Of a stretch of DNA of 64,000 bases, positions 1-64,000 are shown piece after piece; the stretch's first letter is position 1; each line of letters opens with the position of its first letter. The notes under the pieces were generated by a model. That model did no database searches. It was not told where the DNA came from and saw nothing but the letters and a program-made list of their open reading frames with translations. A program made the position numbers and the translations under genes. The stretch is from Erysipelothrix anatis (GTDB lineage: Bacteria > Bacillota_I > Bacilli_A > Erysipelotrichales > Erysipelotrichaceae). The stretch spans positions 1 to 64,000 of the forward strand of contig NZ_WTSX01000006.1 in the NCBI RefSeq assembly GCF_009828745.1, written 5' to 3'.

Positions 1-41
1 TTCATTTTTATCTCATAACTATGCATAATCCGTGTTCCCAT
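1..41 (-). CDS. N-terminus of an unidentified gene cut by the window edge
   Basis: A leftward reading frame starts with ATG at 41-39 and runs off the window after 13 codons (MGTRIMHSYEIKM). A GGGAGG ribosome site lies just upstream at about 51-57 on the complementary strand. This pairing of a good ribosome site with an ATG is the only evidence. The product cannot be identified from 13 residues. The ribosome site is part of an inverted repeat (42-52 with 88-100), described separately. Confidence 0.5.
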   Translation of the reverse strand, partial: MGTRIMHSYEIKM

Positions 42-100
42 AAGAAAACCTCCCGTATTGAATCATTTTACAATAATTCGTTTACAAGAGGTTTTTTCTT
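42..100 (-). promoter_or_regulatory. Inverted repeat that would hide the ribosome site of the edge gene
   Basis: Bases 42-52 (aagaaaacctc) and 88-100 (gaggttttttctt) are complementary over about 11 pairs, separated by 35 bases. On the leftward transcript the inner arm contains the GAGG of the edge gene's ribosome site, so the hairpin would occlude it. Read rightward the same element looks like a terminator, but no rightward gene precedes it. That it regulates translation is inference. Confidence 0.4.
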
Positions 101-180
101 GAGTCCCAAGGAACTAGGTCAGTTCCATCAGAAGGTTTTTTTATGATGTTTATTAATAATAAGCGATATTTCACAAGATA

Positions 181-219
181 ATGCGGAGGTGAACTATGTT
201 AAGTCCGTATGTTTTTTAT
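181..219 (+). terminator. Terminator-like hairpin in the leader of the surface protein gene
   Basis: Bases 181-187 (atgcgga) pair with 204-210 (tccgtat), including one G-U pair, and are followed by a run of six T. The loop holds a strong ribosome site and a tiny frame (196-222). It could be an attenuator or a simple terminator; no gene lies immediately upstream on this strand. Confidence 0.35.
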
Positions 220-222
220 TAG
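196..222 (+). CDS. Possible 8-residue leader peptide
   Basis: An ATG at 196 opens an eight-codon frame (MLSPYVFY, stop TAG), preceded at 184-192 by a near-perfect ribosome site (cggaggtga) at good spacing. The frame lies in the loop and 3' arm of a terminator-like hairpin, about 100 bases upstream of the large surface protein gene. The quality of the ribosome site argues for translation. The short length and lack of comparison keep the call weak. Confidence 0.25.
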   Translation: MLSPYVFY

Positions 223-275
223 TGAAATAAATAACATATTATTTTATATAACGAAACGTGAAGAAAAAAATAACT

Positions 276-281
276 TATAAT
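276..281 (+). promoter_or_regulatory. -10 box for the surface protein gene
   Basis: A consensus TATAAT lies at 276-281, about 38 bases upstream of the chosen ATG. The -35 region about 17 bases upstream is poor, so this rests on the -10 match alone. Confidence 0.45.
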
Positions 282-318
282 GTATATATAAACAGTTTTG
301 TTTAACGGGGGGGTTATT

Positions 319-3300
319 ATGAAACGTTTAAAATCAATTGCTATCATTGCGTTAGCAATGCTTTTATACATTGGTTCAATCTATCCGGCGATGGCTATAG
401 ATGCAACGCAAACATCTACAGAAACCACCAGTCAGGAGCAAATGTACACGGATGATAAGACAGAAAAAGCGACAATTTCCACTGAAATTGAAGAAGAAAC
501 CTCCATCCGCGATGAAAAGACAGATGAAACTACTGATACGAATGCTGAAACTACAAATGTTGATGAGCTAGAAGATCGTACTAATGATCAAATTGATGAC
601 GAAGAAAAGGATGATAAACCATCCCAATTAGCTGAAGAACAATTAGTAGACCCTGTAACGGATTCAGTACAGCCTGCATCAGCTGAAGCCACGCAATATG
701 ATATCGCGAATATTCAAACTGTGGCAGAGTTGCAAGAAGCGATTGTAAATGTTCAAGATGGGCAAACGATTAAACTTGCACCAACATTTATCTCAGGGCC
801 AATGTCAGTAGCAATTCCTGATGTCGCCTTTACCATAGATGGTAATAATGTAAACTGGACTGAAGGAAAAATAACGTTAACTGGAAATGGAAACAAGACA
901 TTAACGATAACCAATATTCATTTGAATGGTTCAGGAAGAAATGGGTACATCTTTGAAGATGGACGTCGTTCCGGAACGTTAAATTTTACAAACTCAAGTA
1001 TCTCAAATAGTGCTGATGGGACAATGAAGTTAAATGTTACGACTGTCTTGGATGGTATGTACATTCATGATAGTAAAGGTCATAACACTGGGTCTGCAAT
1101 TTGGATTAGCTCAGATGTTGACTTAACTGTTCGAAATTCAACCATTGCAAACAACGTTGGGTCAGCATCTGGCTATGAAGCAGGTGCAATCTCGACTAAA
1201 GGGTATACGGCGGTTATGACTATTGAAAACTCAGTATTCCGAAACAACGTTAATGTGGGATTTTACTCAGGAGTACTAGGTGGTGGCGGTGGTGCCATTC
1301 ACATGAATAATTTTAATGGGACATTGAACATCAAACAATCAGTCTTTGATAACAACAAAGCACAAGGGAGTGCAAGCTCTCCAAGCCGTACTGCTGATGA
1401 TGGTGGAGCAATATTCATTAAAAATGCGAATCCAAACTCGACCCTAAACATCTCGGAGTCGACCTTCTCCAACAACTTCGCATCCGATGATGGTGGAGCA
1501 ATAATGGTTGAAGGTAAAGGGAAAACATATATTTCGAACAGCACCTTTACCGATAATCTAGCATTGGGATTGAACGGAGGAAATCTATCAGGTGGTGCGA
1601 TTCAATTCTTCAAAATTGGTTTTTTTAGCTCCATGACCAATAATGTCACAAACTCAACTTTTGTAAATAATCAAGCGGGTAATGAGTCCTCACGCCAAAA
1701 TCAAAACGGTGGGGCTATCGGGCTTAGTGGTCAATACGGAAGCAATAGTGCATCCATTAAGGGGAGTCTTTTTGCCGGTAACCGCGTATATGATGCCAAC
1801 GGGAACCTCAATGTGGCAAGTGACTATAAAGATGTATCCAGGCTCGGGGGAACTGATTTAGGATCGAACAATGTCATTAATCTCGATGCCAATACACATC
1901 CTTTAAAGTCAGTATTTGGAAATGACAATGTAACATTAGAAGCGAATAGCACACAATTTGTTGCAGGTTACAACCAAGAACCGATTCTAACACTAATCAT
2001 AAAACCGGATGGTGTTGCCGATAACACTAATAATGATGTAACTGGTGCTACCGATCAGCGTGGTTATGCCCGTCATAAAGCAAATGGGGCGGTACAGATT
2101 GCGTCAATTCGATACAATGCAAATGGTGGTCGCTATGAGCTCGAAACCTTAGATCGATATCAAGGTAAAGTCTATTACGAAGCTGCCGCTGATGGCAAAA
2201 TCTACGACTACTATACTGTCAGCGTGATTGGAGGAACTGGATCGACATTGAATCCTGATACTTCGAAGTTAGGTCGAGATGGATTCCGATTTATTGGATG
2301 GGCCCTTCAACCGGATGCTACAGAGCCAGTCTACGGACCAGATGAAATCATCAACTATCAAGCAGAAAACCAAGTGCTTTATGCGCTTTGGGAAGAAATT
2401 CCAATAACATTCTCAATTAAATACTTTGGAAACACAAATACCGCCGGTGAGGCACCAATTGATGTAACTGAGTACTTAGAAGGAGCGACTGCGACACTTC
2501 TTGGTGAAGGTACACTCATTAAAGATGGTTACCGATTCATTGGTTGGAATACACAAGCTGATGGATTAGGGACAGTATACCTTCCACAGGATACACTGAC
2601 GATGACAGAAAATGTTTCATTGTATGCAATGTGGGATGTCATTCCAGTAACTTATCGAATTACCTATTTTGGAAATAGCCATACTGCGGGAGTTGTTCCA
2701 ATCGATATCAATAACTATCTCAACGGTGCACAAACCAAAATATTAGGTGCGCGAAATCTTATTAAGTTTGGATATCAATTTACAGGATGGAATACGAAAG
2801 CAGATGGAACGGGTGATGCTTATGTAGGTGGTCAGGACATCATAATATCTCAAGACTTAGATCTTTATGCTCAATGGATGAAATTACCTGAAAAATATGT
2901 TGTGATGTATGATGGAAACGGACATACTGCAGGAACTGAGCCGGTTGATGCGAATGCGTATGAAACCCAAGCCCTTGTTACTGTTAAAGGTCCAGAAACA
3001 CTCCTGAAAACAGGATACACGTTTACGGGTTGGAATACACAAAAAGACGGTACAGGAACAACGTATCGCGAAGGCTCTCAGATGACGATTACAGACAATG
3101 TAACGCTTTATGCCATTTGGACAAAAGAGGGCATCACGGAAACATATCGTGTAATGTATGATGGAAATGGATTTACTGACGGATCAGTTCCAGTAGATAC
3201 TAAACAGTATTTAGACGGTGAAGTCGCTGTAATTGCGAGCCCAACGATGACGCGTAAAGGCTATACATTTGTCGGGTGGAATACGCAATCGGATGGTCAA

Positions 3301-3489
3301 GGTACAGCCTTCGCAATTGGTCAAGAAGTTACAATCCATGCTGATGTGAATGTATTTGCTATCTGGAAAAAGGATAAAGTAGTCCTTCCTCCAACAGGTG
3401 TTACAACACATCAAACTGGTTATATCATACTTGCTGCTGGTGTCATACTGCGTGTACTTACAACAAAAAGACGTAAAGTCAAAGCATAA
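319..3489 (+). CDS. LPxTG-anchored surface protein: beta-helix repeats plus InlB-type B-repeats
   Basis: A large cell-wall protein of 1056 residues, probably an adhesin or host-interaction factor. An in-frame TTG lies at 298, but the ATG at 319 follows a G-rich ribosome site and begins a classic signal peptide (MKRLKSIAIIALAML, cleavage near AMA-IDA). Residues about 35-110 are acidic and Thr/Glu/Asp-rich. Residues about 130-540 carry repeated N-S-x-F-x-x-N...GGAI units typical of right-handed beta-helix (pectate-lyase-like) surface proteins. Residues about 633-1018 hold five Listeria-Bacteroides (InlB B-type) repeats with the G-W-N-T-x-x-D-G-x-G core. The C-terminus is a sortase signal: LPPTG at about 1023-1027, a hydrophobic stretch and a basic tail (KRRKVKA). 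Monocistronic, with its own terminator. The function is inferred from architecture; ligands cannot be named. Confidence 0.9.
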   Translation: MKRLKSIAIIALAMLLYIGSIYPAMAIDATQTSTETTSQEQMYTDDKTEKATISTEIEEETSIRDEKTDETTDTNAETTNVDELEDRTNDQIDDEEKDDKPSQLAEEQLVDPVTDSVQPASAEATQYDIANIQTVAELQEAIVNVQDGQTIKLAPTFISGPMSVAIPDVAFTIDGNNVNWTEGKITLTGNGNKTLTITNIHLNGSGRNGYIFEDGRRSGTLNFTNSSISNSADGTMKLNVTTVLDGMYIHDSKGHNTGSAIWISSDVDLTVRNSTIANNVGSASGYEAGAISTKGYTAVMTIENSVFRNNVNVGFYSGVLGGGGGAIHMNNFNGTLNIKQSVFDNNKAQGSASSPSRTADDGGAIFIKNANPNSTLNISESTFSNNFASDDGGAIMVEGKGKTYISNSTFTDNLALGLNGGNLSGGAIQFFKIGFFSSMTNNVTNSTFVNNQAGNESSRQNQNGGAIGLSGQYGSNSASIKGSLFAGNRVYDANGNLNVASDYKDVSRLGGTDLGSNNVINLDANTHPLKSVFGNDNVTLEANSTQFVAGYNQEPILTLIIKPDGVADNTNNDVTGATDQRGYARHKANGAVQIASIRYNANGGRYELETLDRYQGKVYYEAAADGKIYDYYTVSVIGGTGSTLNPDTSKLGRDGFRFIGWALQPDATEPVYGPDEIINYQAENQVLYALWEEIPITFSIKYFGNTNTAGEAPIDVTEYLEGATATLLGEGTLIKDGYRFIGWNTQADGLGTVYLPQDTLTMTENVSLYAMWDVIPVTYRITYFGNSHTAGVVPIDINNYLNGAQTKILGARNLIKFGYQFTGWNTKADGTGDAYVGGQDIIISQDLDLYAQWMKLPEKYVVMYDGNGHTAGTEPVDANAYETQALVTVKGPETLLKTGYTFTGWNTQKDGTGTTYREGSQMTITDNVTLYAIWTKEGITETYRVMYDGNGFTDGSVPVDTKQYLDGEVAVIASPTMTRKGYTFVGWNTQSDGQGTAFAIGQEVTIHADVNVFAIWKKDKVVLPPTGVTTHQTGYIILAAGVILRVLTTKRRKVKA
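2215..3372 (+). repeat. Five tandem InlB-type B-repeat units inside the surface protein gene
   Basis: Five coding units of about 60-80 codons lie at roughly 2215-2397, 2401-2637, 2644-2880, 2890-3123 and 3139-3372. Units 2-5 share a start like Y-x-G-N-x-x-T-A-G, a central G-W-N-T-x-x-D-G-x-G and an ending L/V-Y/F-A-x-W. Unit 1 is divergent (GWALQPDAT). DNA identity is modest, so these are old duplications rather than recent slippage copies. Confidence 0.85.
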
Positions 3490-3492
3490 CAA

Positions 3493-3526
3493 AAAAAAGG
3501 TACCTTCTAAGAGGGTACCTTTTTTC
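3493..3526. terminator. Bidirectional terminator between the surface protein and the Trx-like gene
   Basis: A 12-pair palindromic stem (aaaaaaggtacc at 3493-3504 with its complement at 3514-3525) has A-run and T-run flanks on both sides. It can end transcription of the rightward surface protein gene and the convergent leftward gene. Confidence 0.85.
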
Positions 3527-3541
3527 AATAAAAAAACTGGC

Positions 3542-4063
3542 TTATGATTTATATAAGCCAGTCCAAAGTTTGTTGTTGAAGAACCATGTTCTTAATTCAT
3601 CTACAGTCATTGGTTTTTTAGAATTAAACGAAATGCTTGATTCTACGTTAAGTTGATTTTTTGTTGTATCAAAGTTTGCATAAACAAACGCAGGATACGA
3701 ATCGACACCAAATAAATTCTTAAGACGGGTTCCGGTCATATTCTCAGCACTGCTAATATCAATTGAAACAATTTCCGGTGTTGGACGTTTCTCTTGTTCT
3801 TTAGCAAGTGGTGTCAGAATAGAATTAATTACATAATCGGAATCGGATTTACCATCACGAATTAAAAATACGTGATTACCAGGGTTTTCTTTTGAATATT
3901 TTGAAATGTCATCGATTGAAATAGATGTAGAAATTACAGAATCAACTGTGTCTACAGTACGCGTCATCGCTACTGTTTGACTACTAAATTGGTTATAAAG
4001 TCCAATGAATATCGCAACTATAGCAAACGCTGTAAATGCAACGAGTATTATTTTTTTAGCCAT
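3542..4063 (-). CDS. Membrane-anchored thioredoxin-fold protein without CxxC
   Basis: A 173-residue protein with one N-terminal membrane segment (residues about 4-24) and an outer domain that can be laid on the thioredoxin fold. The segments are a beta strand (HVFLIRDG), a helix start where thioredoxin has its CxxC (here DSDY), a second strand (IVSIDIS) and a Tyr-Pro in the cis-proline position (VDSYPAFVYAN). No cysteine occurs in the protein, so redox activity is unlikely. A structural or binding role is possible. The start at 4063 has a GAGGAG ribosome site. It is divergent from smc, with about 120 bases between them. The fold assignment is from pattern only and is moderately sure. Confidence 0.6.
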   Translation of the reverse strand: MAKKIILVAFTAFAIVAIFIGLYNQFSSQTVAMTRTVDTVDSVISTSISIDDISKYSKENPGNHVFLIRDGKSDSDYVINSILTPLAKEQEKRPTPEIVSIDISSAENMTGTRLKNLFGVDSYPAFVYANFDTTKNQLNVESSISFNSKKPMTVDELRTWFFNNKLWTGLYKS

Positions 4064-4152
4064 AATGTCTCCTCACTCACGAATTTACTTTACCACGCTT
4101 CACAGAAGAAAGCAAATTTCGACTTTCATAACCTTTTGTTTATTGTGAAATT

Positions 4153-4163
4153 ACGCTATAATA
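4153..4163 (+). promoter_or_regulatory. Promoter -10 region for smc
   Basis: ACGCTATAATA contains a perfect TATAAT at 4157-4162. The -35 is weak (ttttgt at 4134-4139, 17-base spacer). The same 11 bases recur upstream of dnaE and of the gene at 36414. Confidence 0.6.
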
Positions 4164-4187
4164 GACAAGATAAGAATGGGGGTAACT

Positions 4188-7118
4188 ATGTTCCTCAAGA
4201 AAATTGAAATGCAAGGATTTAAATCCTTTGCAGATAAAGTAGTCATAAATTTCGAGGATCCTGTAACTGGTGTGGTTGGTCCTAATGGTTGCGGTAAAAG
4301 TAACATTAGCGATGCGATACGATGGGTATTAGGTGAACAATCAGTAAAATCGATGCGTGGGTCAAGTATGACAGACGTTATTTTTAACGGTTCTGAGAAC
4401 CGAAAAAAAGTAAATTTAGCTGAAGTAACGCTTGTCTTTGATAATGGTTCTAAACCATTAAACAGTGATTACGAAGAAGTTGAAGTTACACGACGTTTAT
4501 ACCGTGATACGCGTGAATCAGAGTATCTGATTAATAAGACAGCTGTGCGTCTTCGTGACATTCATGATTTGGTTATGGATACTGGGTTAGGACGAGATTC
4601 ACTGTCCATTATCTCACAAGGAACAATTTCGTATTTTGCGGAAGCCAAACCACAAGAACGTCGTATGATATTCGAAGAGGCGGCAGGTGTTTCGAAATAC
4701 AAGAAACGAAAAATTGAATCCATCAACAAGTTGGAGCGAACACGTGAAAACATGGAACGGATGCAAGACATTGTTGATGAAGTTGAACGTCAAGTGAATT
4801 CACTAAAACGTGCAGCTAAAAAAGCGGAACAATATCGTGATAAAAAAGAACTCCTACAAGCAGTAGAAGTTTCGGTATTGGTTAAAGAAATTCAAGAATT
4901 CACTGAAGCAAACGAAGTTATCAAACAAAACTTATTTAAAATTGATGCCGAACTTGCTTCACTTGAGACATCTGAAGGGGTTTACGAACACGAATTAGAA
5001 TCCAAACGCCAAGCACTCCATGAATTGGATCGTGATGTTTCAAAAGCACAAGAAAACATGATGGCAGCGATTCGCGAAATCGGACTCTTGGAAACGCGAA
5101 AAGTTGAAATTGAAGAACGCCGTAAATATACGCTGGAAGTTGGAAATGCCCAAGAAAAAGCGAAAGAAATGCGAGCACAGCTCAACGATGCAAAACTTGA
5201 ATACGATGATCGTAAAGCACGCCATCAAGAATTAAGTGCAGAAGTTGAAATGTTGGTTGAAAACAGCTATGAACGAAATCGCAAACTTGCAGATCAGCAA
5301 CAAGATGTCGCTCGACTTACAACAGCAATTCAACAGTTAGAAAACCGACTCAATATTGTAAATTCACGATTGGAACGTCCTTATGAGTCAAATCATGGTG
5401 TTCAAGCAATTATGAATAGCAAGAGTTCGCTATTTGGTGTTCATGATGTTGTGGGTAATGTATTTACTGCAACTGAAAATTATGAAATTGCAATTACGAC
5501 AGCTTTAGCAGGCTCCATGATGCATCTGGTAACAAATGATGACAAGGCAGCTGTTAATGCGATTAACTTCTTGAAAAAGAACAATGCGGGTCGTGCAACA
5601 TTTATTCCGTTAACCGTTGCGAAGCCTCGCAGTGTTTCAGAGGATGCAATTACGGTTGCATCACACGTTGACGGCTTTGCAGGTGTGGCCAGCGAATTTG
5701 TAACAAATGATGCAGTTTATGATCAGTTACGTGACAGCCTACTTGGAAATGTTCTCGTCGTGACTACGATCGAAGCAGCTAACCGAATCGCAAAAATGTT
5801 GAACCACAACTATAAAATCGTAACTATGGATGGTGATGTGATTCATCGTGGTGGAACGATGACGGGTGGTAAAAACCGCAATAACAACACTTCTGTTATG
5901 ACACTAAAAAAAGATAAAGAGAATCTTGAACAAGAAATCATCCAAGATAAAGAAAAACTTATCTTAAGCGAAAATGCCATGCACGCATTAACAACAACGC
6001 ATAAAAACGAAAGTGATATCTTAATGCAACGCCGTATTTCGCTAGCGCAATTGGAACCGCTCTTAGATGTTAAACGATCCAAATATGAACGATTAAAACA
6101 AGAGTATGAAGATTTAAATCCTGATGATGTCACAGAAGTACCAGAAGGGGAAGGCGATGATATTGTCGCACAACTCAATAAAGCTTACATGGAACGTGAC
6201 GAACTCACCACTAACATTGCATTGATGCGGGAACAACGCCAAGGCATTAGCACTGAAATTCAACGGAAAGAGATTCTGTTACGTCAGTATCGTCAAGATT
6301 TAAATGGTCTCACACAAAAACGTCATCAACTAGCACTAGATATTACTAAAAACAATACACGATTGGAAACAGGATTAGAGCGATTATCATCTGAATACCA
6401 AATGACGTATGACTATGCATTTGAAAACGTATATGACCAAGATGCTGCAATGAGTCGTGATGAAGTCCTTAAACTTCGTAATGAACTTACAGCGCTTGGA
6501 AATGTGAACCTGGAAGCGCCTGAAGAATATGCGGAGACTAAAGAACGTTATGAATTCTATACGACGCAACTTGAAGATCTTCATGGCGCACGCGACAAGT
6601 TACTTGCTGTCATCGAAGAAATGGATACAATCATGGTCAAGCAATTCAAAGAAATGTTCGACAAAATTAACGAGGAACTTCCGGCTGTCTTTAGTGCCTT
6701 ATTTGGTGGCGGACGCGCTCGTTTAATTCTTGAAGATGAAAATGACTTACTTAATACGGGGGTTGATATTGATGTACAGCCTCCCGGGAAATCAGTACAA
6801 AATATTCGACTATTTTCTGGTGGTGAAAAATCACTGATTGCAATATCAGTTCTATTTGCAATTCTTAAAGCACGTCATGTACCACTTTGTATCTTTGATG
6901 AAGTCGAAGCAGCACTTGATTCCGCGAACGTTGAACGTTTTGCAAACTATATTCGTAAATTTAGCGATGATACACAATTTATCGTAATTACACACCGTCC
7001 AGGAACGATGGCGCAAGCTGATGTCTTATATGGTGTGACGATGCCTACAAAAGGTGTTTCGTCAATGTTACGTGTTCGACTTGAGGAAGCAGTAGAAATG
7101 AAGGAGGCGAAAGCATAA
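4188..7118 (+). CDS. smc: Chromosome segregation ATPase SMC (short-armed)
   Basis: SMC dimers with ScpA and ScpB compact and segregate the chromosome. The start at 4188 follows GGGGG at 4178-4182; an ATG at 4176 overlaps that ribosome site and is less likely. The protein has 976 residues. Walker A is GPNGCGKS at 31-38, the Q-loop lies near 144, the hinge spans about 400-560 with its Gly-rich end (GGTMTGGKN), the signature is LFSGGEKSL at 875-883 and Walker B is CIFDEVEAALD at 901-911. The coiled-coil arms are about 170-398 and 565-790. Typical Firmicute SMC has about 1190 residues, so both arms look about 100 residues shorter while heads and hinge are complete. It begins the smc-ftsY-ylxM-ackA-nrnA series of tightly packed genes. 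Confidence 0.97.
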   Translation: MFLKKIEMQGFKSFADKVVINFEDPVTGVVGPNGCGKSNISDAIRWVLGEQSVKSMRGSSMTDVIFNGSENRKKVNLAEVTLVFDNGSKPLNSDYEEVEVTRRLYRDTRESEYLINKTAVRLRDIHDLVMDTGLGRDSLSIISQGTISYFAEAKPQERRMIFEEAAGVSKYKKRKIESINKLERTRENMERMQDIVDEVERQVNSLKRAAKKAEQYRDKKELLQAVEVSVLVKEIQEFTEANEVIKQNLFKIDAELASLETSEGVYEHELESKRQALHELDRDVSKAQENMMAAIREIGLLETRKVEIEERRKYTLEVGNAQEKAKEMRAQLNDAKLEYDDRKARHQELSAEVEMLVENSYERNRKLADQQQDVARLTTAIQQLENRLNIVNSRLERPYESNHGVQAIMNSKSSLFGVHDVVGNVFTATENYEIAITTALAGSMMHLVTNDDKAAVNAINFLKKNNAGRATFIPLTVAKPRSVSEDAITVASHVDGFAGVASEFVTNDAVYDQLRDSLLGNVLVVTTIEAANRIAKMLNHNYKIVTMDGDVIHRGGTMTGGKNRNNNTSVMTLKKDKENLEQEIIQDKEKLILSENAMHALTTTHKNESDILMQRRISLAQLEPLLDVKRSKYERLKQEYEDLNPDDVTEVPEGEGDDIVAQLNKAYMERDELTTNIALMREQRQGISTEIQRKEILLRQYRQDLNGLTQKRHQLALDITKNNTRLETGLERLSSEYQMTYDYAFENVYDQDAAMSRDEVLKLRNELTALGNVNLEAPEEYAETKERYEFYTTQLEDLHGARDKLLAVIEEMDTIMVKQFKEMFDKINEELPAVFSALFGGGRARLILEDENDLLNTGVDIDVQPPGKSVQNIRLFSGGEKSLIAISVLFAILKARHVPLCIFDEVEAALDSANVERFANYIRKFSDDTQFIVITHRPGTMAQADVLYGVTMPTKGVSSMLRVRLEEAVEMKEAKA

Positions 7119-8068
7119 TGGGATTTTTTGACAAATTAAAACAATCGTTCTCTAAAAAAGAAGACAAAGAGTTATACAGTACGGGGCTAGATTCAACAAA
7201 AGCAACGTTTGGTACAAAACTCAAAGAAATGTTTACAGGAAAGCCAAAATTTGATGATGCATGGTATGATCATTTGCTTGCGGTTTTAATCCAATCAGAC
7301 GTTTCATTAAAAAGTGCACAAAAAATAATCAAGGCATTTCGTAAAGAAGTTAAGCCTTCAATGACGCAAGAAGAGAGTTTAGAGACCCTAGCAGGGGTTA
7401 TGATGCGCCAATATGGTGAAAATATCGAACCCTATGCACTTGAAGATAGTCGTCTAAATGCTATACTAGTTGTTGGTGTTAATGGGTCGGGTAAAACGAC
7501 GACATGTGCCAAACTTGCACACTACTATAAATCCGAAGGAAAACGCGTTCTCCTGGTTGGAGGCGATACCTTTAGAGCAGCTGGTAGTAATCAATTAAAA
7601 GTTTGGGCAGATGAAATTGGTGTTGATTTTATTGGAGGCGATGAGGGTCGTGATGCTGCGTCAGTTTATGTTGATGCAGCGCGTCATGCGAAAGCAGAAG
7701 CGTATGATGTCATGATTTGCGATAGCGCAGGTCGTCTTCAAAATAAAGTCAACTTAATGAAAGAACTCGACAAAATGAAACGTGTTTTAGAACGTGAAGT
7801 TGGCGCAATCGACCATACATATCTTGTGATTGATGGAAATACAGGCCAAAACGGTTTGTTACAAGCAAAAACTTTCACCGAAGTTACGCCAATTGATTCA
7901 TTAATTGTTACAAAACTCGATGGTTCACCAAAAGGTGGAGTTCTCCTAAGTATAAAGGATGAACTGGGTATCAAAGTAAGTCATATTGGATTGGGTGAAA
8001 AAATGGAAGATTTACGCCCATTTGATATTGAAGCATACCTCTATAACCTTGTGAGTGACAATGCCTGA
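7118..8068 (+). CDS. ftsY: Signal recognition particle receptor FtsY
   Basis: FtsY is the SRP GTPase receptor that docks ribosome-nascent-chain complexes at the membrane. The 316 residues contain a short N-domain, then the P-loop GVNGSGKTT (120-128), DTFRAAG (150-156), DSAGR (202-206) and TKLDG (265-269). The N-terminus (MGFFDKLKQSFSKK) is a short amphipathic membrane-targeting helix, without the long acidic A-domain of enterobacteria. Its ATG overlaps the smc stop by one base, with AAGGAGG upstream, so the two are translationally coupled. ffh, its partner, is not in this window. Confidence 0.97.
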   Translation: MGFFDKLKQSFSKKEDKELYSTGLDSTKATFGTKLKEMFTGKPKFDDAWYDHLLAVLIQSDVSLKSAQKIIKAFRKEVKPSMTQEESLETLAGVMMRQYGENIEPYALEDSRLNAILVVGVNGSGKTTTCAKLAHYYKSEGKRVLLVGGDTFRAAGSNQLKVWADEIGVDFIGGDEGRDAASVYVDAARHAKAEAYDVMICDSAGRLQNKVNLMKELDKMKRVLEREVGAIDHTYLVIDGNTGQNGLLQAKTFTEVTPIDSLIVTKLDGSPKGGVLLSIKDELGIKVSHIGLGEKMEDLRPFDIEAYLYNLVSDNA

Positions 8069-8382
8069 TGAATATTGAAAAAACAGTATTTCTAAATAAG
8101 CTGTACGATTATTATGAGAAACTACTGACCCAACGTCAGCAGGAGGTCTTTCGATATTATTATCATGATGATTTATCATATCAAGAGATTGCCGATATTC
8201 TTGGAATTAGTCGTGCGGCCGTGTTCGATAATTTAAATCGAACTTCAAAGTTATTGATCGAGTACGAAGAAAAACTCGGTGTAGCAAATGGTTATCAGAC
8301 GTTGTTTGATAAACTGTATGCTCTTGAAAACAATGACGTCAATGCCATACTCGATACATTTATCAAAGGGAGGAAATTATGA
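8068..8382 (+). CDS. ylxM: YlxM family helix-turn-helix protein (UPF0122)
   Basis: A 104-residue protein with a sigma-70 region-4-like helix-turn-helix: a TQRQQEVFRYYY start, then YQEIADILGISRAAV (about 35-49). YlxM is usually encoded directly upstream of ffh and is linked to SRP; in some streptococci it has been reported to affect SRP GTPase activity. Here the gene sits between ftsY and ackA with no ffh. It overlaps ftsY by one base and ackA by four, which implies translational coupling. Family call strong, role less certain. Confidence 0.9.
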   Translation: MNIEKTVFLNKLYDYYEKLLTQRQQEVFRYYYHDDLSYQEIADILGISRAAVFDNLNRTSKLLIEYEEKLGVANGYQTLFDKLYALENNDVNAILDTFIKGRKL

Positions 8383-9578
8383 GTAAAGTATTAGCAGTAA
8401 ATGCCGGAAGTAGTTCATTAAAATTCCAATTATTGGAAATGCCAGAAGCTACAATTTTAGTAAACGGAATCGTTGAGCGTATTGGATTAAATGATTCAAT
8501 CTTAACATTCAAATATGATGGAAAAAAAGAAACAGTTACAATGGATATTCCAGATCATCAGCTTGCAGCGGACCTTGTTTTAAGTGGCCTTGTTGAAAAA
8601 AATATTGTTTCTGACTTATCAGAAATTGAAGCAGCTGGACACCGTGTCGTTCACGGGGGAGAGTATTTCCAAGGGTCAGTAATTTGTGATGAATATTCAA
8701 TTTCAAAAGTTGAAGAATTGGCAGATTTAGCACCATTACATAACCCTGCAAACTTAATCGGATACCGTGCATTTAGTAAAGAATTACCAAATGCGACACA
8801 TATCTTTGCATTTGACACAGCATTCCACCAAACAATGCCTGAAGAAGTATTTATGTATGCTTTACCATATGACTACTATACAGATCATAAAGTACGTCGT
8901 TATGGTGCACACGGTGTTTCTCATGACTATGTTTCAAAACGTACTGCAGAACTCATGGGTCGTGATGAACAAGGATTACGTGTTATTACACTTCACCTAG
9001 GAAACGGTGCTTCTGTAAGTGCTGTAAAAGATGGTATTTGTGTAAATACATCAATGGGATTCACACCATTAGCAGGTCTTATCATGGGAACACGTACTGG
9101 TGATTTGGATCCAGCAATCGTGACATACCTTATGAGAAAAGAAAACATTTCAGCAGAAGAAGTCTTAAACATCTTCAACAAAAAATCAGGAATGGCTGGA
9201 ATCAGTGGGATTTCAAGTGATGCACGTGATATCGAAAATGCTATTGAAGCAGGACACGAGCGTGCTATCTTAACACGTAAAATGTATGCACAACGCGTAC
9301 TTGAATACGTTGGTGCATATGCACTTCAAATGGGCGGTGTAGACGTAATTGCGTTCACAGCTGGTTTGGGCGAAAACGACAACGGCACCCGTGCTGCAGT
9401 TCTTGATGTTATTAAAGAAGGACTTGGTATTGAGTACGATCCAGCACTTAATGATGCAACACATGGCGATGAAGTTCGTTTAAGTACAGATGCATCAAAA
9501 GTTGCTGTTTGGGTTGTTCCAACAAATGAAGAATTGATGATTGCACAAGATGCATTCCGCATTCACAATGAAGGGTAG
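8379..9578 (+). CDS. ackA: Acetate kinase
   Basis: AckA converts acetyl phosphate and ADP to acetate and ATP, the energy-yielding end of fermentative metabolism. All 399 residues match the expected length. Visible motifs are NAGSSSLK (8-15), GHRVVHGG (87-94), FDTAFH (145-150), RRYGAHGVSH (173-182) and HLGNGAS (206-212). The ribosome site GGGAGG at 8369-8374 precedes ATG 8379, which overlaps the ylxM stop by four bases. No pta lies next to it. Its position in a protein-targeting gene series is unusual but the enzyme looks intact. Confidence 0.97.
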   Translation: MSKVLAVNAGSSSLKFQLLEMPEATILVNGIVERIGLNDSILTFKYDGKKETVTMDIPDHQLAADLVLSGLVEKNIVSDLSEIEAAGHRVVHGGEYFQGSVICDEYSISKVEELADLAPLHNPANLIGYRAFSKELPNATHIFAFDTAFHQTMPEEVFMYALPYDYYTDHKVRRYGAHGVSHDYVSKRTAELMGRDEQGLRVITLHLGNGASVSAVKDGICVNTSMGFTPLAGLIMGTRTGDLDPAIVTYLMRKENISAEEVLNIFNKKSGMAGISGISSDARDIENAIEAGHERAILTRKMYAQRVLEYVGAYALQMGGVDVIAFTAGLGENDNGTRAAVLDVIKEGLGIEYDPALNDATHGDEVRLSTDASKVAVWVVPTNEELMIAQDAFRIHNEG

Positions 9579-10497
9579 TCAAGAACTGCTTCAACTCATT
9601 GAAGCCTACGATACAATTGCTGTCTTTCGTCATGTAAATCCAGATGGTGATGCTTTGGGATCACAGGTTGGATTTGCAAAATGGGTGAAACATAATTATC
9701 CTAATAAGACCGTTCACCTTTTAGGGTCAAATGACCATCATTATTCAATTTATCCAATGATGGATGACGTTGAATTATCGGGTGAATTTCTATCAGTTGT
9801 TATTGATACAGCTAACCGTCCACGCATTGACGATGAGCGTTACACTTTAGGTAAACAACTTGTTAAGATTGATCACCATCCAGAAGTTGATCCATATGGC
9901 GACTTACAGATGGTAGATACATCACGTGGAAGTGCGTGTGAAATCGTCACCGATATTCTCCGTGGTTTTGACAAGTCATTTACCGAAGACATTGCGAATA
10001 CTCTATTAAGTGGAATTTTAACAGATACAATTCGTTTCTCAACAGAAGCGACATCTGGAAAAACGCTTGCATCAGCATCCTTTTTAATTGAACAAGGTGC
10101 AAACATTTCTAAATTGAATCAAGATCTCTTTACACAACCTCGCGCAGTCTTTGAACTTAAAAACAAGATTGCACAGTTTGTAGAAGTCAAAGAAGCGCAT
10201 TCTTTCATAGTCATGGATTCCGAACGCATTGCTGAAGTAGGTTCTACAAGTAAGCAAATTAAAGGATTTGTCAATGTAATGTCAGGTGTTCAAGAATTTA
10301 GCATTTGGGCAATCTTTACTCAAGACGAAGATGGCTCATATGAAGGTTCAATTCGCTCACGCGAGTACACAATTAACGATATTGCACAACAATTTGGTGG
10401 CGGTGGTCACCGATTGGCATCTGGCGTCAGCAAACTTACGAAAGAAAATGTATCTGAAATCATTGAAATTCTTGCTAAACGAAGTATTGGAGAATAA
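9568..10497 (+). CDS. nrnA: DHH-family bifunctional oligoribonuclease / PAP phosphatase NrnA
   Basis: NrnA degrades 2-5 nt RNA fragments (nanoRNAs) and dephosphorylates pAp. DHH-domain motifs seen are NPDGDALGS (24-32), VVIDTA (78-82) and DHHPE (102-106). The DHHA1 domain follows, with FGGGGHRLASG near the C-terminus. The ATG at 9568 was chosen because the protein then begins where family members do (MKGSQELLQLIEAYDTI). It lies inside the last codons of ackA (11-base overlap) with no clear ribosome site, so translation probably depends on coupling; ATG 9550 is an alternative. A terminator follows. Confidence 0.88.
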   Translation: MKGSQELLQLIEAYDTIAVFRHVNPDGDALGSQVGFAKWVKHNYPNKTVHLLGSNDHHYSIYPMMDDVELSGEFLSVVIDTANRPRIDDERYTLGKQLVKIDHHPEVDPYGDLQMVDTSRGSACEIVTDILRGFDKSFTEDIANTLLSGILTDTIRFSTEATSGKTLASASFLIEQGANISKLNQDLFTQPRAVFELKNKIAQFVEVKEAHSFIVMDSERIAEVGSTSKQIKGFVNVMSGVQEFSIWAIFTQDEDGSYEGSIRSREYTINDIAQQFGGGGHRLASGVSKLTKENVSEIIEILAKRSIGE

Positions 10498-10503
10498 GAA
10501 AAA

Positions 10504-10533
10504 GAACAGTTGCCTAAAGGCAACTGCTTTTTC
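10504..10533 (+). terminator. Terminator after nrnA
   Basis: The stem agttgcc/ggcaact with a four-base loop is followed by GCTTTTTC. It closes the smc to nrnA gene series. Confidence 0.85.
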
Positions 10534-10554
10534 ACACTATAGAGGAGAAAGATT

Positions 10555-11376
10555 ATGATGACTTGGTTTTTGGAACAACAACCTGTAATTCAAGCACTTC
10601 TTGCGACACTCTTCACATGGGGTGTTACAGCACTTGGTGCTGCCACTGTCTTCTTTTTTAAACGAATCCATAAAGGGGTTCTCAATGGAATGTTGGGATT
10701 TGCGGCGGGGGTTATGATTGCCGCAAGCTTTTGGTCATTATTAGCACCAGCCATTGATATGGCTGAAGCTATTGATCAAAATGTCTTGCTCATTGTTGCA
10801 GGAGGTTTCTTATCAGGAGGCGCATTTTTATTTCTTGCAGATAAGATTTTACCTCACCTTCATTTAGGACAACCAACTGATGAGGCAGAAGGAATCAAAA
10901 CACATTGGCAACGCTCTGTTTTACTTGTGATGGCGATTACACTTCATAATATTCCTGAAGGGCTCGCCGTAGGGGTTGCTTTTGGTGCTGCTGCACAAGG
11001 AATGCCAAGTGCAACTATTGCTGGTGCAATTGCCCTTGCAATAGGGATTGGTCTTCAAAACTTTCCTGAAGGGGCTGCTGTTTCAATTCCTTTGCGTCGC
11101 GAGGGAATGTCACGAAGTAAAGCATTTATGTATGGACAAGCAAGTGGGATTGTTGAACCGTTCGCAGGAATGATAGGCGCATATGCGGTAACTGTAATGC
11201 AACCCTTATTACCGTTTGCCTTAGCATTTGCGGCTGGTGCAATGATTTATGTTGTTGTTGAAGAGTTAATACCAGAAGCTCATATTGGTAACGATAATAT
11301 GCGTTCAGACATTGCTACTATAGGATGTATGATTGGGTTTACCATCATGATGTTGTTGGATGTTGGATTGGGATAA
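10555..11376 (+). CDS. ZIP-family metal transporter (GufA/ZupT type)
   Basis: A 273-residue membrane protein with about eight hydrophobic segments. It carries the ZIP metal-binding signatures [10 protein letters not shown] (131-140) in TM4 and [11 protein letters not shown] (169-179) in TM5. ZIP proteins import divalent cations such as Zn2+, Mn2+ or Fe2+. The exact metal cannot be told from sequence. A short stretch with HLHLG (101-105) lies in the loop before TM4. The ribosome site is AGAGGAG; the start is ATGATG at 10555. It is flanked by terminators on both sides, so it is a single-gene unit. Confidence 0.93.
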
Positions 11377-11404
11377 AAGACCATTTTTAATGGTCTTTTA
11401 TTTT
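11375..11404 (+). terminator. Terminator after the ZIP transporter
   Basis: The stem aaaagaccatt/aatggtctttt is followed by a T-rich stretch. Confidence 0.85.
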
Positions 11405-11523
11405 GGTGATGGGAGATATGAGTTGATTGTGTATTCTTGTTCATTCAATTATATCTCAATATTGTGAATGTTTGTGAGGTGATGAAAGCCCTTTATCTTA
11501 TTTAAAACGAAAGGGCAAAGGTG

Positions 11524-11539
11524 TATACTATATAGTATA
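11524..11539. promoter_or_regulatory. Perfect 16-bp palindrome over the kinase promoter
   Basis: tatactatatagtata reads identically on both strands. It contains TATACT, a plausible -10 box, 21 bases before the ATG at 11560. A dimeric repressor site covering the -10 would fit. No regulator gene is adjacent. The 150-base region upstream also holds a weak gccctt/aagggc hairpin and nothing else I can name. Confidence 0.45.
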
Positions 11540-11559
11540 AGTAAATTATTGGAGGCATT

Positions 11560-12633
11560 ATGTTAACTGTAATAAACGAGTTTAAATTCAATGGGGAATA
11601 TAAAAACCATAAGCCAGTTGGCGATGGTCACATTAATGATACGTATCTTGTCGATTTTGATACGAATCAATATGTTATTCAGCGCATCAATCATCAAATT
11701 TTTACCAATCCAGTTGGTTTGATGGAAAATGTTGAACGTGTTACGCAGTATATCAAGAAAATTGTCACTGAGGAAGGCGGAAATGCCGAACGTGAAGTTC
11801 TTGAAATTATTCGCACTCACGATGATGCATTATACACGCAAGATCTAGAAGGAAACTATTGGAGGGCTTACCAATATATCTCCAATGCTACATCTTTTAA
11901 CTTGGTTGAAGATCCAGAAGTCTTCTATCAAAGTGGCGTTGCATTTGGTAAATTTCAATATCAACTCTCAGAATTTCCAGTAGAAACATTGCACTATACA
12001 ATTGAGAAATTTCATCATACACCATCACGTTATGTAACTTTTGAAAAGACGATTGCCCGTGACCCACATAGTCGTGCTGCAGCAGTTCAAGAAGATATTA
12101 ATTTCTATAAAGAACGAGCTGATTTCATGAACATCCTATGGGATCTGCATGAAAAAGGAGAAATGCCCCTTAAAGTCACGCATAATGACACAAAACTAAA
12201 TAACGTCATGATAGACAATGTGACAAAACAAGCGTTATGTGTTGTGGATTTAGATACCGTCATGCCAGGGTTTGCGGTTGATGACTTTGGTGATGCCATT
12301 CGCTTTGGAGCCAGTACAGCTCTTGAAGATGAACAAGATCTGAATAAAGTAAACTTTAGTATTGAGTACTATGAAGCATTTACGAAAGGGTTCATCGAAG
12401 GTGGTAATGGATCATTTACGGATGTTGAGTTGGATCAATTTGCAGTCGGTGCTAAAATGATGACATTAGAATGTGGTATGCGTTTCTTAACGGATTACAT
12501 TGATGGCGATAATTATTTCAAAACAGATTACGATACTCACAATCTTGTTCGCTCACGAACACAAATGAAACTGATTCAAGATATGGAAGCACAATGGGAT
12601 GCGATGCATGCTGTTGTCAACAAATACAGATAA
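11560..12633 (+). CDS. Aminoglycoside-phosphotransferase-fold sugar kinase, N-acetylhexosamine 1-kinase-like
   Basis: A 357-residue kinase of the APH/choline-kinase fold. The opening PVGDGHINDTY (20-29) serves as nucleotide loop, HNDTKLNN (208-215) is the catalytic loop, and DLDT (230-233) with DFGD (242-245) are metal-binding motifs. The pattern matches bifidobacterial NahK, which phosphorylates GlcNAc and GalNAc at C1 in the galacto-/lacto-N-biose route. galE follows 15 bases downstream, as expected for that pathway, but no phosphorylase or uridylyltransferase gene is nearby. The start at 11560 has GGAGGC upstream. Substrate is inferred from family resemblance and context. Confidence 0.75.
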   Translation: MLTVINEFKFNGEYKNHKPVGDGHINDTYLVDFDTNQYVIQRINHQIFTNPVGLMENVERVTQYIKKIVTEEGGNAEREVLEIIRTHDDALYTQDLEGNYWRAYQYISNATSFNLVEDPEVFYQSGVAFGKFQYQLSEFPVETLHYTIEKFHHTPSRYVTFEKTIARDPHSRAAAVQEDINFYKERADFMNILWDLHEKGEMPLKVTHNDTKLNNVMIDNVTKQALCVVDLDTVMPGFAVDDFGDAIRFGASTALEDEQDLNKVNFSIEYYEAFTKGFIEGGNGSFTDVELDQFAVGAKMMTLECGMRFLTDYIDGDNYFKTDYDTHNLVRSRTQMKLIQDMEAQWDAMHAVVNKYR

Positions 12634-12648
12634 GGAGCAGTTAGAAAC

Positions 12649-13662
12649 ATGAGAATTTTAGTAACAGGTGGTGCTGGATATATTGGAAGCCACACAACAA
12701 TAGAATTGATAGAACAAGGACATGAAGTTGTAATTGTAGATGACTATTCTAATGCGAGTCCCATAGTTTTAGATCGCATTGAGGCTATTACAGGTCAAAG
12801 ACCGAGAATGTATAAAGTGAATATCACAGATAAACCAGCCCTTAGTGCTGTGTTTGGTGCTGAACAAGTAGATGCTGTAATTCATTTTGCTGCATTCAAG
12901 GCAGTTGGTGAATCGGTTTCTAAACCTCTTGAATATTACAAAAACAATATCTCGGGTACTTTGACATTGCTCGAAGTGATGCGTGACCATGATGTCAAAA
13001 ATATTATCTTCAGCTCATCAGCAACAGTATATGGATCGCCAAAAACAAATCCAATCTTAGAAGACTTTGAATTATCGACGACTAATCCATACGGTGCAAC
13101 TAAATTGATGACAGAGGATATTCTTAAGGACCTCCAAAATTCAGATCCAGAGTGGAATGTCGTAATTTTACGTTACTTTAATCCAATTGGAGCACATGCA
13201 TCGGGTACTATTGGTGAAGATCCTGCAGGAATTCCAAATAATTTGGTTCCTTACATTGCTCAAGTTGCTGTCGGTAAGCGAGAAAAATTATCAGTTTTTG
13301 GTGATGATTATGATACGCCAGATGGAACGGGTGTTCGTGATTATATCCACGTTGCTGACTTAGCGACAGGTCATGTAGCCGCACTTAAGCCAATTCGTGA
13401 CCGTCAGGGCTATGTTGTTTATAACTTAGGGACTGGGAATGGCTATTCTGTGTTGGATGTTGTAAAGGCATTTGAAAGGGCATCAGGTCAAGCAGTGCCG
13501 TATACAATTGAACCTAGACGCCCTGGAGACATTGCAACATGCTATGCAGATGCTCATAAAGCAAAAGTAGAACTCGGTTGGGAAGCAACCCGTGACATTA
13601 ATACAATGTGCGAAGATACATGGCGTTGGCAAAGTAACAACCCGAATGGTTATGAAGGATAA
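12649..13662 (+). CDS. galE: UDP-glucose 4-epimerase
   Basis: An NAD-dependent short-chain dehydrogenase that interconverts UDP-galactose and UDP-glucose (some also the N-acetyl forms). The Rossmann motif GGAGYIGS lies at 7-14, the SSSATVYG strand at 122-129 and the catalytic Tyr148/Lys152 pair in NPYGATK. The 337-residue length is normal. The ribosome site AAGGAG is followed by ATG 12649. It probably shares a transcript with the upstream kinase and ends at a terminator. The neighbouring kinase suggests use on UDP-GalNAc/UDP-GlcNAc as well. Confidence 0.96.
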   Translation: MRILVTGGAGYIGSHTTIELIEQGHEVVIVDDYSNASPIVLDRIEAITGQRPRMYKVNITDKPALSAVFGAEQVDAVIHFAAFKAVGESVSKPLEYYKNNISGTLTLLEVMRDHDVKNIIFSSSATVYGSPKTNPILEDFELSTTNPYGATKLMTEDILKDLQNSDPEWNVVILRYFNPIGAHASGTIGEDPAGIPNNLVPYIAQVAVGKREKLSVFGDDYDTPDGTGVRDYIHVADLATGHVAALKPIRDRQGYVVYNLGTGNGYSVLDVVKAFERASGQAVPYTIEPRRPGDIATCYADAHKAKVELGWEATRDINTMCEDTWRWQSNNPNGYEG

Positions 13663-13690
13663 AAAGAACGTATATACGTTCTTTTCTTTT
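13663..13690 (+). terminator. Terminator after galE
   Basis: The stem aagaacgta/tacgttctt is followed by TTTCTTTT. It abuts the dnaE promoter. Confidence 0.85.
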
Positions 13691-13697
13691 CGAACAT

Positions 13698-13708
13698 ACG
13701 CTATAATA
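13698..13708 (+). promoter_or_regulatory. Promoter -10 region for dnaE
   Basis: ACGCTATAATA includes TATAAT at 13702-13707. The -35 is weak (ttcttt at 13679-13684). The 11 bases are identical to the smc promoter and the one before 36414. Confidence 0.6.
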
Positions 13709-13726
13709 AAGACAATGAGGTGACCC

Positions 13727-16700
13727 ATGATACATTTAAACGTTCGGAGTTCGTATTCGTTACTGGCAGGGCTGATGTCGGTGGAAGCAATCGTCAAAAA
13801 TGCTAAAGAAAATAACATGCAAGCTGTTGCTCTGACAGATTCGCATGTCCTTTTTGGTGCTTTGGAGTTTCAAAAAGTAGCCGAAAAAGCTGGTGTTAAG
13901 CCATTGTTTGGAATGGAAGTGACGCTCTCACATGAAGAAGAGACGTTTACAACGACATTGCTTGCGAAAGATAACTCCGGATATATTGGCTTGATGCATC
14001 TGAGTCATGTGTTAAGTCAAAAATCAGCACTTACATTCGAAGAAATATTGCCGTATGAAAAATCGCTGATAGTGATAGCACATTCGGAAGGTGGACCGTT
14101 TGAAAAAGCATTATTAAATCAAAATTTAGATGAGGTTCAGCACCGTCTTAATGTTTTGAAGCAAATGTTTTCTCACCTATACATTGGAATATCACACCAA
14201 GAATCGAATTTCTTCCGAAAAACAAACTCGCAGCTTATCGATATGGCCATTTTTAGCGATATTGAGCCGGTTGCTATGTCTAAAGTTTACTACGAACTTG
14301 AAGGTGATGAAGAAGCCTTTAGGGTTGTTCAAGCGATAGGTAAAGGAACGTATTTAGAAGATAAGACGTTGGTTTCGTCGCCCCATCGTAATTTCTATTC
14401 CCAAGAAGCGATGGCATCGATGTATGATACACGTTGTTTGGAAAACACACAGAAAATAGCGGATATGTGCACCGTTGATGTTTTTAGTATTAAAACATCA
14501 TTGCCCCATTTTGAGACAGGTCAATCGGTTCGCAACGATGTATACTTATCCAAACTTGCTGCTTTTGGTTTAAGTCGTCGTATTAAGCAACCAGTGAACA
14601 AAGTTTATGAAGATCGTCTCGAGTACGAATTATCAATCATAAATGGTATGAATTTCACAGATTATTTTCTAATTGTTTACGATATTATCCGATACGCAAA
14701 AAAAGAGGGCATTTATGTTGGTCCGGGTCGTGGGAGTTCTGCCGGATCTTTGGTTGCTTATGCATTGGGAATTACCGAAGTAGATCCGATTGAATATGGT
14801 TTGCTTTTCGAACGATTCTTGAATCCCGAGCGAATCTCGATGCCGGATATTGATATCGACTTTCCAGATGACAAGCGTCATCTTGTAATTCAATATGTCC
14901 AAGAAAAATATGGTCACAATCATGTTGCGAACATTGTGACATTCGGGACATTACGAGCGCGTCAAGCGTTCCGTGATGTTGGTCGAGTGTTACAAATTCC
15001 AATTCGCACTGTAGATACGGGTGCAAAGTTAATTAGTGCAAGTACGCTTCAAGAAAATTATGACAACGTTCCGAAATTTAGAACCTTTCTTAATAGCGAT
15101 AAAAACCTTATGCGTGTTTTTACAATTGCCTTAAAAGTAGAGGGGTTACTGCGCCATGCTTCACAACATGCAGCTGGAGTGGTTATGTCACGCAAACCAC
15201 TTGACGATGTTGTGCCACTGCTCGCGTTTGATGATGAAACGCATGTAACACAGTATGATATGACATACTTAGAAGCTATTGGACTTATCAAAATAGACTT
15301 TTTGGGACTAAGAAACCTAACGATCATTGACAACATCGCACGTAAAATTAATGAAACGACCGCATTTAATATTATGAAAATTCCAATGGACGATGCAAAA
15401 ACCTACCAACTACTGTCGGTTGCCGAAACTGTCGGGGTATTTCAATTAGAATCGGATGGAATGAAAGCATTGCTTAAAAAACTAAAGCCAAGCAAGTTTA
15501 TGGACATCGTCGACACAATCGCGTTATATCGTCCAGGACCGATGGAAAATATTCCACTGTACCTGGCGTCTCGTAATGACCCGTCAAGCGTCAAATATTT
15601 ACATCCGAAATTACGTGAAATTACTGAATCTACCTATGGAATTCTAATCTATCAAGAACAAATTATGCAGGTTGCGCAAATAATGGCAGGTTTCACACTT
15701 GGAAAAGCGGATATCTTGCGAAAAGCGATGGGTAAGAAAAATGCAGCTGAACTCAATGCACTTCGGGAAGATTTTATTAACGGATGTCTTCGTGAAGGCC
15801 ATGATCGCGAACTTGCAAATGAAATTTATGATTTAATCGAAAAATTCGCAAATTATGGGTTCAATAAATCTCACTCTGTTGCGTATGGTTTGATTGCCTA
15901 TCAACTCTCATATCTCAAAGCAAACTACCCACATCTTTTTTATACAGAACTCCTCTCGAGTGTTTTAGGGAGCGATGTCAAGACTCGACAATATATTGAC
16001 GAATGTCGTCGCCGTAATGTGAGTCTATTAAGTGTCAATTTAGACCATAGTCAGAGTGCTTACACATTAGATGGTGTTAAAATTCGCATGCCGTTCACTA
16101 TCATTAAAGGAATCAGTGCAACAATTGCTGCAGAGATTGAAGCAGAACGTTCAGAGAATGGATCGTACAAATCATTTTATGACGCGGTGAGCCGTTTAAA
16201 TCTTGTCGGGGTTAAAAAGAGTCATTTTGAGATGTTGATTAAAGCGGGTGCGATGGATTACTTTGGTGCTAATCGTGAGTCGATGCTCGCATCATTAGAA
16301 GAAGCCATTCGCTATGCCAATATAATTAAAGTTGAAAAAGACGGTCGAAAACAACTCAACTTTTCACTAATTAGCGAACCCATATTTACGCAGGTTAATG
16401 AGAATGTTCGAGCGACTTTAGCGTATGAGCATGATTTATTAGGCTTTTACTTTTCAGACCATCCAACGAAATCTTTAAAAGTCAAACATGGCACGGATTC
16501 GCTTGTTCAACTCGAGCCACGTTATGAATACTATCGCGTCATTGGAATGATTGAAGCAGTCAAACAGCATCGCGCAAAGAATGGCAAAATGATGGCGTTC
16601 CTCCAAATTAGTGATGACACGGATAATAAAGATGTTGTTGTGTTCAATAATGTCTATGAAAAAATTAAAGACCAACTTGAAGTTGGAGCGGTTGTTCTCA

Positions 16701-16765
16701 TCAAAGTCCAGGTAAAAGAAACAGATTCAATTATTGTTCAAGATATGTTTACGTTTGAAAACTAG
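13727..16765 (+). CDS. dnaE: DNA polymerase III alpha subunit DnaE
   Basis: DnaE is the second C-family replicase of Firmicutes, which extends primers before PolC takes over and takes part in repair synthesis. Of 1012 residues, the N-terminal PHP domain begins at once (HLNVRSSYSLLAG). The polymerase core has PGRGSSAGS near 336 and the catalytic aspartates PDIDIDFP at 373-380. Tandem helix-hairpin-helix and an OB-fold end the protein. No proofreading exonuclease motif is visible, unlike PolC at 32002. It is about 100 residues shorter than the Bacillus homologue. The start at 13727 has GAGGTG. A single-gene unit with its own -10. Confidence 0.96.
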   Translation: MIHLNVRSSYSLLAGLMSVEAIVKNAKENNMQAVALTDSHVLFGALEFQKVAEKAGVKPLFGMEVTLSHEEETFTTTLLAKDNSGYIGLMHLSHVLSQKSALTFEEILPYEKSLIVIAHSEGGPFEKALLNQNLDEVQHRLNVLKQMFSHLYIGISHQESNFFRKTNSQLIDMAIFSDIEPVAMSKVYYELEGDEEAFRVVQAIGKGTYLEDKTLVSSPHRNFYSQEAMASMYDTRCLENTQKIADMCTVDVFSIKTSLPHFETGQSVRNDVYLSKLAAFGLSRRIKQPVNKVYEDRLEYELSIINGMNFTDYFLIVYDIIRYAKKEGIYVGPGRGSSAGSLVAYALGITEVDPIEYGLLFERFLNPERISMPDIDIDFPDDKRHLVIQYVQEKYGHNHVANIVTFGTLRARQAFRDVGRVLQIPIRTVDTGAKLISASTLQENYDNVPKFRTFLNSDKNLMRVFTIALKVEGLLRHASQHAAGVVMSRKPLDDVVPLLAFDDETHVTQYDMTYLEAIGLIKIDFLGLRNLTIIDNIARKINETTAFNIMKIPMDDAKTYQLLSVAETVGVFQLESDGMKALLKKLKPSKFMDIVDTIALYRPGPMENIPLYLASRNDPSSVKYLHPKLREITESTYGILIYQEQIMQVAQIMAGFTLGKADILRKAMGKKNAAELNALREDFINGCLREGHDRELANEIYDLIEKFANYGFNKSHSVAYGLIAYQLSYLKANYPHLFYTELLSSVLGSDVKTRQYIDECRRRNVSLLSVNLDHSQSAYTLDGVKIRMPFTIIKGISATIAAEIEAERSENGSYKSFYDAVSRLNLVGVKKSHFEMLIKAGAMDYFGANRESMLASLEEAIRYANIIKVEKDGRKQLNFSLISEPIFTQVNENVRATLAYEHDLLGFYFSDHPTKSLKVKHGTDSLVQLEPRYEYYRVIGMIEAVKQHRAKNGKMMAFLQISDDTDNKDVVVFNNVYEKIKDQLEVGAVVLIKVQVKETDSIIVQDMFTFEN

Positions 16766-16810
16766 TACCCGTTTCGTGTATGATATAACTACAACTAAGA
16801 GGTGATACAG

Positions 16811-17479
16811 ATGATTAAATTTTTAATTGTTGACGATGAAGTCAAAATTCGCGAAGTAGCAAAAGAATATGCAAAAGCATCTGGTTTGATTGCGGATGAA
16901 GCATCCGATGGTCAAGAAGCCATCGATAAAGTAAAAGAAGAAGATTATGATGTTGTTGTACTGGACATCATGATGCCTAATCTTGATGGGTTTACAGCAT
17001 GCCGAGAAATTAAAAAAATCAAAGATGTACCAATTATTATGCTTTCAGCACGCCAAGAAGAGTTTGATAAACTTCTCGGATTTGAACTTGGAATTGACGA
17101 CTATGTAACGAAACCATTCTCACCTCGTGAGCTCATGGCACGCATTAAAGCCGTAGCAGAACGATCAAAAGGAATGAAACACTCTGTCTATACTTTTGGC
17201 GGACTTGAAGTTGATATTACGGGCCGTAATTTGACGGTGGATGGTGAACGTATCAATGTTACACCTAAGGAATTCGACTTACTTGTATTTCTCATTCAAC
17301 ACAAGGATCAAGCCTTATCTAGAGATGTATTATTAGATAAAGTATGGAATTATAATTATTATGGTGATTATCGTACCGTGGATACCCACATTAAAATGTT
17401 GCGCCAAAACCTCGGTGCTTACAGAGATTATATTGTGACAGTACGCGGAACAGGTTATAAATTTGAAGTCATCAACTAA
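16811..17479 (+). CDS. OmpR-family response regulator
   Basis: A 222-residue two-component regulator. The receiver domain has acidic pocket D8-D9, phospho-acceptor D52 (VVLDIMMPN) and K101 (VTKPFSP). The C-terminal winged helix holds VTPKEFDLL and the DNA-contact end VRGTGYKFE. A GTG at 16802 is in frame, but ATG 16811 sits at the right distance from AGAGGTG, so it is preferred. It is directly followed by the sensor kinase and, after a terminator, by a NatAB-type exporter that may be its target. A -10-like TATGAT lies near 16780. Confidence 0.94.
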   Translation: MIKFLIVDDEVKIREVAKEYAKASGLIADEASDGQEAIDKVKEEDYDVVVLDIMMPNLDGFTACREIKKIKDVPIIMLSARQEEFDKLLGFELGIDDYVTKPFSPRELMARIKAVAERSKGMKHSVYTFGGLEVDITGRNLTVDGERINVTPKEFDLLVFLIQHKDQALSRDVLLDKVWNYNYYGDYRTVDTHIKMLRQNLGAYRDYIVTVRGTGYKFEVIN

Positions 17480-17483
17480 AAAT

Positions 17484-18926
17484 ATGGCATTTCGAGTCTG
17501 GTTGTACTTTTTAGTACTAACTGGACTCATGCTTTTATTTTTGTGGATGCTCCAGATTTCATTTATTGGACCCTATTATGAACGAAACCGTGCGCAGACC
17601 ATTCAGAAGAACGTTCTTGAAATTGAACGCCTTTTAATGCGTGAAGATTTCTACAATTCCGAAAAAGCAATGACGCAGATGTTAGCGAAAGAAAACATGT
17701 GTGCTGTCGTTTATAATGAACGCGGAATACGAATTATCAATGCGGATGCAGTTGGGACAAACTGTCATATCTCAAATCTCTCGTCAGATGCAGTCCAAGA
17801 ATATATGAAGATGACTCAAAATTCACAATCTCATGACTTTTCAATTCGCTTCGATAGTGAAATTTTTGAACAAGGTATGTACTTTTACGGTAAAAATGCA
17901 AAGATTCAAGATAATGATTTCTACATCTTCCTAAATACGCCCATCGAGTTGTTGGATTCGACGATATTTGTTCTTAAACGTCAATTTGGATTGGTTGCAC
18001 TCATGGTCTTCTCGTTTGCTACGATCGTAACGTTTATCTTGTCACGACGGTTATCACGACCGCTCGTTCAAATAACTGAAAATGCGCGTAAATTGGCGCA
18101 TGGGGATCTCAGTGTTAAATTTAATGAAGATGAATACAGTGAAGTAAAAGAACTTTCCAAAACATTAAACTTTGCTACGCATGAATTCCGCAAGACAGAC
18201 GAACTACGCCGTGATCTTGTAGCGAACGTGAGCCATGATATTAAGACGCCGCTAACAATGATTAAAGCATATGCTGAGATGATTCAAGATATTTCGGGAG
18301 ACGATCCTGAAATGCGCGAAAAACATCTGGGTGTTATCGTGGATGAAGTGAATCACTTAGAACGTTTAGTCAATGATATGCTCACGCTATCTAAATATGA
18401 ATCACAAGTATTCGATATAAAAGAAACAACCTTCAAGCTTTATGATCAAGTTCTCGGAAGTGTCAATTTATTCCAAGGGTTAGATATTGATTTTGTGATT
18501 GATGTGGATCCAACGTTGGAAGTGATTGCGGATGAAATTAAAATGGGACAGGTGCTTTACAATTACATCAATAATGCAACTAAATATGTTGGTGATGATC
18601 GTGTTATTGAAATTCATGCCCATGTTGACCCAAGAGAAGTCATCGTTTCAGTCAGCGATCATGGTCCAGGAATTGATGCTGATGTCATTAATCATGTCTG
18701 GGATCGGTACTATAAGATTGATAAAAACTATCAACGTACCGGAGGTAGTTCAGGTCTTGGTTTATCAATTGTACGCGCAATTTGTGAAGCGACGGGTTCT
18801 AAATATTGGGTTACATCTGAGGTTGGAAAAGGTTCAACGTTCTTCTATACGCTAAAACCAGCGCAGTCTCCAATGCCCCAAGCCCATGTAAAGAAACAAA
18901 AGAAGCAACCACGATCAAAAAAATAA
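17484..18926 (+). CDS. Sensor histidine kinase
   Basis: The 480-residue membrane partner of the upstream regulator. It has TM1 (about 3-27), an extracellular region of about 135 residues, TM2 (about 166-187) and a HAMP linker. The HisKA box is ANVSHDIKTPLT with His251, and the HATPase domain shows NYINNATKYV (N box), DHGPGID (G1) and GGSSGLGLSIV (G2). ATG 17484 begins four bases after the regulator's stop; an upstream TTG at 17463 is possible, and neither has a good ribosome site, so coupling is likely. The C-terminus is unusually basic (KKQKKQPRSKK). The signal sensed is unknown. Confidence 0.93.
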   Translation: MAFRVWLYFLVLTGLMLLFLWMLQISFIGPYYERNRAQTIQKNVLEIERLLMREDFYNSEKAMTQMLAKENMCAVVYNERGIRIINADAVGTNCHISNLSSDAVQEYMKMTQNSQSHDFSIRFDSEIFEQGMYFYGKNAKIQDNDFYIFLNTPIELLDSTIFVLKRQFGLVALMVFSFATIVTFILSRRLSRPLVQITENARKLAHGDLSVKFNEDEYSEVKELSKTLNFATHEFRKTDELRRDLVANVSHDIKTPLTMIKAYAEMIQDISGDDPEMREKHLGVIVDEVNHLERLVNDMLTLSKYESQVFDIKETTFKLYDQVLGSVNLFQGLDIDFVIDVDPTLEVIADEIKMGQVLYNYINNATKYVGDDRVIEIHAHVDPREVIVSVSDHGPGIDADVINHVWDRYYKIDKNYQRTGGSSGLGLSIVRAICEATGSKYWVTSEVGKGSTFFYTLKPAQSPMPQAHVKKQKKQPRSKK

Positions 18927-18930
18927 GAAC

Positions 18931-18962
18931 AAGAGTCCGAATCAAAAGGGGCTCTTTTTTAA
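18931..18962 (+). terminator. Terminator after the histidine kinase
   Basis: The stem aagagtcc/ggggctctt (one G-U pair) has a nine-base loop followed by TTTTTT. Confidence 0.8.
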
Positions 18963-19032
18963 TAAAAGCCTTGCATTTCTAATAGAGTGTGTTACATTAC
19001 TAACATAGTGCCACAAGAAACGAGGGGAAATA

Positions 19033-19938
19033 ATGAAACTAACTTTTCATAAAGTAAATAAGTACTTTGGGGAAAAACATGTACTTAAAGATATTTCATT
19101 CACAGTCAAGTCAGGTCAAATTTTTGGCTATCTTGGCCGAAATGGAGCTGGGAAAACAACTTCATTAAGAATTTTAATGGATGTTTTTGCAGCAAGTGAC
19201 GGAACTATCACGATGGATGATAAGCCATTTAAACCTGGTGATTATAAAATAGGGTATTTACCAGAAGAACGCGGGATGTACTCAAAGACACTCGTAAAAG
19301 ATCAATTATTGTATTTTGCGATGCTTCGAGGAGCAACACGTCAACATGCCCAAGAATCAATTGAATATTGGTCCAAGAAATTTGGCGTAGACATTTATCT
19401 AAACAGTAAACTTGAAACCCTATCAAAAGGAAATCAACAAAAGGTTCAAATCACACAAGCATTTCTCAATGAACCGGATATTCTGATTCTTGATGAACCA
19501 TTTAGTGGGCTTGATCCCGTCAACTCACAGGTGTTCCAAGATGCCCTTACTGAATATATTTCAGATGACCGCATTATTATATTCTCAAGTCATCAGATGT
19601 CATATGTTGAAACATTTTGTGATGACATAGCAATCATAAATTTTGGGCAGATTATTCTAAAAGGATCACTAGAAGCAATAAAACAAGAACGCGGGATGAA
19701 TAAAGTGAAACTTGCCTTGAATACACCGAATGACGCTTTTGAACAACTCTTAAATACAAAGGGCGTTACTGTTGAGCATGACCATAAAACAATGATTCTA
19801 ACATTGCCAGAAGCAATGACCCATCAAGAGCTTCTTGAATTTACCATTAAAGAAGGTATGGCGATTACATTGTTCAGTGACTATACACCAAGTCTGCACG
19901 ATATTTTTGTTGATGTTGCGGGAGGAACTAATGCATGA
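19033..19938 (+). CDS. ABC transporter ATP-binding protein, NatA type
   Basis: A 301-residue ATPase of the DrrA/NatA exporter class. Walker A is LGRNGAGKTT (34-43), the signature LSKGNQQ (130-136), Walker B LILDEP (151-156) and the switch His lies in SSHQMS. The C-terminal extension past residue 220 is typical of NatA. It pairs with the permease that overlaps its end. The ribosome site is GAGGGGAA; a TTGCAT at 18971-18976 with TACATT 16 bases downstream is a possible promoter. Na+ extrusion, bacitracin or lipid export are all seen in this class, so the substrate is open. Confidence 0.93.
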   Translation: MKLTFHKVNKYFGEKHVLKDISFTVKSGQIFGYLGRNGAGKTTSLRILMDVFAASDGTITMDDKPFKPGDYKIGYLPEERGMYSKTLVKDQLLYFAMLRGATRQHAQESIEYWSKKFGVDIYLNSKLETLSKGNQQKVQITQAFLNEPDILILDEPFSGLDPVNSQVFQDALTEYISDDRIIIFSSHQMSYVETFCDDIAIINFGQIILKGSLEAIKQERGMNKVKLALNTPNDAFEQLLNTKGVTVEHDHKTMILTLPEAMTHQELLEFTIKEGMAITLFSDYTPSLHDIFVDVAGGTNA

Positions 19939-21161
19939 AAAATCTAAGCACAGTATTTCGATTTGAATTCTTAGAAATGGCAAAGAAACGATCAACAATT
20001 ATCTCTACGCTTATCATTACGATGATTCTTGTGGCAATGACGTTTGTACCGAGTATTTTTCTCAATAAAGGTTCAAGTGATGATACAAGCACTACGGCTG
20101 AACCTAAGACATATGAGACACTTGGTGTTGTGGTAGACGACACGTCAATTCATGCGCCAGTCTTCAAAGCGTTACCGGAAATTCACGTTTATTCATCCGA
20201 AACAGCTCTAAAAGAAGCGGTTGAAGATGAAACGGTGACAGATGGAATAATTATAAATAGTGATACAAGCTACTCAATGTTAACGTTGAAGAGCTCGATG
20301 TTTAATCAAAATCAACAAATTGTTGAAGCAATCATGACACAAAATGTCATCGATACTAACTTGACTCAAAAGGGTATCGATCCTAATCAAGTGCGTGAAG
20401 CGTCTACAGTAACACTAAGCAATAGTGTCCAAATACTTGGAAAAGATGCATCTCAAAGCACATTTGTAGCGTTTGGAGTATTATTCGTTTTATATATGTT
20501 GATTCTCTTATACGGTCAATCAGTTGCGACATCCGTTGCGCGTGAAAAAGATAGCCGTACGATGGAATTATTAATCACAAGTACAAAACCCAAAGTATTG
20601 ATTCTTGGGAAAGTGCTTGCGGTCGGGCTTATTGGAATCTTACAGGTTGTTGTCATGATTCTCGGATTGACTTTGGGATACATGATTAATAAAGGGAACT
20701 ATCCAGAATTTATTACCGCAATGATTCAAGCATCAATTACCTGGGATGCTGCACTCATTTATGCTATCTTCTCAATTTCAGGATATTTCTTATATCTATT
20801 TATCTTTGCATCGCTTGGCTCACTCGTAACAAAAGTCGAAGATGTTTCCTCGGCAGTTACACCAATTACCTTTGTATTTGTGATTGCTTATCTACTCGCA
20901 TCGTTTGCAATGGGAATGCCAGATGCCACAGTTATTAAAATTGCGTCATACGTTCCGTTTGTGTCACTCTTTACAACACCGATTCGTTATATGATGACGA
21001 CGGTTCCAGTCTATGAATTAGTGGCATCTTTAGTGCTAATGCTTGGTGTTACGGTGGCGATTGCGAATCTTTCCATTTATATCTATCGTAAAGGATCGTT
21101 AAACTATGGAAACCGTATGAAATTCTCGGATATTCTCAAACAACGCAAATTTAAAGATTAG
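19935..21161 (+). CDS. ABC-2 type permease, NatB type
   Basis: A 408-residue membrane partner of the preceding ATPase. The N-terminal membrane helix (about 20-38) is followed by a large extracellular domain (about 45-170). Five further hydrophobic segments lie in residues about 175-395, with the conserved VAREKDSRTMELLITS loop before the second cluster. This layout is that of NatB/YhaP proteins. The start overlaps the ATPase stop by four bases (ATGA), which makes the pair coupled. The cytoplasmic C-terminus is short. Neighbouring two-component genes suggest stress-induced expression, as an inference. Confidence 0.92.
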   Translation: MKNLSTVFRFEFLEMAKKRSTIISTLIITMILVAMTFVPSIFLNKGSSDDTSTTAEPKTYETLGVVVDDTSIHAPVFKALPEIHVYSSETALKEAVEDETVTDGIIINSDTSYSMLTLKSSMFNQNQQIVEAIMTQNVIDTNLTQKGIDPNQVREASTVTLSNSVQILGKDASQSTFVAFGVLFVLYMLILLYGQSVATSVAREKDSRTMELLITSTKPKVLILGKVLAVGLIGILQVVVMILGLTLGYMINKGNYPEFITAMIQASITWDAALIYAIFSISGYFLYLFIFASLGSLVTKVEDVSSAVTPITFVFVIAYLLASFAMGMPDATVIKIASYVPFVSLFTTPIRYMMTTVPVYELVASLVLMLGVTVAIANLSIYIYRKGSLNYGNRMKFSDILKQRKFKD

Positions 21162-21252
21162 AGAAATATCAGCTACAATTACGACATGAAATATGCTAAA
21201 ATAGTTCTTGTTGTAAGAAAACGAAAAAAATGCTTAAAAAGTCAATGAATAC

Positions 21253-21281
21253 TAGACATATGATAATTCATAGGCTATAAT
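21253..21281 (+). promoter_or_regulatory. Strong promoter for the rplU operon
   Basis: A -35 TAGACA at 21253-21258, a 17-base spacer and a perfect -10 TATAAT at 21276-21281. The transcript would start near 21288 and include the structured leader before rplU. Confidence 0.75.
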
Positions 21282-21287
21282 GTTAAG

Positions 21288-21395
21288 GCATAAAAAGGCG
21301 TAAGTTGCATGTCCGAAAGGCGTACAACCGCACATAGCTAAGGTTTAAGAGAGAAATCCACCTTAGGTGGCGAGTCTTATGGCAAATTGAAGGAG
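21288..21395 (+). ncRNA. Ribosomal protein L21 leader (autoregulatory mRNA structure)
   Basis: Between the promoter and rplU lies a compact structured leader of about 100 bases. One hairpin pairs gttgcatgtcc (about 21304) with ggcgtacaac around a GAAA loop. A second pairs ctaaggt with accttag (about 21338-21368). A known L21 leader family precedes rplU in Firmicutes and is thought to let L21 repress its own operon. Position and two-stem design fit; I could not check the covariance model. Confidence 0.65.
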
Positions 21396-21402
21396 GTGTA
21401 CT

Positions 21403-21717
21403 ATGTACGCAATTATTGAAACAGGTGGAAAACAAATCCTCGTTGAGAAGGGACAAACTATCTTTGTTGAAAAGTTAGATGTTCAAGAAGGGGAAGAAGT
21501 TGTTTTTGAAACAGTTGTTGCTGTTAAAAACCGCACATTAAAAGTTGGTGCTCCTTATGTTAAAGGTGCTTCAGTTACAGCTAAAGTTGAAAAACAAGGA
21601 AAAGCTAAGAAGATTATTGTCTTCAAATACAAATCCAAAAAAGGTTCAACTCGTAAAAAACAAGGTCACCGTCAACCATACACACGTTTAGTTGTCGAAG
21701 ACATTATCTCAGGATAA
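21403..21717 (+). CDS. rplU: 50S ribosomal protein L21
   Basis: A 104-residue large-subunit protein that binds 23S rRNA. It starts [11 protein letters not shown] and ends with the basic [17 protein letters not shown] segment and the terminal IISG typical of bL21. A perfect AAGGAGGTG ribosome site precedes ATG 21403. First gene of rplU-prp-rpmA, controlled by the strong promoter and leader upstream. Confidence 0.98.
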
Positions 21718-21720
21718 TCA

Positions 21721-22041
21721 ATGATTAAAGTATCCATTTTAACAAAGGACAATCAGTTCCAATCAATGGAAGTGAGCGGCCATGCGGGTTCCGGTGAACC
21801 GGGCTTTGACTTGGTGTGTGCTGGAGTAAGTAGTATTATGACTGGTGCACTTAATGGTTTCGATACTTTGGATAACACTGTTGACTTGACTATGACACAA
21901 GAACCACTTGTTAAAATTGAAATATTAAATCAATCTGATCTTAATCAAAAACTCTTTGAGTTTGTGTTGATTCAATTAAAAACAATTGAATTTGCACACC
22001 CAGAATATATTGAAATCAACGAAAAGGAGGTTATTTCATGA
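21721..22041 (+). CDS. prp: Ribosomal-processing cysteine protease Prp
   Basis: Prp removes the N-terminal extension of L27 in Firmicutes and related groups, a step essential in Staphylococcus aureus. The 106 residues carry the catalytic pair His21 ([11 protein letters not shown]) and Cys33 (DLVCAGVSS). It lies between rplU and its substrate gene rpmA, the standard order, and overlaps rpmA by four bases. The L27 encoded next has the matching cleavage motif. Confidence 0.95.
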
Positions 22042-22322
22042 AATTCTTATTAGATATCCAATTATTTGCTTCTAAAAAGGGAGTAGGTTCAACAAAAAAC
22101 GGTCGTGATTCACATTCAAAACGTCTTGGTTCAAAGGCTGCTGATGGACAAACCGTAACTGCTGGTACAATTCTTTACCGTCAACGTGGTACTAAGATTC
22201 ATCCAGGTTCAAACGTTGGACGTGGTGGCGATGATACATTATTCGCTAAAGTTGAAGGCGTTGTTAGATTTGAACGTATCGGCAAAGGCCGTAAATGCGT
22301 TTCAGTTTACCCAGTTGCTTAA
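22038..22322 (+). CDS. rpmA: 50S ribosomal protein L27 with cleavable N-terminal extension
   Basis: A 94-residue precursor of bL27, whose flexible N-terminus reaches the peptidyl transferase centre. The first ten residues, [10 protein letters not shown], precede [15 protein letters not shown]. The cut after IQLF would expose the normal L27 start, and Prp is encoded immediately upstream. The AAAGGAGGTT ribosome site lies inside the end of prp. A terminator follows. Confidence 0.97.
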
Positions 22323-22332
22323 ATTTTAAACC

Positions 22333-22360
22333 AAATCCCCTCTAAACCGGGGATTTTTAA
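22333..22360 (+). terminator. Terminator after rpmA
   Basis: The stem aaatcccc/ggggattt with an eight-base loop is followed by TTTAATT. Confidence 0.8.
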
Positions 22361-22376
22361 TTGAGAGGATGATATT

Positions 22377-23660
22377 ATGTTTGTCGATCGCGTTAATATA
22401 AAAGTAATCGCAGGAGATGGTGGCGATGGTATGGCATCATTTCGTCGTGAGGCATTTGTGCCTCTTGGCGGACCATACGGTGGCGATGGTGGAAAAGGTG
22501 CAGATATTGTATTTGTTGCCGATTCCAATAAGTCTACATTATTAGACCTTCGTTTTAATCGTGTCATCAAAGGGAAACATGGCCAAGCAGGTAAGAACAA
22601 AAAAATGCATGGACGTGCTGCGGAACCTGTCATCTTAAAAGTTCCAGTAGGAACAGTCGTTTACGATGACGCAAAAGGTGTTGTTATTGCGGATTTAACG
22701 GAACATGGACAACGTGAGATTATCGCTCATGGTGGACGTGGTGGCCGTGGAAACACCCGCTTCGCAACTGCCAATAATCCTGCACCTCATTATGCTGAAA
22801 AAGGCGAATTGGGTGAAGAATTAGAAATTACAATTGAATTAAAACTCTTAGCAGATGTCGGAATTATTGGTTTTCCCTCTGTTGGAAAATCAACACTCTT
22901 ATCTGTTATAACACGTGCAAAACCTGAAGTTGCAGATTACCACTTTACAACAATCGTTCCTAATTTAGGTATTGCTTCCAGTCCTGATGGCCGTTCTTTT
23001 GCGGTTGCTGATATGCCAGGATTGATTGAAGATGCCCATCTTGGAAAAGGTTTGGGTCATGTTTTTTTGAAACATATCGAGCGAACACGTGTTTTAGTAC
23101 ATGTTGTGGATATGGGTGCTGAAGATGGGCGTGATCCTGTTGAGGATTACCGAGTCATCAATGAAGAACTTGAAAAATATGATGCAACGCTTATGAATAA
23201 ACCAATGGTGGTTGTGGCGAATAAAATGGACTTAGAGGTTTCTTCTGATAATCTTGAACGTTTTAAAGCCGCATATCCAGAAGTTGAAGTCTTTGAACTC
23301 ATTACAATGGTTGGTGATGGAATTGAATCACTCCTTTATCGAGTTGCAGACATTCTTGATGAACATATTGAAGAAGCCGTTGTTGAGCAAAGTAAAGCGG
23401 TTGTCTATAAATATGAGGCACCTCGTAGAAGCTTTGAAATCGAGCGTATTAATGAAACAAAATGGCGTGTTAGCGGCGATAGTATCGACCGTATGTTCCG
23501 TCAATTTGATTTTGATTCAGAAGAATCGGCAGTTCAATTTGGTCTGTCCATGAAACGTTTAGGTGTTGACCAAGCACTTCGTGACGCTGGTGCACGTGAT
23601 GGTGATGTTATTATTCTATCCGATGTACAGTTCATATTTGAAGAAGGCGAAGCCTACTAA
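22377..23660 (+). CDS. obg: Obg-family GTPase, ribosome assembly
   Basis: Obg/CgtA binds the 50S subunit late in assembly and links to stress signalling. The 427 residues comprise a glycine-rich Obg domain (1-158, many GGDGG turns), then the G domain with GFPSVGKST (165-173), TTIVP (191-195), DMPG (212-215) and NKMD (about 283). A C-terminal OCT domain spans about 350-427. Length and order are typical, and the place behind rpmA is conserved across bacteria. The ribosome site is GAGAGGATG. Confidence 0.97.
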   Translation: MFVDRVNIKVIAGDGGDGMASFRREAFVPLGGPYGGDGGKGADIVFVADSNKSTLLDLRFNRVIKGKHGQAGKNKKMHGRAAEPVILKVPVGTVVYDDAKGVVIADLTEHGQREIIAHGGRGGRGNTRFATANNPAPHYAEKGELGEELEITIELKLLADVGIIGFPSVGKSTLLSVITRAKPEVADYHFTTIVPNLGIASSPDGRSFAVADMPGLIEDAHLGKGLGHVFLKHIERTRVLVHVVDMGAEDGRDPVEDYRVINEELEKYDATLMNKPMVVVANKMDLEVSSDNLERFKAAYPEVEVFELITMVGDGIESLLYRVADILDEHIEEAVVEQSKAVVYKYEAPRRSFEIERINETKWRVSGDSIDRMFRQFDFDSEESAVQFGLSMKRLGVDQALRDAGARDGDVIILSDVQFIFEEGEAY

Positions 23661-23665
23661 AAGTA

Positions 23666-23692
23666 AACCCCGAGACACTCGGGGTTTTTTCA
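23666..23692 (+). terminator. Terminator after obg
   Basis: The stem aaaccccgag/ctcggggttt with a three-base loop is followed by TTTTC. Confidence 0.88.
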
Positions 23693-23759
23693 TTAGAATT
23701 CCATATCGTAATCAGTACTCAATGAAGGCTAAATATGATAAAATATACACGGTGATAAA

Positions 23760-24347
23760 ATGATCGCATATATATCAGGAACGGTCGTAAATCGGACCGA
23801 AGATGCAATAATTATTGATAATCAAGGAATTGGGTACTACATCTATTATGGTAGACCAGAAACAGTCGCACTAGATACACAAATGATTGTTCATACGTAC
23901 CAACATGTACGTGAGGATGCAATCATTCTTTTTGGCTTTGAGAGTAGACAAGATCTTGCTGTGTTTACACAACTCATTAGCGTTAAAGGGGTTGGACCTA
24001 AAACTGGTCTGGCTATCTTATCGAAAGTATCGCCTCAAGATCTTATTCTTGCGGTCGATCAAGAAGATTTAAAGTTTTTAAAAACCCTGCCAGGTGTAGG
24101 ACCAAAGATGGCATCACAAATATTACTAGATCTTAAAGGTAAATTTGTTTCTACAGGTAAGGATGCACCAAAAACAGAAAAAACATCACCAAACATTGAA
24201 GAAGCGATGGATGCGCTCATGACATTAGGTTTCAAGCGTGCTGAAGTTGGCTCCATTAAAAACGAACTCACGTTGTATGAGCAACAAGATGTAAATGCAC
24301 TCATTAAGTACGGATTACAGTTAATGAATGCTAGAAGGCGAGGATAG
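23760..24347 (+). CDS. ruvA: Holliday junction branch-migration protein RuvA
   Basis: RuvA binds four-way DNA junctions and loads RuvB. The 195 residues contain an OB-fold N-terminus, two helix-hairpin-helix motifs ([15 protein letters not shown] and [16 protein letters not shown]) and a C-terminal domain III that contacts RuvB ([12 protein letters not shown]). Start ATG 23760 with GGTGAT. ruvB follows after two bases. ruvC is absent, as is usual in Firmicutes, where RecU resolves junctions. Confidence 0.96.
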
Positions 24348-24349
24348 GG

Positions 24350-25363
24350 ATGACACGAGTTGTTTCGGGAGAACCGATAGAAACTAACCAAGACTTCGAA
24401 GAAGCGTTACGTCCACATTCCTTGGAAGAATACATTGGACAACATGCTCTAAAAGAAAATCTTAGAATTTTTATTGAAGCAGCACGCAATCGAAATGAAA
24501 CAATTGATCATTTGCTTTTTTATGGACCTCCAGGTCTTGGAAAAACCACATTGGCTTATATCATTGCTCATGAGATGGAGACAGGTATTAAAGTTGCGAG
24601 CGGACCAAGTATTGAACGAAGTGGTGATCTTGCAGCAATATTATCAAGTTTAGACCCAGGAGATGTCCTCTTTATTGATGAAATTCACCGTCTACCTAAA
24701 GTTGTAGAGGAAGTGCTCTATTCTGCAATGGAAGATTTCTCCATAGACCTTGTCGTTGGAAAGGATTCGTCAACCCGAAGTATTCAAATTGATTTACCAC
24801 CGTTTACACTTGTGGGTGCCACGACGCGTGCAGGAGACCTATCGAGTCCACTACGGGATCGATTTGGTATTATCTCAAAATTGGAATACTATTCGCAAGA
24901 AGAACTTGAGGATATCGTGACACGAACAGGTCGTGTTATGGAAACAGAAATTAAAGGTCTAGCAGTCTCTGAAGTAGCCAAACGTTCCCGTGGAACACCA
25001 CGGATTGCAAACCGCTTATTCCGTCGTGTTCGTGACTTTGCCCAAGTTCTAAATGATAATCTTATCGATTTAGAAATTACACAACATGCTCTTGATAAAC
25101 TCAAAGTAGATAGTTTGGGTCTTGATGATGTTGATTTACGCTATCTAAGAGGGATTATTGAACGGTTTGATGGTGGCCCTGTTGGAATTGAGGCACTGGC
25201 CGCATCAATCTCAGAAGAAACAATGACACTAGAGGACGTTTATGAACCTTATTTATTACAACTTGGATTTATTAATCGAACACCACGAGGCCGTGTCGCG
25301 ACACCCAAAGCTTATGAGCATTTAAAAATCACGACACAAACTAGCCTTTTTGAACAGGAGTAA
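24350..25363 (+). CDS. ruvB: Holliday junction helicase motor RuvB
   Basis: The hexameric AAA+ motor of branch migration. The 337 residues include Walker [10 protein letters not shown] (59-67), Walker B FIDEIHR (108-114) and sensor 1 GATTRAG. An arginine finger and a winged-helix C-terminus ending in [15 protein letters not shown] complete it. It lies two bases after ruvA and three bases before murG, forming a tight gene string. Confidence 0.97.
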
Positions 25364-25366
25364 CGT

Positions 25367-26464
25367 ATGAAAATTTGTATTGTAACAGGCGGTAGTGGCG
25401 GACATATTTACCCTGCGATAACCTTTGCCGATTATGTAAAAAAGACAACTGATAATGAAATATTCTTTATTGGAAATGATCATAAAATGGAGTCGTGGAT
25501 AGTGCCAGATTCGGGTTATCCGTTCTACTCAATTCACAATTTAGGACTTCAAGGAAGTAAAATTGATCGTATCAAGGCAGTTTTCTCACAATATGGTGCG
25601 TACAAAGCAGCAAAGAAACATCTAAAAGCACTTAAACCTGATGTTGTGATAGCGTTTGGTGGTTATGTAAGTGCACCTGTCGCGTTTGCTGCAAGTAAAC
25701 TTAAAATACCTTTAGTATTGCATGAACAAAATGCATTTCCAGGTAAAGCGAATAAGATGGTTGCGGATAAAGCACAAGCAATTATTACATGCTATCCTGA
25801 AGCATTTTCAGACATGCCGCAAGTTCATTATCTTGGAAATCCTCGCGCATCATTAGTGCATGAAACGATTGATTCAATACCTGAGCAGACGCGTTTGAAT
25901 TTGAAACCATCGTTACCTACTGTGCTGATTGTTATGGGTTCTCAAGGTTCGACATCAATGAATGAAAAATTAAAAACCTTTGTGAAAAAATTTGATAGCG
26001 ACGCTTATCAAGTCATTGTAACAACTGGGCCATTGCATGTCGCTTCATTCAAAGAAGCGGTTGGAGACGTTCATGAAAATATTCGAATCGAAGGATTTGT
26101 GGACCAAAAGGCCTTACTTCCAATAGTAGATTTAATTGTATGTCGCAGTGGTGCATCAACGATTGCAGAAATTCAGTCGTTCGGTTTGGCATCTTTATTG
26201 ATTCCAAGTCCACATGTTGCGAATAATCATCAGTATTACAATGCTAAATCATTATTTGATCAAGATGCTTGTGATATGATGCAAGAAAATGAAATTACTG
26301 AAACAAATCTTAACGAGCGCGTTGAATCACTTTTATCCGATTCATCACGACGCGAATCGTTAGGAAACAATGCACATAAAATGGCAATGCCAAATGCGGT
26401 GCGTGATATCACAGAACTGGTGACAAGGGTGGTGGACCAACAACGTGAGAAAAAACAAATTTGA
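25367..26464 (+). CDS. murG: UDP-GlcNAc: lipid-linked MurNAc-pentapeptide transferase MurG
   Basis: MurG adds GlcNAc to lipid I to make lipid II on the inner membrane face. The 365 residues start with the glycine-rich loop GGSGGH (8-13) and include HEQNAFPGKANK in the acceptor domain. The second domain has MGSQGS and CRSGASTIAEI, which bind the UDP-sugar. It follows ruvB rather than the usual mraY/murD/ftsW genes, so the division/cell-wall cluster is broken up here. The next gene, ftsQ, overlaps its end. Confidence 0.95.
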   Translation: MKICIVTGGSGGHIYPAITFADYVKKTTDNEIFFIGNDHKMESWIVPDSGYPFYSIHNLGLQGSKIDRIKAVFSQYGAYKAAKKHLKALKPDVVIAFGGYVSAPVAFAASKLKIPLVLHEQNAFPGKANKMVADKAQAIITCYPEAFSDMPQVHYLGNPRASLVHETIDSIPEQTRLNLKPSLPTVLIVMGSQGSTSMNEKLKTFVKKFDSDAYQVIVTTGPLHVASFKEAVGDVHENIRIEGFVDQKALLPIVDLIVCRSGASTIAEIQSFGLASLLIPSPHVANNHQYYNAKSLFDQDACDMMQENEITETNLNERVESLLSDSSRRESLGNNAHKMAMPNAVRDITELVTRVVDQQREKKQI

Positions 26465-27269
26465 ACCAATTGAAGAGAATAACGGTGATGATTCACTAAA
26501 AAAAATCAAAGCGGATCTTGAACTTAAAAAGCGAGTCGAGAAGAAGCGAAAACGAAAGCGATTTATGTCACGATTCTTTAGACTTTGCATTGTTTTGGCA
26601 ATTATTGCCAGTATTTATGCGTTTGATCAAAGTCAGTATTCGCGAATTCGCGAAATTCGGATTGAAGGAAACCAAGTTGTTTCGGAAACGGAAATTCGCG
26701 AAGCAATGGGTATAAATGAAGGGGACCGAATGATTCTCAAGCTTCCTTTTCTGGTAGATCGTAAGACATCATCGATACCGGGAGTTGATAATACATCGAG
26801 TAAGATGTATTATACACAAGGAATCTTAACCGTAAATGTTACAGAAGATGCAGCGATAGGGTATGAACCGACTGGAAATAACAATTTTAGAATATTATTT
26901 TCAAATGGAGAAGTGAAAGAAATATCAAAGGATTCACTATCCGCAATATTAGGTCTTCCAGTTTTCGTTGGATTTGATGAGAATACGCTTTCAAAGCAGT
27001 TATTAAACGCTTTTGGAGCATTGGATCCAGGAATTCTCAACGCAATATCTGAAGTACACATTGGGCAAGTTCAGTATGATCCAAGTGTGATGACACTGGT
27101 TATGAATAACAATTATACTGTTTTTATTAAGACAGAAACTTTACCTCAAATGAAGAGTTATGCTAGTATAGTAAGTGCTAATCAAACTGATGATCGCTGT
27201 ATCATCATAAATGAACACGGGCCGACATCGGACTCGGCGATAGCAAGTATTGTACCGTGTACACCATAA
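26445..27269 (+). CDS. ftsQ: Cell division protein FtsQ/DivIB
   Basis: A single-pass division protein acting with FtsL and DivIC at the septum. The 274 residues have a charged cytoplasmic N-terminus rich in Lys/Arg (KKRVEKKRKRKRF), one membrane span (about 45-60), and a POTRA domain opening IREIRIEGNQVVSETEIREAM. A beta domain with INEHGPTSDSAIAS near the end follows. The GTG start at 26445 has GGGTGGTGG upstream and overlaps murG by 20 bases. Neither ftsA nor ftsZ follows; the neighbours are of the fakA group instead. Confidence 0.88.
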   Translation: MRKNKFEPIEENNGDDSLKKIKADLELKKRVEKKRKRKRFMSRFFRLCIVLAIIASIYAFDQSQYSRIREIRIEGNQVVSETEIREAMGINEGDRMILKLPFLVDRKTSSIPGVDNTSSKMYYTQGILTVNVTEDAAIGYEPTGNNNFRILFSNGEVKEISKDSLSAILGLPVFVGFDENTLSKQLLNAFGALDPGILNAISEVHIGQVQYDPSVMTLVMNNNYTVFIKTETLPQMKSYASIVSANQTDDRCIIINEHGPTSDSAIASIVPCTP

Positions 27270-27311
27270 AACAAAAAACAAACCTATATAAACATAGAGG
27301 AGGAGAAGAAT

Positions 27312-27671
27312 ATGGCAATCGAGAAAACAAATGAGTTTGGAAAGATTTCAGTTTCGAATGATGCAATTGCGATGCTAGCCGGAGGTGTCATAACAGAAAG
27401 TTATGGTGTCGTTGGTATGGCTTCTCAACAAGTATTTAAAGATGGACTTGCTGAGTTACTCAAAGGGGAAAATTACTCAAAAGGTGTAATCGTACGTAAA
27501 ACCGATGCAGGTTACGATTTAGATGTTTACATTATTGTTAGTTATAATGTAAAAATCTCAGAAGTAGTTTTAGAAGTTCAAAAGAAAGCGAAGTATATGC
27601 TTGAAAAGTCATTACAACAAGAGTTCAACTCGATTAATGTCTTTGTTCAAGGGATCAAGGTAGTGAAATAA
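27312..27671 (+). CDS. Asp23/Gls24 family protein (YloU-like)
   Basis: A 119-residue Asp23-family protein (N-terminus EFGKISVSNDAIAMLAGGVI, C-terminus INVFVQGIKVVK). Members are envelope- or stress-associated cytoplasmic proteins of unclear mechanism. The place directly before the fakA-like gene is the conserved yloU-yloV order of Firmicutes. The ribosome site AGAGGAGGAG is strong and the stop overlaps the next ATG by one base. A second member of the family is at 53551. Confidence 0.9.
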   Translation: MAIEKTNEFGKISVSNDAIAMLAGGVITESYGVVGMASQQVFKDGLAELLKGENYSKGVIVRKTDAGYDLDVYIIVSYNVKISEVVLEVQKKAKYMLEKSLQQEFNSINVFVQGIKVVK

Positions 27672-29290
27672 TGAAAACAATAAATGGTGATATCTTTTTA
27701 AAGATGCTTCAAAGTGGAGCAAACAATCTAACAAATAAATACAACGAAATTAATGCGCTAAATGTTTTCCCTGTTCCAGATGGTGATACAGGTACAAACA
27801 TGAACTTGACATTTACAAGTGGATTAAATGATGCGAAGAAAGTTATGACATCAAACATTGGTGAACTTTCAAAAACTTTATCTCGTGGACTTTTAATGGG
27901 AGCACGTGGAAACTCAGGAGTTATCCTTTCTCAAATTTCCCGTGGGTTTGCACAAGCTGTTGAAGGAAAAATGGAAGTTAATGTCAATGAATTGGCAGAT
28001 GCTTTTGTTAACGGAAAAGTTGTCGCGTATAAAGCTGTTATGCGTCCAGTTGAGGGTACTATTTTAACTGTACTTCGTGAAAGTGCTGATGCTACTCGCA
28101 AATATGTAGATGAAAATCCAGAAATCGATGTAATCGAGTTTTTCGAAGTGTTAGTGCGTGAAGCAAATATTTCACTCGATAATACACCAGAACTCTTACC
28201 AGTTCTCAAAGAAGTTGGCGTTGTTGACAGTGGTGGTAAAGGTTATACGACAGTATTAGAAGGCTTCCTTTCAGAATTAAAAGGTGTTTCAATTGACCTT
28301 ATTGAAGGTGCAAACGATATTGAAGCAGCTCAAACTGATTTCGAACACGATGAATTTGGTTACTGTACAGAATTTATTATTAAAGTAGATGAAACATCAA
28401 CTGATCGTTATAACGAAGATAAACTGCGTTCACAATTGGAAGCAATTGGAAACTCACTCGTTGTTGTTACTGATGAAGACATCGTTAAAGTTCACGTTCA
28501 TACATTAACTCCTGGTAATGCTTTGAATATTGGACAAAAATACGGAGAGTTTGTTAAATTAAAAATTGAAAACATGACGGAACAACACAATACAATTTTA
28601 GATGCTGAATCAAAAGCAAAAGAACTTGCACATAGCAAATATGCAATTGTTTCTGTAGCGGCAGGATCTGGTGTTGAAGCGATGTTTAAAGAGTTGCGTG
28701 CTGATCACATCATTAGTGGTGGTCAAACAATGAATCCATCGACAGAAGACTTCATTGCAAAAATTGAAAGTATCAATGCAGATCACATTTTCATCTTGCC
28801 AAATAACTCGAATATTATAATGGCAGCTAAACAAGCTCAAGATATTCTTGAGGATAAAGACATTCATGTACTTGAAACAAAAACAATTCCGCAAGGTCTT
28901 GCAGCATGTGTAATGTTCAATCCAGATGTTGATGTTCAAGAAAACCTAGAAGAAATGCTTGAAGCAATTTCAAATACAAAAACAGGTCAAGTAACCTATG
29001 CGATTAAAGACACGATGTTTGAATCACTTGAAATTAAAGCAAATGATTTCATGGGGATTCTCGAAAAAGATATCGTGGTTACAGGTACAGAACGTATCGA
29101 AGTAACACAATCTTTAATCGACAAACTTATTACAGAAGAAAACGAATTGGTAACATTAATCACAGGTGAAGGTGTTGCTGAAGAAGAAGTAGAAACTGTA
29201 GTAGCACATATTGAATCAAATTATGATGTCGAAGTTGAAGTCATTGACGGACAACAACCAGTTTACTCATACATTATTGGAGTTGAATAA
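27671..29290 (+). CDS. fakA: FakA-like fatty acid kinase ATP-binding subunit (YloV/DAK family)
   Basis: With a FakB lipid-binding partner, FakA phosphorylates exogenous fatty acids for phospholipid synthesis. The 539 residues carry an N-terminal DhaL kinase domain with NVFPVPDGDTGTNM (31-44) and GARGNSGVILSQ (77-88). A middle domain and a C-terminal DegV-like segment follow. Length and order match YloV. The gene fits a bacterium that relies on host fatty acids, which agrees with the absence of the fatty-acid gene block between recG and rnc just downstream. No fakB lies in the window. Confidence 0.88.
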   Translation: MKTINGDIFLKMLQSGANNLTNKYNEINALNVFPVPDGDTGTNMNLTFTSGLNDAKKVMTSNIGELSKTLSRGLLMGARGNSGVILSQISRGFAQAVEGKMEVNVNELADAFVNGKVVAYKAVMRPVEGTILTVLRESADATRKYVDENPEIDVIEFFEVLVREANISLDNTPELLPVLKEVGVVDSGGKGYTTVLEGFLSELKGVSIDLIEGANDIEAAQTDFEHDEFGYCTEFIIKVDETSTDRYNEDKLRSQLEAIGNSLVVVTDEDIVKVHVHTLTPGNALNIGQKYGEFVKLKIENMTEQHNTILDAESKAKELAHSKYAIVSVAAGSGVEAMFKELRADHIISGGQTMNPSTEDFIAKIESINADHIFILPNNSNIIMAAKQAQDILEDKDIHVLETKTIPQGLAACVMFNPDVDVQENLEEMLEAISNTKTGQVTYAIKDTMFESLEIKANDFMGILEKDIVVTGTERIEVTQSLIDKLITEENELVTLITGEGVAEEEVETVVAHIESNYDVEVEVIDGQQPVYSYIIGVE

Positions 29291-29313
29291 GAGCGATTTT
29301 CGCTCTTTTCTCT
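29290..29313 (+). terminator. Short hairpin with T-tract between fakA and recG
   Basis: The stem gagcg/cgctc with a five-base loop is followed by TTTTCTCTT. It ends only four bases before the recG ATG, so it may act as a partial terminator lowering recG expression. Confidence 0.6.
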
Positions 29314-29316
29314 TAT

Positions 29317-31275
29317 ATGAAATTAACTGATAAGCAAACTCGAATCATCGAGACTTTTGATTATTCATCACCTGAACAGTTTCTAAATCATTATCCTTAC
29401 CGTTACGATTCGTATGAAACAAAGGCAATTGATGACTGGGTTGAAGGTGAAACTGTTGTATTTGAAGGAAAACTCGCATCTGGTTTTAGAACAGTGCGCT
29501 TCAAAGGAAATCAAAGTGTCACAAACTTCCAGGTATTCTCAGACGATACGTTAATTAAAGTGTCAATTTTCAATCGTCCTTTTTTGCGTGATTTCCACTA
29601 TAAAGAAGGAATTGTCGTTATAGGAACGGTACAAAGTGATCACAAAGTAATGGCAAAAACTGTGACAAATAAACCTCTTGAGGAAACTTTGGGATTAAAA
29701 CCGAGCTATCCATTAAAAGCAGGAATAAAAAATTACGAAGTAGAACGATTGATTAAAAAAATTTTAGAATCAATACGAATTGAGGAAACGGTTCCGACAA
29801 TTTATAAAGAGGCATACCGACTTCAATCGAAGCAACAGGCACTGCAGTGGATTCATAGACCCCAAACCAAAGACCAACTTATGGCTGCACTTCGTACACT
29901 AAAGTATGAAGAGTTTTTGCGCTACCATTTATCAGTGGCACTGAATCAATCGGGTTTTTCATTTGGAATCGCGAAGGCAATCTCAAATGATGTGTTGATA
30001 TCGTACTTAAATCAACTGCCATATGAATTAACAAAAAGTCAAAATGATGCGCTGTCTGAGATCTTGAATGATATTCGAAGTGACCAACAAATGCACCGGT
30101 TATTGCAAGGGGATGTTGGGTCTGGAAAAACAGTCGTTGCATTCTTAAGTGCGATTTCAGCTATTAAGGCAGGATACCAAGTTGTTTTTATGGTGCCAAC
30201 AGAAATTCTTATGAACCAACATCTTGCGTCTTTCAAATCACTGTTTCCCGACATTACGGTAGTGGGACTCTCTCAAAATACTGAAGATCGGAAAATTTGT
30301 TTAGAAGGAATAATGGACGGGTCGGTATCTTTTGTAATTGGAACCCACGCAGTACTCACCGAAGATGTCGTCTTTGACAATCTTGGATATGTGATTATTG
30401 ACGAGCAACATCGTTTTGGTGTGCGCCAACGACAAACTCTTATTGACAAAGGGAAGATGGTAGATGTACTGATGATGTCGGCGACGCCAATTCCTCGAAC
30501 TTTAGCAAATAGTTTATATTTCGATTTAAGTGTATCGACAATTTCAGGTTATCCAAGCCATCGGAAGTTGACTGAAACAGTTGTGATTAAAGAAAACTCT
30601 CTACGTAGTATTATTAAAGATTTGAATCACGTGTTAGATGAAGGGGAACAAATTTATGTTGTCTGTGCTGCGATTGAAGAAGGAGAACGTCCAAATGTAA
30701 AAAATGTCCGTGACATCTACAAGAATTTGAGTCAAGTCTTTAAGGGGCGTCGTGTTGGGATGCTTCATGGTAAAATGACCAGTTTAGAAAAAGATACTGT
30801 GATGGCGGCGTTCAACGCAGGGCACATTGATATTCTTGTGACAACCACTGTTATTGAAGTGGGGGTAGATGTTCATAATGCGAATACAATGGTAATTTAT
30901 AACGCAGAGCAGTTTGGATTGGCGACATTACATCAGCTGCGAGGTCGTGTAGGTCGTTGTCGAATTCAAGGCCGTTGTTTCTTGCTTAGCAGCTCTGATA
31001 CAGATATTGCGGAAGCGCGATTGAATGCGTTGGCATCATCGCATGACGGATTCGAATTATCGATGATGGATATGCGTATGCGTGGAATTGGAGATGCATT
31101 GGGCTTTCGACAGTCGGGAGTTCCTAATTTCATTCTCGGTGACATTGAAAAAGATGAAAAAATATTGTACCAGGCAAAAATTGATGCGAAGCATATTTCC
31201 GAGGATAAAGAGAACCCAGAGTATAAAGCAATCATAAATTCGGTCTTATCACAAGACTATTTTAAGACAACTTAA
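29317..31275 (+). CDS. recG: ATP-dependent DNA helicase RecG
   Basis: RecG reverses stalled replication forks and processes branched DNA. The 652 residues hold an N-terminal wedge/OB domain, Walker A GDVGSGKT (265-272), DEQH box (362-365), motif III SATPIPRT and the QLRGRVGR motif VI. It is about 30 residues shorter than the Bacillus protein, all from the extreme N-terminus. The start at 29317 has no visible ribosome site and follows a hairpin directly; no in-frame ATG follows for about 100 codons, so it is kept. Confidence 0.95.
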   Translation: MKLTDKQTRIIETFDYSSPEQFLNHYPYRYDSYETKAIDDWVEGETVVFEGKLASGFRTVRFKGNQSVTNFQVFSDDTLIKVSIFNRPFLRDFHYKEGIVVIGTVQSDHKVMAKTVTNKPLEETLGLKPSYPLKAGIKNYEVERLIKKILESIRIEETVPTIYKEAYRLQSKQQALQWIHRPQTKDQLMAALRTLKYEEFLRYHLSVALNQSGFSFGIAKAISNDVLISYLNQLPYELTKSQNDALSEILNDIRSDQQMHRLLQGDVGSGKTVVAFLSAISAIKAGYQVVFMVPTEILMNQHLASFKSLFPDITVVGLSQNTEDRKICLEGIMDGSVSFVIGTHAVLTEDVVFDNLGYVIIDEQHRFGVRQRQTLIDKGKMVDVLMMSATPIPRTLANSLYFDLSVSTISGYPSHRKLTETVVIKENSLRSIIKDLNHVLDEGEQIYVVCAAIEEGERPNVKNVRDIYKNLSQVFKGRRVGMLHGKMTSLEKDTVMAAFNAGHIDILVTTTVIEVGVDVHNANTMVIYNAEQFGLATLHQLRGRVGRCRIQGRCFLLSSSDTDIAEARLNALASSHDGFELSMMDMRMRGIGDALGFRQSGVPNFILGDIEKDEKILYQAKIDAKHISEDKENPEYKAIINSVLSQDYFKTT

Positions 31276-31303
31276 TCGTGTATAATAAACGCAGGTGATA
31301 AAC

Positions 31304-31984
31304 ATGACACAATGGGATTTATTGGATTCGTTAGGAATCCCTTATAACAATAAAAAATTAATAGAGCATGCTTTCGTGCATTCATCATATGTGAATGAAG
31401 CGCCGGTTGCACTTGAAGATAACGAACGTCTTGAGTTTATGGGTGATGCGGTTCTACAGATTACCGTTTCAGAACGTCTTTTCAAGCATCCGGACTATTT
31501 CAGTGAAGGTGATATGACACTTTATCGTGCCAAACTTGTTTGTGAAGAAGCGTTAGCTGATTACAGTCGACTTTTAAAATTAAATGACTATCTTTTACTG
31601 GGGACAGGAGAAGAACGTAATGGTGGCCGTCAGCGTCAGTCTATAATTGCTGATTTGTTTGAAAGTTTTATTGGTGCTGTCTATCTCGATAGTGGGATTG
31701 ATAGTGTTAATAAAATACTGGATGTTGTTCTCAAAGAAGTCTTTGAAGATCTCCAGTCGTTGAGCATTACGGATTACAAATCGAAACTACAAGAATTTAT
31801 TCAAGCGGATTCACGTAAGTCAGTAAGCTATGATGTCATTAATATTACGGGTCCTTCCAATGCTCCTGAGTTCGAAGTCGTCGTAAAATTGGATGACCTT
31901 ATCTTTGGTCTTGGTAAAGGAACGAGTAAGAAAAAAGCAGAACAACAAGCTGCGAAAGATGCATTTCAAAAACTTGTAAAATAA
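31304..31984 (+). CDS. rnc: Ribonuclease III
   Basis: RNase III cuts double-stranded RNA, including rRNA precursors. The 226-residue protein has the signature ERLEFMGDAVL (41-51), acidic pairs around E44/D48 and a C-terminal dsRNA-binding domain (YKSKLQEFIQ to KKKAEQQAAKDAF). ATG 31304 follows AGGTG; an in-frame GTG at 31295 is part of that site. A TATAAT at 31280-31285 may give it a promoter. In most Firmicutes rnc precedes smc; here polC follows and smc is 24 kb away. Confidence 0.96.
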   Translation: MTQWDLLDSLGIPYNNKKLIEHAFVHSSYVNEAPVALEDNERLEFMGDAVLQITVSERLFKHPDYFSEGDMTLYRAKLVCEEALADYSRLLKLNDYLLLGTGEERNGGRQRQSIIADLFESFIGAVYLDSGIDSVNKILDVVLKEVFEDLQSLSITDYKSKLQEFIQADSRKSVSYDVINITGPSNAPEFEVVVKLDDLIFGLGKGTSKKKAEQQAAKDAFQKLVK

Positions 31985-32001
31985 TAAAGGAGTGACGGTA
32001 C

Positions 32002-35000
32002 GTGCAACAGTTATTAAATACAATCAAAATTAATAAAGACTATCTTCCATTTTATGAAGATGCAAGCGTCGAGTCAGTCCGTTATAATCAATCAGAAAAG
32101 GTACTCGAGTTAATCCTCAAGGTAAACAGTGTGTTACCTTTTTCTGTCTTTGAGGACTTCGTACGTAAATTACAACTTAACACTAAATCTAAGGCAAATG
32201 TGACGGTCATTGCGCAATCAATGACGATTACAGCTTTAGATATGAATCGTTATGTGAACCTTGTCGCATCACGCTTGGCATTGCGTGCCATAAAAGATGC
32301 GCACTATACACTTGATGATACCAATCTTACAATTATTTGCGATAATGAATCACATCGTTTAGATGCCGACCGTCAATTAGATGTACTTATAGAAGGTCTG
32401 AAAGATTTTGGAATTCATTGTGATGTTTTAACGCAAGTTCGTGTAGATAATCTTGAAAAAGAAATCGTTGTGATGCCACAAATGAAACGTCCAGATGATC
32501 ATCAAGAACGGAAGACCGTATCGCGTCAGCCACGTCGTGGTGGTAAGGATTATAATACCGTCGCGATGGAAGTCTTGACCGATGAAGCACATAATGTGGC
32601 AGTTACGGGGGAAATTTTCGAAGTAGAAGTTCGCGAAACCCGTACTGGAAACTTCATTGTTAAATATTACATTTCAGATGGTAAAGCTGCGATTGTGATT
32701 ACAGACTTTGCTAAAACTGAAGATGAAATTATCAAAAAAGGGAAATGTATCAAAGTTTACGGAAATTACATTTTTGAACCACGATTTGAAAAAGATTATG
32801 TTTTCAAAATGGATCGCTATGAAGAGGTTGGAGATATCTTTAAACGCTTTGATACAGCTCAAGAAAAGCGCGTTGAATTCCATCTCCATACCAAATTTTC
32901 CGAGATGGATGGAATTAGTGATGCATCAGAATATATGAAACAGGCTTTTGAATGGGGTCATCCTGGAATGATTATTACTGACCACACAGCTGTTCAGTCC
33001 TTTCCTAAGGCATATGGTGCTTTAAAGCGAATGCGTAAAGACTATCCAGATCATGATTTCAAACTGGGTTATGGTGTGGAAATGAATCTTGTTGATCAGG
33101 ACCTTAAGATTGTGAGTCATGCTCAAGGTCAACCACTTCATAGTGGTGATTATGTTGCTTTTGACTTAGAAACAACTGGGTTATCGAACTTCTTTGATCA
33201 TATCATTGAATTTGGTGCTGTTCGAATTCGAAATGGGAAAGTGGTCGAGAACTTCCAAACATTCGTGAAACCACCGATTCCGATTCGACCATTCATCACA
33301 GAACTTACGAGCATTTCAAATGATGATGTCAAAAATGCAAAACCGATTGAAACAGCAATTGATGATATTTTAAACTTTATGGGTGATGATCCTTTAATTG
33401 CTCACAACGCCCAGTTTGATATTGATTTCCTGCAAGAGACGTTACGAAAACTTGGCCGTAAACCGCTTCAAAATGCTGTCATTGACACGCTTGATTTAGC
33501 CCGTGCGATGTATGATAACCGACGTTCGTATCGTCTGGGTGCAATTGCACGTTTACTCAGAATTTCCTACGATGAGAGTGTTGCTCACCGTGCCGATTAT
33601 GATGCGGAAGTGTTAAGTCTTGTCTTCTTAGAAATGATTCGTGATCCACGTTTGTCTGCATTCCAAGTTATTGATGATCTGCAAACTTTGAGTGACGAAA
33701 ATGGTTATTCAAAAGTTCGTAAACATCATGCGAATGTTATTGCGAAAAATGAAGCTGGTATTAAAAGCCTTTATGAGTTGATTTCAATCTCACATACCAA
33801 AAATCTTGCGTTTTTTGGGAATACATCTAAAGGGGATGCTGTTATGGCTGAACCACGGATTATCAGAGAAGAGCTGACTGCACGCCGAGAAAATTTATTG
33901 ATTGGTGCTGGATGTACCTCGTCTGAAGTGTTTGAAGTCGCAATGAACAAGAGTCAAGAAGCGTTGGATAAAACGATTGACTTTTATGACTATATAGAGA
34001 TTATGCCTTTGGATTACTACGGTCCACAAATTTATATGGGACAGATTGAAAATAAAGAACGTTTAGAAGCCATACTCAACCGAATCATCGAAACTGCAAC
34101 GCGCCTTAATAAACCAATAATTGCGGTAGGGAATGCGCACTATAACCATCCTAAAGAGAAAGTTATTCGTGATGTTTACATTCATTCTCAAGGAATTGGT
34201 GGATCAAGACACCCATTATTCATGTTTAATGAACAAAAACGAATGAATTTTGTGGCGCCAGATATGCATTTTAAATCAACCGATGAAATGCTGGCGGCGT
34301 TTGCTTGGTTAGGAGACCAAAAAGCCTATGATTTCGTCATTAAAAATCCTGTAAAACTTTTGGAGTCAATAGATGATGTGGCACCAAAAAAAGGAGAACT
34401 GTTCACACCAAAATTGGATAATTCTGATAAACTCTTAGAAGATATCGTTTATGAAAATGCGCATCGTATTTATGGAGACCAATTACCTGAAGTCGTAAGT
34501 TCACGAATTGAACGTGAATTGAAATCTATTTTTGGAAACGGATTTGGAGTTATTTACTATATTTCCCATCTTCTTGTAAAAAAATCTTTAGATGATGGCT
34601 ATTTGGTTGGATCGCGGGGTTCGGTTGGATCATCGCTCGTTGCAACGCTTGCGGAAATCACGGAAGTTAACCCATTACCACCTCACTATATTTGCTTGAA
34701 CTGTCATCATCAAGAGTTTTTCATGGATGGTAGTGTTTCAAGTGGCTACGATTTGCCAGAAAAAGTGTGCCCAAGTTGTGGTGAACCTTTAGTAGGTGAT
34801 GGACAAGATATCCCATTTGAGACATTCCTTGGATTTGAGGGCGATAAAGTTCCTGATATTGACCTTAACTTTTCTGGTGAGTATCAAGAACATGCTCATA
34901 ACTATACAAAAGAGATATTTGGGGAAGCCTATGTTTATCGCGCCGGAACCATTTCAACTGTTGCACAGAAAACCGCTTTTGGGTATGTGCTTGGCTACAA

Positions 35001-36303
35001 TGAGAGTATGAATATTACCGATTCAACAAATGCATGGAATACTTATCTCGCCTACGGTGCTGAGGGTGTCAAACGAACTACTGGACAACATCCAGGTGGT
35101 ATCATCGTTGTTCCAGATTATATGGACGTTCACGACTTTACTCCGATTCAATATCCAGCAAACAATCCCGAGTCATCGTGGTATACAACTCATTTTGAGT
35201 TCCACGATATTGATGACAACGTCCTAAAACTGGATATTCTTGGACATGTGGATCCTACGGCTATGAAAATGCTCGAACGCCTTACTGGAATTGATGTTAA
35301 AACAGTTCCGATGAATGACGTTCCAACGTTATCGCTCTTTAATAGTACAGAGGCACTTCATGTCGATGAACGAAACTATCACGAGATTACGGGTGGACTT
35401 GGACTTCCTGAGTTTGGAACACCGTTTGTTCGTGGTATGCTTGAAGCGACGAAACCGGATAAGTTTTCAGATTTAGTTCGTATATCCGGACTTTCTCATG
35501 GTACGGATGTTTGGCGTACGAATGCGGAAGACTTGATCAAAGATAAAGGCATGACACTGGATGAAGTTATAGGATGTCGGGATGATATTATGGTTTATCT
35601 TATGCATGCAGGATTACCAGCGAAAGAAGCTTTCGATATTATGGAAAGTGTTCGTAAAGGAAAAGGATTACGCGAGAACTGGATTGAATCCATGCGTAAG
35701 AATAATGTTCCAGAATGGTATATTGATTCATGTTTGAAAATTAAGTATATGTTCCCGAAAGCCCATGCCGTGGCTTATGTTATGATGGCAAATCGTGTAG
35801 CATGGTTCAAAGTTCACCACCCAAGAGCTTACTATTGTTCATACTTTACGCTACGTGTTAATGCGCATGAGATTGAAACACAAACCACAAACATCGAAAC
35901 AGTTCAAAGTCGGATCAACAATATTAACACGCGTTTGAAAAATTTTGAAACTAAAAATCAAGTCACAATCAAAGAGAAGAACTTGATTGATACATTAGAA
36001 GTTACTTTAGAGTTAATGAGTCGTGGATTTAAGATTAGTCCATTAGACTTGTACTATTCTGATGCAACTGAGTATAAACTTGATCCACGTGATGAGACAG
36101 CGATTATTCCACCATTCAACGTCGTTGATGGACTTGGAAATAACGTTGCAAATCAGATCGTGCGTGCTCGTGAAGAGCGAGAGTTTATATCTAAAAAAGA
36201 TCTGATGTCTCGCGGTGGAATATCTGCGACAACAGTCAAAAAACTTGATGAACTTGGTGTCACTGATCACTTACAAGAAACCAATCAAATGAGTTTATTC
36301 TAG
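32002..36303 (+). CDS. polC: DNA polymerase III PolC (with proofreading exonuclease)
   Basis: The main replicase of Firmicutes. Of 1433 residues, the N-terminal domains and OB-fold come first. A PHP domain starting EFHLHTKFSEMDG (about 292) is split by the DEDD exonuclease, DLETTGLS at 388-395. A zinc site follows, CLNCHH...CPSCG, around 898-930, and the catalytic core PDIDLNFSG is near 950. All are in the standard PolC order. Start is GTG with AAAGGAGTG eight bases upstream. It lies 17 bases behind rnc, an unusual partner, and is separated from its usual neighbour rimP by an accessory island. Confidence 0.97.
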   Translation: MQQLLNTIKINKDYLPFYEDASVESVRYNQSEKVLELILKVNSVLPFSVFEDFVRKLQLNTKSKANVTVIAQSMTITALDMNRYVNLVASRLALRAIKDAHYTLDDTNLTIICDNESHRLDADRQLDVLIEGLKDFGIHCDVLTQVRVDNLEKEIVVMPQMKRPDDHQERKTVSRQPRRGGKDYNTVAMEVLTDEAHNVAVTGEIFEVEVRETRTGNFIVKYYISDGKAAIVITDFAKTEDEIIKKGKCIKVYGNYIFEPRFEKDYVFKMDRYEEVGDIFKRFDTAQEKRVEFHLHTKFSEMDGISDASEYMKQAFEWGHPGMIITDHTAVQSFPKAYGALKRMRKDYPDHDFKLGYGVEMNLVDQDLKIVSHAQGQPLHSGDYVAFDLETTGLSNFFDHIIEFGAVRIRNGKVVENFQTFVKPPIPIRPFITELTSISNDDVKNAKPIETAIDDILNFMGDDPLIAHNAQFDIDFLQETLRKLGRKPLQNAVIDTLDLARAMYDNRRSYRLGAIARLLRISYDESVAHRADYDAEVLSLVFLEMIRDPRLSAFQVIDDLQTLSDENGYSKVRKHHANVIAKNEAGIKSLYELISISHTKNLAFFGNTSKGDAVMAEPRIIREELTARRENLLIGAGCTSSEVFEVAMNKSQEALDKTIDFYDYIEIMPLDYYGPQIYMGQIENKERLEAILNRIIETATRLNKPIIAVGNAHYNHPKEKVIRDVYIHSQGIGGSRHPLFMFNEQKRMNFVAPDMHFKSTDEMLAAFAWLGDQKAYDFVIKNPVKLLESIDDVAPKKGELFTPKLDNSDKLLEDIVYENAHRIYGDQLPEVVSSRIERELKSIFGNGFGVIYYISHLLVKKSLDDGYLVGSRGSVGSSLVATLAEITEVNPLPPHYICLNCHHQEFFMDGSVSSGYDLPEKVCPSCGEPLVGDGQDIPFETFLGFEGDKVPDIDLNFSGEYQEHAHNYTKEIFGEAYVYRAGTISTVAQKTAFGYVLGYNESMNITDSTNAWNTYLAYGAEGVKRTTGQHPGGIIVVPDYMDVHDFTPIQYPANNPESSWYTTHFEFHDIDDNVLKLDILGHVDPTAMKMLERLTGIDVKTVPMNDVPTLSLFNSTEALHVDERNYHEITGGLGLPEFGTPFVRGMLEATKPDKFSDLVRISGLSHGTDVWRTNAEDLIKDKGMTLDEVIGCRDDIMVYLMHAGLPAKEAFDIMESVRKGKGLRENWIESMRKNNVPEWYIDSCLKIKYMFPKAHAVAYVMMANRVAWFKVHHPRAYYCSYFTLRVNAHEIETQTTNIETVQSRINNINTRLKNFETKNQVTIKEKNLIDTLEVTLELMSRGFKISPLDLYYSDATEYKLDPRDETAIIPPFNVVDGLGNNVANQIVRAREEREFISKKDLMSRGGISATTVKKLDELGVTDHLQETNQMSLF

Positions 36304-36336
36304 AATCTCTCAAGATTTTATGACATCTTAAACATA

Positions 36337-36363
36337 AAAGAGTGCAAGTTGCACTCTTTTTTC
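36337..36363 (+). terminator. Terminator after polC
   Basis: A 12-pair stem aaaagagtgcaa with its complement is followed by a T-tract. Very stable and nearly loop-free. Confidence 0.88.
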
Positions 36364-36380
36364 TGTGAAACGATAGAGAC

Positions 36381-36391
36381 ACGCTATAATA
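36381..36391 (+). promoter_or_regulatory. Promoter -10 region for the orphan membrane gene
   Basis: ACGCTATAATA, with TATAAT at 36385-36390; the same 11 bases lie before smc and dnaE. No good -35 is seen. Confidence 0.55.
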
Positions 36392-36413
36392 AGATAAAGA
36401 GAGGGTGATAATC

Positions 36414-37109
36414 TTGAAGAGGCTAAAACTCGAGTCTTTAATGATGCAAGTATTGATGATGTTTCTTGTTTCGATATTAATATTTTTTATGACCACTTTG
36501 TTTGCTACAAAGTTGAGCTTTGAGTGGGGGATGTTGTGGTTTGGTATGGGTCTTGTACTCTTAACCATATTTATTCATAGTGCTGCATATACCAATAGTC
36601 ATTACAAAACACTATATATTGTGTGTTTTGTAGTCAATATGATTGGGACTGGATTATCTTTTGGAACATATTTTAATGTAGAATCTGTCATATTTCGTGG
36701 CTATTTAGTTCCATTAGTTGTTGTCGGAAGCTTTTTAATCGCTTATCTTTATACCTTGCTGTATCAACAACGTATAGGAATGACAATGACTCATGTTCGG
36801 GATTTATTTATAGTTTTGATTATCTTGGGTATGGTTGCAACGTTTGGTTTTTGGGTCGAAGGAAGCTATATTGATTTAGCGTTGATGGTTCTCTTTGCTG
36901 GAATTTATCTCTTGGCATACATCGCATTTCTGCACTTCTTATTGAAAAGCGGAGAAGTGTATCGACTCGCATCTTTTTACAGTTTCGGTATTTATATAAT
37001 TATTACGATTGTGGTGATTTCAATTCTACTTGAAGATGGTTTCGCTGTTGAAGCATTCTTCACGTCTGGGGATGGAAATACGACAAAACAAAATCAAAAC
37101 ATCAATTGA
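36414..37109 (+). CDS. Seven-span membrane protein of unknown function
   Basis: I do not recognise this 231-residue protein. About seven hydrophobic segments run through it, separated by very short loops, with a polar tail ending NTTKQNQNIN. No catalytic or transport motif is visible. The TTG at 36414 sits eight bases behind GAGGG; a GTG at 36405 overlaps that site and is less likely. It has its own promoter and is convergent with the LytTR operon, which occupies the other side of a leftward terminator. Confidence 0.7.
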   Translation: MKRLKLESLMMQVLMMFLVSILIFFMTTLFATKLSFEWGMLWFGMGLVLLTIFIHSAAYTNSHYKTLYIVCFVVNMIGTGLSFGTYFNVESVIFRGYLVPLVVVGSFLIAYLYTLLYQQRIGMTMTHVRDLFIVLIILGMVATFGFWVEGSYIDLALMVLFAGIYLLAYIAFLHFLLKSGEVYRLASFYSFGIYIIITIVVISILLEDGFAVEAFFTSGDGNTTKQNQNIN

Positions 37110-37185
37110 TTTTGACTGTTGATTCGTAAATATTATAAGAGACTGTATCCTGGATATTGTAATGGACATGGTTTTGAAACATTTC

Positions 37186-37217
37186 ATAAAAACAAAGCCA
37201 CCAAGTAGGTGGCTTTA
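37186..37217 (-). terminator. Terminator of the LytTR operon
   Basis: The stem aaagccacc/ggtggcttt (37194-37216) is followed on the leftward transcript by TGTTTTTA. Confidence 0.8.
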
Positions 37218-37218
37218 A

Positions 37219-37683
37219 CTATTTAATTGCAGACTGGTTTTGCGTGTTGGTTACAGTCATAAGAATACTTAAAATTACGAGGATGATAGGTAGTCCAATA
37301 AATAGCACAAACACTATAAATGGTACGATTCCGCCGGTTGTATAGTAAGAAATAGCAAATCTACCACGTGATAAAGCATGGAGCTCCAACAATTGCTGCG
37401 ACATTTGAGATAATGCATGAATAGCAAGAGTTGTGATGTACGCGTACATCAATAGTTGCGATGTTCGGGAGTTTCGTTGAATACGAATGGCTGAGAGCAA
37501 CATAATTATGAATAAATATAAGAAATAGACGATAACATAGGGCATCGAAGCTACACTGCGATGAAGGTATGTCCAAGATTCATCAGCGGCGTTAAATCCC
37601 ACACCCCATATCCCTAACATGTAAAGCGGAAAAATGAAAAGGGTGAGAACAATAATAATTATATCGAGATGTTTTTGTTTCAT
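37219..37683 (-). CDS. Four-span membrane protein, last gene of the LytTR operon
   Basis: A 154-residue membrane protein with four hydrophobic segments (about 8-27, 47-68, 79-95, 117-143) and a 20-residue outer loop containing Trp and aromatic residues. No motif is recognised. The start overlaps the preceding gene by four bases (ATGA) and has AAGGAGGTC upstream, so it is coupled to it. In streptococcal LytTR regulatory systems a small membrane protein inhibits the LytTR activator; that role is possible here but is inferred only from gene order and topology. Confidence 0.7.
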   Translation of the reverse strand: MKQKHLDIIIIVLTLFIFPLYMLGIWGVGFNAADESWTYLHRSVASMPYVIVYFLYLFIIMLLSAIRIQRNSRTSQLLMYAYITTLAIHALSQMSQQLLELHALSRGRFAISYYTTGGIVPFIVFVLFIGLPIILVILSILMTVTNTQNQSAIK

Positions 37684-38510
37684 GATTGACCTCCTTGATG
37701 AATCCAGCTTTGGTTGGCAGCATTGATACGGATCGAAAGTTGATCTTTTAGAGGAATCGTTAGTGTGATGCTTTGCTCTTGGTGAGCTGGAATGGTCACA
37801 TTTAGAGGTTCTAAAACCTCACGTGAAACCATGGTTGTGCCATCTGTGATTAGTATCGGATTAAAAGCTGAAAACGTTTGGGGTATTGATGTCGTGTTGG
37901 TTATTACGAATGTAATGTCTGTACTATCTGGTTTCTGAGCTACTGGTTTGATATCAATGAGCCAAGTGTTATCAACAAGATACAAATGTGTATTTGGAAC
38001 AGTGCTGACATTGGTATGGAAGTTGTAGGCGTTAAGCGCTGTTGTTGTTAAATATTTTAAATTAGGAGTTAAATAGCTATTTGCGTTAAATGATAGTGAT
38101 TTGATATTGTTGATGGTGATGCTACTAAAGTTAGCAGGTAACTCATCATTATAGTGATTTTCAAATGATCGGAATGCCTGTTCTTGGTCTAGAAAAATTT
38201 CATAGCCAAATCTGTTTACACATACGTCAATATCTTCCAAAACTGAAGGGTATGGATCACTGACACATTGTTGAGTGAGCGTTTGAGCAGCATTAATTGT
38301 ATTTGTGTAAACAATCAAAAATGCACCGAAGACAAATGTTGCAATTATTGTAACTGTGAAGCCTCCATGAGATAAGACGAAGCGGCGTCTTGGTGATTGT
38401 TTTAAAGCAGATCGGGCGTTGTAGGTTAGAGCTGAGCGTTGATATTGCCAAAAGATTAAAATAAGTCCGATGACGACCAACACTTTTAAATAAAGATTAG
38501 TAAGGTTCAT
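37680..38510 (-). CDS. Membrane protein with large extracellular domain, LytTR operon
   Basis: A 276-residue protein with two hydrophobic segments (about 6-22 and 46-68) and an outer domain of about 200 residues. The last 80 residues look like an Ig-like beta sandwich (DITFVITNTTSIPQTF, then VTIPAHQEQSITLTIPL). ATG 38510 has a perfect GGAGG eight bases upstream and lies ten bases after the LytTR gene, so longer upstream versions are rejected. It could be a sensor that binds a surface ligand and controls the regulator. The family is not recognised. Confidence 0.75.
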   Translation of the reverse strand: MNLTNLYLKVLVVIGLILIFWQYQRSALTYNARSALKQSPRRRFVLSHGGFTVTIIATFVFGAFLIVYTNTINAAQTLTQQCVSDPYPSVLEDIDVCVNRFGYEIFLDQEQAFRSFENHYNDELPANFSSITINNIKSLSFNANSYLTPNLKYLTTTALNAYNFHTNVSTVPNTHLYLVDNTWLIDIKPVAQKPDSTDITFVITNTTSIPQTFSAFNPILITDGTTMVSREVLEPLNVTIPAHQEQSITLTIPLKDQLSIRINAANQSWIHQGGQS

Positions 38511-38520
38511 ATAGGTCCTC

Positions 38521-38937
38521 CTAGATACCGATGTGTTCTTTGAACGCATGATAATAAGTTCGATTAACGTCATGCCATGAACCAGTAACTTTCACAGCAT
38601 ATTTCATATTCAATTTAACACGAATATCAGTGATATAATGTAAATTGATGACCGTGAATTTATTGATTCGTAAAAGGGGTAAGACTTCAAATGTTTTGAG
38701 CGGATCATGAGTATAAAAAGATTCCGTATCAGTCTCAACCAACAAACTAGATTCTTGGGTCGTAACGGTTCTGATTTCGTCGCTATTCAAATACTGTGTT
38801 GTATGGCCATTGGTTACTAAAAAACGTTGATTGTTTTCGTATAAAACATACTCACCATTCTCTGTCACAATTTCGGCATGTTTTAACGATTCAACAATAT
38901 TATCGGAAGCGATGCCACGTCCAAGTTGAATTTTCAT
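38521..38937 (-). CDS. LytTR-domain transcription regulator without receiver domain
   Basis: A 138-residue protein whose C-terminal 95 residues fit the LytTR DNA-binding domain. Visible are EIRTV, the middle LLRINKFTVINLHYI (equivalent to R-x-h-R/K-S-x-I-V-N-L) and the end TYYHAFKEHIGI. There is no phospho-receiver; the first 40 residues are a short separate segment. The ATG at 38937 is preceded by AGAGGTGA. It heads a three-gene leftward operon with two membrane proteins, the arrangement of LytTR regulatory systems in which membrane partners restrain the regulator. Confidence 0.85.
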   Translation of the reverse strand: MKIQLGRGIASDNIVESLKHAEIVTENGEYVLYENNQRFLVTNGHTTQYLNSDEIRTVTTQESSLLVETDTESFYTHDPLKTFEVLPLLRINKFTVINLHYITDIRVKLNMKYAVKVTGSWHDVNRTYYHAFKEHIGI

Positions 38938-38956
38938 AAGGTCACCTCTTACAGTT

Positions 38957-38985
38957 ATCATACTGAGTAAAAACATGAAATACAA
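38957..38985 (-). promoter_or_regulatory. Promoter of the LytTR operon
   Basis: On the leftward strand: -35 TTGTAT (38985-38980), a 17-base spacer and -10 TATGAT (38962-38957), 20 bases before the ATG. Confidence 0.65.
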
Positions 38986-38988
38986 TGT

Positions 38989-39004
38989 GTTACCCTTAAG
39001 TTAC
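38989..39004. promoter_or_regulatory. Direct repeat upstream of the LytTR promoter
   Basis: GTTAC occurs at 38989-38993 and 39000-39004, one helical turn (11 bases) apart, immediately upstream of the -35. LytTR proteins bind direct repeats, usually about 21 bases apart, so the one-turn spacing is atypical; autoregulation is a guess. Confidence 0.3.
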
Positions 39005-39079
39005 GTGAAATGCACGATATTCTACATAATATGCATTAATGAGTGCTTCAAAGGTCAATTAAGACCCACGTCAATATAT

Positions 39080-39108
39080 TTGCAAACAACGAAATAATAG
39101 TCTATAAT
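39080..39108 (+). promoter_or_regulatory. Promoter of the rimP-nusA-infB operon
   Basis: -35 TTGCAA (39080-39085), a 17-base spacer and a perfect -10 TATAAT (39103-39108). The transcript would begin near 39115 and carry the hairpin leader. Confidence 0.75.
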
Positions 39109-39126
39109 ATTAGTATACTTTGAAAC

Positions 39127-39167
39127 AAGGAGTGGTCACGCCACTCCTTATATATTGTCTTAAGGAG
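39127..39167 (+). promoter_or_regulatory. Switch-like leader with two exclusive hairpins at the rimP ribosome site
   Basis: Hairpin A pairs aaggagtgg (39127-39135) with ccactcctt (39141-39149), nine pairs. Hairpin B pairs ctcctta (39144-39150) with taaggag (39161-39167), seven pairs, and that arm is the rimP ribosome site. Both use the same anti-Shine-Dalgarno strand, so only one can form. Hairpin A frees the ribosome site; hairpin B hides it. A ligand or protein that tips the balance is inference. Confidence 0.55.
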
Positions 39168-39172
39168 CGATT

Positions 39173-39604
39173 ATGGAAAAGTATTTGGAAAAATTACAAC
39201 CAGTTGCGAATGAGATGGGCTTAAATATTATCGATATTGAGTATATCGGTAAGGACATTCTTGACATTAGCATTGCACGTCAAGACTTTGAATCCGTTGA
39301 TTTAAATATGTGCGCGGCGGCTGCACAAGCATTTGGTGAAGCAATAGATTTTGAAATCAGTTTGGATGTTGGTTCAGCAGGTGCTGAACGAATGATTGAA
39401 CCTGATGATTACAAAGATGTAGAAGGTCAGTATGTGTTCATTCAATTCAAGAACACATTTAAAGATGCTGAAAATGTGGAAGGTACTGTAGTCAGTGTTA
39501 GTGATGATGCTGTCGTTGTATCCTATCGCGTTAAAACAGCGCTTAAAGAAGTAACAATTGAACGTTTAAACATTAAATACCTGCGCCTTGCAGTTAAAGT
39601 ATAA
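39173..39604 (+). CDS. rimP: Ribosome maturation factor RimP
   Basis: RimP assists 30S subunit maturation. The 143 residues start with the family pattern of an N-terminal alpha/beta domain (EKLQPVANEMGLNIIDIEYIG). The segment DFEISLDVGSAGAERMI corresponds to the conserved hinge (usually YxLEVSSPGxxRPL; here the SPG is diverged). A C-terminal Sm-like barrel follows. First gene of the rimP-nusA-ylxR-ylxQ-infB-rbfA operon. The TAAGGAG ribosome site is at 39161-39167 and is part of the leader switch. Confidence 0.92.
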   Translation: MEKYLEKLQPVANEMGLNIIDIEYIGKDILDISIARQDFESVDLNMCAAAAQAFGEAIDFEISLDVGSAGAERMIEPDDYKDVEGQYVFIQFKNTFKDAENVEGTVVSVSDDAVVVSYRVKTALKEVTIERLNIKYLRLAVKV

Positions 39605-39618
39605 GGAGAAATTTTTAG

Positions 39619-41214
39619 ATGAACGTTAAAAATGTCATATTAGCGATGCAAGAAATTGAAAACAATCGCAATATTTCAAAAGAAGTAATTATTGAAGCGT
39701 TACAAGACTCATTAGTGAAAGCTTATCGCCGTCAAATAGGCGTTCCTGATGCGATTGTCGAAGTAATAATTGATCCCAATTCTGAAGAGATGCGTCTATT
39801 CCACAATTTCCTTGTGGTTGAAGAAGTTGAAGACGATGAATTGGAAAAAGGAATCCATGAACTCGAAGACAATAGTCAAGGTTTAAAAGTTGGAGATTGG
39901 TATAAAGAAGAACAACCAATCGTTGAATTAGGTCGTGCTGCAGCAACTCAAGCTAAGAACGTGATTAAACAAAAAATTCGTGAAGCTGAGAAACAAGCTG
40001 TGTATGACGAGTACATTGATCAACTTGGTGAAATGGTCATGGCAATGGTTGAAAGTGTTGAAGAAAAATTTGTTGTCGTCAACCTTGGAAAATCATTGGC
40101 GGTGATGCCACGTGCAGCACAAATCGAAGGGGAAATGTACCGTGAAGGACATACCCTAAAAGTTGTTATAACAGATGTAAACAAAGATACTAAAGGAGCT
40201 CAAATCTTAGTATCACGTGCAGATGCAATGCTTGTACGCCGTCTGTTTGAAAATGAAGTTCCTGAAATTTTTGATGGTCAGGTCGAAATCAAAGCGATTG
40301 CACGCGAAGCGGGCGAACGTACGAAGGTTGCTGTATATTCACACGATCCAGATATTGATCCTATTGGAGCATGTATTGGACCACGTGGACAACGTGTACA
40401 AGCAATTATCGAAGAGCTTAAAGGTGAAAAAATTGATATCTTTGAGTGGAGCGAAGACATGATTGAACTTGTTAAGAATGCATTGGCACCTGCGGAAATT
40501 ATTGCAGTTTTCCCAAATGAAGAGAACAAAGGTCTTGTCGTAATTGTCGATGATTCACAATTATCATTAGCAATTGGTAAGCGTGGTAAAAATGCCCGTC
40601 TTGCAGTTCGCTTAACAAAACAACGAATTGATATTAAATCAGTATCTGAAGCACAAAATGAAGGCGTTGACTACGTGTCATTAATGGCAGCTTACCAAGC
40701 AGAAATTAATGAAAAAATGGCTCCGAAAGTTGAAGAAACGGTCGAAGCGGTCGTTGAAATGGATACAATGGATGAAACTGAAGTAAGTACTGAAGAAGTT
40801 GTCGCTGAAACAGTAGCAACAGATGTACCAGCTGATGAAGTCATTGAAGAGACTGTAGAAGTTGAAGTGGCTCCTGAAGTTGTTGTTGAAGAAACATCGG
40901 AAGAAACAACAAAAATTGAACGTAAAGATATTTTCCGTCCTCGTACAGAGTATGTCTCCAAGTTTGAAGAATTGGCAAATACTTCACGCCAAGAAGAGCA
41001 ACAAGTCCGTCGTCGTAAACCACGTCGTGATAAAGATGAAGAAAAACCTGTTAATACAGCTGAGCTTCTCAAAGAAATGGAATATGAAATTGTTCCGGAG
41101 TATACAAAAGAAGAACTTGAAGAAATTAACCGTCAAAAAGAAGTTGAAGACAACTCATGGTATGAGGATGAAATCGACTTCGATGAATTTGACAACTATT
41201 ACGATCAAGAATAG
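39619..41214 (+). CDS. nusA: Transcription elongation/termination factor NusA with long acidic tail
   Basis: NusA binds RNA polymerase and controls pausing, termination and antitermination. The 531 residues have an N-terminal domain, an S1 domain (about 135-200) and two KH domains with DPIGACIGPRGQRV and SLAIGKRGKNARLAVRLT. A tail from about 375 to 531 is strongly acidic (VEETVEVEVAPEVVVEE; end DEIDFDEFDNYYDQE) apart from a basic patch RRRKPRRDK. Bacillus NusA stops near 370, so the tail is an added region. The ribosome site AAGGAG precedes ATG 39619. Confidence 0.96.
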   Translation: MNVKNVILAMQEIENNRNISKEVIIEALQDSLVKAYRRQIGVPDAIVEVIIDPNSEEMRLFHNFLVVEEVEDDELEKGIHELEDNSQGLKVGDWYKEEQPIVELGRAAATQAKNVIKQKIREAEKQAVYDEYIDQLGEMVMAMVESVEEKFVVVNLGKSLAVMPRAAQIEGEMYREGHTLKVVITDVNKDTKGAQILVSRADAMLVRRLFENEVPEIFDGQVEIKAIAREAGERTKVAVYSHDPDIDPIGACIGPRGQRVQAIIEELKGEKIDIFEWSEDMIELVKNALAPAEIIAVFPNEENKGLVVIVDDSQLSLAIGKRGKNARLAVRLTKQRIDIKSVSEAQNEGVDYVSLMAAYQAEINEKMAPKVEETVEAVVEMDTMDETEVSTEEVVAETVATDVPADEVIEETVEVEVAPEVVVEETSEETTKIERKDIFRPRTEYVSKFEELANTSRQEEQQVRRRKPRRDKDEEKPVNTAELLKEMEYEIVPEYTKEELEEINRQKEVEDNSWYEDEIDFDEFDNYYDQE

Positions 41215-41222
41215 GAATTATT

Positions 41223-41477
41223 ATGAAAATAATTCCAATGCGTAAATGTGTTGTAACACAAGAGCAATTTCCGAAAAAGGACCTTCTGCGAATCGTTTTG
41301 ACCCCAGAAGGAACCGTAGAAATTGATGAAACAGGCCGTAAAAATGGCCGAGGGGCGTACATTTCACGTAAACCTGAAACTGTTTCACTTGCAATGAAAA
41401 ATAGGGCACTTGACCGGGCTTTAAAAACCAAGGTCGACGATGCTATTTACGAAATGTTGGGTGAATATGTTAAATAA
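41223..41477 (+). CDS. ylxR: YlxR family protein (RNase P modulator RnpM)
   Basis: An 84-residue RNA-binding protein (N-terminus MRKCVVTQEQFPKKDLLRIV, then GRGAYISRKPE). The family has been described as a modulator of RNase P activity (RnpM). Conserved place between nusA and ylxQ. It starts eight bases after nusA, and its end overlaps ylxQ. Confidence 0.93.
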   Translation: MKIIPMRKCVVTQEQFPKKDLLRIVLTPEGTVEIDETGRKNGRGAYISRKPETVSLAMKNRALDRALKTKVDDAIYEMLGEYVK

Positions 41478-41766
41478 AGAAAAATTTCTAAACGGTCTCG
41501 GCCTATGTCGCCGTGCCGGTAAAATCGTAGCTGGTGACGAATTGTTGCCTGCAATTCAAAAACGCAACGTTAAGTTAGTTGTGCTAGCTGACAATGCATC
41601 TGAACGTACGAAGAAACAAATTATCGATAAAAGTAAAACGGCAAATGTTGATGTTGTCACGGGTATTTCAAAAGAAGAACTTTCGTGGGCCATAGGCATG
41701 GATAACCGTGTTGCAATCGGTATTTCAGACACAGGTTTGGTGAAGGTATTAAAAACGAACTTATAG
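41467..41766 (+). CDS. ylxQ: L7Ae-family RNA-binding protein YlxQ
   Basis: A 99-residue protein of the L7Ae/L30e/YbxF kink-turn-binding fold (LGLCRRAGKIVAGDE, then VKLVVLADNASERTKKQI). The ATG at 41467 overlaps ylxR by 11 bases; starts further upstream lie within ylxR and give no family match. Exact target RNA unknown. Conserved partner of ylxR in the nusA-infB operon. Confidence 0.93.
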   Translation: MLNKEKFLNGLGLCRRAGKIVAGDELLPAIQKRNVKLVVLADNASERTKKQIIDKSKTANVDVVTGISKEELSWAIGMDNRVAIGISDTGLVKVLKTNL

Positions 41767-41787
41767 AAAATAGAGGTGACTGTATAA

Positions 41788-43638
41788 GTGAGTAAGAGAA
41801 AACCAACGAGAAACAATCGTAACAATAAAGGTCGTGGCAAAAAACAAAGCCAGGACACATTTAAACCAAAAGATATCGTAGTAAAAGAGTTTGACTATAC
41901 AGAAGGAGTTTCTGTTAAAGATTTATCAGAACTTATCAACAAGAGTCCTGCTGATATTATCAAATTGCTTTTCATGATGGGTACAATGGTAACCATTAAT
42001 ACATCTCTTGATGATGATACTGTTGAACTTATTGCAATGGAGTACGATATGACTCCAACTAAAGTTGAAGCTGTCGATGCTTTAACACTTGAAGATACAA
42101 TCGAAGATGATCCTGCAATGTTGCAAGAACGTCCACCAATTGTAACAATCATGGGTCACGTAGACCATGGGAAAACGACAACTCTTGACACAATCCGTAA
42201 TGCTAAAGTTGTTGATGGTGAGTTTGGTGGTATCACGCAACATATTGGTGCTTACCAAATCGAACATAACGGTCGTAAAATTACATTCTTAGATACACCA
42301 GGTCACGAGGCCTTTACAGCAATGCGTGCTCGTGGTGCCAGTGTAACAGATATCGTAGTAGTAGTTGTTGCTGCAGATGATGGGGTTATGCCTCAAACAC
42401 GTGAAGCGGTTGACCATGCTAAAGCGGCGGGTGCACCACTTATTGTAGCAATCAATAAAATTGATAAACCAGAACAAAATATTGATCGTATTTACTCTGA
42501 GTTCACTGATTTAGGTGTTACACCTGAAGAGTGGGGTGGAGAAACAGTCTTTGCGAAAATTTCCGCGAAAACTGGAGAAGGAATCGATGACCTTCTTGAA
42601 ACAATTTTAGTTGCAACTGAACTTGAAGAATTAAGAGCGAATCCTAACCGTCTTGCATTCGGTAGCGTCATTGAGGCGAAACTTGATAAGAGTCGTGGGC
42701 CAGTCGCAACATTACTAATTCAAAAAGGAACACTTCGTCAAGGAGATCCGGTCGTTGTTGGTACAACATATGGTCGTGTCCGTAAAATGGTTGATAGCCG
42801 TGGACGTGAGCTTCAAGAAGCAGTTCCATCAATGCCAGTCGAAATTATTGGATTGAATGAAGTGCCAATTGCTGGAGATTTATTCCGAGCATTTAAAGAA
42901 GAAAAAGAATCACGTGCTGTTGCTCAAAAACGTAATAATGCACGTATTGAAAAAGATCGTAATCAATCAAGTGCACTGAGCCTTGATGATTTATCAGATC
43001 AAATTGAATCCGGCGATATTAAAGACATCAACGTAATTCTTAAAGCTGACGTACAAGGTTCTGCTGAAGCTGTTAAAGCTGCATTAGAACGTGTAGAAGT
43101 TGGAGATGGAAAAGAAGTTGCTGTTAAAGTTATTCGTTCCACTGTTGGTGGAATTACCGAAAGTGATATTATGCTTGCTTCGGCATCAAATGCTATTATC
43201 ATTGGATTTAACATTCGTCCAACTGCAGCAATCCGTAAAAAAGCGGATGATGAAGGTATTGAAATTCGACTTTACAACATTATCTATAAAGCTGTAGAAG
43301 ATATGGAACATGCCATGAAAGGAATGCTTGCACCTGTCTTTAAAGAAGTTATTCATGGTCAAGCAGAAGTTCGTGAGTTGTACCACGTATCTAAAGTCGG
43401 TACTATTGCTGGATGTATGGTTACAGACGGTAAAATGGTTAAAGAATCCGGAATTCGCCTCATGCGCGACGGTGTTGTTGTCTATGAAGGACGTATGGCA
43501 ACATTGAAACGATTCCAAAATGAAGCAAAAGAAGTTGCTGCTGGTTACGAGTGTGGTATCACAATCGAGAACTTTAATGATATCAAAATGGGAGACGTTA
43601 TCGAATCCTACGGTGAAGTTGAAGTAGAACAGAGGTAA
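41788..43638 (+). CDS. infB: Translation initiation factor IF-2
   Basis: The GTPase that brings initiator tRNA to the 30S subunit and joins the subunits. The 616 residues have a short basic N-terminus (KRKPTRNNRNNKGRGKK), the IF2-N domain and the G domain GHVDHGKTT (123-131), DTPGHE and NKID. The C-terminal domains include the fMet-tRNA-binding C2. The GTG start at 41788 has GAGGTGACT upstream. About 100 residues shorter than Bacillus IF-2, mostly from the variable N-terminal region. Confidence 0.97.
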   Translation: MSKRKPTRNNRNNKGRGKKQSQDTFKPKDIVVKEFDYTEGVSVKDLSELINKSPADIIKLLFMMGTMVTINTSLDDDTVELIAMEYDMTPTKVEAVDALTLEDTIEDDPAMLQERPPIVTIMGHVDHGKTTTLDTIRNAKVVDGEFGGITQHIGAYQIEHNGRKITFLDTPGHEAFTAMRARGASVTDIVVVVVAADDGVMPQTREAVDHAKAAGAPLIVAINKIDKPEQNIDRIYSEFTDLGVTPEEWGGETVFAKISAKTGEGIDDLLETILVATELEELRANPNRLAFGSVIEAKLDKSRGPVATLLIQKGTLRQGDPVVVGTTYGRVRKMVDSRGRELQEAVPSMPVEIIGLNEVPIAGDLFRAFKEEKESRAVAQKRNNARIEKDRNQSSALSLDDLSDQIESGDIKDINVILKADVQGSAEAVKAALERVEVGDGKEVAVKVIRSTVGGITESDIMLASASNAIIIGFNIRPTAAIRKKADDEGIEIRLYNIIYKAVEDMEHAMKGMLAPVFKEVIHGQAEVRELYHVSKVGTIAGCMVTDGKMVKESGIRLMRDGVVVYEGRMATLKRFQNEAKEVAAGYECGITIENFNDIKMGDVIESYGEVEVEQR

Positions 43639-43643
43639 TTACT

Positions 43644-43988
43644 ATGTCAGTTAAAAAAGAACGTATTGAATCAATTATTAAACGTGAACTTGCACCTTTA
43701 ATTGTAAATCGTCTAAACGATCCAAGCTTGTCGTTTGTAAGTATTACAGATGTTGAAGTAACAAATGATTTCTCATTTGCTACAATCTATGTCAGTTTCT
43801 TACAAGATAAAGATAAGAAAAAGGGAATGGAAGCATTACGTCGTGCGAAGGGAATCCTTCGCTCTGAAGTTGCAAAATCATTATCAATCCGTCGTACACC
43901 TGAGTTACTCTTTAAATTAGATGAATCAAGTGAACATGGAACACGAATTGATACAATCTTAGAATCACTTCGTAAAGACGAAGAATAA
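43644..43988 (+). CDS. rbfA: Ribosome-binding factor A
   Basis: RbfA binds the 30S subunit and matures the 16S 5' end. The 114 residues show the KH-like pattern (IKRELAPLIVNRLNDP, then VSITDVEVTNDFSFATIYVS) and the end ELLFKLDESSEHGTRID. It directly follows infB; a terminator then ends the operon. In many Firmicutes truB and ribF come next, but here they are 7 kb away. Confidence 0.97.
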   Translation: MSVKKERIESIIKRELAPLIVNRLNDPSLSFVSITDVEVTNDFSFATIYVSFLQDKDKKKGMEALRRAKGILRSEVAKSLSIRRTPELLFKLDESSEHGTRIDTILESLRKDEE

Positions 43989-43994
43989 GAATGA

Positions 43995-44027
43995 GGAACC
44001 GATCGAAAGATGGGTTCCTTTTTTTAG
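43995..44027 (+). terminator. Terminator after rbfA
   Basis: The stem aggaacc/ggttcct with a 12-base loop is followed by seven T. Confidence 0.85.
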
Positions 44028-44073
44028 TATCTTAATGATACAATCATAGTATATTTTGTAAAGGAATCTCACA

Positions 44074-45150
44074 ATGCCAATTATTAAACAACTCGAAATT
44101 AAAAAAAATCGACGTGTTCTCATTACATCAGATATTCACGGAAATCTAGAACGGTTTAAGCAGTTGCTCCGACATGTTCAATTTAGTACTGATGATGTCT
44201 TGATAATTAATGGAGATTTAACCGAAAAGGGAGATGCATCTCTTGAAACTGTACGCTACACGTATGAACTATCGAAGACTCATGAAATTCATATTGTTCA
44301 AGGAAATTGTGAAACATTGCAATATCTAGACAATCCTGAGCACTTTGAAATGTTACGAAATTATATAAATAATCGACCACAGTCGCTAATTCATGAAATG
44401 TTAGTGGCCATCGGTGTTGCTATTACCCCACACATGGATATGCTAGCAGCGCGCACTTTACTACAATCACACTATCCAGAATATATCGATTTCTTGGGTG
44501 CATTGCCTAATATTATCGAAACAGATGCATTTACACTTGTTCATGCAGGTCTTGAGCAGAAGTCACTTACAGATCAGGATGTTGACTTAATTCAAACAAT
44601 GCCATACTTCGGCTTGGTCGATACGGAATTTGATAAGCCTGTTATTGTAGGTCATTATCCCGTGTGTTTGTATCACAATCAAACGATCGATCATAAGCCA
44701 ATCTTGGACGTCATAAAAAACATCTATTCCATAGATGGCGGTAATGTAATCAAAGATGATGGCCAATTAAACGTTCTCATCTATGAGCAGGGTCATTTTA
44801 CAGTTGATTATGTCGATGGATTTGACTATTATTCCATCTTAAATCACCAAGATGGAAATAAAGGAACACATATATCGTGGATGGATCGTGAAATCGAAAT
44901 ATTGGATAAAAAGCCTGAGTTTATACGGGTAAAACAACGTAGTACTGGAAATGAAGCGTGGATTCATGAATCATTCGTTGATGAAGAAAAAAATGAAGTT
45001 ATTGATGATGTCACAGATACAGTGCTTCAAGTGTCAAAACATGACTTATTTCACCCACTATTGAAAACATCGACAGGTTACTATGGAAAACATAATGGCG
45101 AAGTTGGATGGTATTTTGGTAACTTAGGAGGATTCTGTGAGACCCATTGA
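44074..45150 (+). CDS. Calcineurin-like metallophosphoesterase with C-terminal extension
   Basis: A 358-residue protein related to serine/threonine protein phosphatases and diadenosine tetraphosphatases. Metal ligands are SDIHGN (D20, H22), NGDLTEKGD (D48), QGNCE (N78, with Cys in place of the usual His at 79), HAGLE (H156) and GHYPV (H193). About 100 residues follow the catalytic domain with an SH3-like look (EFIRVKQRSTGNEAWI, then YYGKHNGEVGWYFGN). The substrate is unknown. It overlaps the MerR-type gene downstream by 14 bases, so the two are expressed together. Confidence 0.8.
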   Translation: MPIIKQLEIKKNRRVLITSDIHGNLERFKQLLRHVQFSTDDVLIINGDLTEKGDASLETVRYTYELSKTHEIHIVQGNCETLQYLDNPEHFEMLRNYINNRPQSLIHEMLVAIGVAITPHMDMLAARTLLQSHYPEYIDFLGALPNIIETDAFTLVHAGLEQKSLTDQDVDLIQTMPYFGLVDTEFDKPVIVGHYPVCLYHNQTIDHKPILDVIKNIYSIDGGNVIKDDGQLNVLIYEQGHFTVDYVDGFDYYSILNHQDGNKGTHISWMDREIEILDKKPEFIRVKQRSTGNEAWIHESFVDEEKNEVIDDVTDTVLQVSKHDLFHPLLKTSTGYYGKHNGEVGWYFGNLGGFCETH

Positions 45151-45868
45151 TGTAGCAAAACAATTTAATATTAGCACATCGACTGTTCGGAAGTATGAAG
45201 ATGAAGGATTGATTCCTCCGTCCATTCGAAGTGCAAACGGATATCGGAAGTATGAGCCAAAACACGTAGAGTATATGGCTTGTGTATTAGCGATGCAAGC
45301 TGGATTTAGTCGTAGCCAAATAATTCAAGTCATGGCGTGTATGATGGATGGCAAAGCAAATGAAGCACTCTTAATTTGTTCAAGACATCAATCCGAGTTA
45401 ATTCGAGAATTATCACATGCTCAAAAGACCGTCAACATGTTTACATCTGGTGACATCTTTAGAGAATTGAAGTTAAAACGAAAACTATCGATTCAAGAAG
45501 TTTCTCAGCTGATTGATGTACCGGATACTACATTACGACACTGGGAAAAAGAGGGACTGGTTGTCCCATCACGGAATAAAGATAATAACTATCGAATGTA
45601 TGATGCAAATCAAATTGCCCGTCTCTTGATTATTAAAACAATAAAGGCTGCTGTGTGGTCTTTGGAACATGTTCGTGAAGTATTGCGAGATTTTGACAAC
45701 AAGCAACCGGAAGAAGCGTATAAAGTAGCGTTGGATGCTTTAAATTATTTATACAAAATGAATCTCTATCAACATCAAGGGATGCACGCACTGTATACAT
45801 TGTGTTTATCTCAGGGAATCGTTGCACAACATTATCAACAGGACTATAGTTTCTTCCAAAACCTATAA
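45137..45868 (+). CDS. Regulator with two MerR-type DNA-binding heads
   Basis: A 243-residue protein with two MerR helix-turn-helix domains in tandem. The first spans 1-70 (DVAKQFNISTSTVRKYEDEG, with GYRKYE at 35-40). The second spans 115-185 (EVSQLIDVPDTTLRHWEKEG, with NYRMYD at 151-156). The last 55 residues are helical and have no known ligand-binding signature. Ordinary MerR proteins carry one head and dimerise through a coiled coil, so the double head is unusual. GTG start at 45137 with GGAGGATT. It probably controls the UvrA-like gene 114 bases downstream. Confidence 0.82.
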   Translation: MRPIDVAKQFNISTSTVRKYEDEGLIPPSIRSANGYRKYEPKHVEYMACVLAMQAGFSRSQIIQVMACMMDGKANEALLICSRHQSELIRELSHAQKTVNMFTSGDIFRELKLKRKLSIQEVSQLIDVPDTTLRHWEKEGLVVPSRNKDNNYRMYDANQIARLLIIKTIKAAVWSLEHVREVLRDFDNKQPEEAYKVALDALNYLYKMNLYQHQGMHALYTLCLSQGIVAQHYQQDYSFFQNL

Positions 45869-45911
45869 TTTAAACCTTAAAGTCCTTAAATAAACTTATT
45901 TGGCGATATCT

Positions 45912-45932
45912 AACTTAATTTACCATTAAGTT
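45912..45932. promoter_or_regulatory. Inverted repeat before the UvrA-like gene, candidate operator
   Basis: aacttaat (45912-45919), five bases, attaagtt (45925-45932): a perfect 8-base dyad about 20 bases upstream of a TATAGT (45953-45958). Dyads of this size upstream of a promoter suit a MerR-type regulator. Assignment to the neighbouring regulator is inference. Confidence 0.4.
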
Positions 45933-45981
45933 TGTTTCTTGCATTAATGTGCTATAGTTTTTATAGAAATGGAGATAGCCT

Positions 45982-48231
45982 ATGGAACAACAATTAAAAT
46001 TACGTGGTATGACCACAAACAATCTAAGGAATATTGATTTAGATATCCCCAAAAACAAGATAACTGTCTTTACGGGTGTATCAGGATCAGGAAAATCCTC
46101 AATCGTTTTCGATACAATCGCAAATGAGGCGACACGACAACTGAATCAAACTTACTCAACATTTATTCAAAACTTTCTTCCGAAAGTTGATAAACCATCC
46201 GTTGATAGCATTACAAATCTAAATCCAGCGATTATTATTGATCAAAAGCGAATCGGTGGAAATGCTCGTTCTACCTTAGGTACGATTACGGACATTAATG
46301 CGTTCCTACGAACTATCTTTTCAAGAATCGGGTTGCCTTCAGCGGGTACAGCATCTATGTTTTCTTTTAATGATCCGGCTGGTATGTGTGAATCATGCCA
46401 GGGCATTGGTAAACGAATTGAACCACGCGTTGACTTAATATTAGATATGACACGATTGCTAAATGATGGTGCGATCACATTTCCCGTGTTTGATCGGGAA
46501 TCGTGGTATTTCCAAATTTATGAAGCTTCAGGATGGTTTGATCTTGATTTACCATTAAATCAATACGATGACGAAACGTTGGAATTACTGCTCTATGGAA
46601 GTAAACGCAAAGTGCAAATCATGGGACCTGGAGGTTCAAAACCAACGAATCTTGAATATGAAGGGATCCTAGCGAAGTTTCGTTCGATGTTTATTACCCG
46701 AGACTTAAGCGGACACTCCAAACGAACACAAGATATCGTTAACACGTATACCACACTACAAACCTGTACGAAATGTCAGGGAACACGCTATGCTCCTGCA
46801 ATTCTTGATTGTAAAATTGGAGATTTAAATATTTTTGATGTGACGGATATGGAATTAACGGATTTAAAGGCTTTCTTGGAAGATATACACAATGTTGAGC
46901 CAGTAAAACCTATCGTGGAAGAAGCACTCAAACGCGTAAATCAACTCATACAGATGAGTTTAGAATACTTAACCTTAACCCGTGAAACGAGTACCTTATC
47001 TGGAGGGGAGTCGCAAAGGGTTAAGATGATGAAGCATTTAAGTAGCAGTTTGAATGGTCTTATCTATATTTTTGATGAGCCAAGTGTAGGATTGCATCCT
47101 CGTGATGTCGAAAATCTAAATGGTATGCTTTGTGATCTTCGCGACGCAGGGAATACGGTTATTATCGTCGAACACGATCGTGATGTTATTAAAGTTGCCG
47201 ATCACCTCATTGATGTAGGGCCGCTGGCAGGTATTCATGGTGGTGAAATTATGTTTGAGGGGTCTTATGAAGGACTTCTTGCATCACAGACACTTACCGG
47301 GTTGCATTTACATGCACTGCCAGCGTTCAAAGACACTCTGCGTCCTAATACAGGATTCTATACAATTGAAAATGCCAAAACTAATAATCTTAAGAACGTA
47401 ACTGTGTCGATACCTAAAAATGTTTTGACTGTTGTGACTGGAGTTGCCGGAAGTGGTAAGTCATCTTTAATTCATCAAGAATTTATGAGTCATTATCCAG
47501 AAGCGGTTGTAATCGATCAAAAACAACTCCATACAAGTTCTCGTTCTAATTTAATGACTTACACCGGTATTTTTGATAAGATTCGAACAGTTTTTGCGAA
47601 GGCAAACAATGTCGATAAGGCACTTTTTTCATTCAACTCCAAAGGAGCATGTCCCGAATGTAAGGGGCGAGGGGTTATTGTCACTGACTTGGCGTTTATG
47701 GAAGACGTAGAGACGATTTGTCATGTATGCGATGGCAATCGCTATATCCCAGAAGTTATCAATTATCGCTACAAAGGTCTTAATATTATTGAAGTGGGCG
47801 CATTAACCGTCGAAGAAGCAGTTGATTTCTTTGATGATAAAACAATTCGAAAGACATTGATTACGCTTGCTGAAGTGGGCGTACATTACTTATCGTTAGG
47901 ACAACCGCTAGACACCATTTCTGGTGGAGAGGCGCAACGGATTAAATTGGCAAGTGAATTACACAAGCAAAGTGATTTGTATGTTTTAGACGAACCTACA
48001 ACTGGATTGCATATGTCGGATATTGATACCTTTATGCGTATTATCGATCGCTTAGTCGATTCAGGCAGTACTGTAATAATAATTGAACATAATCTTGAAG
48101 TTATGCGGGTTGCAGATCATATCATTGATATGGGACCACAGGGTGGGAGTCAAGGTGGTCGAGTTGTCTTTGAAGGCGCACCACAAGATATCTTCGATGC
48201 ACCAGAATCGCTTACTAAAAACTATATATAA
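45982..48231 (+). CDS. UvrA-like tandem ABC protein lacking the UvrB-binding domain
   Basis: A 749-residue relative of UvrA. It has two ATPase halves: Walker A GVSGSGKSS (32-40), signature LSGGESQ (339-345) and Walker B IFDEPS; then GVAGSGKSS (487-495), ISGGEAQ (646-652) and VLDEPT. Zinc-site cysteines are CESC (136-139) with CTKC (262-265) and CPEC (557-560) with CHVC (580-583). The region between the first half's DQK...RST and the first zinc site is only about 35 residues, so the roughly 130-residue UvrB-binding insertion of true UvrA is gone. Similar short proteins (DrrC type) protect against DNA-binding drugs. It follows a MerR-like regulator, which supports an inducible role. Confidence 0.85.
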   Translation: MEQQLKLRGMTTNNLRNIDLDIPKNKITVFTGVSGSGKSSIVFDTIANEATRQLNQTYSTFIQNFLPKVDKPSVDSITNLNPAIIIDQKRIGGNARSTLGTITDINAFLRTIFSRIGLPSAGTASMFSFNDPAGMCESCQGIGKRIEPRVDLILDMTRLLNDGAITFPVFDRESWYFQIYEASGWFDLDLPLNQYDDETLELLLYGSKRKVQIMGPGGSKPTNLEYEGILAKFRSMFITRDLSGHSKRTQDIVNTYTTLQTCTKCQGTRYAPAILDCKIGDLNIFDVTDMELTDLKAFLEDIHNVEPVKPIVEEALKRVNQLIQMSLEYLTLTRETSTLSGGESQRVKMMKHLSSSLNGLIYIFDEPSVGLHPRDVENLNGMLCDLRDAGNTVIIVEHDRDVIKVADHLIDVGPLAGIHGGEIMFEGSYEGLLASQTLTGLHLHALPAFKDTLRPNTGFYTIENAKTNNLKNVTVSIPKNVLTVVTGVAGSGKSSLIHQEFMSHYPEAVVIDQKQLHTSSRSNLMTYTGIFDKIRTVFAKANNVDKALFSFNSKGACPECKGRGVIVTDLAFMEDVETICHVCDGNRYIPEVINYRYKGLNIIEVGALTVEEAVDFFDDKTIRKTLITLAEVGVHYLSLGQPLDTISGGEAQRIKLASELHKQSDLYVLDEPTTGLHMSDIDTFMRIIDRLVDSGSTVIIIEHNLEVMRVADHIIDMGPQGGSQGGRVVFEGAPQDIFDAPESLTKNYI

Positions 48232-48261
48232 AAAAACCGCTTCGACTGAGGCGGTTTTTTT
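48230..48261. terminator. Terminator shared by the UvrA-like gene and the leftward ABC genes
   Basis: The stem aaaaaaccgc/gcggtttttt works in both directions (A-run and T-run flanks) between convergent genes. Confidence 0.85.
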
Positions 48262-48266
48262 TATGA

Positions 48267-49001
48267 TCAGAGTTGATTAAAGCGATTTAAAAATTGTCGT
48301 ACCCGTTCATGTTTTGGGTTATTGAAGAGTTCATCAGGAGAGCCTTCTTCTAGGATAATCCCTTGCTCCATAAATAGAATGCGATCGCTCACTTCTTTAG
48401 CGAAGGCCATTTCGTGTGTAACAATAAACATTGTGAAGCCTTCGTCTGCAAGATCTTTGACGACTTGCAAGACTTCGCCGACCATTTCTGGATCTAGTGC
48501 ACTTGTAGGCTCGTCTAAGAGGAGAAATTCAGGTTTCATCGTTAGTGCTCGAGCAATTGCAACCCGTTGTTTCTGACCCCCTGAAAGGCGTTTAACAGAG
48601 GCGTCTTTGAAATTAAGCATCCCAACCCGCTCTAGATTCTTAAGCGCTTCTTGTTCGACGTCTTTTGGGTTTTCTTTCAACACACGTATTGGGCCAACCA
48701 TGAGATTTTCAAGAACCGTCATGTTACTAAAAAGATTAAATGATTGGAAAATAATCCCAACTTGAGAACGGTATTTATTAACATCGATTTGAGGGTCATT
48801 AACTTCTAAGTCATTAAAGAAAACTTTACCTTCATCAAATTCTTCAAGGAGGTTAATACAGCGTAGAAGCGTCGATTTACCACTTCCACTTGATCCAATA
48901 ACGGTCACAACTTCACCTTTTTTGATTTCAAGGTTTATGTCTTTAAGGACCAGTAAATCACCAAATGATTTACTCAGGTGTTCAATTTTTAGAAAAGCCA
49001 T
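48267..49001 (-). CDS. Amino-acid ABC transporter ATP-binding protein (probable lysine uptake)
   Basis: A 244-residue ATPase of the GlnQ/HisP class. Walker A is GSSGSGKST (36-44), signature LSGGQKQR (139-146), Walker B LLLDEP (160-165) and the switch His lies in VTHEM. The gene overlaps the fused binding protein/permease by one base. With the lysine riboswitch ahead of the operon, import of lysine or a close cationic amino acid is the best guess. Confidence 0.93.
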
Positions 49002-50620
49002 TATTCGTCTCCTTTCAATGTATCGAAGTTCGCTTTATGTGTTTGTGAGTTTGGGTAGTTTCCTTTAGGTGCATCCATATGCGTTTCGATTATTGATAAT
49101 ATCTTGGTTGATATTAGTGTTAACGATAAGTAAATCATGGATACGATAAAGAACGATTCCATTTGACGGTAGTAAATTCCGGAGATTCGATTCCCTTGGA
49201 AGAAAAGCTCTGCAACTAAGATAACGTTCAATACTGAAGAATCTTTAATATTAACAACAAATTCGTTTCCAATCGCTGGTAAAGCATTACGTAGCGCTTG
49301 TGGTAAGATAACGAAACGCAGTGTCTGGATTTCCGTCATCCCTAAAGCCCGTGCCGCTTCGTTTTGCCCGGGATCAATCGATTGAATTCCGGCACGAATG
49401 ACTTCTGACATATACGATGACGTATTAACTGAAATAACGACAATCCCAGAAATAAGCGGTGATATTTCAATTCCAAGGGTACGGATTCCATAATAGAAGA
49501 GAATCCCTTGAACCATCATCGGTGTACCACGAAGATACTGAACATAGGCCGTGGTTACGATACTGTTTATATGTTTGATAAAACGTACAAACGCTTTATC
49601 TCTTTTGTTGATTTTGATTTGACGAAGCCCGGCAACAACCAACCCAATTGTAAGACCAAATGCAGTACCGCAGAGTGCAATTAAGAGTGTGGTGCCAAGT
49701 CCACTTAGGTACATGGGCCAGTAATTTTGAATTAAGAAGCCAACACCGGCAATAAATCCAGAAGGCATTTGCTCTTGTCCGGATGTATCTGATGAAGGTT
49801 GACGTAAAATTGCGTCATACATAATAGTATCCCGATCTTCGTCCGTCAGACTATTAAGAACGCGGTTGACGTCTTCCAATAATTCTGTGTTTTCTTTCGC
49901 AATTCCGATTGAAACTGTTACATCTTCTTCAGATACCGTAAATCCTTGATTTGCTTCAAACGCAACATATGTTAAGTCGGGATTACTATTGGTAATTGCT
50001 TGCGCAACCGGTTTTTCAGATACAAATGCATCGATTGCCTTTGATTTTACAGCTGTCGTTAAAAGCGGGAAAGATTCCATTGGCATCCCGTGGTTCACAT
50101 CGGGAATCTGCGGAACTAGAGTATCGTGAAGCGTCCCAATTTGGGCTGCCACATGTTTCCCAGAAAAATCTTTAAGGGATTTGGCGCCGGCAAGGGGACT
50201 TGCTTTTGGCACCACGAGAACCATTTCACTTTTGTAATAGACATCAGTGAAGGCGATAGCTTGACGACGCTCTTCTGTGTTGCTCATACCAGCAATGACA
50301 AGATCCACATCACCGATACGAACGCCATCAACTAAACTAGAGAATACAGCATAGTTTTTAACTTTAAGCTCCATTCCAAGATCATCAGCTATTTTGCGAG
50401 CAATTTGAACATCATAGCCATCACAGTATGACCGACCGTCTGGCAACGGTTCTGAAAAATCAGTCTTTTGTGTTTGTGTCCAGTTGAATGGGGCATAATT
50501 ACACTCCATTCCGACTGTTAATACATTATCCTTTGCTGCAAAAACAGCAGTTGTTGGTAATGATAGGATTACCATACATGCAAGAATTAGACTTGCGAAT
50601 TTAAAGCGACGATGAAACAT
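49001..50620 (-). CDS. Fused substrate-binding protein and permease of an amino-acid ABC importer
   Basis: A 539-residue fusion. Residues 1-29 form a signal/anchor segment ending AVFAA. Residues about 33-270 are a periplasmic-binding-type domain ([12 protein letters not shown], then [13 protein letters not shown]). Residues about 300-525 are a HisM/GlnP-type permease with [10 protein letters not shown] and the [24 protein letters not shown]-contact loop. The ATG at 50620 has GGAGGAAA upstream; longer frames would start within the riboswitch terminator. Fusion is known in streptococcal GlnP-type importers. Lysine as substrate is inferred from the riboswitch. Confidence 0.92.
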
Positions 50621-50640
50621 ACTTTCCTCCATATATACAG

Positions 50641-50666
50641 AAAAAGACCCCATAGCTAGAGGTCCT
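50641..50666 (-). terminator. Riboswitch-controlled terminator before the lysine transporter operon
   Basis: On the leftward transcript GGACCTC (50665-50659) pairs with GGGGTC (50651-50646) and TTTTT follows. TCTAGCT in its 5' arm and loop (50660-50654) can instead pair with AGCTAGA (50687-50681) at the end of the riboswitch, giving an antiterminator. The terminator ends about 20 bases before the start codon. Confidence 0.8.
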
Positions 50667-50669
50667 TGT

Positions 50670-50845
50670 AATTTCGGATATCTAGCTCCACTTCCAGGTT
50701 TCTTGGAAGGAGTGTTACAGGTATTACCTGGAACCCCACGAATCTTGCTTGCAAATCAAAAGTCGTTCGGCGATGGTTGCCTTTCCATAGTGTCGCTGCC
50801 TGCCGGCTCGACTATGTACTCATCTGCATCGCTACCTCTATAAAA
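50670..50845 (-). ncRNA. Lysine riboswitch
   Basis: The leftward leader contains the hallmarks of the L box in order: AGAGGTAGCG (50839-50830), GAGTA, GGAAAGG, then CATCGCCGAA, followed by a long arm pair (TTCCAGGT with ACCTGGAA) and the closing GGAGCTAGA. The element precedes an amino-acid importer and a terminator, as in known lysine switches that shut off uptake when lysine is abundant. Called from memory of the family consensus; a covariance search would settle it. Confidence 0.85.
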
Positions 50846-50862
50846 TGTCTTTAACATCAATA

Positions 50863-50890
50863 ATCGTATCACTGATCGCTAAAAAGTCAA
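50863..50890 (-). promoter_or_regulatory. Promoter of the lysine transporter operon
   Basis: On the leftward strand: -35 TTGACT (50890-50885), a 16-base spacer and an extended -10 TGATACGAT ending at 50863. The transcript would start just ahead of the riboswitch. Confidence 0.7.
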
Positions 50891-50908
50891 TGAAATGATG
50901 ATTTCGTT

Positions 50909-50936
50909 TTGACTAATTGTTGAAAAAAGCTATAAT
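50909..50936 (+). promoter_or_regulatory. Promoter of truB-ribF
   Basis: -35 TTGACT (50909-50914), a 16-base spacer and a perfect -10 TATAAT (50931-50936), 22 bases before the truB ATG. Divergent from the lysine operon promoter. Confidence 0.75.
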
Positions 50937-50957
50937 TTATAAGGAAACGGGGCTTTT

Positions 50958-51794
50958 ATGAACGGAATAATTTGTATTAACAAACCAGAAGCGATGACAT
51001 CTTTTGATGTTGTTGCAAAAATACGTCGATACACACGTGCAAAAGTTGGACACAGTGGCACACTTGATCCAATGGCGACGGGTGTTTTAGTATTGGCATT
51101 AAATCAAGGAACAAAGGCGTTGCCCTACCTTGGAATTGAAGATAAAACCTATCATGCAAAGATAAAATTTGGGTTAAGGACTCATACTGGAGATATTTGG
51201 GGTGATACTGAGGAAGAAGGGGCTCTTGTACCTTATGATGAGGCCCAACTTAAGTCGGTAGTTACAGCTTTAATAGGGAAACAGAACCAACGCGTTCCCA
51301 AAGTATCGGCGAAGAAAATTGATGGGAAACGATCCTACGATTATATTTTAGAAGGCAAAGAGGTCAAGCAGTTATATGCTGATGTCGAAGTCTATGCAAT
51401 TGATGTGCTTCATTTTGATGCAGAGGGCGTTGAATTTATAGCGCATGTATCGAGTGGCACGTATATCCGTACGCTATGTGAAGATATCGCAACCGGTTTA
51501 GGAATGATCGGGGCAATGTCTTACTTACAACGGACACAAGTTGGTCGCTTTACATTGGAAGATTGCATTGAATTGGATGCATTGGACACGTTGGTTGATA
51601 AATTGATACCTACAAAAGAAGCAATTCAGTTGCCAAAAATTGAAAATGAACGCATGATACACTTTGTTAAGAATGGAAAGATACTGAAATTGGACATCCC
51701 CGAGGACCGTGTACTCGTGGATGCAGGCGAGTATTACGCCGTCTATGAACGGATTGATGAAACGACGTTCAAATCAGTGAGAGGATTATGGTAA
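50958..51794 (+). CDS. truB: tRNA pseudouridine-55 synthase
   Basis: TruB makes pseudouridine 55 in the T-loop of tRNAs. The 278 residues include the catalytic box KVGHSGTLDPMATGVL with Asp37 and KVSAKKIDGKRSYD. A SGTYIRTLCEDIA segment and a C-terminal PUA-like part follow. The length is slightly short but complete. It overlaps ribF, its usual partner, by one base. In related genomes the pair follows rbfA directly. Confidence 0.96.
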   Translation: MNGIICINKPEAMTSFDVVAKIRRYTRAKVGHSGTLDPMATGVLVLALNQGTKALPYLGIEDKTYHAKIKFGLRTHTGDIWGDTEEEGALVPYDEAQLKSVVTALIGKQNQRVPKVSAKKIDGKRSYDYILEGKEVKQLYADVEVYAIDVLHFDAEGVEFIAHVSSGTYIRTLCEDIATGLGMIGAMSYLQRTQVGRFTLEDCIELDALDTLVDKLIPTKEAIQLPKIENERMIHFVKNGKILKLDIPEDRVLVDAGEYYAVYERIDETTFKSVRGLW

Positions 51795-52729
51795 TGAAAC
51801 AAACAATAATTAAAGATCATATGACATTAAACACATTTGGTAATGAAATAGCAGCTACGATTGGATATTTTGATGGCCTTCATTTAGGACACCAAAGTTT
51901 AATCAATGAGACAATTCGAGTTGCGAAAGAACGTAACCTCGAATCAGCGATTATTACATTTGATCCAGATCCGTGGACCGTGGTCAATGATAAACACAAA
52001 GTAAATCATATAACACCTATGAAAGAAAAAGTCAGAGTCGCACAGTCGCTAGGGATTGACCATTTGATCATTATAAATTTTACGAAAGATACCTCGAAAT
52101 TGTCACCGATGGAATTTATAGAGGCTTATTTGGTGTCAATGAATGTTCGTGCATTAATTGTAGGTGCTGATTTTAAATTTGGATTCCGAGGTCAAGGTAA
52201 TGTGGCATTCTTAAAAGAACACGCCCATTATTTCTTCGATACATTGATTCATGAGCTAGATTTAACCAACGAAAAAAAGATTGGTACTACGATGATAACG
52301 CAAGCATTATTGCGTGGTGATGTCAAAACAGCATCTGAGCTATTGGGACGTGATTATGTTATCAGTGGGTTTGTCGTGGATGGCCGTAAACAAGGTCGTA
52401 AAATTGGGTTCCCAACGGCTAATATGGACATTGTCGACGAATATGTCATACCAGCTGAAGGTGTATATGCTGGCTTAGTTGAAGTGCAAGGTGAAATCTT
52501 TAAAGCAATGCTAAGTATTGGTCACAATCCAACCTTCAACAGTACAGAACGTTTGTCTGTTGAGACGCATATTCTGGACTTTGATCGTGATATCTATGGT
52601 GAACTCATCAAACATACGTTTGTTGAACATCTTCGTGGACAGGTCAAATTTGATTCTATTGAAGCACTTGTCGAACAGATGAAAGAAGACGAACGAAAAA
52701 CACGAACTGTTTTAGCAGATAAATTGTAA
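51794..52729 (+). CDS. ribF: Bifunctional riboflavin kinase / FAD synthetase
   Basis: RibF turns riboflavin into FMN and then FAD. The 311 residues show the nucleotidyltransferase GYFDGLHLGH (24-33). The kinase domain has GRKQGRKIGFPTAN, AEGVYAG and LSIGHNPTF. ATG 51794 is eight bases after GAGAGGA; an in-frame ATG at 51788 is too close to that site. It overlaps the truB stop and ends at a terminator. Confidence 0.95.
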   Translation: MKQTIIKDHMTLNTFGNEIAATIGYFDGLHLGHQSLINETIRVAKERNLESAIITFDPDPWTVVNDKHKVNHITPMKEKVRVAQSLGIDHLIIINFTKDTSKLSPMEFIEAYLVSMNVRALIVGADFKFGFRGQGNVAFLKEHAHYFFDTLIHELDLTNEKKIGTTMITQALLRGDVKTASELLGRDYVISGFVVDGRKQGRKIGFPTANMDIVDEYVIPAEGVYAGLVEVQGEIFKAMLSIGHNPTFNSTERLSVETHILDFDRDIYGELIKHTFVEHLRGQVKFDSIEALVEQMKEDERKTRTVLADKL

Positions 52730-52734
52730 AAATG

Positions 52735-52777
52735 ACTCGTGGTTGTGCAACATTGTTGTTACAATCACGAGTTTTCT
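52735..52777 (+). terminator. Terminator after ribF
   Basis: The stem actcgtg(gttgt)/(acaat)cacgagt with a 14-base loop is followed by TTTTCTT. Confidence 0.75.
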
Positions 52778-52885
52778 TAAAACTAAGAATCGTTTCCGGT
52801 TATCGCTTAATAAATGCCATACATTTACCTTAAAAAGATGGATTCTCAATTAAAATCTGTTACGCTTTAACAGAGGGGAATGATT

Positions 52886-53401
52886 ATGACTGTAAGTAAA
52901 CGAACCGCAGTTGCGAATTTTAAAAGAGATCTCATTGATGCCGTAACTACAAGTGTAAAAACACTGTTAGATTCGGAAATCGATATTATTTTTAACGCAC
53001 TCGCATTGGAGGCAAATCTTGAGACACTGGAAATTACAGTGTCGATGAACACGGAGTTTGATTTTCATCGGAAACGACGCTACTATGAACGAAATAGTGA
53101 GGAAACGGTCTCAATTGTTGATTTGCGATATTCAATTCGAGACTGGAACTATCAGGCAATTGCAGTTATTCAACCGATGCCCGACAATCTTTATGAAGCA
53201 TATTATGCAAAGAAACCCGAAAGCTACTTGGAATTGCTTACGAATACCTTGTTAGAATTTGAAGAATCTGAGTGTTTCATAAAGATTCCAAAAGATTCGA
53301 CATTCCTCACGCTTGCGATGGGAACAGAAGAAACAATTGATGCTTCATTTATGCGTTATGCAGCACTAAAAACTAAACGAGAAGCTCGGCTTAATATCTA
53401 A
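52886..53401 (+). CDS. Unrecognised 171-residue protein
   Basis: I do not recognise this protein. It has no signal peptide or membrane segment, and a mixed alpha/beta composition with strongly charged ends. The middle (FDFHRKRRYYERNSEE) is basic-aromatic and then turns acidic. ATG 52886 is seven bases behind GAGGGGA; the ATG at 52880 is too close to it. The upstream region holds a short ctgtta/taacag hairpin next to the ribosome site. It is bounded by terminators and so is an isolated unit between ribF and yqhY. Confidence 0.7.
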   Translation: MTVSKRTAVANFKRDLIDAVTTSVKTLLDSEIDIIFNALALEANLETLEITVSMNTEFDFHRKRRYYERNSEETVSIVDLRYSIRDWNYQAIAVIQPMPDNLYEAYYAKKPESYLELLTNTLLEFEESECFIKIPKDSTFLTLAMGTEETIDASFMRYAALKTKREARLNI

Positions 53402-53409
53402 ATTTCGAG

Positions 53410-53432
53410 AAAGCACAGATGTGCTTTTTTTG
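53410..53432 (+). terminator. Terminator after the orphan gene
   Basis: The stem aaagcac/gtgcttt with a four-base loop is followed by TTTTTG. Confidence 0.85.
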
Positions 53433-53522
53433 TTGAAGACGCTACGAAAATGTCGAAATCTCTAGAAAGAGAAAGAGACACCAAATAATTAATCGACTGC
53501 CTTTTGTTTCTTAAATATTTCT

Positions 53523-53530
53523 GTTATAAT
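53523..53530 (+). promoter_or_regulatory. Extended -10 promoter of yqhY
   Basis: TGTTATAAT (TG, one base, TATAAT) ends at 53530, about 20 bases before the ATG. The -35 is poor, as is common with extended -10 promoters. Confidence 0.6.
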
Positions 53531-53550
53531 AGCCGTAGTAGGTGATAAAT

Positions 53551-53880
53551 ATGGCAAATGAATATGTATTAATTCAAGAAAAAAATGACGGATTTGGTCA
53601 AATTGCAGTATCAAATAACGTTTTTAATCACATTGTTGCAATTACAGTTGCTGAAAACAAACACATCTTCTTCGAAGATGGTACAGGAAAAAAATCACTT
53701 TCTGTAAGCAATGCGAATGGACACGTTAATATTGATGTCAAAGTCCGAGTTCAGTACGGTCAAGATGTCGAACGCGTAGTTCGAGCATTACAAGATGAAT
53801 TACGTCGTAACATTGAAATGATGGTTGACTTCAGCAGTGTTACAATCAACGTTAATGTCGTCGGATTTAAGTTTAATTAA
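53551..53880 (+). CDS. Asp23/Gls24 family protein (YqhY-like)
   Basis: The second Asp23-family protein of the window, 109 residues (GFGQIAVSNNVFNHIVAI, end SSVTINVNVVGFKFN). The place before nusB is that of YqhY in Firmicutes, which has been linked to control of acetyl-CoA carboxylase and lipid balance in Bacillus. That role may not hold here if fatty-acid synthesis is missing. ATG 53551 follows TAGGTGAT; an in-frame GTG at 53542 is within it. Confidence 0.85.
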   Translation: MANEYVLIQEKNDGFGQIAVSNNVFNHIVAITVAENKHIFFEDGTGKKSLSVSNANGHVNIDVKVRVQYGQDVERVVRALQDELRRNIEMMVDFSSVTINVNVVGFKFN

Positions 53881-53902
53881 GAAGCAGATATCTGCTTCTT
53901 TT
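53879..53902 (+). terminator. Hairpin with T-tract between yqhY and nusB
   Basis: The 11-pair stem aagaagcagat/atctgcttctt is followed by TTAG. The T-run is short, so it may be a partial terminator. Confidence 0.6.
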
Positions 53903-53916
53903 AGTGTGGAGGTTTT

Positions 53917-54321
53917 ATGACGAAGAGTCGTAGTGTTGAGAGACAAGATGCAATGCGTGCAGTGTATATTCACTTAGTACGTGATCAAGCAATCGAGGAA
54001 GTATTGGAAGATAACGCCTTTATTTCAAATGTAAGTGACTTTATTCCCAAATTTGAGTTTGGTGAAGAAATGCTTGAAGTCATTCATCGTGCTGTTGCAC
54101 GAAAAGAGATTTATGGCTTAGCTTTAAATCAATACTTAAATAACTGGAAGTTTGATCGTCTTGGTTATATCGAACAAGCGATTATGCTTATTGCTGCAGC
54201 TGAGTTAGAACTCGGAATTCAAGCAAAAGTTGTTGTCTTAGATGAGGCTGTGCGTTTAGCGAAAGAATTTGCAGACCAAGACTCATACAAATTTATAAAC
54301 GGAGTATTAGACGCAATATGA
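53917..54321 (+). CDS. nusB: Transcription antitermination factor NusB
   Basis: NusB with NusE (S10) promotes rRNA antitermination. The 134 residues have the all-helical family pattern (RQDAMRAVYIHLV, then NWKFDRLGYIEQAIMLIAAAEL). KVVLDEAVRLAKEFADQDSYKFINGVLD forms the conserved C-terminal helix pair. The ribosome site is GGAGG. It starts a string of tightly packed genes running through recN to dinB. Confidence 0.96.
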   Translation: MTKSRSVERQDAMRAVYIHLVRDQAIEEVLEDNAFISNVSDFIPKFEFGEEMLEVIHRAVARKEIYGLALNQYLNNWKFDRLGYIEQAIMLIAAAELELGIQAKVVVLDEAVRLAKEFADQDSYKFINGVLDAI

Positions 54322-55805
54322 TGCCAAAAGAGAAGGTCATTACGGTTTCAGAATTTGTTAATGAACTCAAAGGTGTTATTCAGAAACATCCGTCTTTTAA
54401 GAATGTCGCATTGGTAGGAGAGCTTTCAAACTTTAAAGCTCACCACAGTGGGCATTTTTATTTTTCTCTGAAGGATGCAAAAAGTAGGGTTTCGTGTGTT
54501 ATGTTTCGCAGCAAATCTAGTATGGTTAAATTTAAACCTAAAGATGGGGATAAAGTTGTCATCCACGGATCTATTGATGTCTTTGAGTCGACAGGATCTG
54601 TCCAAATCTATGTCGAATGCATGAACTTGGATGGGCTGGGTGATTTATTCATTCAGTTTGAAGCTTTGAAGAAAGAGTACTTGGAGAAGGGGTATTTTGC
54701 TGTAGAGCATAAAAAACCGATACCGAAGTACCCGCATTATCTTGGGGTTATCGTTGGTGAAGGAAGTGCTGCTGCCGCGGATATTGCACGAACACTACAT
54801 GAACGATGGCCTGTTGCTCAGGTTCATGTTCTTTATGCGTTTGTTCAAGGAGAATATGCGGTGGACAGTATCGTTAAGCAAATTGCTTATGCAAACACCC
54901 TAAATCTCGACACTATAATTCTTGCTCGTGGCGGTGGATCAATAGAAGATTTGTGGTCATTTAATGAACCCAAAGTATTGGAGGCTGTCTATAACTCGAA
55001 AACACCGATTATTTCAGGAGTAGGGCATGAAAGTGATGTCACCTTGGTTGATTATGTTTCAGACTATCGGGCTGCGACACCGACCGCTGCTGCAGTTCAT
55101 GCAACACCCAATACTAAAGATTTACTCGAAAATTTACGAGATTATAAAAATGCATACTATAAGTCTGTTCGCAATAAATTAAGACAAAACCAACAAGGTT
55201 ATCAAACGATTATGTCACAACGCTATTTGCAAGACCCTTTACGTTTTATTGAAATGAAACAACAATACTTGGATTATCATCAAAACAAAGTGACACATCA
55301 AATTTACCGATTTGATACGATTAAACAAACACTTCAACAACAAATCCATGGTTATGAGAAAATGTTAAATCTTAAATTTCAAGAAAGTAAAGGACACATA
55401 AAGACATTCGAGAGTGAATTCTACTACAACGTCGAACAACGCATTCGACAGGAAGATGTCCGCCGAAAACAATTTGATCAAAGTTTGATGTTTTCAGTTA
55501 GTGGAATTCAACGTAAAATACCACAATTTTACACAATCACAGAAGAGACTGATGTGGCTTTAAAACGGCGTATTGAACGATTAATCAACTTGAAAGCCAG
55601 TCAGTTTGGCGATATAATAAAAACAATAAGCAACAATAATCCGGTTGCGAAATTAGAAACAATTTATGCAAAAGGATTTGCTCGTGTAAGCATGGATTCA
55701 GAACCCATTACATCCATAAAGAATGTGGAGGAAGGGGATGCATTAACCATCGCTGTAAAAGATGGTGTAATTCAGGCGACAGTGAGTGGAAAGGACCCAG
55801 TATGA
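54318..55805 (+). CDS. xseA: Exodeoxyribonuclease VII large subunit
   Basis: XseA carries the catalytic domain of exonuclease VII, which cuts single-stranded DNA from both ends. The 495 residues have an N-terminal OB fold (LVGELSNFKAHHSGHFYFSL) and the core VIVGEGSAAAADI with ARGGGSIEDLWSFNEP. GHESDVTLVDYVSDYRAATPTAAA is the catalytic segment. A long helical tail precedes the end. ATG 54318 overlaps the nusB stop; folD, often between them, is missing. Confidence 0.95.
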   Translation: MMPKEKVITVSEFVNELKGVIQKHPSFKNVALVGELSNFKAHHSGHFYFSLKDAKSRVSCVMFRSKSSMVKFKPKDGDKVVIHGSIDVFESTGSVQIYVECMNLDGLGDLFIQFEALKKEYLEKGYFAVEHKKPIPKYPHYLGVIVGEGSAAAADIARTLHERWPVAQVHVLYAFVQGEYAVDSIVKQIAYANTLNLDTIILARGGGSIEDLWSFNEPKVLEAVYNSKTPIISGVGHESDVTLVDYVSDYRAATPTAAAVHATPNTKDLLENLRDYKNAYYKSVRNKLRQNQQGYQTIMSQRYLQDPLRFIEMKQQYLDYHQNKVTHQIYRFDTIKQTLQQQIHGYEKMLNLKFQESKGHIKTFESEFYYNVEQRIRQEDVRRKQFDQSLMFSVSGIQRKIPQFYTITEETDVALKRRIERLINLKASQFGDIIKTISNNNPVAKLETIYAKGFARVSMDSEPITSIKNVEEGDALTIAVKDGVIQATVSGKDPV

Positions 55806-56002
55806 GTGAAACGTTTAATTTTGAAGCAGCAATGAAACGATTGGCAGAGATTGCAACTTTGCTTGAAAAAGACGATTTGTCATTAGACAATGCCATCGCA
55901 CTGTTTGATGAAGGGTTACAATTATCAAAACAGTGTCAGACCCGCTTAACCCAATACGAAACAACAGTTAAAGAGCTTGTTCAGAAGCACCAAGGAGAAT
56001 AA
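55802..56002 (+). CDS. xseB: Exodeoxyribonuclease VII small subunit
   Basis: A 66-residue helical subunit that coats the XseA arms (FEAAMKRLAEIATLLEKDDLSLDNAIALFDEGLQL). It overlaps xseA by four bases, and ispA follows one base after its stop, the standard order. Confidence 0.95.
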   Translation: MSETFNFEAAMKRLAEIATLLEKDDLSLDNAIALFDEGLQLSKQCQTRLTQYETTVKELVQKHQGE

Positions 56003-56003
56003 C

Positions 56004-56843
56004 ATGAATTTAATGATCGAAAGCCGTTTACGAGAGCTAGTCCAAGAATATGGAAATACGACAGTTCAAGATGCAATGTCCTACTCACTGCTGAGTGGGG
56101 GTAAGCGCGTTCGACCACGCCTTTTGTTGAGTCTACTTGCTGATTATGGTGTTGATTTATATCAAGGATTAAATCAGGCATGTGCTCTTGAAATGATTCA
56201 TACGTACTCGCTTGTACATGATGACTTACCAGCTATGGATAACGATGATTTCCGCCGTTTTAAACCAACGAATCATAAAGTATACGGTGAAGGAATGGCA
56301 ATTCTTGCAGGAGATGGTTTGCTCACTGCAGCCTTTACGACACTTGCCAAAGCAGATACCGTCAGCGCCGCGACTCAAATGAAAACTGTTGAAATTTTAG
56401 CTCGTAATGCCGGTGCACACGGCATGATTTTAGGACAAGAGCTTGATATTGTTGATAACATTGGTTCCGTCGAAGCACTTATCCAATGCTATGAAATGAA
56501 AACAGGATGTTTGTTTGCTGCTGCTTTAGAAATGGCAGTTGTTATTGCAGGGAAAGATGACTTGCAAGATACTGCGCGTACCCTGGGTTTGAAACTTGGC
56601 GTCGCATTTCAATATCAGGATGATATTTTAGAAGTAACGAAGACAAGTGACGAAATTGGGAAGAGCCATCTTAGCGATGGTGAACGTGAAAAGAGTACTA
56701 TTGTAACGTTATTAGGCTTAAAACGTGCTCAAAACGCAACAGAAGGCCTATTTAAAGAAATCAAAGTGCTGTTGGATCGTCTTGATTTAAATGGCACAGA
56801 ACTACAAAAACTCATTGAAGAAATGATCGCACGCGATCTTTAG
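56004..56843 (+). CDS. ispA: Farnesyl/geranyl diphosphate synthase
   Basis: A prenyl chain elongase that adds isopentenyl diphosphate to dimethylallyl and geranyl diphosphates, supplying isoprenoid precursors for undecaprenyl phosphate. The 279 residues have the first Asp-rich motif DDLPAMDND (73-81) and the second DDILE (206-210), plus GGKRVRP near 32. Both metal sites are intact. ATG 56004 follows AAGGAGAA. The downstream dxs-like gene, by contrast, has lost its active-site motifs. Confidence 0.95.
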   Translation: MNLMIESRLRELVQEYGNTTVQDAMSYSLLSGGKRVRPRLLLSLLADYGVDLYQGLNQACALEMIHTYSLVHDDLPAMDNDDFRRFKPTNHKVYGEGMAILAGDGLLTAAFTTLAKADTVSAATQMKTVEILARNAGAHGMILGQELDIVDNIGSVEALIQCYEMKTGCLFAAALEMAVVIAGKDDLQDTARTLGLKLGVAFQYQDDILEVTKTSDEIGKSHLSDGEREKSTIVTLLGLKRAQNATEGLFKEIKVLLDRLDLNGTELQKLIEEMIARDL

Positions 56844-56852
56844 GAGACAGTC

Positions 56853-58625
56853 TTGTTTAATCAATTTAAGAATTCGAATGCAATTCGTGATCTTAAACCA
56901 GCAGAGCTTGATGCACTAACTGATGAAATCGCAACATTTTTAGCTCAAGAGACACGATTTGATGTCGAAACAATCATAAAAAATATCAATGTCCTCGAGA
57001 CAACACTTGCTTTGCATAAGGTATTTGACCTAAACAAAGATCGTGTTGTTTTTGATGGTGGGCAACAAGTTATGACCCATAAAATTTTGACGGGTCGTGC
57101 ACAGGATCTTGCGTTGCGTACCAACATTCCATTAACGTTGGACGCTACCAATCCTTTTGACGCATATACAGGCGGTGATATTGGAGAGGGACTTGGTGTC
57201 GGACTTGCATATGCACTAGATGCTCCACAAAACCATACAATCGTTGTAATCGATGACCATGCACTAAATTATGGACTAACCTATGAAACGTTGGTTCAAA
57301 TAAGTAAAGAAAAACCGAATATCATTATTGTGATGATTGATGAACAACAATCGTTACTGCGTCACTATACGTCAATGAATACATTCGTAAAAAGTATTCG
57401 AATTAGTAAAACATATACCGGTTTAAAGAAAGATATGAAGACTGTTTTGGATTCCAATCCAATTTCACGTCCTATTTTAAACACGTTGGTACGCGTTCGA
57501 GATGCCTTGAAAGAGACGGTTCTTGAACCTACAATCTTTACGCAATTTGGAATTGATTATCATGGTCCAATTGATGGACAAAACATCAGTGATTTAGTTC
57601 GTGTTTTTGAGATGGCGAAAACAATGAAAGGTCCAAATCTTATTCATGTTCAAACGCGCCTTCGTAAAAAACAACGTCGCAAGTTAGAATTTCCCAATTT
57701 TAAACTGGATGATGCAACACCAGACAATTATAAAACCTATCATGAGATTTTTGACTCTACGCTTGTAGGGATTCGCGATCCTAAATTGATGCTGCTTGTA
57801 GACGCACTTAATTTTGGAGATTACTTTAGTGAATTCGCTGAAGCATACCCAAACAATTATGTCGTGACATCTGGTAGCACTGAATCATTAGTTACAATGG
57901 CTGCTGGATATGTTCGGATGGGATATCGTGTCGTAGTAGCACTATCCTCACAACGTGTGTTAGAGGTACAAAGTCACATCAACAATCAATTCAAACTTTC
58001 CGAATTACCGTTGACACTCCTTATTCGCAGTACGGGACTAAATTCAACAGGTAACCGTTTTGAGCAAGGGGTTTATGATATTGGTGCTTTAGAACACCTC
58101 GCAAACGTTTATATGCCTAAAGACCTTAACGAGGCCAGTGGTTTGTTGAACAAAATTTTACAAAAACCAGGAATTAATGCGATTCGATATCAAAATGATG
58201 CAGAAAAACACATGCCACAATTGCTTGATTTGGATGCCATTTGGGAAATAGCACACCCTTTTGATGTTTCTAGTGAAGGGGTCATCTTAACATTTGGAAC
58301 CTCGATTCAAGATTTTATCAAAAAAATAGAAGCAAACGCACTAAATGTTGGTGTAGTAAATACACGAAATTTATCAAGTGTTGATTCCGAATTGCTTCAA
58401 AAAATTGCGGAGTTTCATCACAAAATTCTTATTTATAATATAGAAGATATTCACAACGAGTTATACTATCACATTTTACGTCACTGCTATGAACAAAAAC
58501 TTGATTTAGAAATTCATTGTGTTGATTTAAGAGGTCTCGAGCTAACAGCTGGATCTAAAGAACTTAAACGTGCACATCATTTACATATTGATGATGCAAT
58601 TCGATTACTAATAGAAGGGAAATAA
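56853..58625 (+). CDS. DXS-like protein with lost catalytic motifs (probable pseudoenzyme)
   Basis: A 590-residue protein in the dxs position between ispA and recN. It aligns end to end with 1-deoxyxylulose-5-phosphate synthase, but every cofactor and active-site motif is altered. The SGGHxGxNLGVVELT region reads ETIIKNINVLETT (39-51) and GHQ...HKILTGR reads GGQQVMTHKILTGR (69-82). GHSSTS is TGGDIGEG (106-113), the thiamine-diphosphate GDGA is DDHA (134-137) and its NDN partner is DEQ (163-165). DRAG and THQG are RSTG (392-395) and RFEQG (402-406). The frame is open throughout, so it is kept under selection. TTG start with TAGGAG. Activity as DXS is very unlikely; the present role is unknown. 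Confidence 0.85.
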   Translation: MFNQFKNSNAIRDLKPAELDALTDEIATFLAQETRFDVETIIKNINVLETTLALHKVFDLNKDRVVFDGGQQVMTHKILTGRAQDLALRTNIPLTLDATNPFDAYTGGDIGEGLGVGLAYALDAPQNHTIVVIDDHALNYGLTYETLVQISKEKPNIIIVMIDEQQSLLRHYTSMNTFVKSIRISKTYTGLKKDMKTVLDSNPISRPILNTLVRVRDALKETVLEPTIFTQFGIDYHGPIDGQNISDLVRVFEMAKTMKGPNLIHVQTRLRKKQRRKLEFPNFKLDDATPDNYKTYHEIFDSTLVGIRDPKLMLLVDALNFGDYFSEFAEAYPNNYVVTSGSTESLVTMAAGYVRMGYRVVVALSSQRVLEVQSHINNQFKLSELPLTLLIRSTGLNSTGNRFEQGVYDIGALEHLANVYMPKDLNEASGLLNKILQKPGINAIRYQNDAEKHMPQLLDLDAIWEIAHPFDVSSEGVILTFGTSIQDFIKKIEANALNVGVVNTRNLSSVDSELLQKIAEFHHKILIYNIEDIHNELYYHILRHCYEQKLDLEIHCVDLRGLELTAGSKELKRAHHLHIDDAIRLLIEGK

Positions 58626-58627
58626 CT

Positions 58628-60268
58628 ATGCTCCAACATCTTGCTATTAAAAATTATATCCTCATTCAAGATATCTCCGTAGACTTATCTGATAATTTCA
58701 ACGTGTTTACTGGTGAAACTGGATCAGGAAAATCCATGCTTGTCGATGCTTTGAATTTTGCATTTGGACAGCGAAGCAGTGCAAGTATTGTTGGAAAGTA
58801 TGATGATGTTTCTCGTGTAGAAATGATTTTTACAGTCGCTGATAATCATCCAGTAATTCCTTATCTTGAGGAAATAGGGTTTGATGTCGACCCTAGCGAT
58901 CCAATCATCATTTCCCGTGATATGAATCGTGATGGGAAGAGTAATGCTCGTATCAATCACCGAATTGTAACAGCTTCACTATTACGTGAATTAGCAGGAT
59001 ACCTCATTGATATTCACTCTCAACATGAAACTCAAAGTTTGCTTAATAGTAAACAACACTTAAACCTACTTGATCGATTTGCATCAATACAAGAGGCTCT
59101 TGAAACATATTCTCATCTGTATCAAACGTATAAAGAAGCACAACGAGATTTAGAAACGTTTGAATCCAGTGATATTTCGCCGGACGAGATTGAGCGTGCT
59201 GAAGCAATGTTACGTGAACTGGAGAAATTCAAACCAAGTGTCGATGACTATACAAGTTTGACTGAAAACCTTGAAACGATGTCAAATTTCGAACGATACC
59301 AAACTATTTATAGTGATATGCTTGAGATATTCAAGCAAAATGATGCACTTGCGCGTCTTTATGATGGTTTATCGTTATACGAAGAGCTTAATAACGATAC
59401 ACTGGGTGAAAAATATCGTGAAGCATATTTTCTACTCGAAGATGTCCGAGACACCGTCCAGGCACTTAGTCATGAACTGCAATTCGATGCATATGAATTT
59501 GATTCATATCAATCACGCATGTACCAGTATCAACAATACTTCCGTAAATTTGGCGATGTTGAGGGTATTTTAGCGGTTATGGAAACTTATGATGCATTGC
59601 TACATCGTGCAAAACACTTTGATGAAATCCGTGAAGACTTTCAGAACATCCGTGATGTTGCACTTGATGTAGCGACAGAATCAGCCAAGTCATTAAGTGT
59701 AAAGCGTCGCGATGCTGCAGTTGAACTGGAGAAGGCTGTGGAAGTTCAATTGCATGATCTGATGCTCGAACATGCGCGTTTTGAAGTCAAATTTTCAAGT
59801 GTAAACTTAAATCAAAATGGCCATGATAATGTACAATTCTATGTCAGTATGAATAAAGGTGAGGATTTAGCCCCACTCGACAAAGTCGCGAGTGGAGGGG
59901 AGTTGTCACGGCTGATGCTCGGTCTTAAAGTCATTTTCAGTCGTGTTCAACATATTGATACAATCGTCTTTGATGAAATCGATACTGGTGTTTCAGGACG
60001 TGTTGGAATGCGAATTGGACAAAAAATGAAGGACCTTTCAAAGGAAGCACAAGTACTGACAATTACTCACTTGAGCTCAGTGGCTGCACATGCGCACCAA
60101 CATTACAAAATATCCAAATCTCAAGAAGATGAAGCTACCATGACATCTATTGATCAGCTAACACCTGAAGAGCAAGTGGAACAACTTGCATTAATCATGA
60201 GCGGATCTGTATCCAGCGCGTCACTGCTTGCAGCACAAGAATTATTAAAAGAAGGGCAATCGTTTTAA
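58628..60268 (+). CDS. recN: DNA repair protein RecN
   Basis: An SMC-like ATPase active at double-strand breaks. Of 546 residues, Walker A is GETGSGKS (29-36). Coiled-coil arms follow (about 155-360), then the signature ASGGELSRLMLGLK, Walker B IVFDEIDTGVSG and ITHLSSVAAHA. It directly follows the dxs-like gene, without the tlyA and argR genes usually in between. The one-base overlap with dinB suggests coupling. Confidence 0.96.
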   Translation: MLQHLAIKNYILIQDISVDLSDNFNVFTGETGSGKSMLVDALNFAFGQRSSASIVGKYDDVSRVEMIFTVADNHPVIPYLEEIGFDVDPSDPIIISRDMNRDGKSNARINHRIVTASLLRELAGYLIDIHSQHETQSLLNSKQHLNLLDRFASIQEALETYSHLYQTYKEAQRDLETFESSDISPDEIERAEAMLRELEKFKPSVDDYTSLTENLETMSNFERYQTIYSDMLEIFKQNDALARLYDGLSLYEELNNDTLGEKYREAYFLLEDVRDTVQALSHELQFDAYEFDSYQSRMYQYQQYFRKFGDVEGILAVMETYDALLHRAKHFDEIREDFQNIRDVALDVATESAKSLSVKRRDAAVELEKAVEVQLHDLMLEHARFEVKFSSVNLNQNGHDNVQFYVSMNKGEDLAPLDKVASGGELSRLMLGLKVIFSRVQHIDTIVFDEIDTGVSGRVGMRIGQKMKDLSKEAQVLTITHLSSVAAHAHQHYKISKSQEDEATMTSIDQLTPEEQVEQLALIMSGSVSSASLLAAQELLKEGQSF

Positions 60269-61425
60269 TGGCTAATGTAATTTTTCATATTGATATCAAT
60301 GCATTTTTTGCAAGTGCACATGTTATTACCGATCCATCCTTGATTGGAAAACCTGTTGTGGTTTGTTCGAATCACCGTGGATCTGTAATTACAACTGCTT
60401 CCTATGAAGCACGACAATTCGGAATTCAATCTGCAATGCCCTTAAGTCACGCAAAACGTTTATGCCAAGACTTAGTTGTAGTGGAGATTGATTTTGACTT
60501 GTACAATGACCTGTCCCGACGTTTTATGGATATAATACGGAGTTATTCTACAAAATTACAACAAGCAAGCATTGATGAGTGTTATGTTGATGTTAGCGAT
60601 GTAATTAGGAACTATCCCAAACCATTGGATCTTGCAGTCGAAATTCAACAACGTGTTTTAAAAGAACTCAAATTACCGATTTCTATCGGTGTTGCCCCAA
60701 ATAAATTTTTAGCAAAAATGGCGAGTGATATGCAGAAACCCAATGGTATTACTGTGCTGCGAATTCGTGAAATTGACAAGTTCTTGTGGCCATTGCCAAT
60801 CAACGAGATGCATGGGATTGGAAAGAAAACTGTACCGAAGTTAATTGCTTATGGAATTCATACTATCAAGGATTTGGCGCAAACAGATCCAAATTCGATT
60901 CGCCACATACTCGGAAATAACGCACAAAGTTTTGTGGAAAAGGCAAATGGTCGCGATAATTCAAAGATCGAAACCGATACCTCTGCAAAGTCAGTCGGAC
61001 AATCAAAAACTTTCACAACACCAATGGTCGACTTGGATGAAATTCAACATGCAATCCGTCATGAAATTGAACAGATGACACTACGCATGAAAAGCTATGA
61101 TTTAGTAGGGAAAACACTAACGTTTGCAATTCGAATGGCTGATTACAAAACTGCTGCACGGTCCATAACCCTTGAAAACTATACAGATGACAGGCATTTA
61201 ATTTATGAACGTGTGATGGACCTATATGAAGAATTCGATAGCATGGATGGTGTTACTTTCATATCCGTATCAATGTCAAACCTCGTAACGCTTGAAGACA
61301 AGATAGAACAACTCAATCTCTTTGATGATTTGAAAGAACCAACAATTAATGACATTATTTCCCGCTTGAACAAAGAACTAAATATTGATGCATTTAAACG
61401 AACCAGCACACTTATAAAGAAATAA
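60268..61425 (+). CDS. dinB: DNA polymerase IV, Y-family
   Basis: A low-fidelity translesion polymerase. The 385 residues open with the catalytic strand HIDINAFFAS (D8 and D10 region) and include ASIDECYVDVS with the acidic pair D-E. The IGVAPNKFLAKMASDMQKP palm motif, a thumb HhH (MHGIGKKTVPKLIAYGI) and the little finger follow. The end QLNLFDDL resembles a beta-clamp-binding motif. Its ATG overlaps the recN stop. Confidence 0.95.
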   Translation: MANVIFHIDINAFFASAHVITDPSLIGKPVVVCSNHRGSVITTASYEARQFGIQSAMPLSHAKRLCQDLVVVEIDFDLYNDLSRRFMDIIRSYSTKLQQASIDECYVDVSDVIRNYPKPLDLAVEIQQRVLKELKLPISIGVAPNKFLAKMASDMQKPNGITVLRIREIDKFLWPLPINEMHGIGKKTVPKLIAYGIHTIKDLAQTDPNSIRHILGNNAQSFVEKANGRDNSKIETDTSAKSVGQSKTFTTPMVDLDEIQHAIRHEIEQMTLRMKSYDLVGKTLTFAIRMADYKTAARSITLENYTDDRHLIYERVMDLYEEFDSMDGVTFISVSMSNLVTLEDKIEQLNLFDDLKEPTINDIISRLNKELNIDAFKRTSTLIKK

Positions 61426-61440
61426 AGGAGGTGGGATGAT

Positions 61441-62355
61441 ATGAAAAAATATCTCAATGACTTCAATCATTTCATTCAATTTATTGATCCCAAATCCGAA
61501 TTAACCGTTAAATCGTATCTTACCGATGTACGTGATTATATAGAATTTCTTGAATCTCAAGAAATTCGAACACCTGAAATGATTGAATATAGACATATAA
61601 CATCCTATATGGCATCCATTCAGTCTCGTTATGCACCAGCAACACTTCAGCACAAAGTAGTAAGCATTCGACAATTTCATCAGTACCTTGTTAAAACGAA
61701 TGTGACACAACACGATCCCACACAATATATGAACCTAAAAAACCAGGGACAAAGGCTCCCGTACATTGCCGAAAATGAGGCAATTGTGACGTTATTATCC
61801 TTTGCCCGAAAGACGCCCAAAGATACATTTGACTATGCATTACTTATAATCATGTATCGGTGCGGTCTTCGAGTCAGTGAGTGTACCAATTTAACCTTTA
61901 GCAATTACTATCCACAAGAAAAACTTTTGAGAATCGTGGGTAAAGGGAACAAGCAACGGGTGATTCCGATGACACAAGATGTACAAGAAGCATTGGATAC
62001 CTATATTCAATTAGTTAGGCCAGTATGGCTTGTAAGTTCTAGTGAATATATATTTGTTGGTTCAAAAGGTAACCAAGTTACACGACAATACATTCACAAT
62101 ATGATAAAATTAAGAAGTAAGGAAATGAATTTAAGTACTGCTATTTCCGCCCATACTTTAAGACATGCATTTGCTACAAGCATTCTTGATGTTGGTGTAG
62201 ATTTACGGGTGATTCAAGAGCTTTTGGGACACCAGGATATCCGCACAACTCAAATTTATACGCACGTATCAAAAGATGCACTCAAGAAAGAGTATGATCA
62301 GTTTTTGGTCGGTACATTTGCTAATAAAGGAGGCAATACAGATGAAGAAATATAA
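61441..62355 (+). CDS. xerD: Tyrosine recombinase XerD
   Basis: XerC/XerD recombine at dif to resolve chromosome dimers. The 304 residues have the N-terminal SAM-like core-binding domain and the catalytic set R144 (CGLRVSE), K168 (GKGNKQR), H238/R241 (HTLRHAFA), H264 (LLGHQDI) and Y273 (QIYTHVS). The AAAGGAGGTG ribosome site is strong. The following deoB order matches the xerD (ripX)-drm pair of Bacillus, so a housekeeping recombinase rather than an integrase is likely. No att site is seen. Confidence 0.9.
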
Positions 62356-63529
62356 TCGTATAATTACCATAGTTATGGATTCAGTCGGAGCAGGTGCTGC
62401 TCATGATGCTGAAAAATTTGGTGACTTAGGTTCCGATACACTTGGTCATATCGCAGAGCGTATGAATGGCCTTAATATGCCAAATATGGAAAAACTAGGA
62501 CTTGGAAATTTACATAAAATTCAAGGTGTAAACCCTGTTGATCATCCTGCAGCTTACTATACAAAAATGATTGAAGCTTCAAACGGAAAAGATACAATGA
62601 CAGGTCACTGGGAAATGATGGGACTTAATATTCAAAATCCATTCATTACGTTTACCGAAACTGGTTTCCCTAAAGAACTTTTAGATGAACTTGAAGCACG
62701 TACTGGTTATGGAATCATTGGTAATAAGTCAGCAAGTGGAACAGAGATTCTCGACGAACTTGGTGAAGAACACATGGCTACTAAGAAAATGATTGTTTAT
62801 ACATCAGCAGACTCCGTACTCCAAATTGCTGCTCACGAAGAAGTTTTTGGATTGGATGAGTTGTATCGTGTATGCGAGATTGCTCGTGAATTAACCATGA
62901 AAGACGATTGGAAAGTAGGACGTGTCATCGCAAGACCGTTTGTTGGACCTCGTAAAGGTGAATTTGCACGTACATCCAACCGTCATGATTACGCGCTAAA
63001 ACCATTTGGCAAGACAGCACTCGATTCCTTGAAAGCAATTGGAAAAGATGTAATCAGTGTAGGGAAAATTGTTGATATTTTTGATAATGAAGGAATTACA
63101 GAGTCATTCCGCACTAAGAGCAATTCTCATGGAATGGAAGAAACAATTCGTATTGTTAAAGATGTTGATTTTAATGGATTCTTATTTGTTAACTTAGTTG
63201 ATTTCGATGCATTGTACGGACACCGTCGTAATCCAATTGGCTACGGTGAAGCTCTTGAAACGTTCGATAAAGAACTCGGTCAATTATTACCATTCATTAA
63301 AGAGGATGACTTACTCATCATCACTGCTGACCATGGTAACGACCCAATTCATCATGGAACCGATCATACACGTGAGGAAGTTCCAGTACTTTACTACTCA
63401 CCATCATTTGAGGGTAGTGGCATGCTTCCCAAAAATGAAACGTTTGCGGACCTTGGTGCAACAGTAGCCGATAACTTCGGTGCAGAACCAACAGCAAATG
63501 GTCACTCCGTACTGTCACTACTCAAATAG
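62342..63529 (+). CDS. deoB: Phosphopentomutase
   Basis: DeoB converts ribose- or deoxyribose-1-phosphate to the 5-phosphate in nucleoside salvage. The 395-residue protein has alkaline-phosphatase-fold metal motifs: [12 protein letters not shown] near the start (metal Asp), [13 protein letters not shown] (nucleophile Thr), and the C-terminal [19 protein letters not shown] and [13 protein letters not shown] 62342 follows AAAGGAGG, overlapping xerD by 14 bases; earlier starts are inside xerD. Ends at a terminator. Confidence 0.96.
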
Positions 63530-63532
63530 TTT

Positions 63533-63555
63533 AAAACCGCGAAAGCGGTTTTTTA
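63533..63555 (+). terminator. Terminator after deoB
   Basis: The stem aaaaccgc/gcggtttt has a GAAA loop and is followed by TTATT. Confidence 0.88.
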
Positions 63556-63655
63556 TTAGTCTTATTAATAATTAATCAAATTGCTAAGTAGTTCATCGAC
63601 TTCGGATATATTTAAGTTACATAATATACATTATGCGAAGTACCTAATAAAAGAG

Positions 63656-63683
63656 AAAAACAGTCGGTTAATTCAGACTGTTT
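63656..63683 (-). terminator. Terminator after the DsrE-family gene
   Basis: On the leftward strand the stem AAACAGTC/GACTGTTT is followed by TTCTC. It overlaps the stop codon of the gene. Confidence 0.7.
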
Positions 63684-63993
63684 AAGGTTTAATATATGCA
63701 AAACCTGTAAGTTGCAATTGAGTTAATGAATAAACACCAGCTGGCACAACTTTTACGCCCTCAAGGACATAATCAATATCATGTGCCTTCATTGCATTGT
63801 TACATGCATACACAGTAACTTTTTCCATTGCAACCAATTTGACAATCTGTGGACTGTCTTTAACGACTTTAATAGCTGGACCATTGATTACAAGAATAAT
63901 TTGTTCAATGGGTTCAAATACGAGTAAGTTTTCGATATTAGCCACTGCAGCATCTAAATTCTGTACATCATTTACGTGAAATACTGTTTTCAT
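63682..63993 (-). CDS. DsrE/DsrF-like small protein
   Basis: A 103-residue protein with the DsrE/YchN fold pattern: an alternating strand-helix layout (MKTVFHVND, then IEQIILVINGPAI), a single cysteine at 64 in VTVYACNNAMKAHDI and the end VYSLTQLQLTGFAYIKP. Family members include sulfur-relay proteins and plain YchN/DUF1791-type proteins of unknown role. No tusA, tusB or rhodanese gene lies nearby, so sulfur transfer is not supported. The start lies seven bases from the window edge, so its ribosome site is not visible. Confidence 0.75.
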   Translation of the reverse strand: MKTVFHVNDVQNLDAAVANIENLLVFEPIEQIILVINGPAIKVVKDSPQIVKLVAMEKVTVYACNNAMKAHDIDYVLEGVKVVPAGVYSLTQLQLTGFAYIKP

Positions 63994-64000
63994 ATGATAA

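Follow-up and report, generated by a model that had tools for sequence, protein, structure and literature searches.

DXS has been studied intensively as an antibacterial target and viewed almost only as a catalyst. Its feedback regulation by binding of IDP/DMADP, partly via monomerization, is established (cited in PMC13001223 and PMC11019550). A loop of the enzyme at residues ~197-240 is poorly conserved and does not shape the active site; glycine replacement of this loop leaves comparable activity and the loop is thus dispensable for catalysis (PMC10504544). Proteins of the DXS fold that have no DXS activity and no usable TPP site have been described in plants as class-3 DXS/DXL (tomato SlDXS3, Arabidopsis DXS3; PMC10675008), and some Listeria carry an incomplete MEP pathway beside the mevalonate pathway, possibly with a side role (PMC13001223). 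We found nothing relevant on DXS or mevalonate in Erysipelothrix in the open-licence literature searched.

The window analysed here is a stretch of 64,000 nucleotides from Erysipelothrix anatis (contig NZ_WTSX01000006.1, positions 1 to 64,000 of the forward strand; assembly GCF_009828745.1, 2.19 Mb in 29 contigs). It contains, on the plus strand at 56853..58625, a frame of 590 uninterrupted codons with a TTG start that encodes a protein of 590 aa with a predicted DXS fold and without the DXS active site. We refer to this protein as pseudo-DXS. A Shine-Dalgarno-like AGGAG (56841..56845, +) lies about 8 nt 5' of the TTG and overlaps the stop codon of ispA (55977..56843, +), the intact farnesyl diphosphate synthase gene that adjoins pseudo-DXS upstream; the ispA frame is counted from the TTG at 55977 and an alternative start is possible at an ATG downstream of it. 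With the conserved upstream neighbours xseA and xseB (54318..56002, +) and with recN (58628..60268, +), which starts 2 nt past the pseudo-DXS stop codon, the gene order is xseA-xseB-ispA-X-recN, X being pseudo-DXS. Several relatives have a tlyA-like gene before recN, and Erysipelothrix has none between pseudo-DXS and recN (window 58625-58628; L101, L102).

A Pfam search of pseudo-DXS returned DXP_synthase_N (PF13292) as the sole match with 174 bits. The NCBIfam dxs models match the protein over its length but below both cut-offs. TIGR00204 gives 215.7 bits, which is under half of its equivalog cut-off of 465.95 and does not qualify the protein as an active DXS, and NF003933 gives 218 bits for a cut-off of 395 (just over half). 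DXS of the same family with largely intact motifs score 627-761 with TIGR00204. The AlphaFold model computed from a 40-sequence alignment (pLDDT 81, pTM 0.74) superimposes on E. coli DXS (2o1s) over 503 residues (Z 33.1, 3.1 A), in agreement with a full-length DXS fold. The alignment behind this model contained true DXS and may push the model toward the DXS fold. An earlier model from 13 sequences, with poorly arranged domains (pTM 0.53, rmsd of about 21 A to DXS), is superseded by it. The source genome has one other PF13292 match, a weak one in a 407-aa frame of a pyruvate dehydrogenase operon, and a search of the whole genome found no second DXS.

To read the motifs in register we aligned pseudo-DXS with 27 DXS of the family, one of which (L006) is itself half-decayed. 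Residue numbers are those of pseudo-DXS (P0001), while Glu370, His49 and the like refer to E. coli DXS. In this 27-sequence alignment pseudo-DXS retains 65 of the 145 near-invariant DXS columns. The motifs, all on the plus strand, read VET for GGH (residues 38-40, 56964..56972, with T40 for His49), GQQ for GHQ (residues 70-72, 57060..57068), GDIGEG for GHSSTS (residues 108-113, 57174..57191, with D109 for His121) and DDHA for GDGA, the diphosphate/Mg site (residues 134-137, 57252..57263). They continue with IDEQQS for NDNNMS, which includes the Mg ligand Asn181 (57336..57353; NDN to IDE at residues 162-164), STESL for AEEHA (residues 342-346, 57876..57890, with T343 for the catalytic Glu370 and His372 affected as well), RSTG for DRAG (residues 392-395, 58026..58037) and TGNRFEQG for EDGDTHHG (up to residue 406, 58047..58070, with G400 for Asp427 and E404 for His431). 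The catalytic Glu370, His49, His121, Asp427 and His431 and both glycines of GDG are therefore absent, and what remains is D135 (the Asp of GDG), D163 (the Asp of NDN) and R445 (Arg478). Motif losses are found in all 13 Erysipelothrix species genomes. We considered an alignment artefact, in which the motifs would be in register elsewhere, and ruled it out because the columns of canonical DXS do align and the 13 species have the loss in common.

The ThDP-activating glutamate is universal, and both this residue and the diphosphate glycines are needed for normal ThDP catalysis. Since pseudo-DXS has lost them, it very likely lacks normal ThDP catalysis. This conclusion, which extends to the formation of DXP from pyruvate and GAP, is inferred for this protein from established enzymology. 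A preliminary description of the locus, made from the sequence alone, had proposed a full-length DXS homologue in the xseA-xseB-ispA-dxs-recN slot with 590 codons free of stops, and this held on the frame, profile and fold evidence. Its claim that all motifs are replaced held only in part and is slightly too strong given D135, D163 and R445 in the in-register alignment; its placement of the GGH position at residues 45-48 failed, the true position being 38-40, about 7 residues away.

Erysipelothrix has the mevalonate pathway and no detectable MEP pathway. We found mvaD (mevalonate diphosphate decarboxylase) in 13 of 13 Erysipelothrix genomes, HMG-CoA reductase (mvaA) in 12 of 13 and mvaS in the three genomes sampled for it. 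The exception for HMG-CoA reductase is G124, where none was found by PF00368 despite the presence of mvaD, a result that may reflect an assembly gap or a different route. Neither dxr nor ispH was found in any of the 13 genomes, and ispG was not found in any of the three sampled. In the source genome, mvaK1-mvaD-mvaK2 is followed by a type-2 IPP-isomerase-like (fni-like) frame, and mvaS adjoins a thiolase gene; these neighbours are what we take them to be from reading their translations.

An intact pseudo-DXS frame is present in 13 of 13 Erysipelothrix species genomes, with protein identities of 32-98 %, among them 64 % for the homologue of G083. For named relatives, identity is 97 % in E. aquatica and 31-54 % in E. 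inopinata, E. tonsillarum, E. urinaevulpis, strain HDW6A and three MAGs. Against a close relative, pseudo-DXS has a dN/dS of 0.039; two pairs from the rhusiopathiae/tonsillarum-like cluster give 0.049 and 0.052. For the pairs with 0.039 and 0.049 the value falls between those of ispA (0.035-0.038) and recN (0.087-0.095), and in the third pair it lies under both (0.073 and 0.078). In close pairs pseudo-DXS is within or below the range of its neighbours ispA, recN and xseA. At larger distances its protein diverges at about the rate of recN. Synonymous positions of the conserved core vary freely, so the constraint acts on the protein. Pseudo-DXS is thus a working protein under purifying selection and not a pseudogene.

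One alternative is a dying gene whose frame stays open only through translational coupling to recN. The recN start 2 nt after the pseudo-DXS stop and the retention of the slot in all degenerate lineages would speak for it. However, a dN/dS of about 0.04-0.05 together with a highly conserved segment requires selection at the protein level and not merely an open frame, and recN follows directly on ispA or on a tlyA-like gene in other genera of the family. This explanation is already contradicted and can be all but excluded.

In pseudo-DXS the constraint lies no longer on the active site but on a segment of domain I. The best conserved part of pseudo-DXS comprises residues 177-237 (57381..57563, +), and by alignment the segment ~178-237 corresponds to residues ~197-240 of E. 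coli/Klebsiella DXS, the loop that is dispensable for catalysis. Mean pairwise identity of this segment is 0.63-0.70 in the pseudo family versus 0.36-0.48 in true DXS, making it the best conserved part of the former and among the worst of the latter. Domain II shows the reverse, with 0.66 in true DXS versus 0.31 in the pseudo family. The same holds at matched divergence: for ispA identities of 0.5-0.6, the segment has 0.67 in pseudo versus 0.50 in canonical pairs and domain II 0.29 versus 0.71, and for ispA identities of 0.6-0.7 the segment has 0.82 versus 0.47 (only two canonical pairs). When the profile of conservation differences is shifted circularly, only 0.6 % of the shifts attain the observed value. 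The segment keeps 67-90 % amino-acid identity where the overall identity is 41-64 %. Over 40 aligned sequences, degenerate and intact, 11 columns are invariant and six of these are R183, Y188, K192, L199, F229 and Y236. AlphaFold confidence is low in the segment (mean pLDDT of about 30-55), which may fit ordering that depends on a partner or may come from a shallow alignment; the shape of the segment is not resolved by the model.

A second alternative is changed chemistry, with a pocket remodelled to take a different substrate or cofactor and catalysis of some kind persisting. In its favour, the core Erysipelothrix clade has stable replacements (DD/ND with IDEQQS, and GGxxGEG), Asp135 and Asp163 persist, and pseudo-DXS is 64 % identical to its homologue in G083. 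Against it, the old active-site columns vary freely in the genus (T/V/I/Y at the Glu370 position and E/D/R/K/N/H at the His431 position) and domain II, which forms half of the pocket, is the part most relaxed relative to true DXS. In the pseudo family the former active-site columns have a conservation of 0.43, equal to the average of the protein (0.41 overall), which gives no sign of new chemistry in the pocket. We therefore consider changed chemistry improbable. Pseudo-DXS fulfils two criteria of a pseudoenzyme, being an enzyme homologue without essential catalytic residues and being under purifying selection; a third, a non-catalytic function, is only inferred. As the old pocket is conserved in no new form and the best conserved segment is the one dispensable for catalysis, a pseudoenzyme is favoured over changed chemistry.

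To find out how far such proteins extend, we looked at relatives of Erysipelothrix. In the order, 33 of 316 genomes have mvaD. Among these 33, the DXS that we read from genomes retaining ispG as well as dxr (G063, G007, G094, G065 and, in two pieces, G008) show motifs that are canonical or nearly so. Genomes with mvaD and without detected ispG and dxr are of two kinds, those that lost DXS and those that kept a decayed full-length DXS. To the first kind belong g37 (G036, G080) and g42, which have the mevalonate pathway and no DXS; the frame between ispA and recN in both is one that we take from its translation to be tlyA. The third g37 genome, G106, differs from G036 and G080 in having dxr alongside mvaS and mvaD, and may be a mixed bin or have both pathways. 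To the second kind belong Erysipelothrix, g50 (G049), g33 (G104, G032) and g48 (G047), with the decayed gene in an ispA-X-recN neighbourhood. The degenerate-DXS holders of g50, g33 and g48 are all mevalonate-positive, and ispG and dxr were not found in them. These absences weigh less for G049 and G032, which are 76 % and 84 % complete. G016 and G056 yielded no candidate for any of pseudo-DXS, ispG and recN despite a listed completeness of 98-99 %, and their absences were excluded from the evidence. Several genomes of the genus g8 have mevalonate and MEP genes together. In four g8 genomes (G007, G063, G309, G312) mvaD lies within frames of 620-624 aa, roughly double its normal size, which suggests that it is fused to a mevalonate gene next to it. 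G054 (genus g55), G021 and G052 carry extra divergent DXS-like paralogues of ~594-604 aa within one genome.

The decayed copies are at different stages. The half-decayed DXS of G049 (L113:979-2853) keeps GGHL and otherwise reads GQQ, QHPGSA, GDQA, DIQH, RDAG and SFHG. It is the sister of the Erysipelothrix pseudo-DXS in the DXS tree (support 99/98) and shares with it GQQ and the RxxG motif, yet retains GGHL. Judging from motifs and tree, it looks like a natural intermediate on the way to a catalytically dead protein. In g33, degenerate frames are found at L104:2185-4026 (G104) and L105:2906-4723 (G032), and a further g33 genome, G077 (66 % complete), has a canonical DXS and ispG. The g33 pair shows the pattern of constraint described above, with an identity of 0.69 in the segment against 0.44-0.53 for domains II-III and the N-terminal part. 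The frame of G047 in g48 (576 aa, L052:7018-8745), located between ispA and recN of a mevalonate genome, is extremely decayed; its best dxs-profile match covers residues 168-291 and it is recognisable mainly there. The DXS of G064 in g9 (L109:2660-4531) is almost canonical with GGD for GGH, and ispG and dxr were not found in this genome, which is 90 % complete. This may be the earliest stage of decay, or the gene absences may come from assembly incompleteness.

The ispA+recN tree rejects a single clade of degenerate-DXS holders (p-AU 0.00023) and requires 3 changes, and with it one origin for all degenerate copies is rejected. With the DXS tree alone, one origin remains compatible with the data (p-AU 0.31). 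On the ispA+recN tree there are at least two origins, one for Erysipelothrix with g50 and one for g33. A third separate origin in g48 is likely, with the reservation that this copy sits at the end of a very long branch, which makes its position unsure. Separate decay in at least two, and probably three, lineages suggests that DXS has a second, non-catalytic job. The retained role is not universal since g37 and g42 lost the gene altogether.

Taken together, these results make it likely that pseudo-DXS is a pseudoenzyme in which an older role of DXS persists, non-catalytic and probably one of partner binding; we infer this function only from the shift in constraint. We hypothesize that the DXS of the family had this second role before the pathway switch, and that the role would have been retained once catalysis became useless after the switch to mevalonate. 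A DXS-like, probably dimeric scaffold would present the segment (R183, Y188, K192, L199, F229, Y236) as a docking surface for a partner, for which there are no binding data. A first candidate partner may be IspA, with pseudo-DXS tuning prenyl-diphosphate synthesis; this possibility rests only on the operon neighbourhood, and other partners including mevalonate enzymes are not excluded.

Alternatively, pseudo-DXS may be a special form of pseudoenzyme, an isoprenoid sensor that kept IDP/DMADP sensing and signals to the mevalonate enzymes or IspA. Such a sensor would build on the feedback binding of IDP/DMADP to DXS (PMC13001223, PMC11019550) and account for retention exactly in lineages that switch pathways. 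Against it, the ThDP pocket, one proposed binding place of IDP/DMADP, is gone. In the absence of data on whether residues of the regulatory site are retained, we regard the sensor as unlikely and prefer a partner-binding pseudoenzyme. A bolder reading of that preferred explanation is that DXS in general has an unrecognised non-catalytic function in the variable, catalysis-dispensable segment of domain I, unmasked repeatedly when the swap from MEP to mevalonate lets catalysis decay; we would argue as readily against this generalization as for it.

The remaining proposals of the preliminary description can be judged on this basis. It had predicted the mevalonate pathway as the isoprenoid source feeding IspA, of which the pathway part held (mvaD in 13 of 13 genomes, dxr and ispH in 0 of 13), and its choice between a pseudoenzyme and changed chemistry is supported, the evidence favouring a pseudoenzyme with a retained role. 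Of the checks it suggested, dN/dS across Erysipelothrix revealed purifying selection on the protein (0.039-0.052 in close pairs), structure prediction gave a full-length DXS fold, and the motif loss recurs in g50, g33 and g48. Two of the findings that it held would refute it did not appear: the motifs were not in register elsewhere, and no complete MEP pathway was found.

The genomes offer a natural series from intact DXS in relatives with both pathways, through the half-decayed copy of G049, to the dead but conserved protein of Erysipelothrix. Along this series catalysis can be told apart from a possible second function, candidate residues for the latter come into view, and the question of whether DXS does more than make DXP becomes directly testable. 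In practice, annotation pipelines and pathway surveys may count such frames as dxs and infer a nonexistent MEP step.

The preliminary description had called the case undescribed, which held for bacteria in the literature searched, class-3 DXS of plants being the known inactive relative (PMC10675008). For an inactive bacterial DXS that is the sole DXS of mevalonate-only cells and arose repeatedly, the open-licence literature searched gave no precedent; within that literature inactive DXS-fold proteins are already known from plants and the bacterial case with repeated origin is apparently new. In trees, which contained no plant sequences, the nearest relatives of pseudo-DXS are DXS of the Erysipelotrichaceae family. 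Pseudo-DXS shares with canonical DXS the full-length three-domain fold, the gene slot after ispA and the family-invariant residues R183, Y188, K192, F229 and Y236 of the linker segment. It differs from canonical DXS in lacking the catalytic Glu370, His49, His121, Asp427 and His431, in its altered GDG and NDN, in scoring under half of the curated cut-off and in residing in a cell without the MEP pathway. Like pseudo-DXS, as far as it appears, the class-3 DXS of plants are inactive proteins of the DXS fold (PMC10675008), but they occur alongside active DXS in organisms whose MEP pathway operates, whereas pseudo-DXS is the sole DXS of a cell whose pathway is gone, and the bacterial decay arose more than once. 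Listeria resembles Erysipelothrix in retaining remnants of the MEP pathway alongside the mevalonate pathway; its retained enzymes, however, are presumed active in a partial pathway that ends at MEcDP, whereas Erysipelothrix keeps a single protein whose catalytic site has been destroyed.
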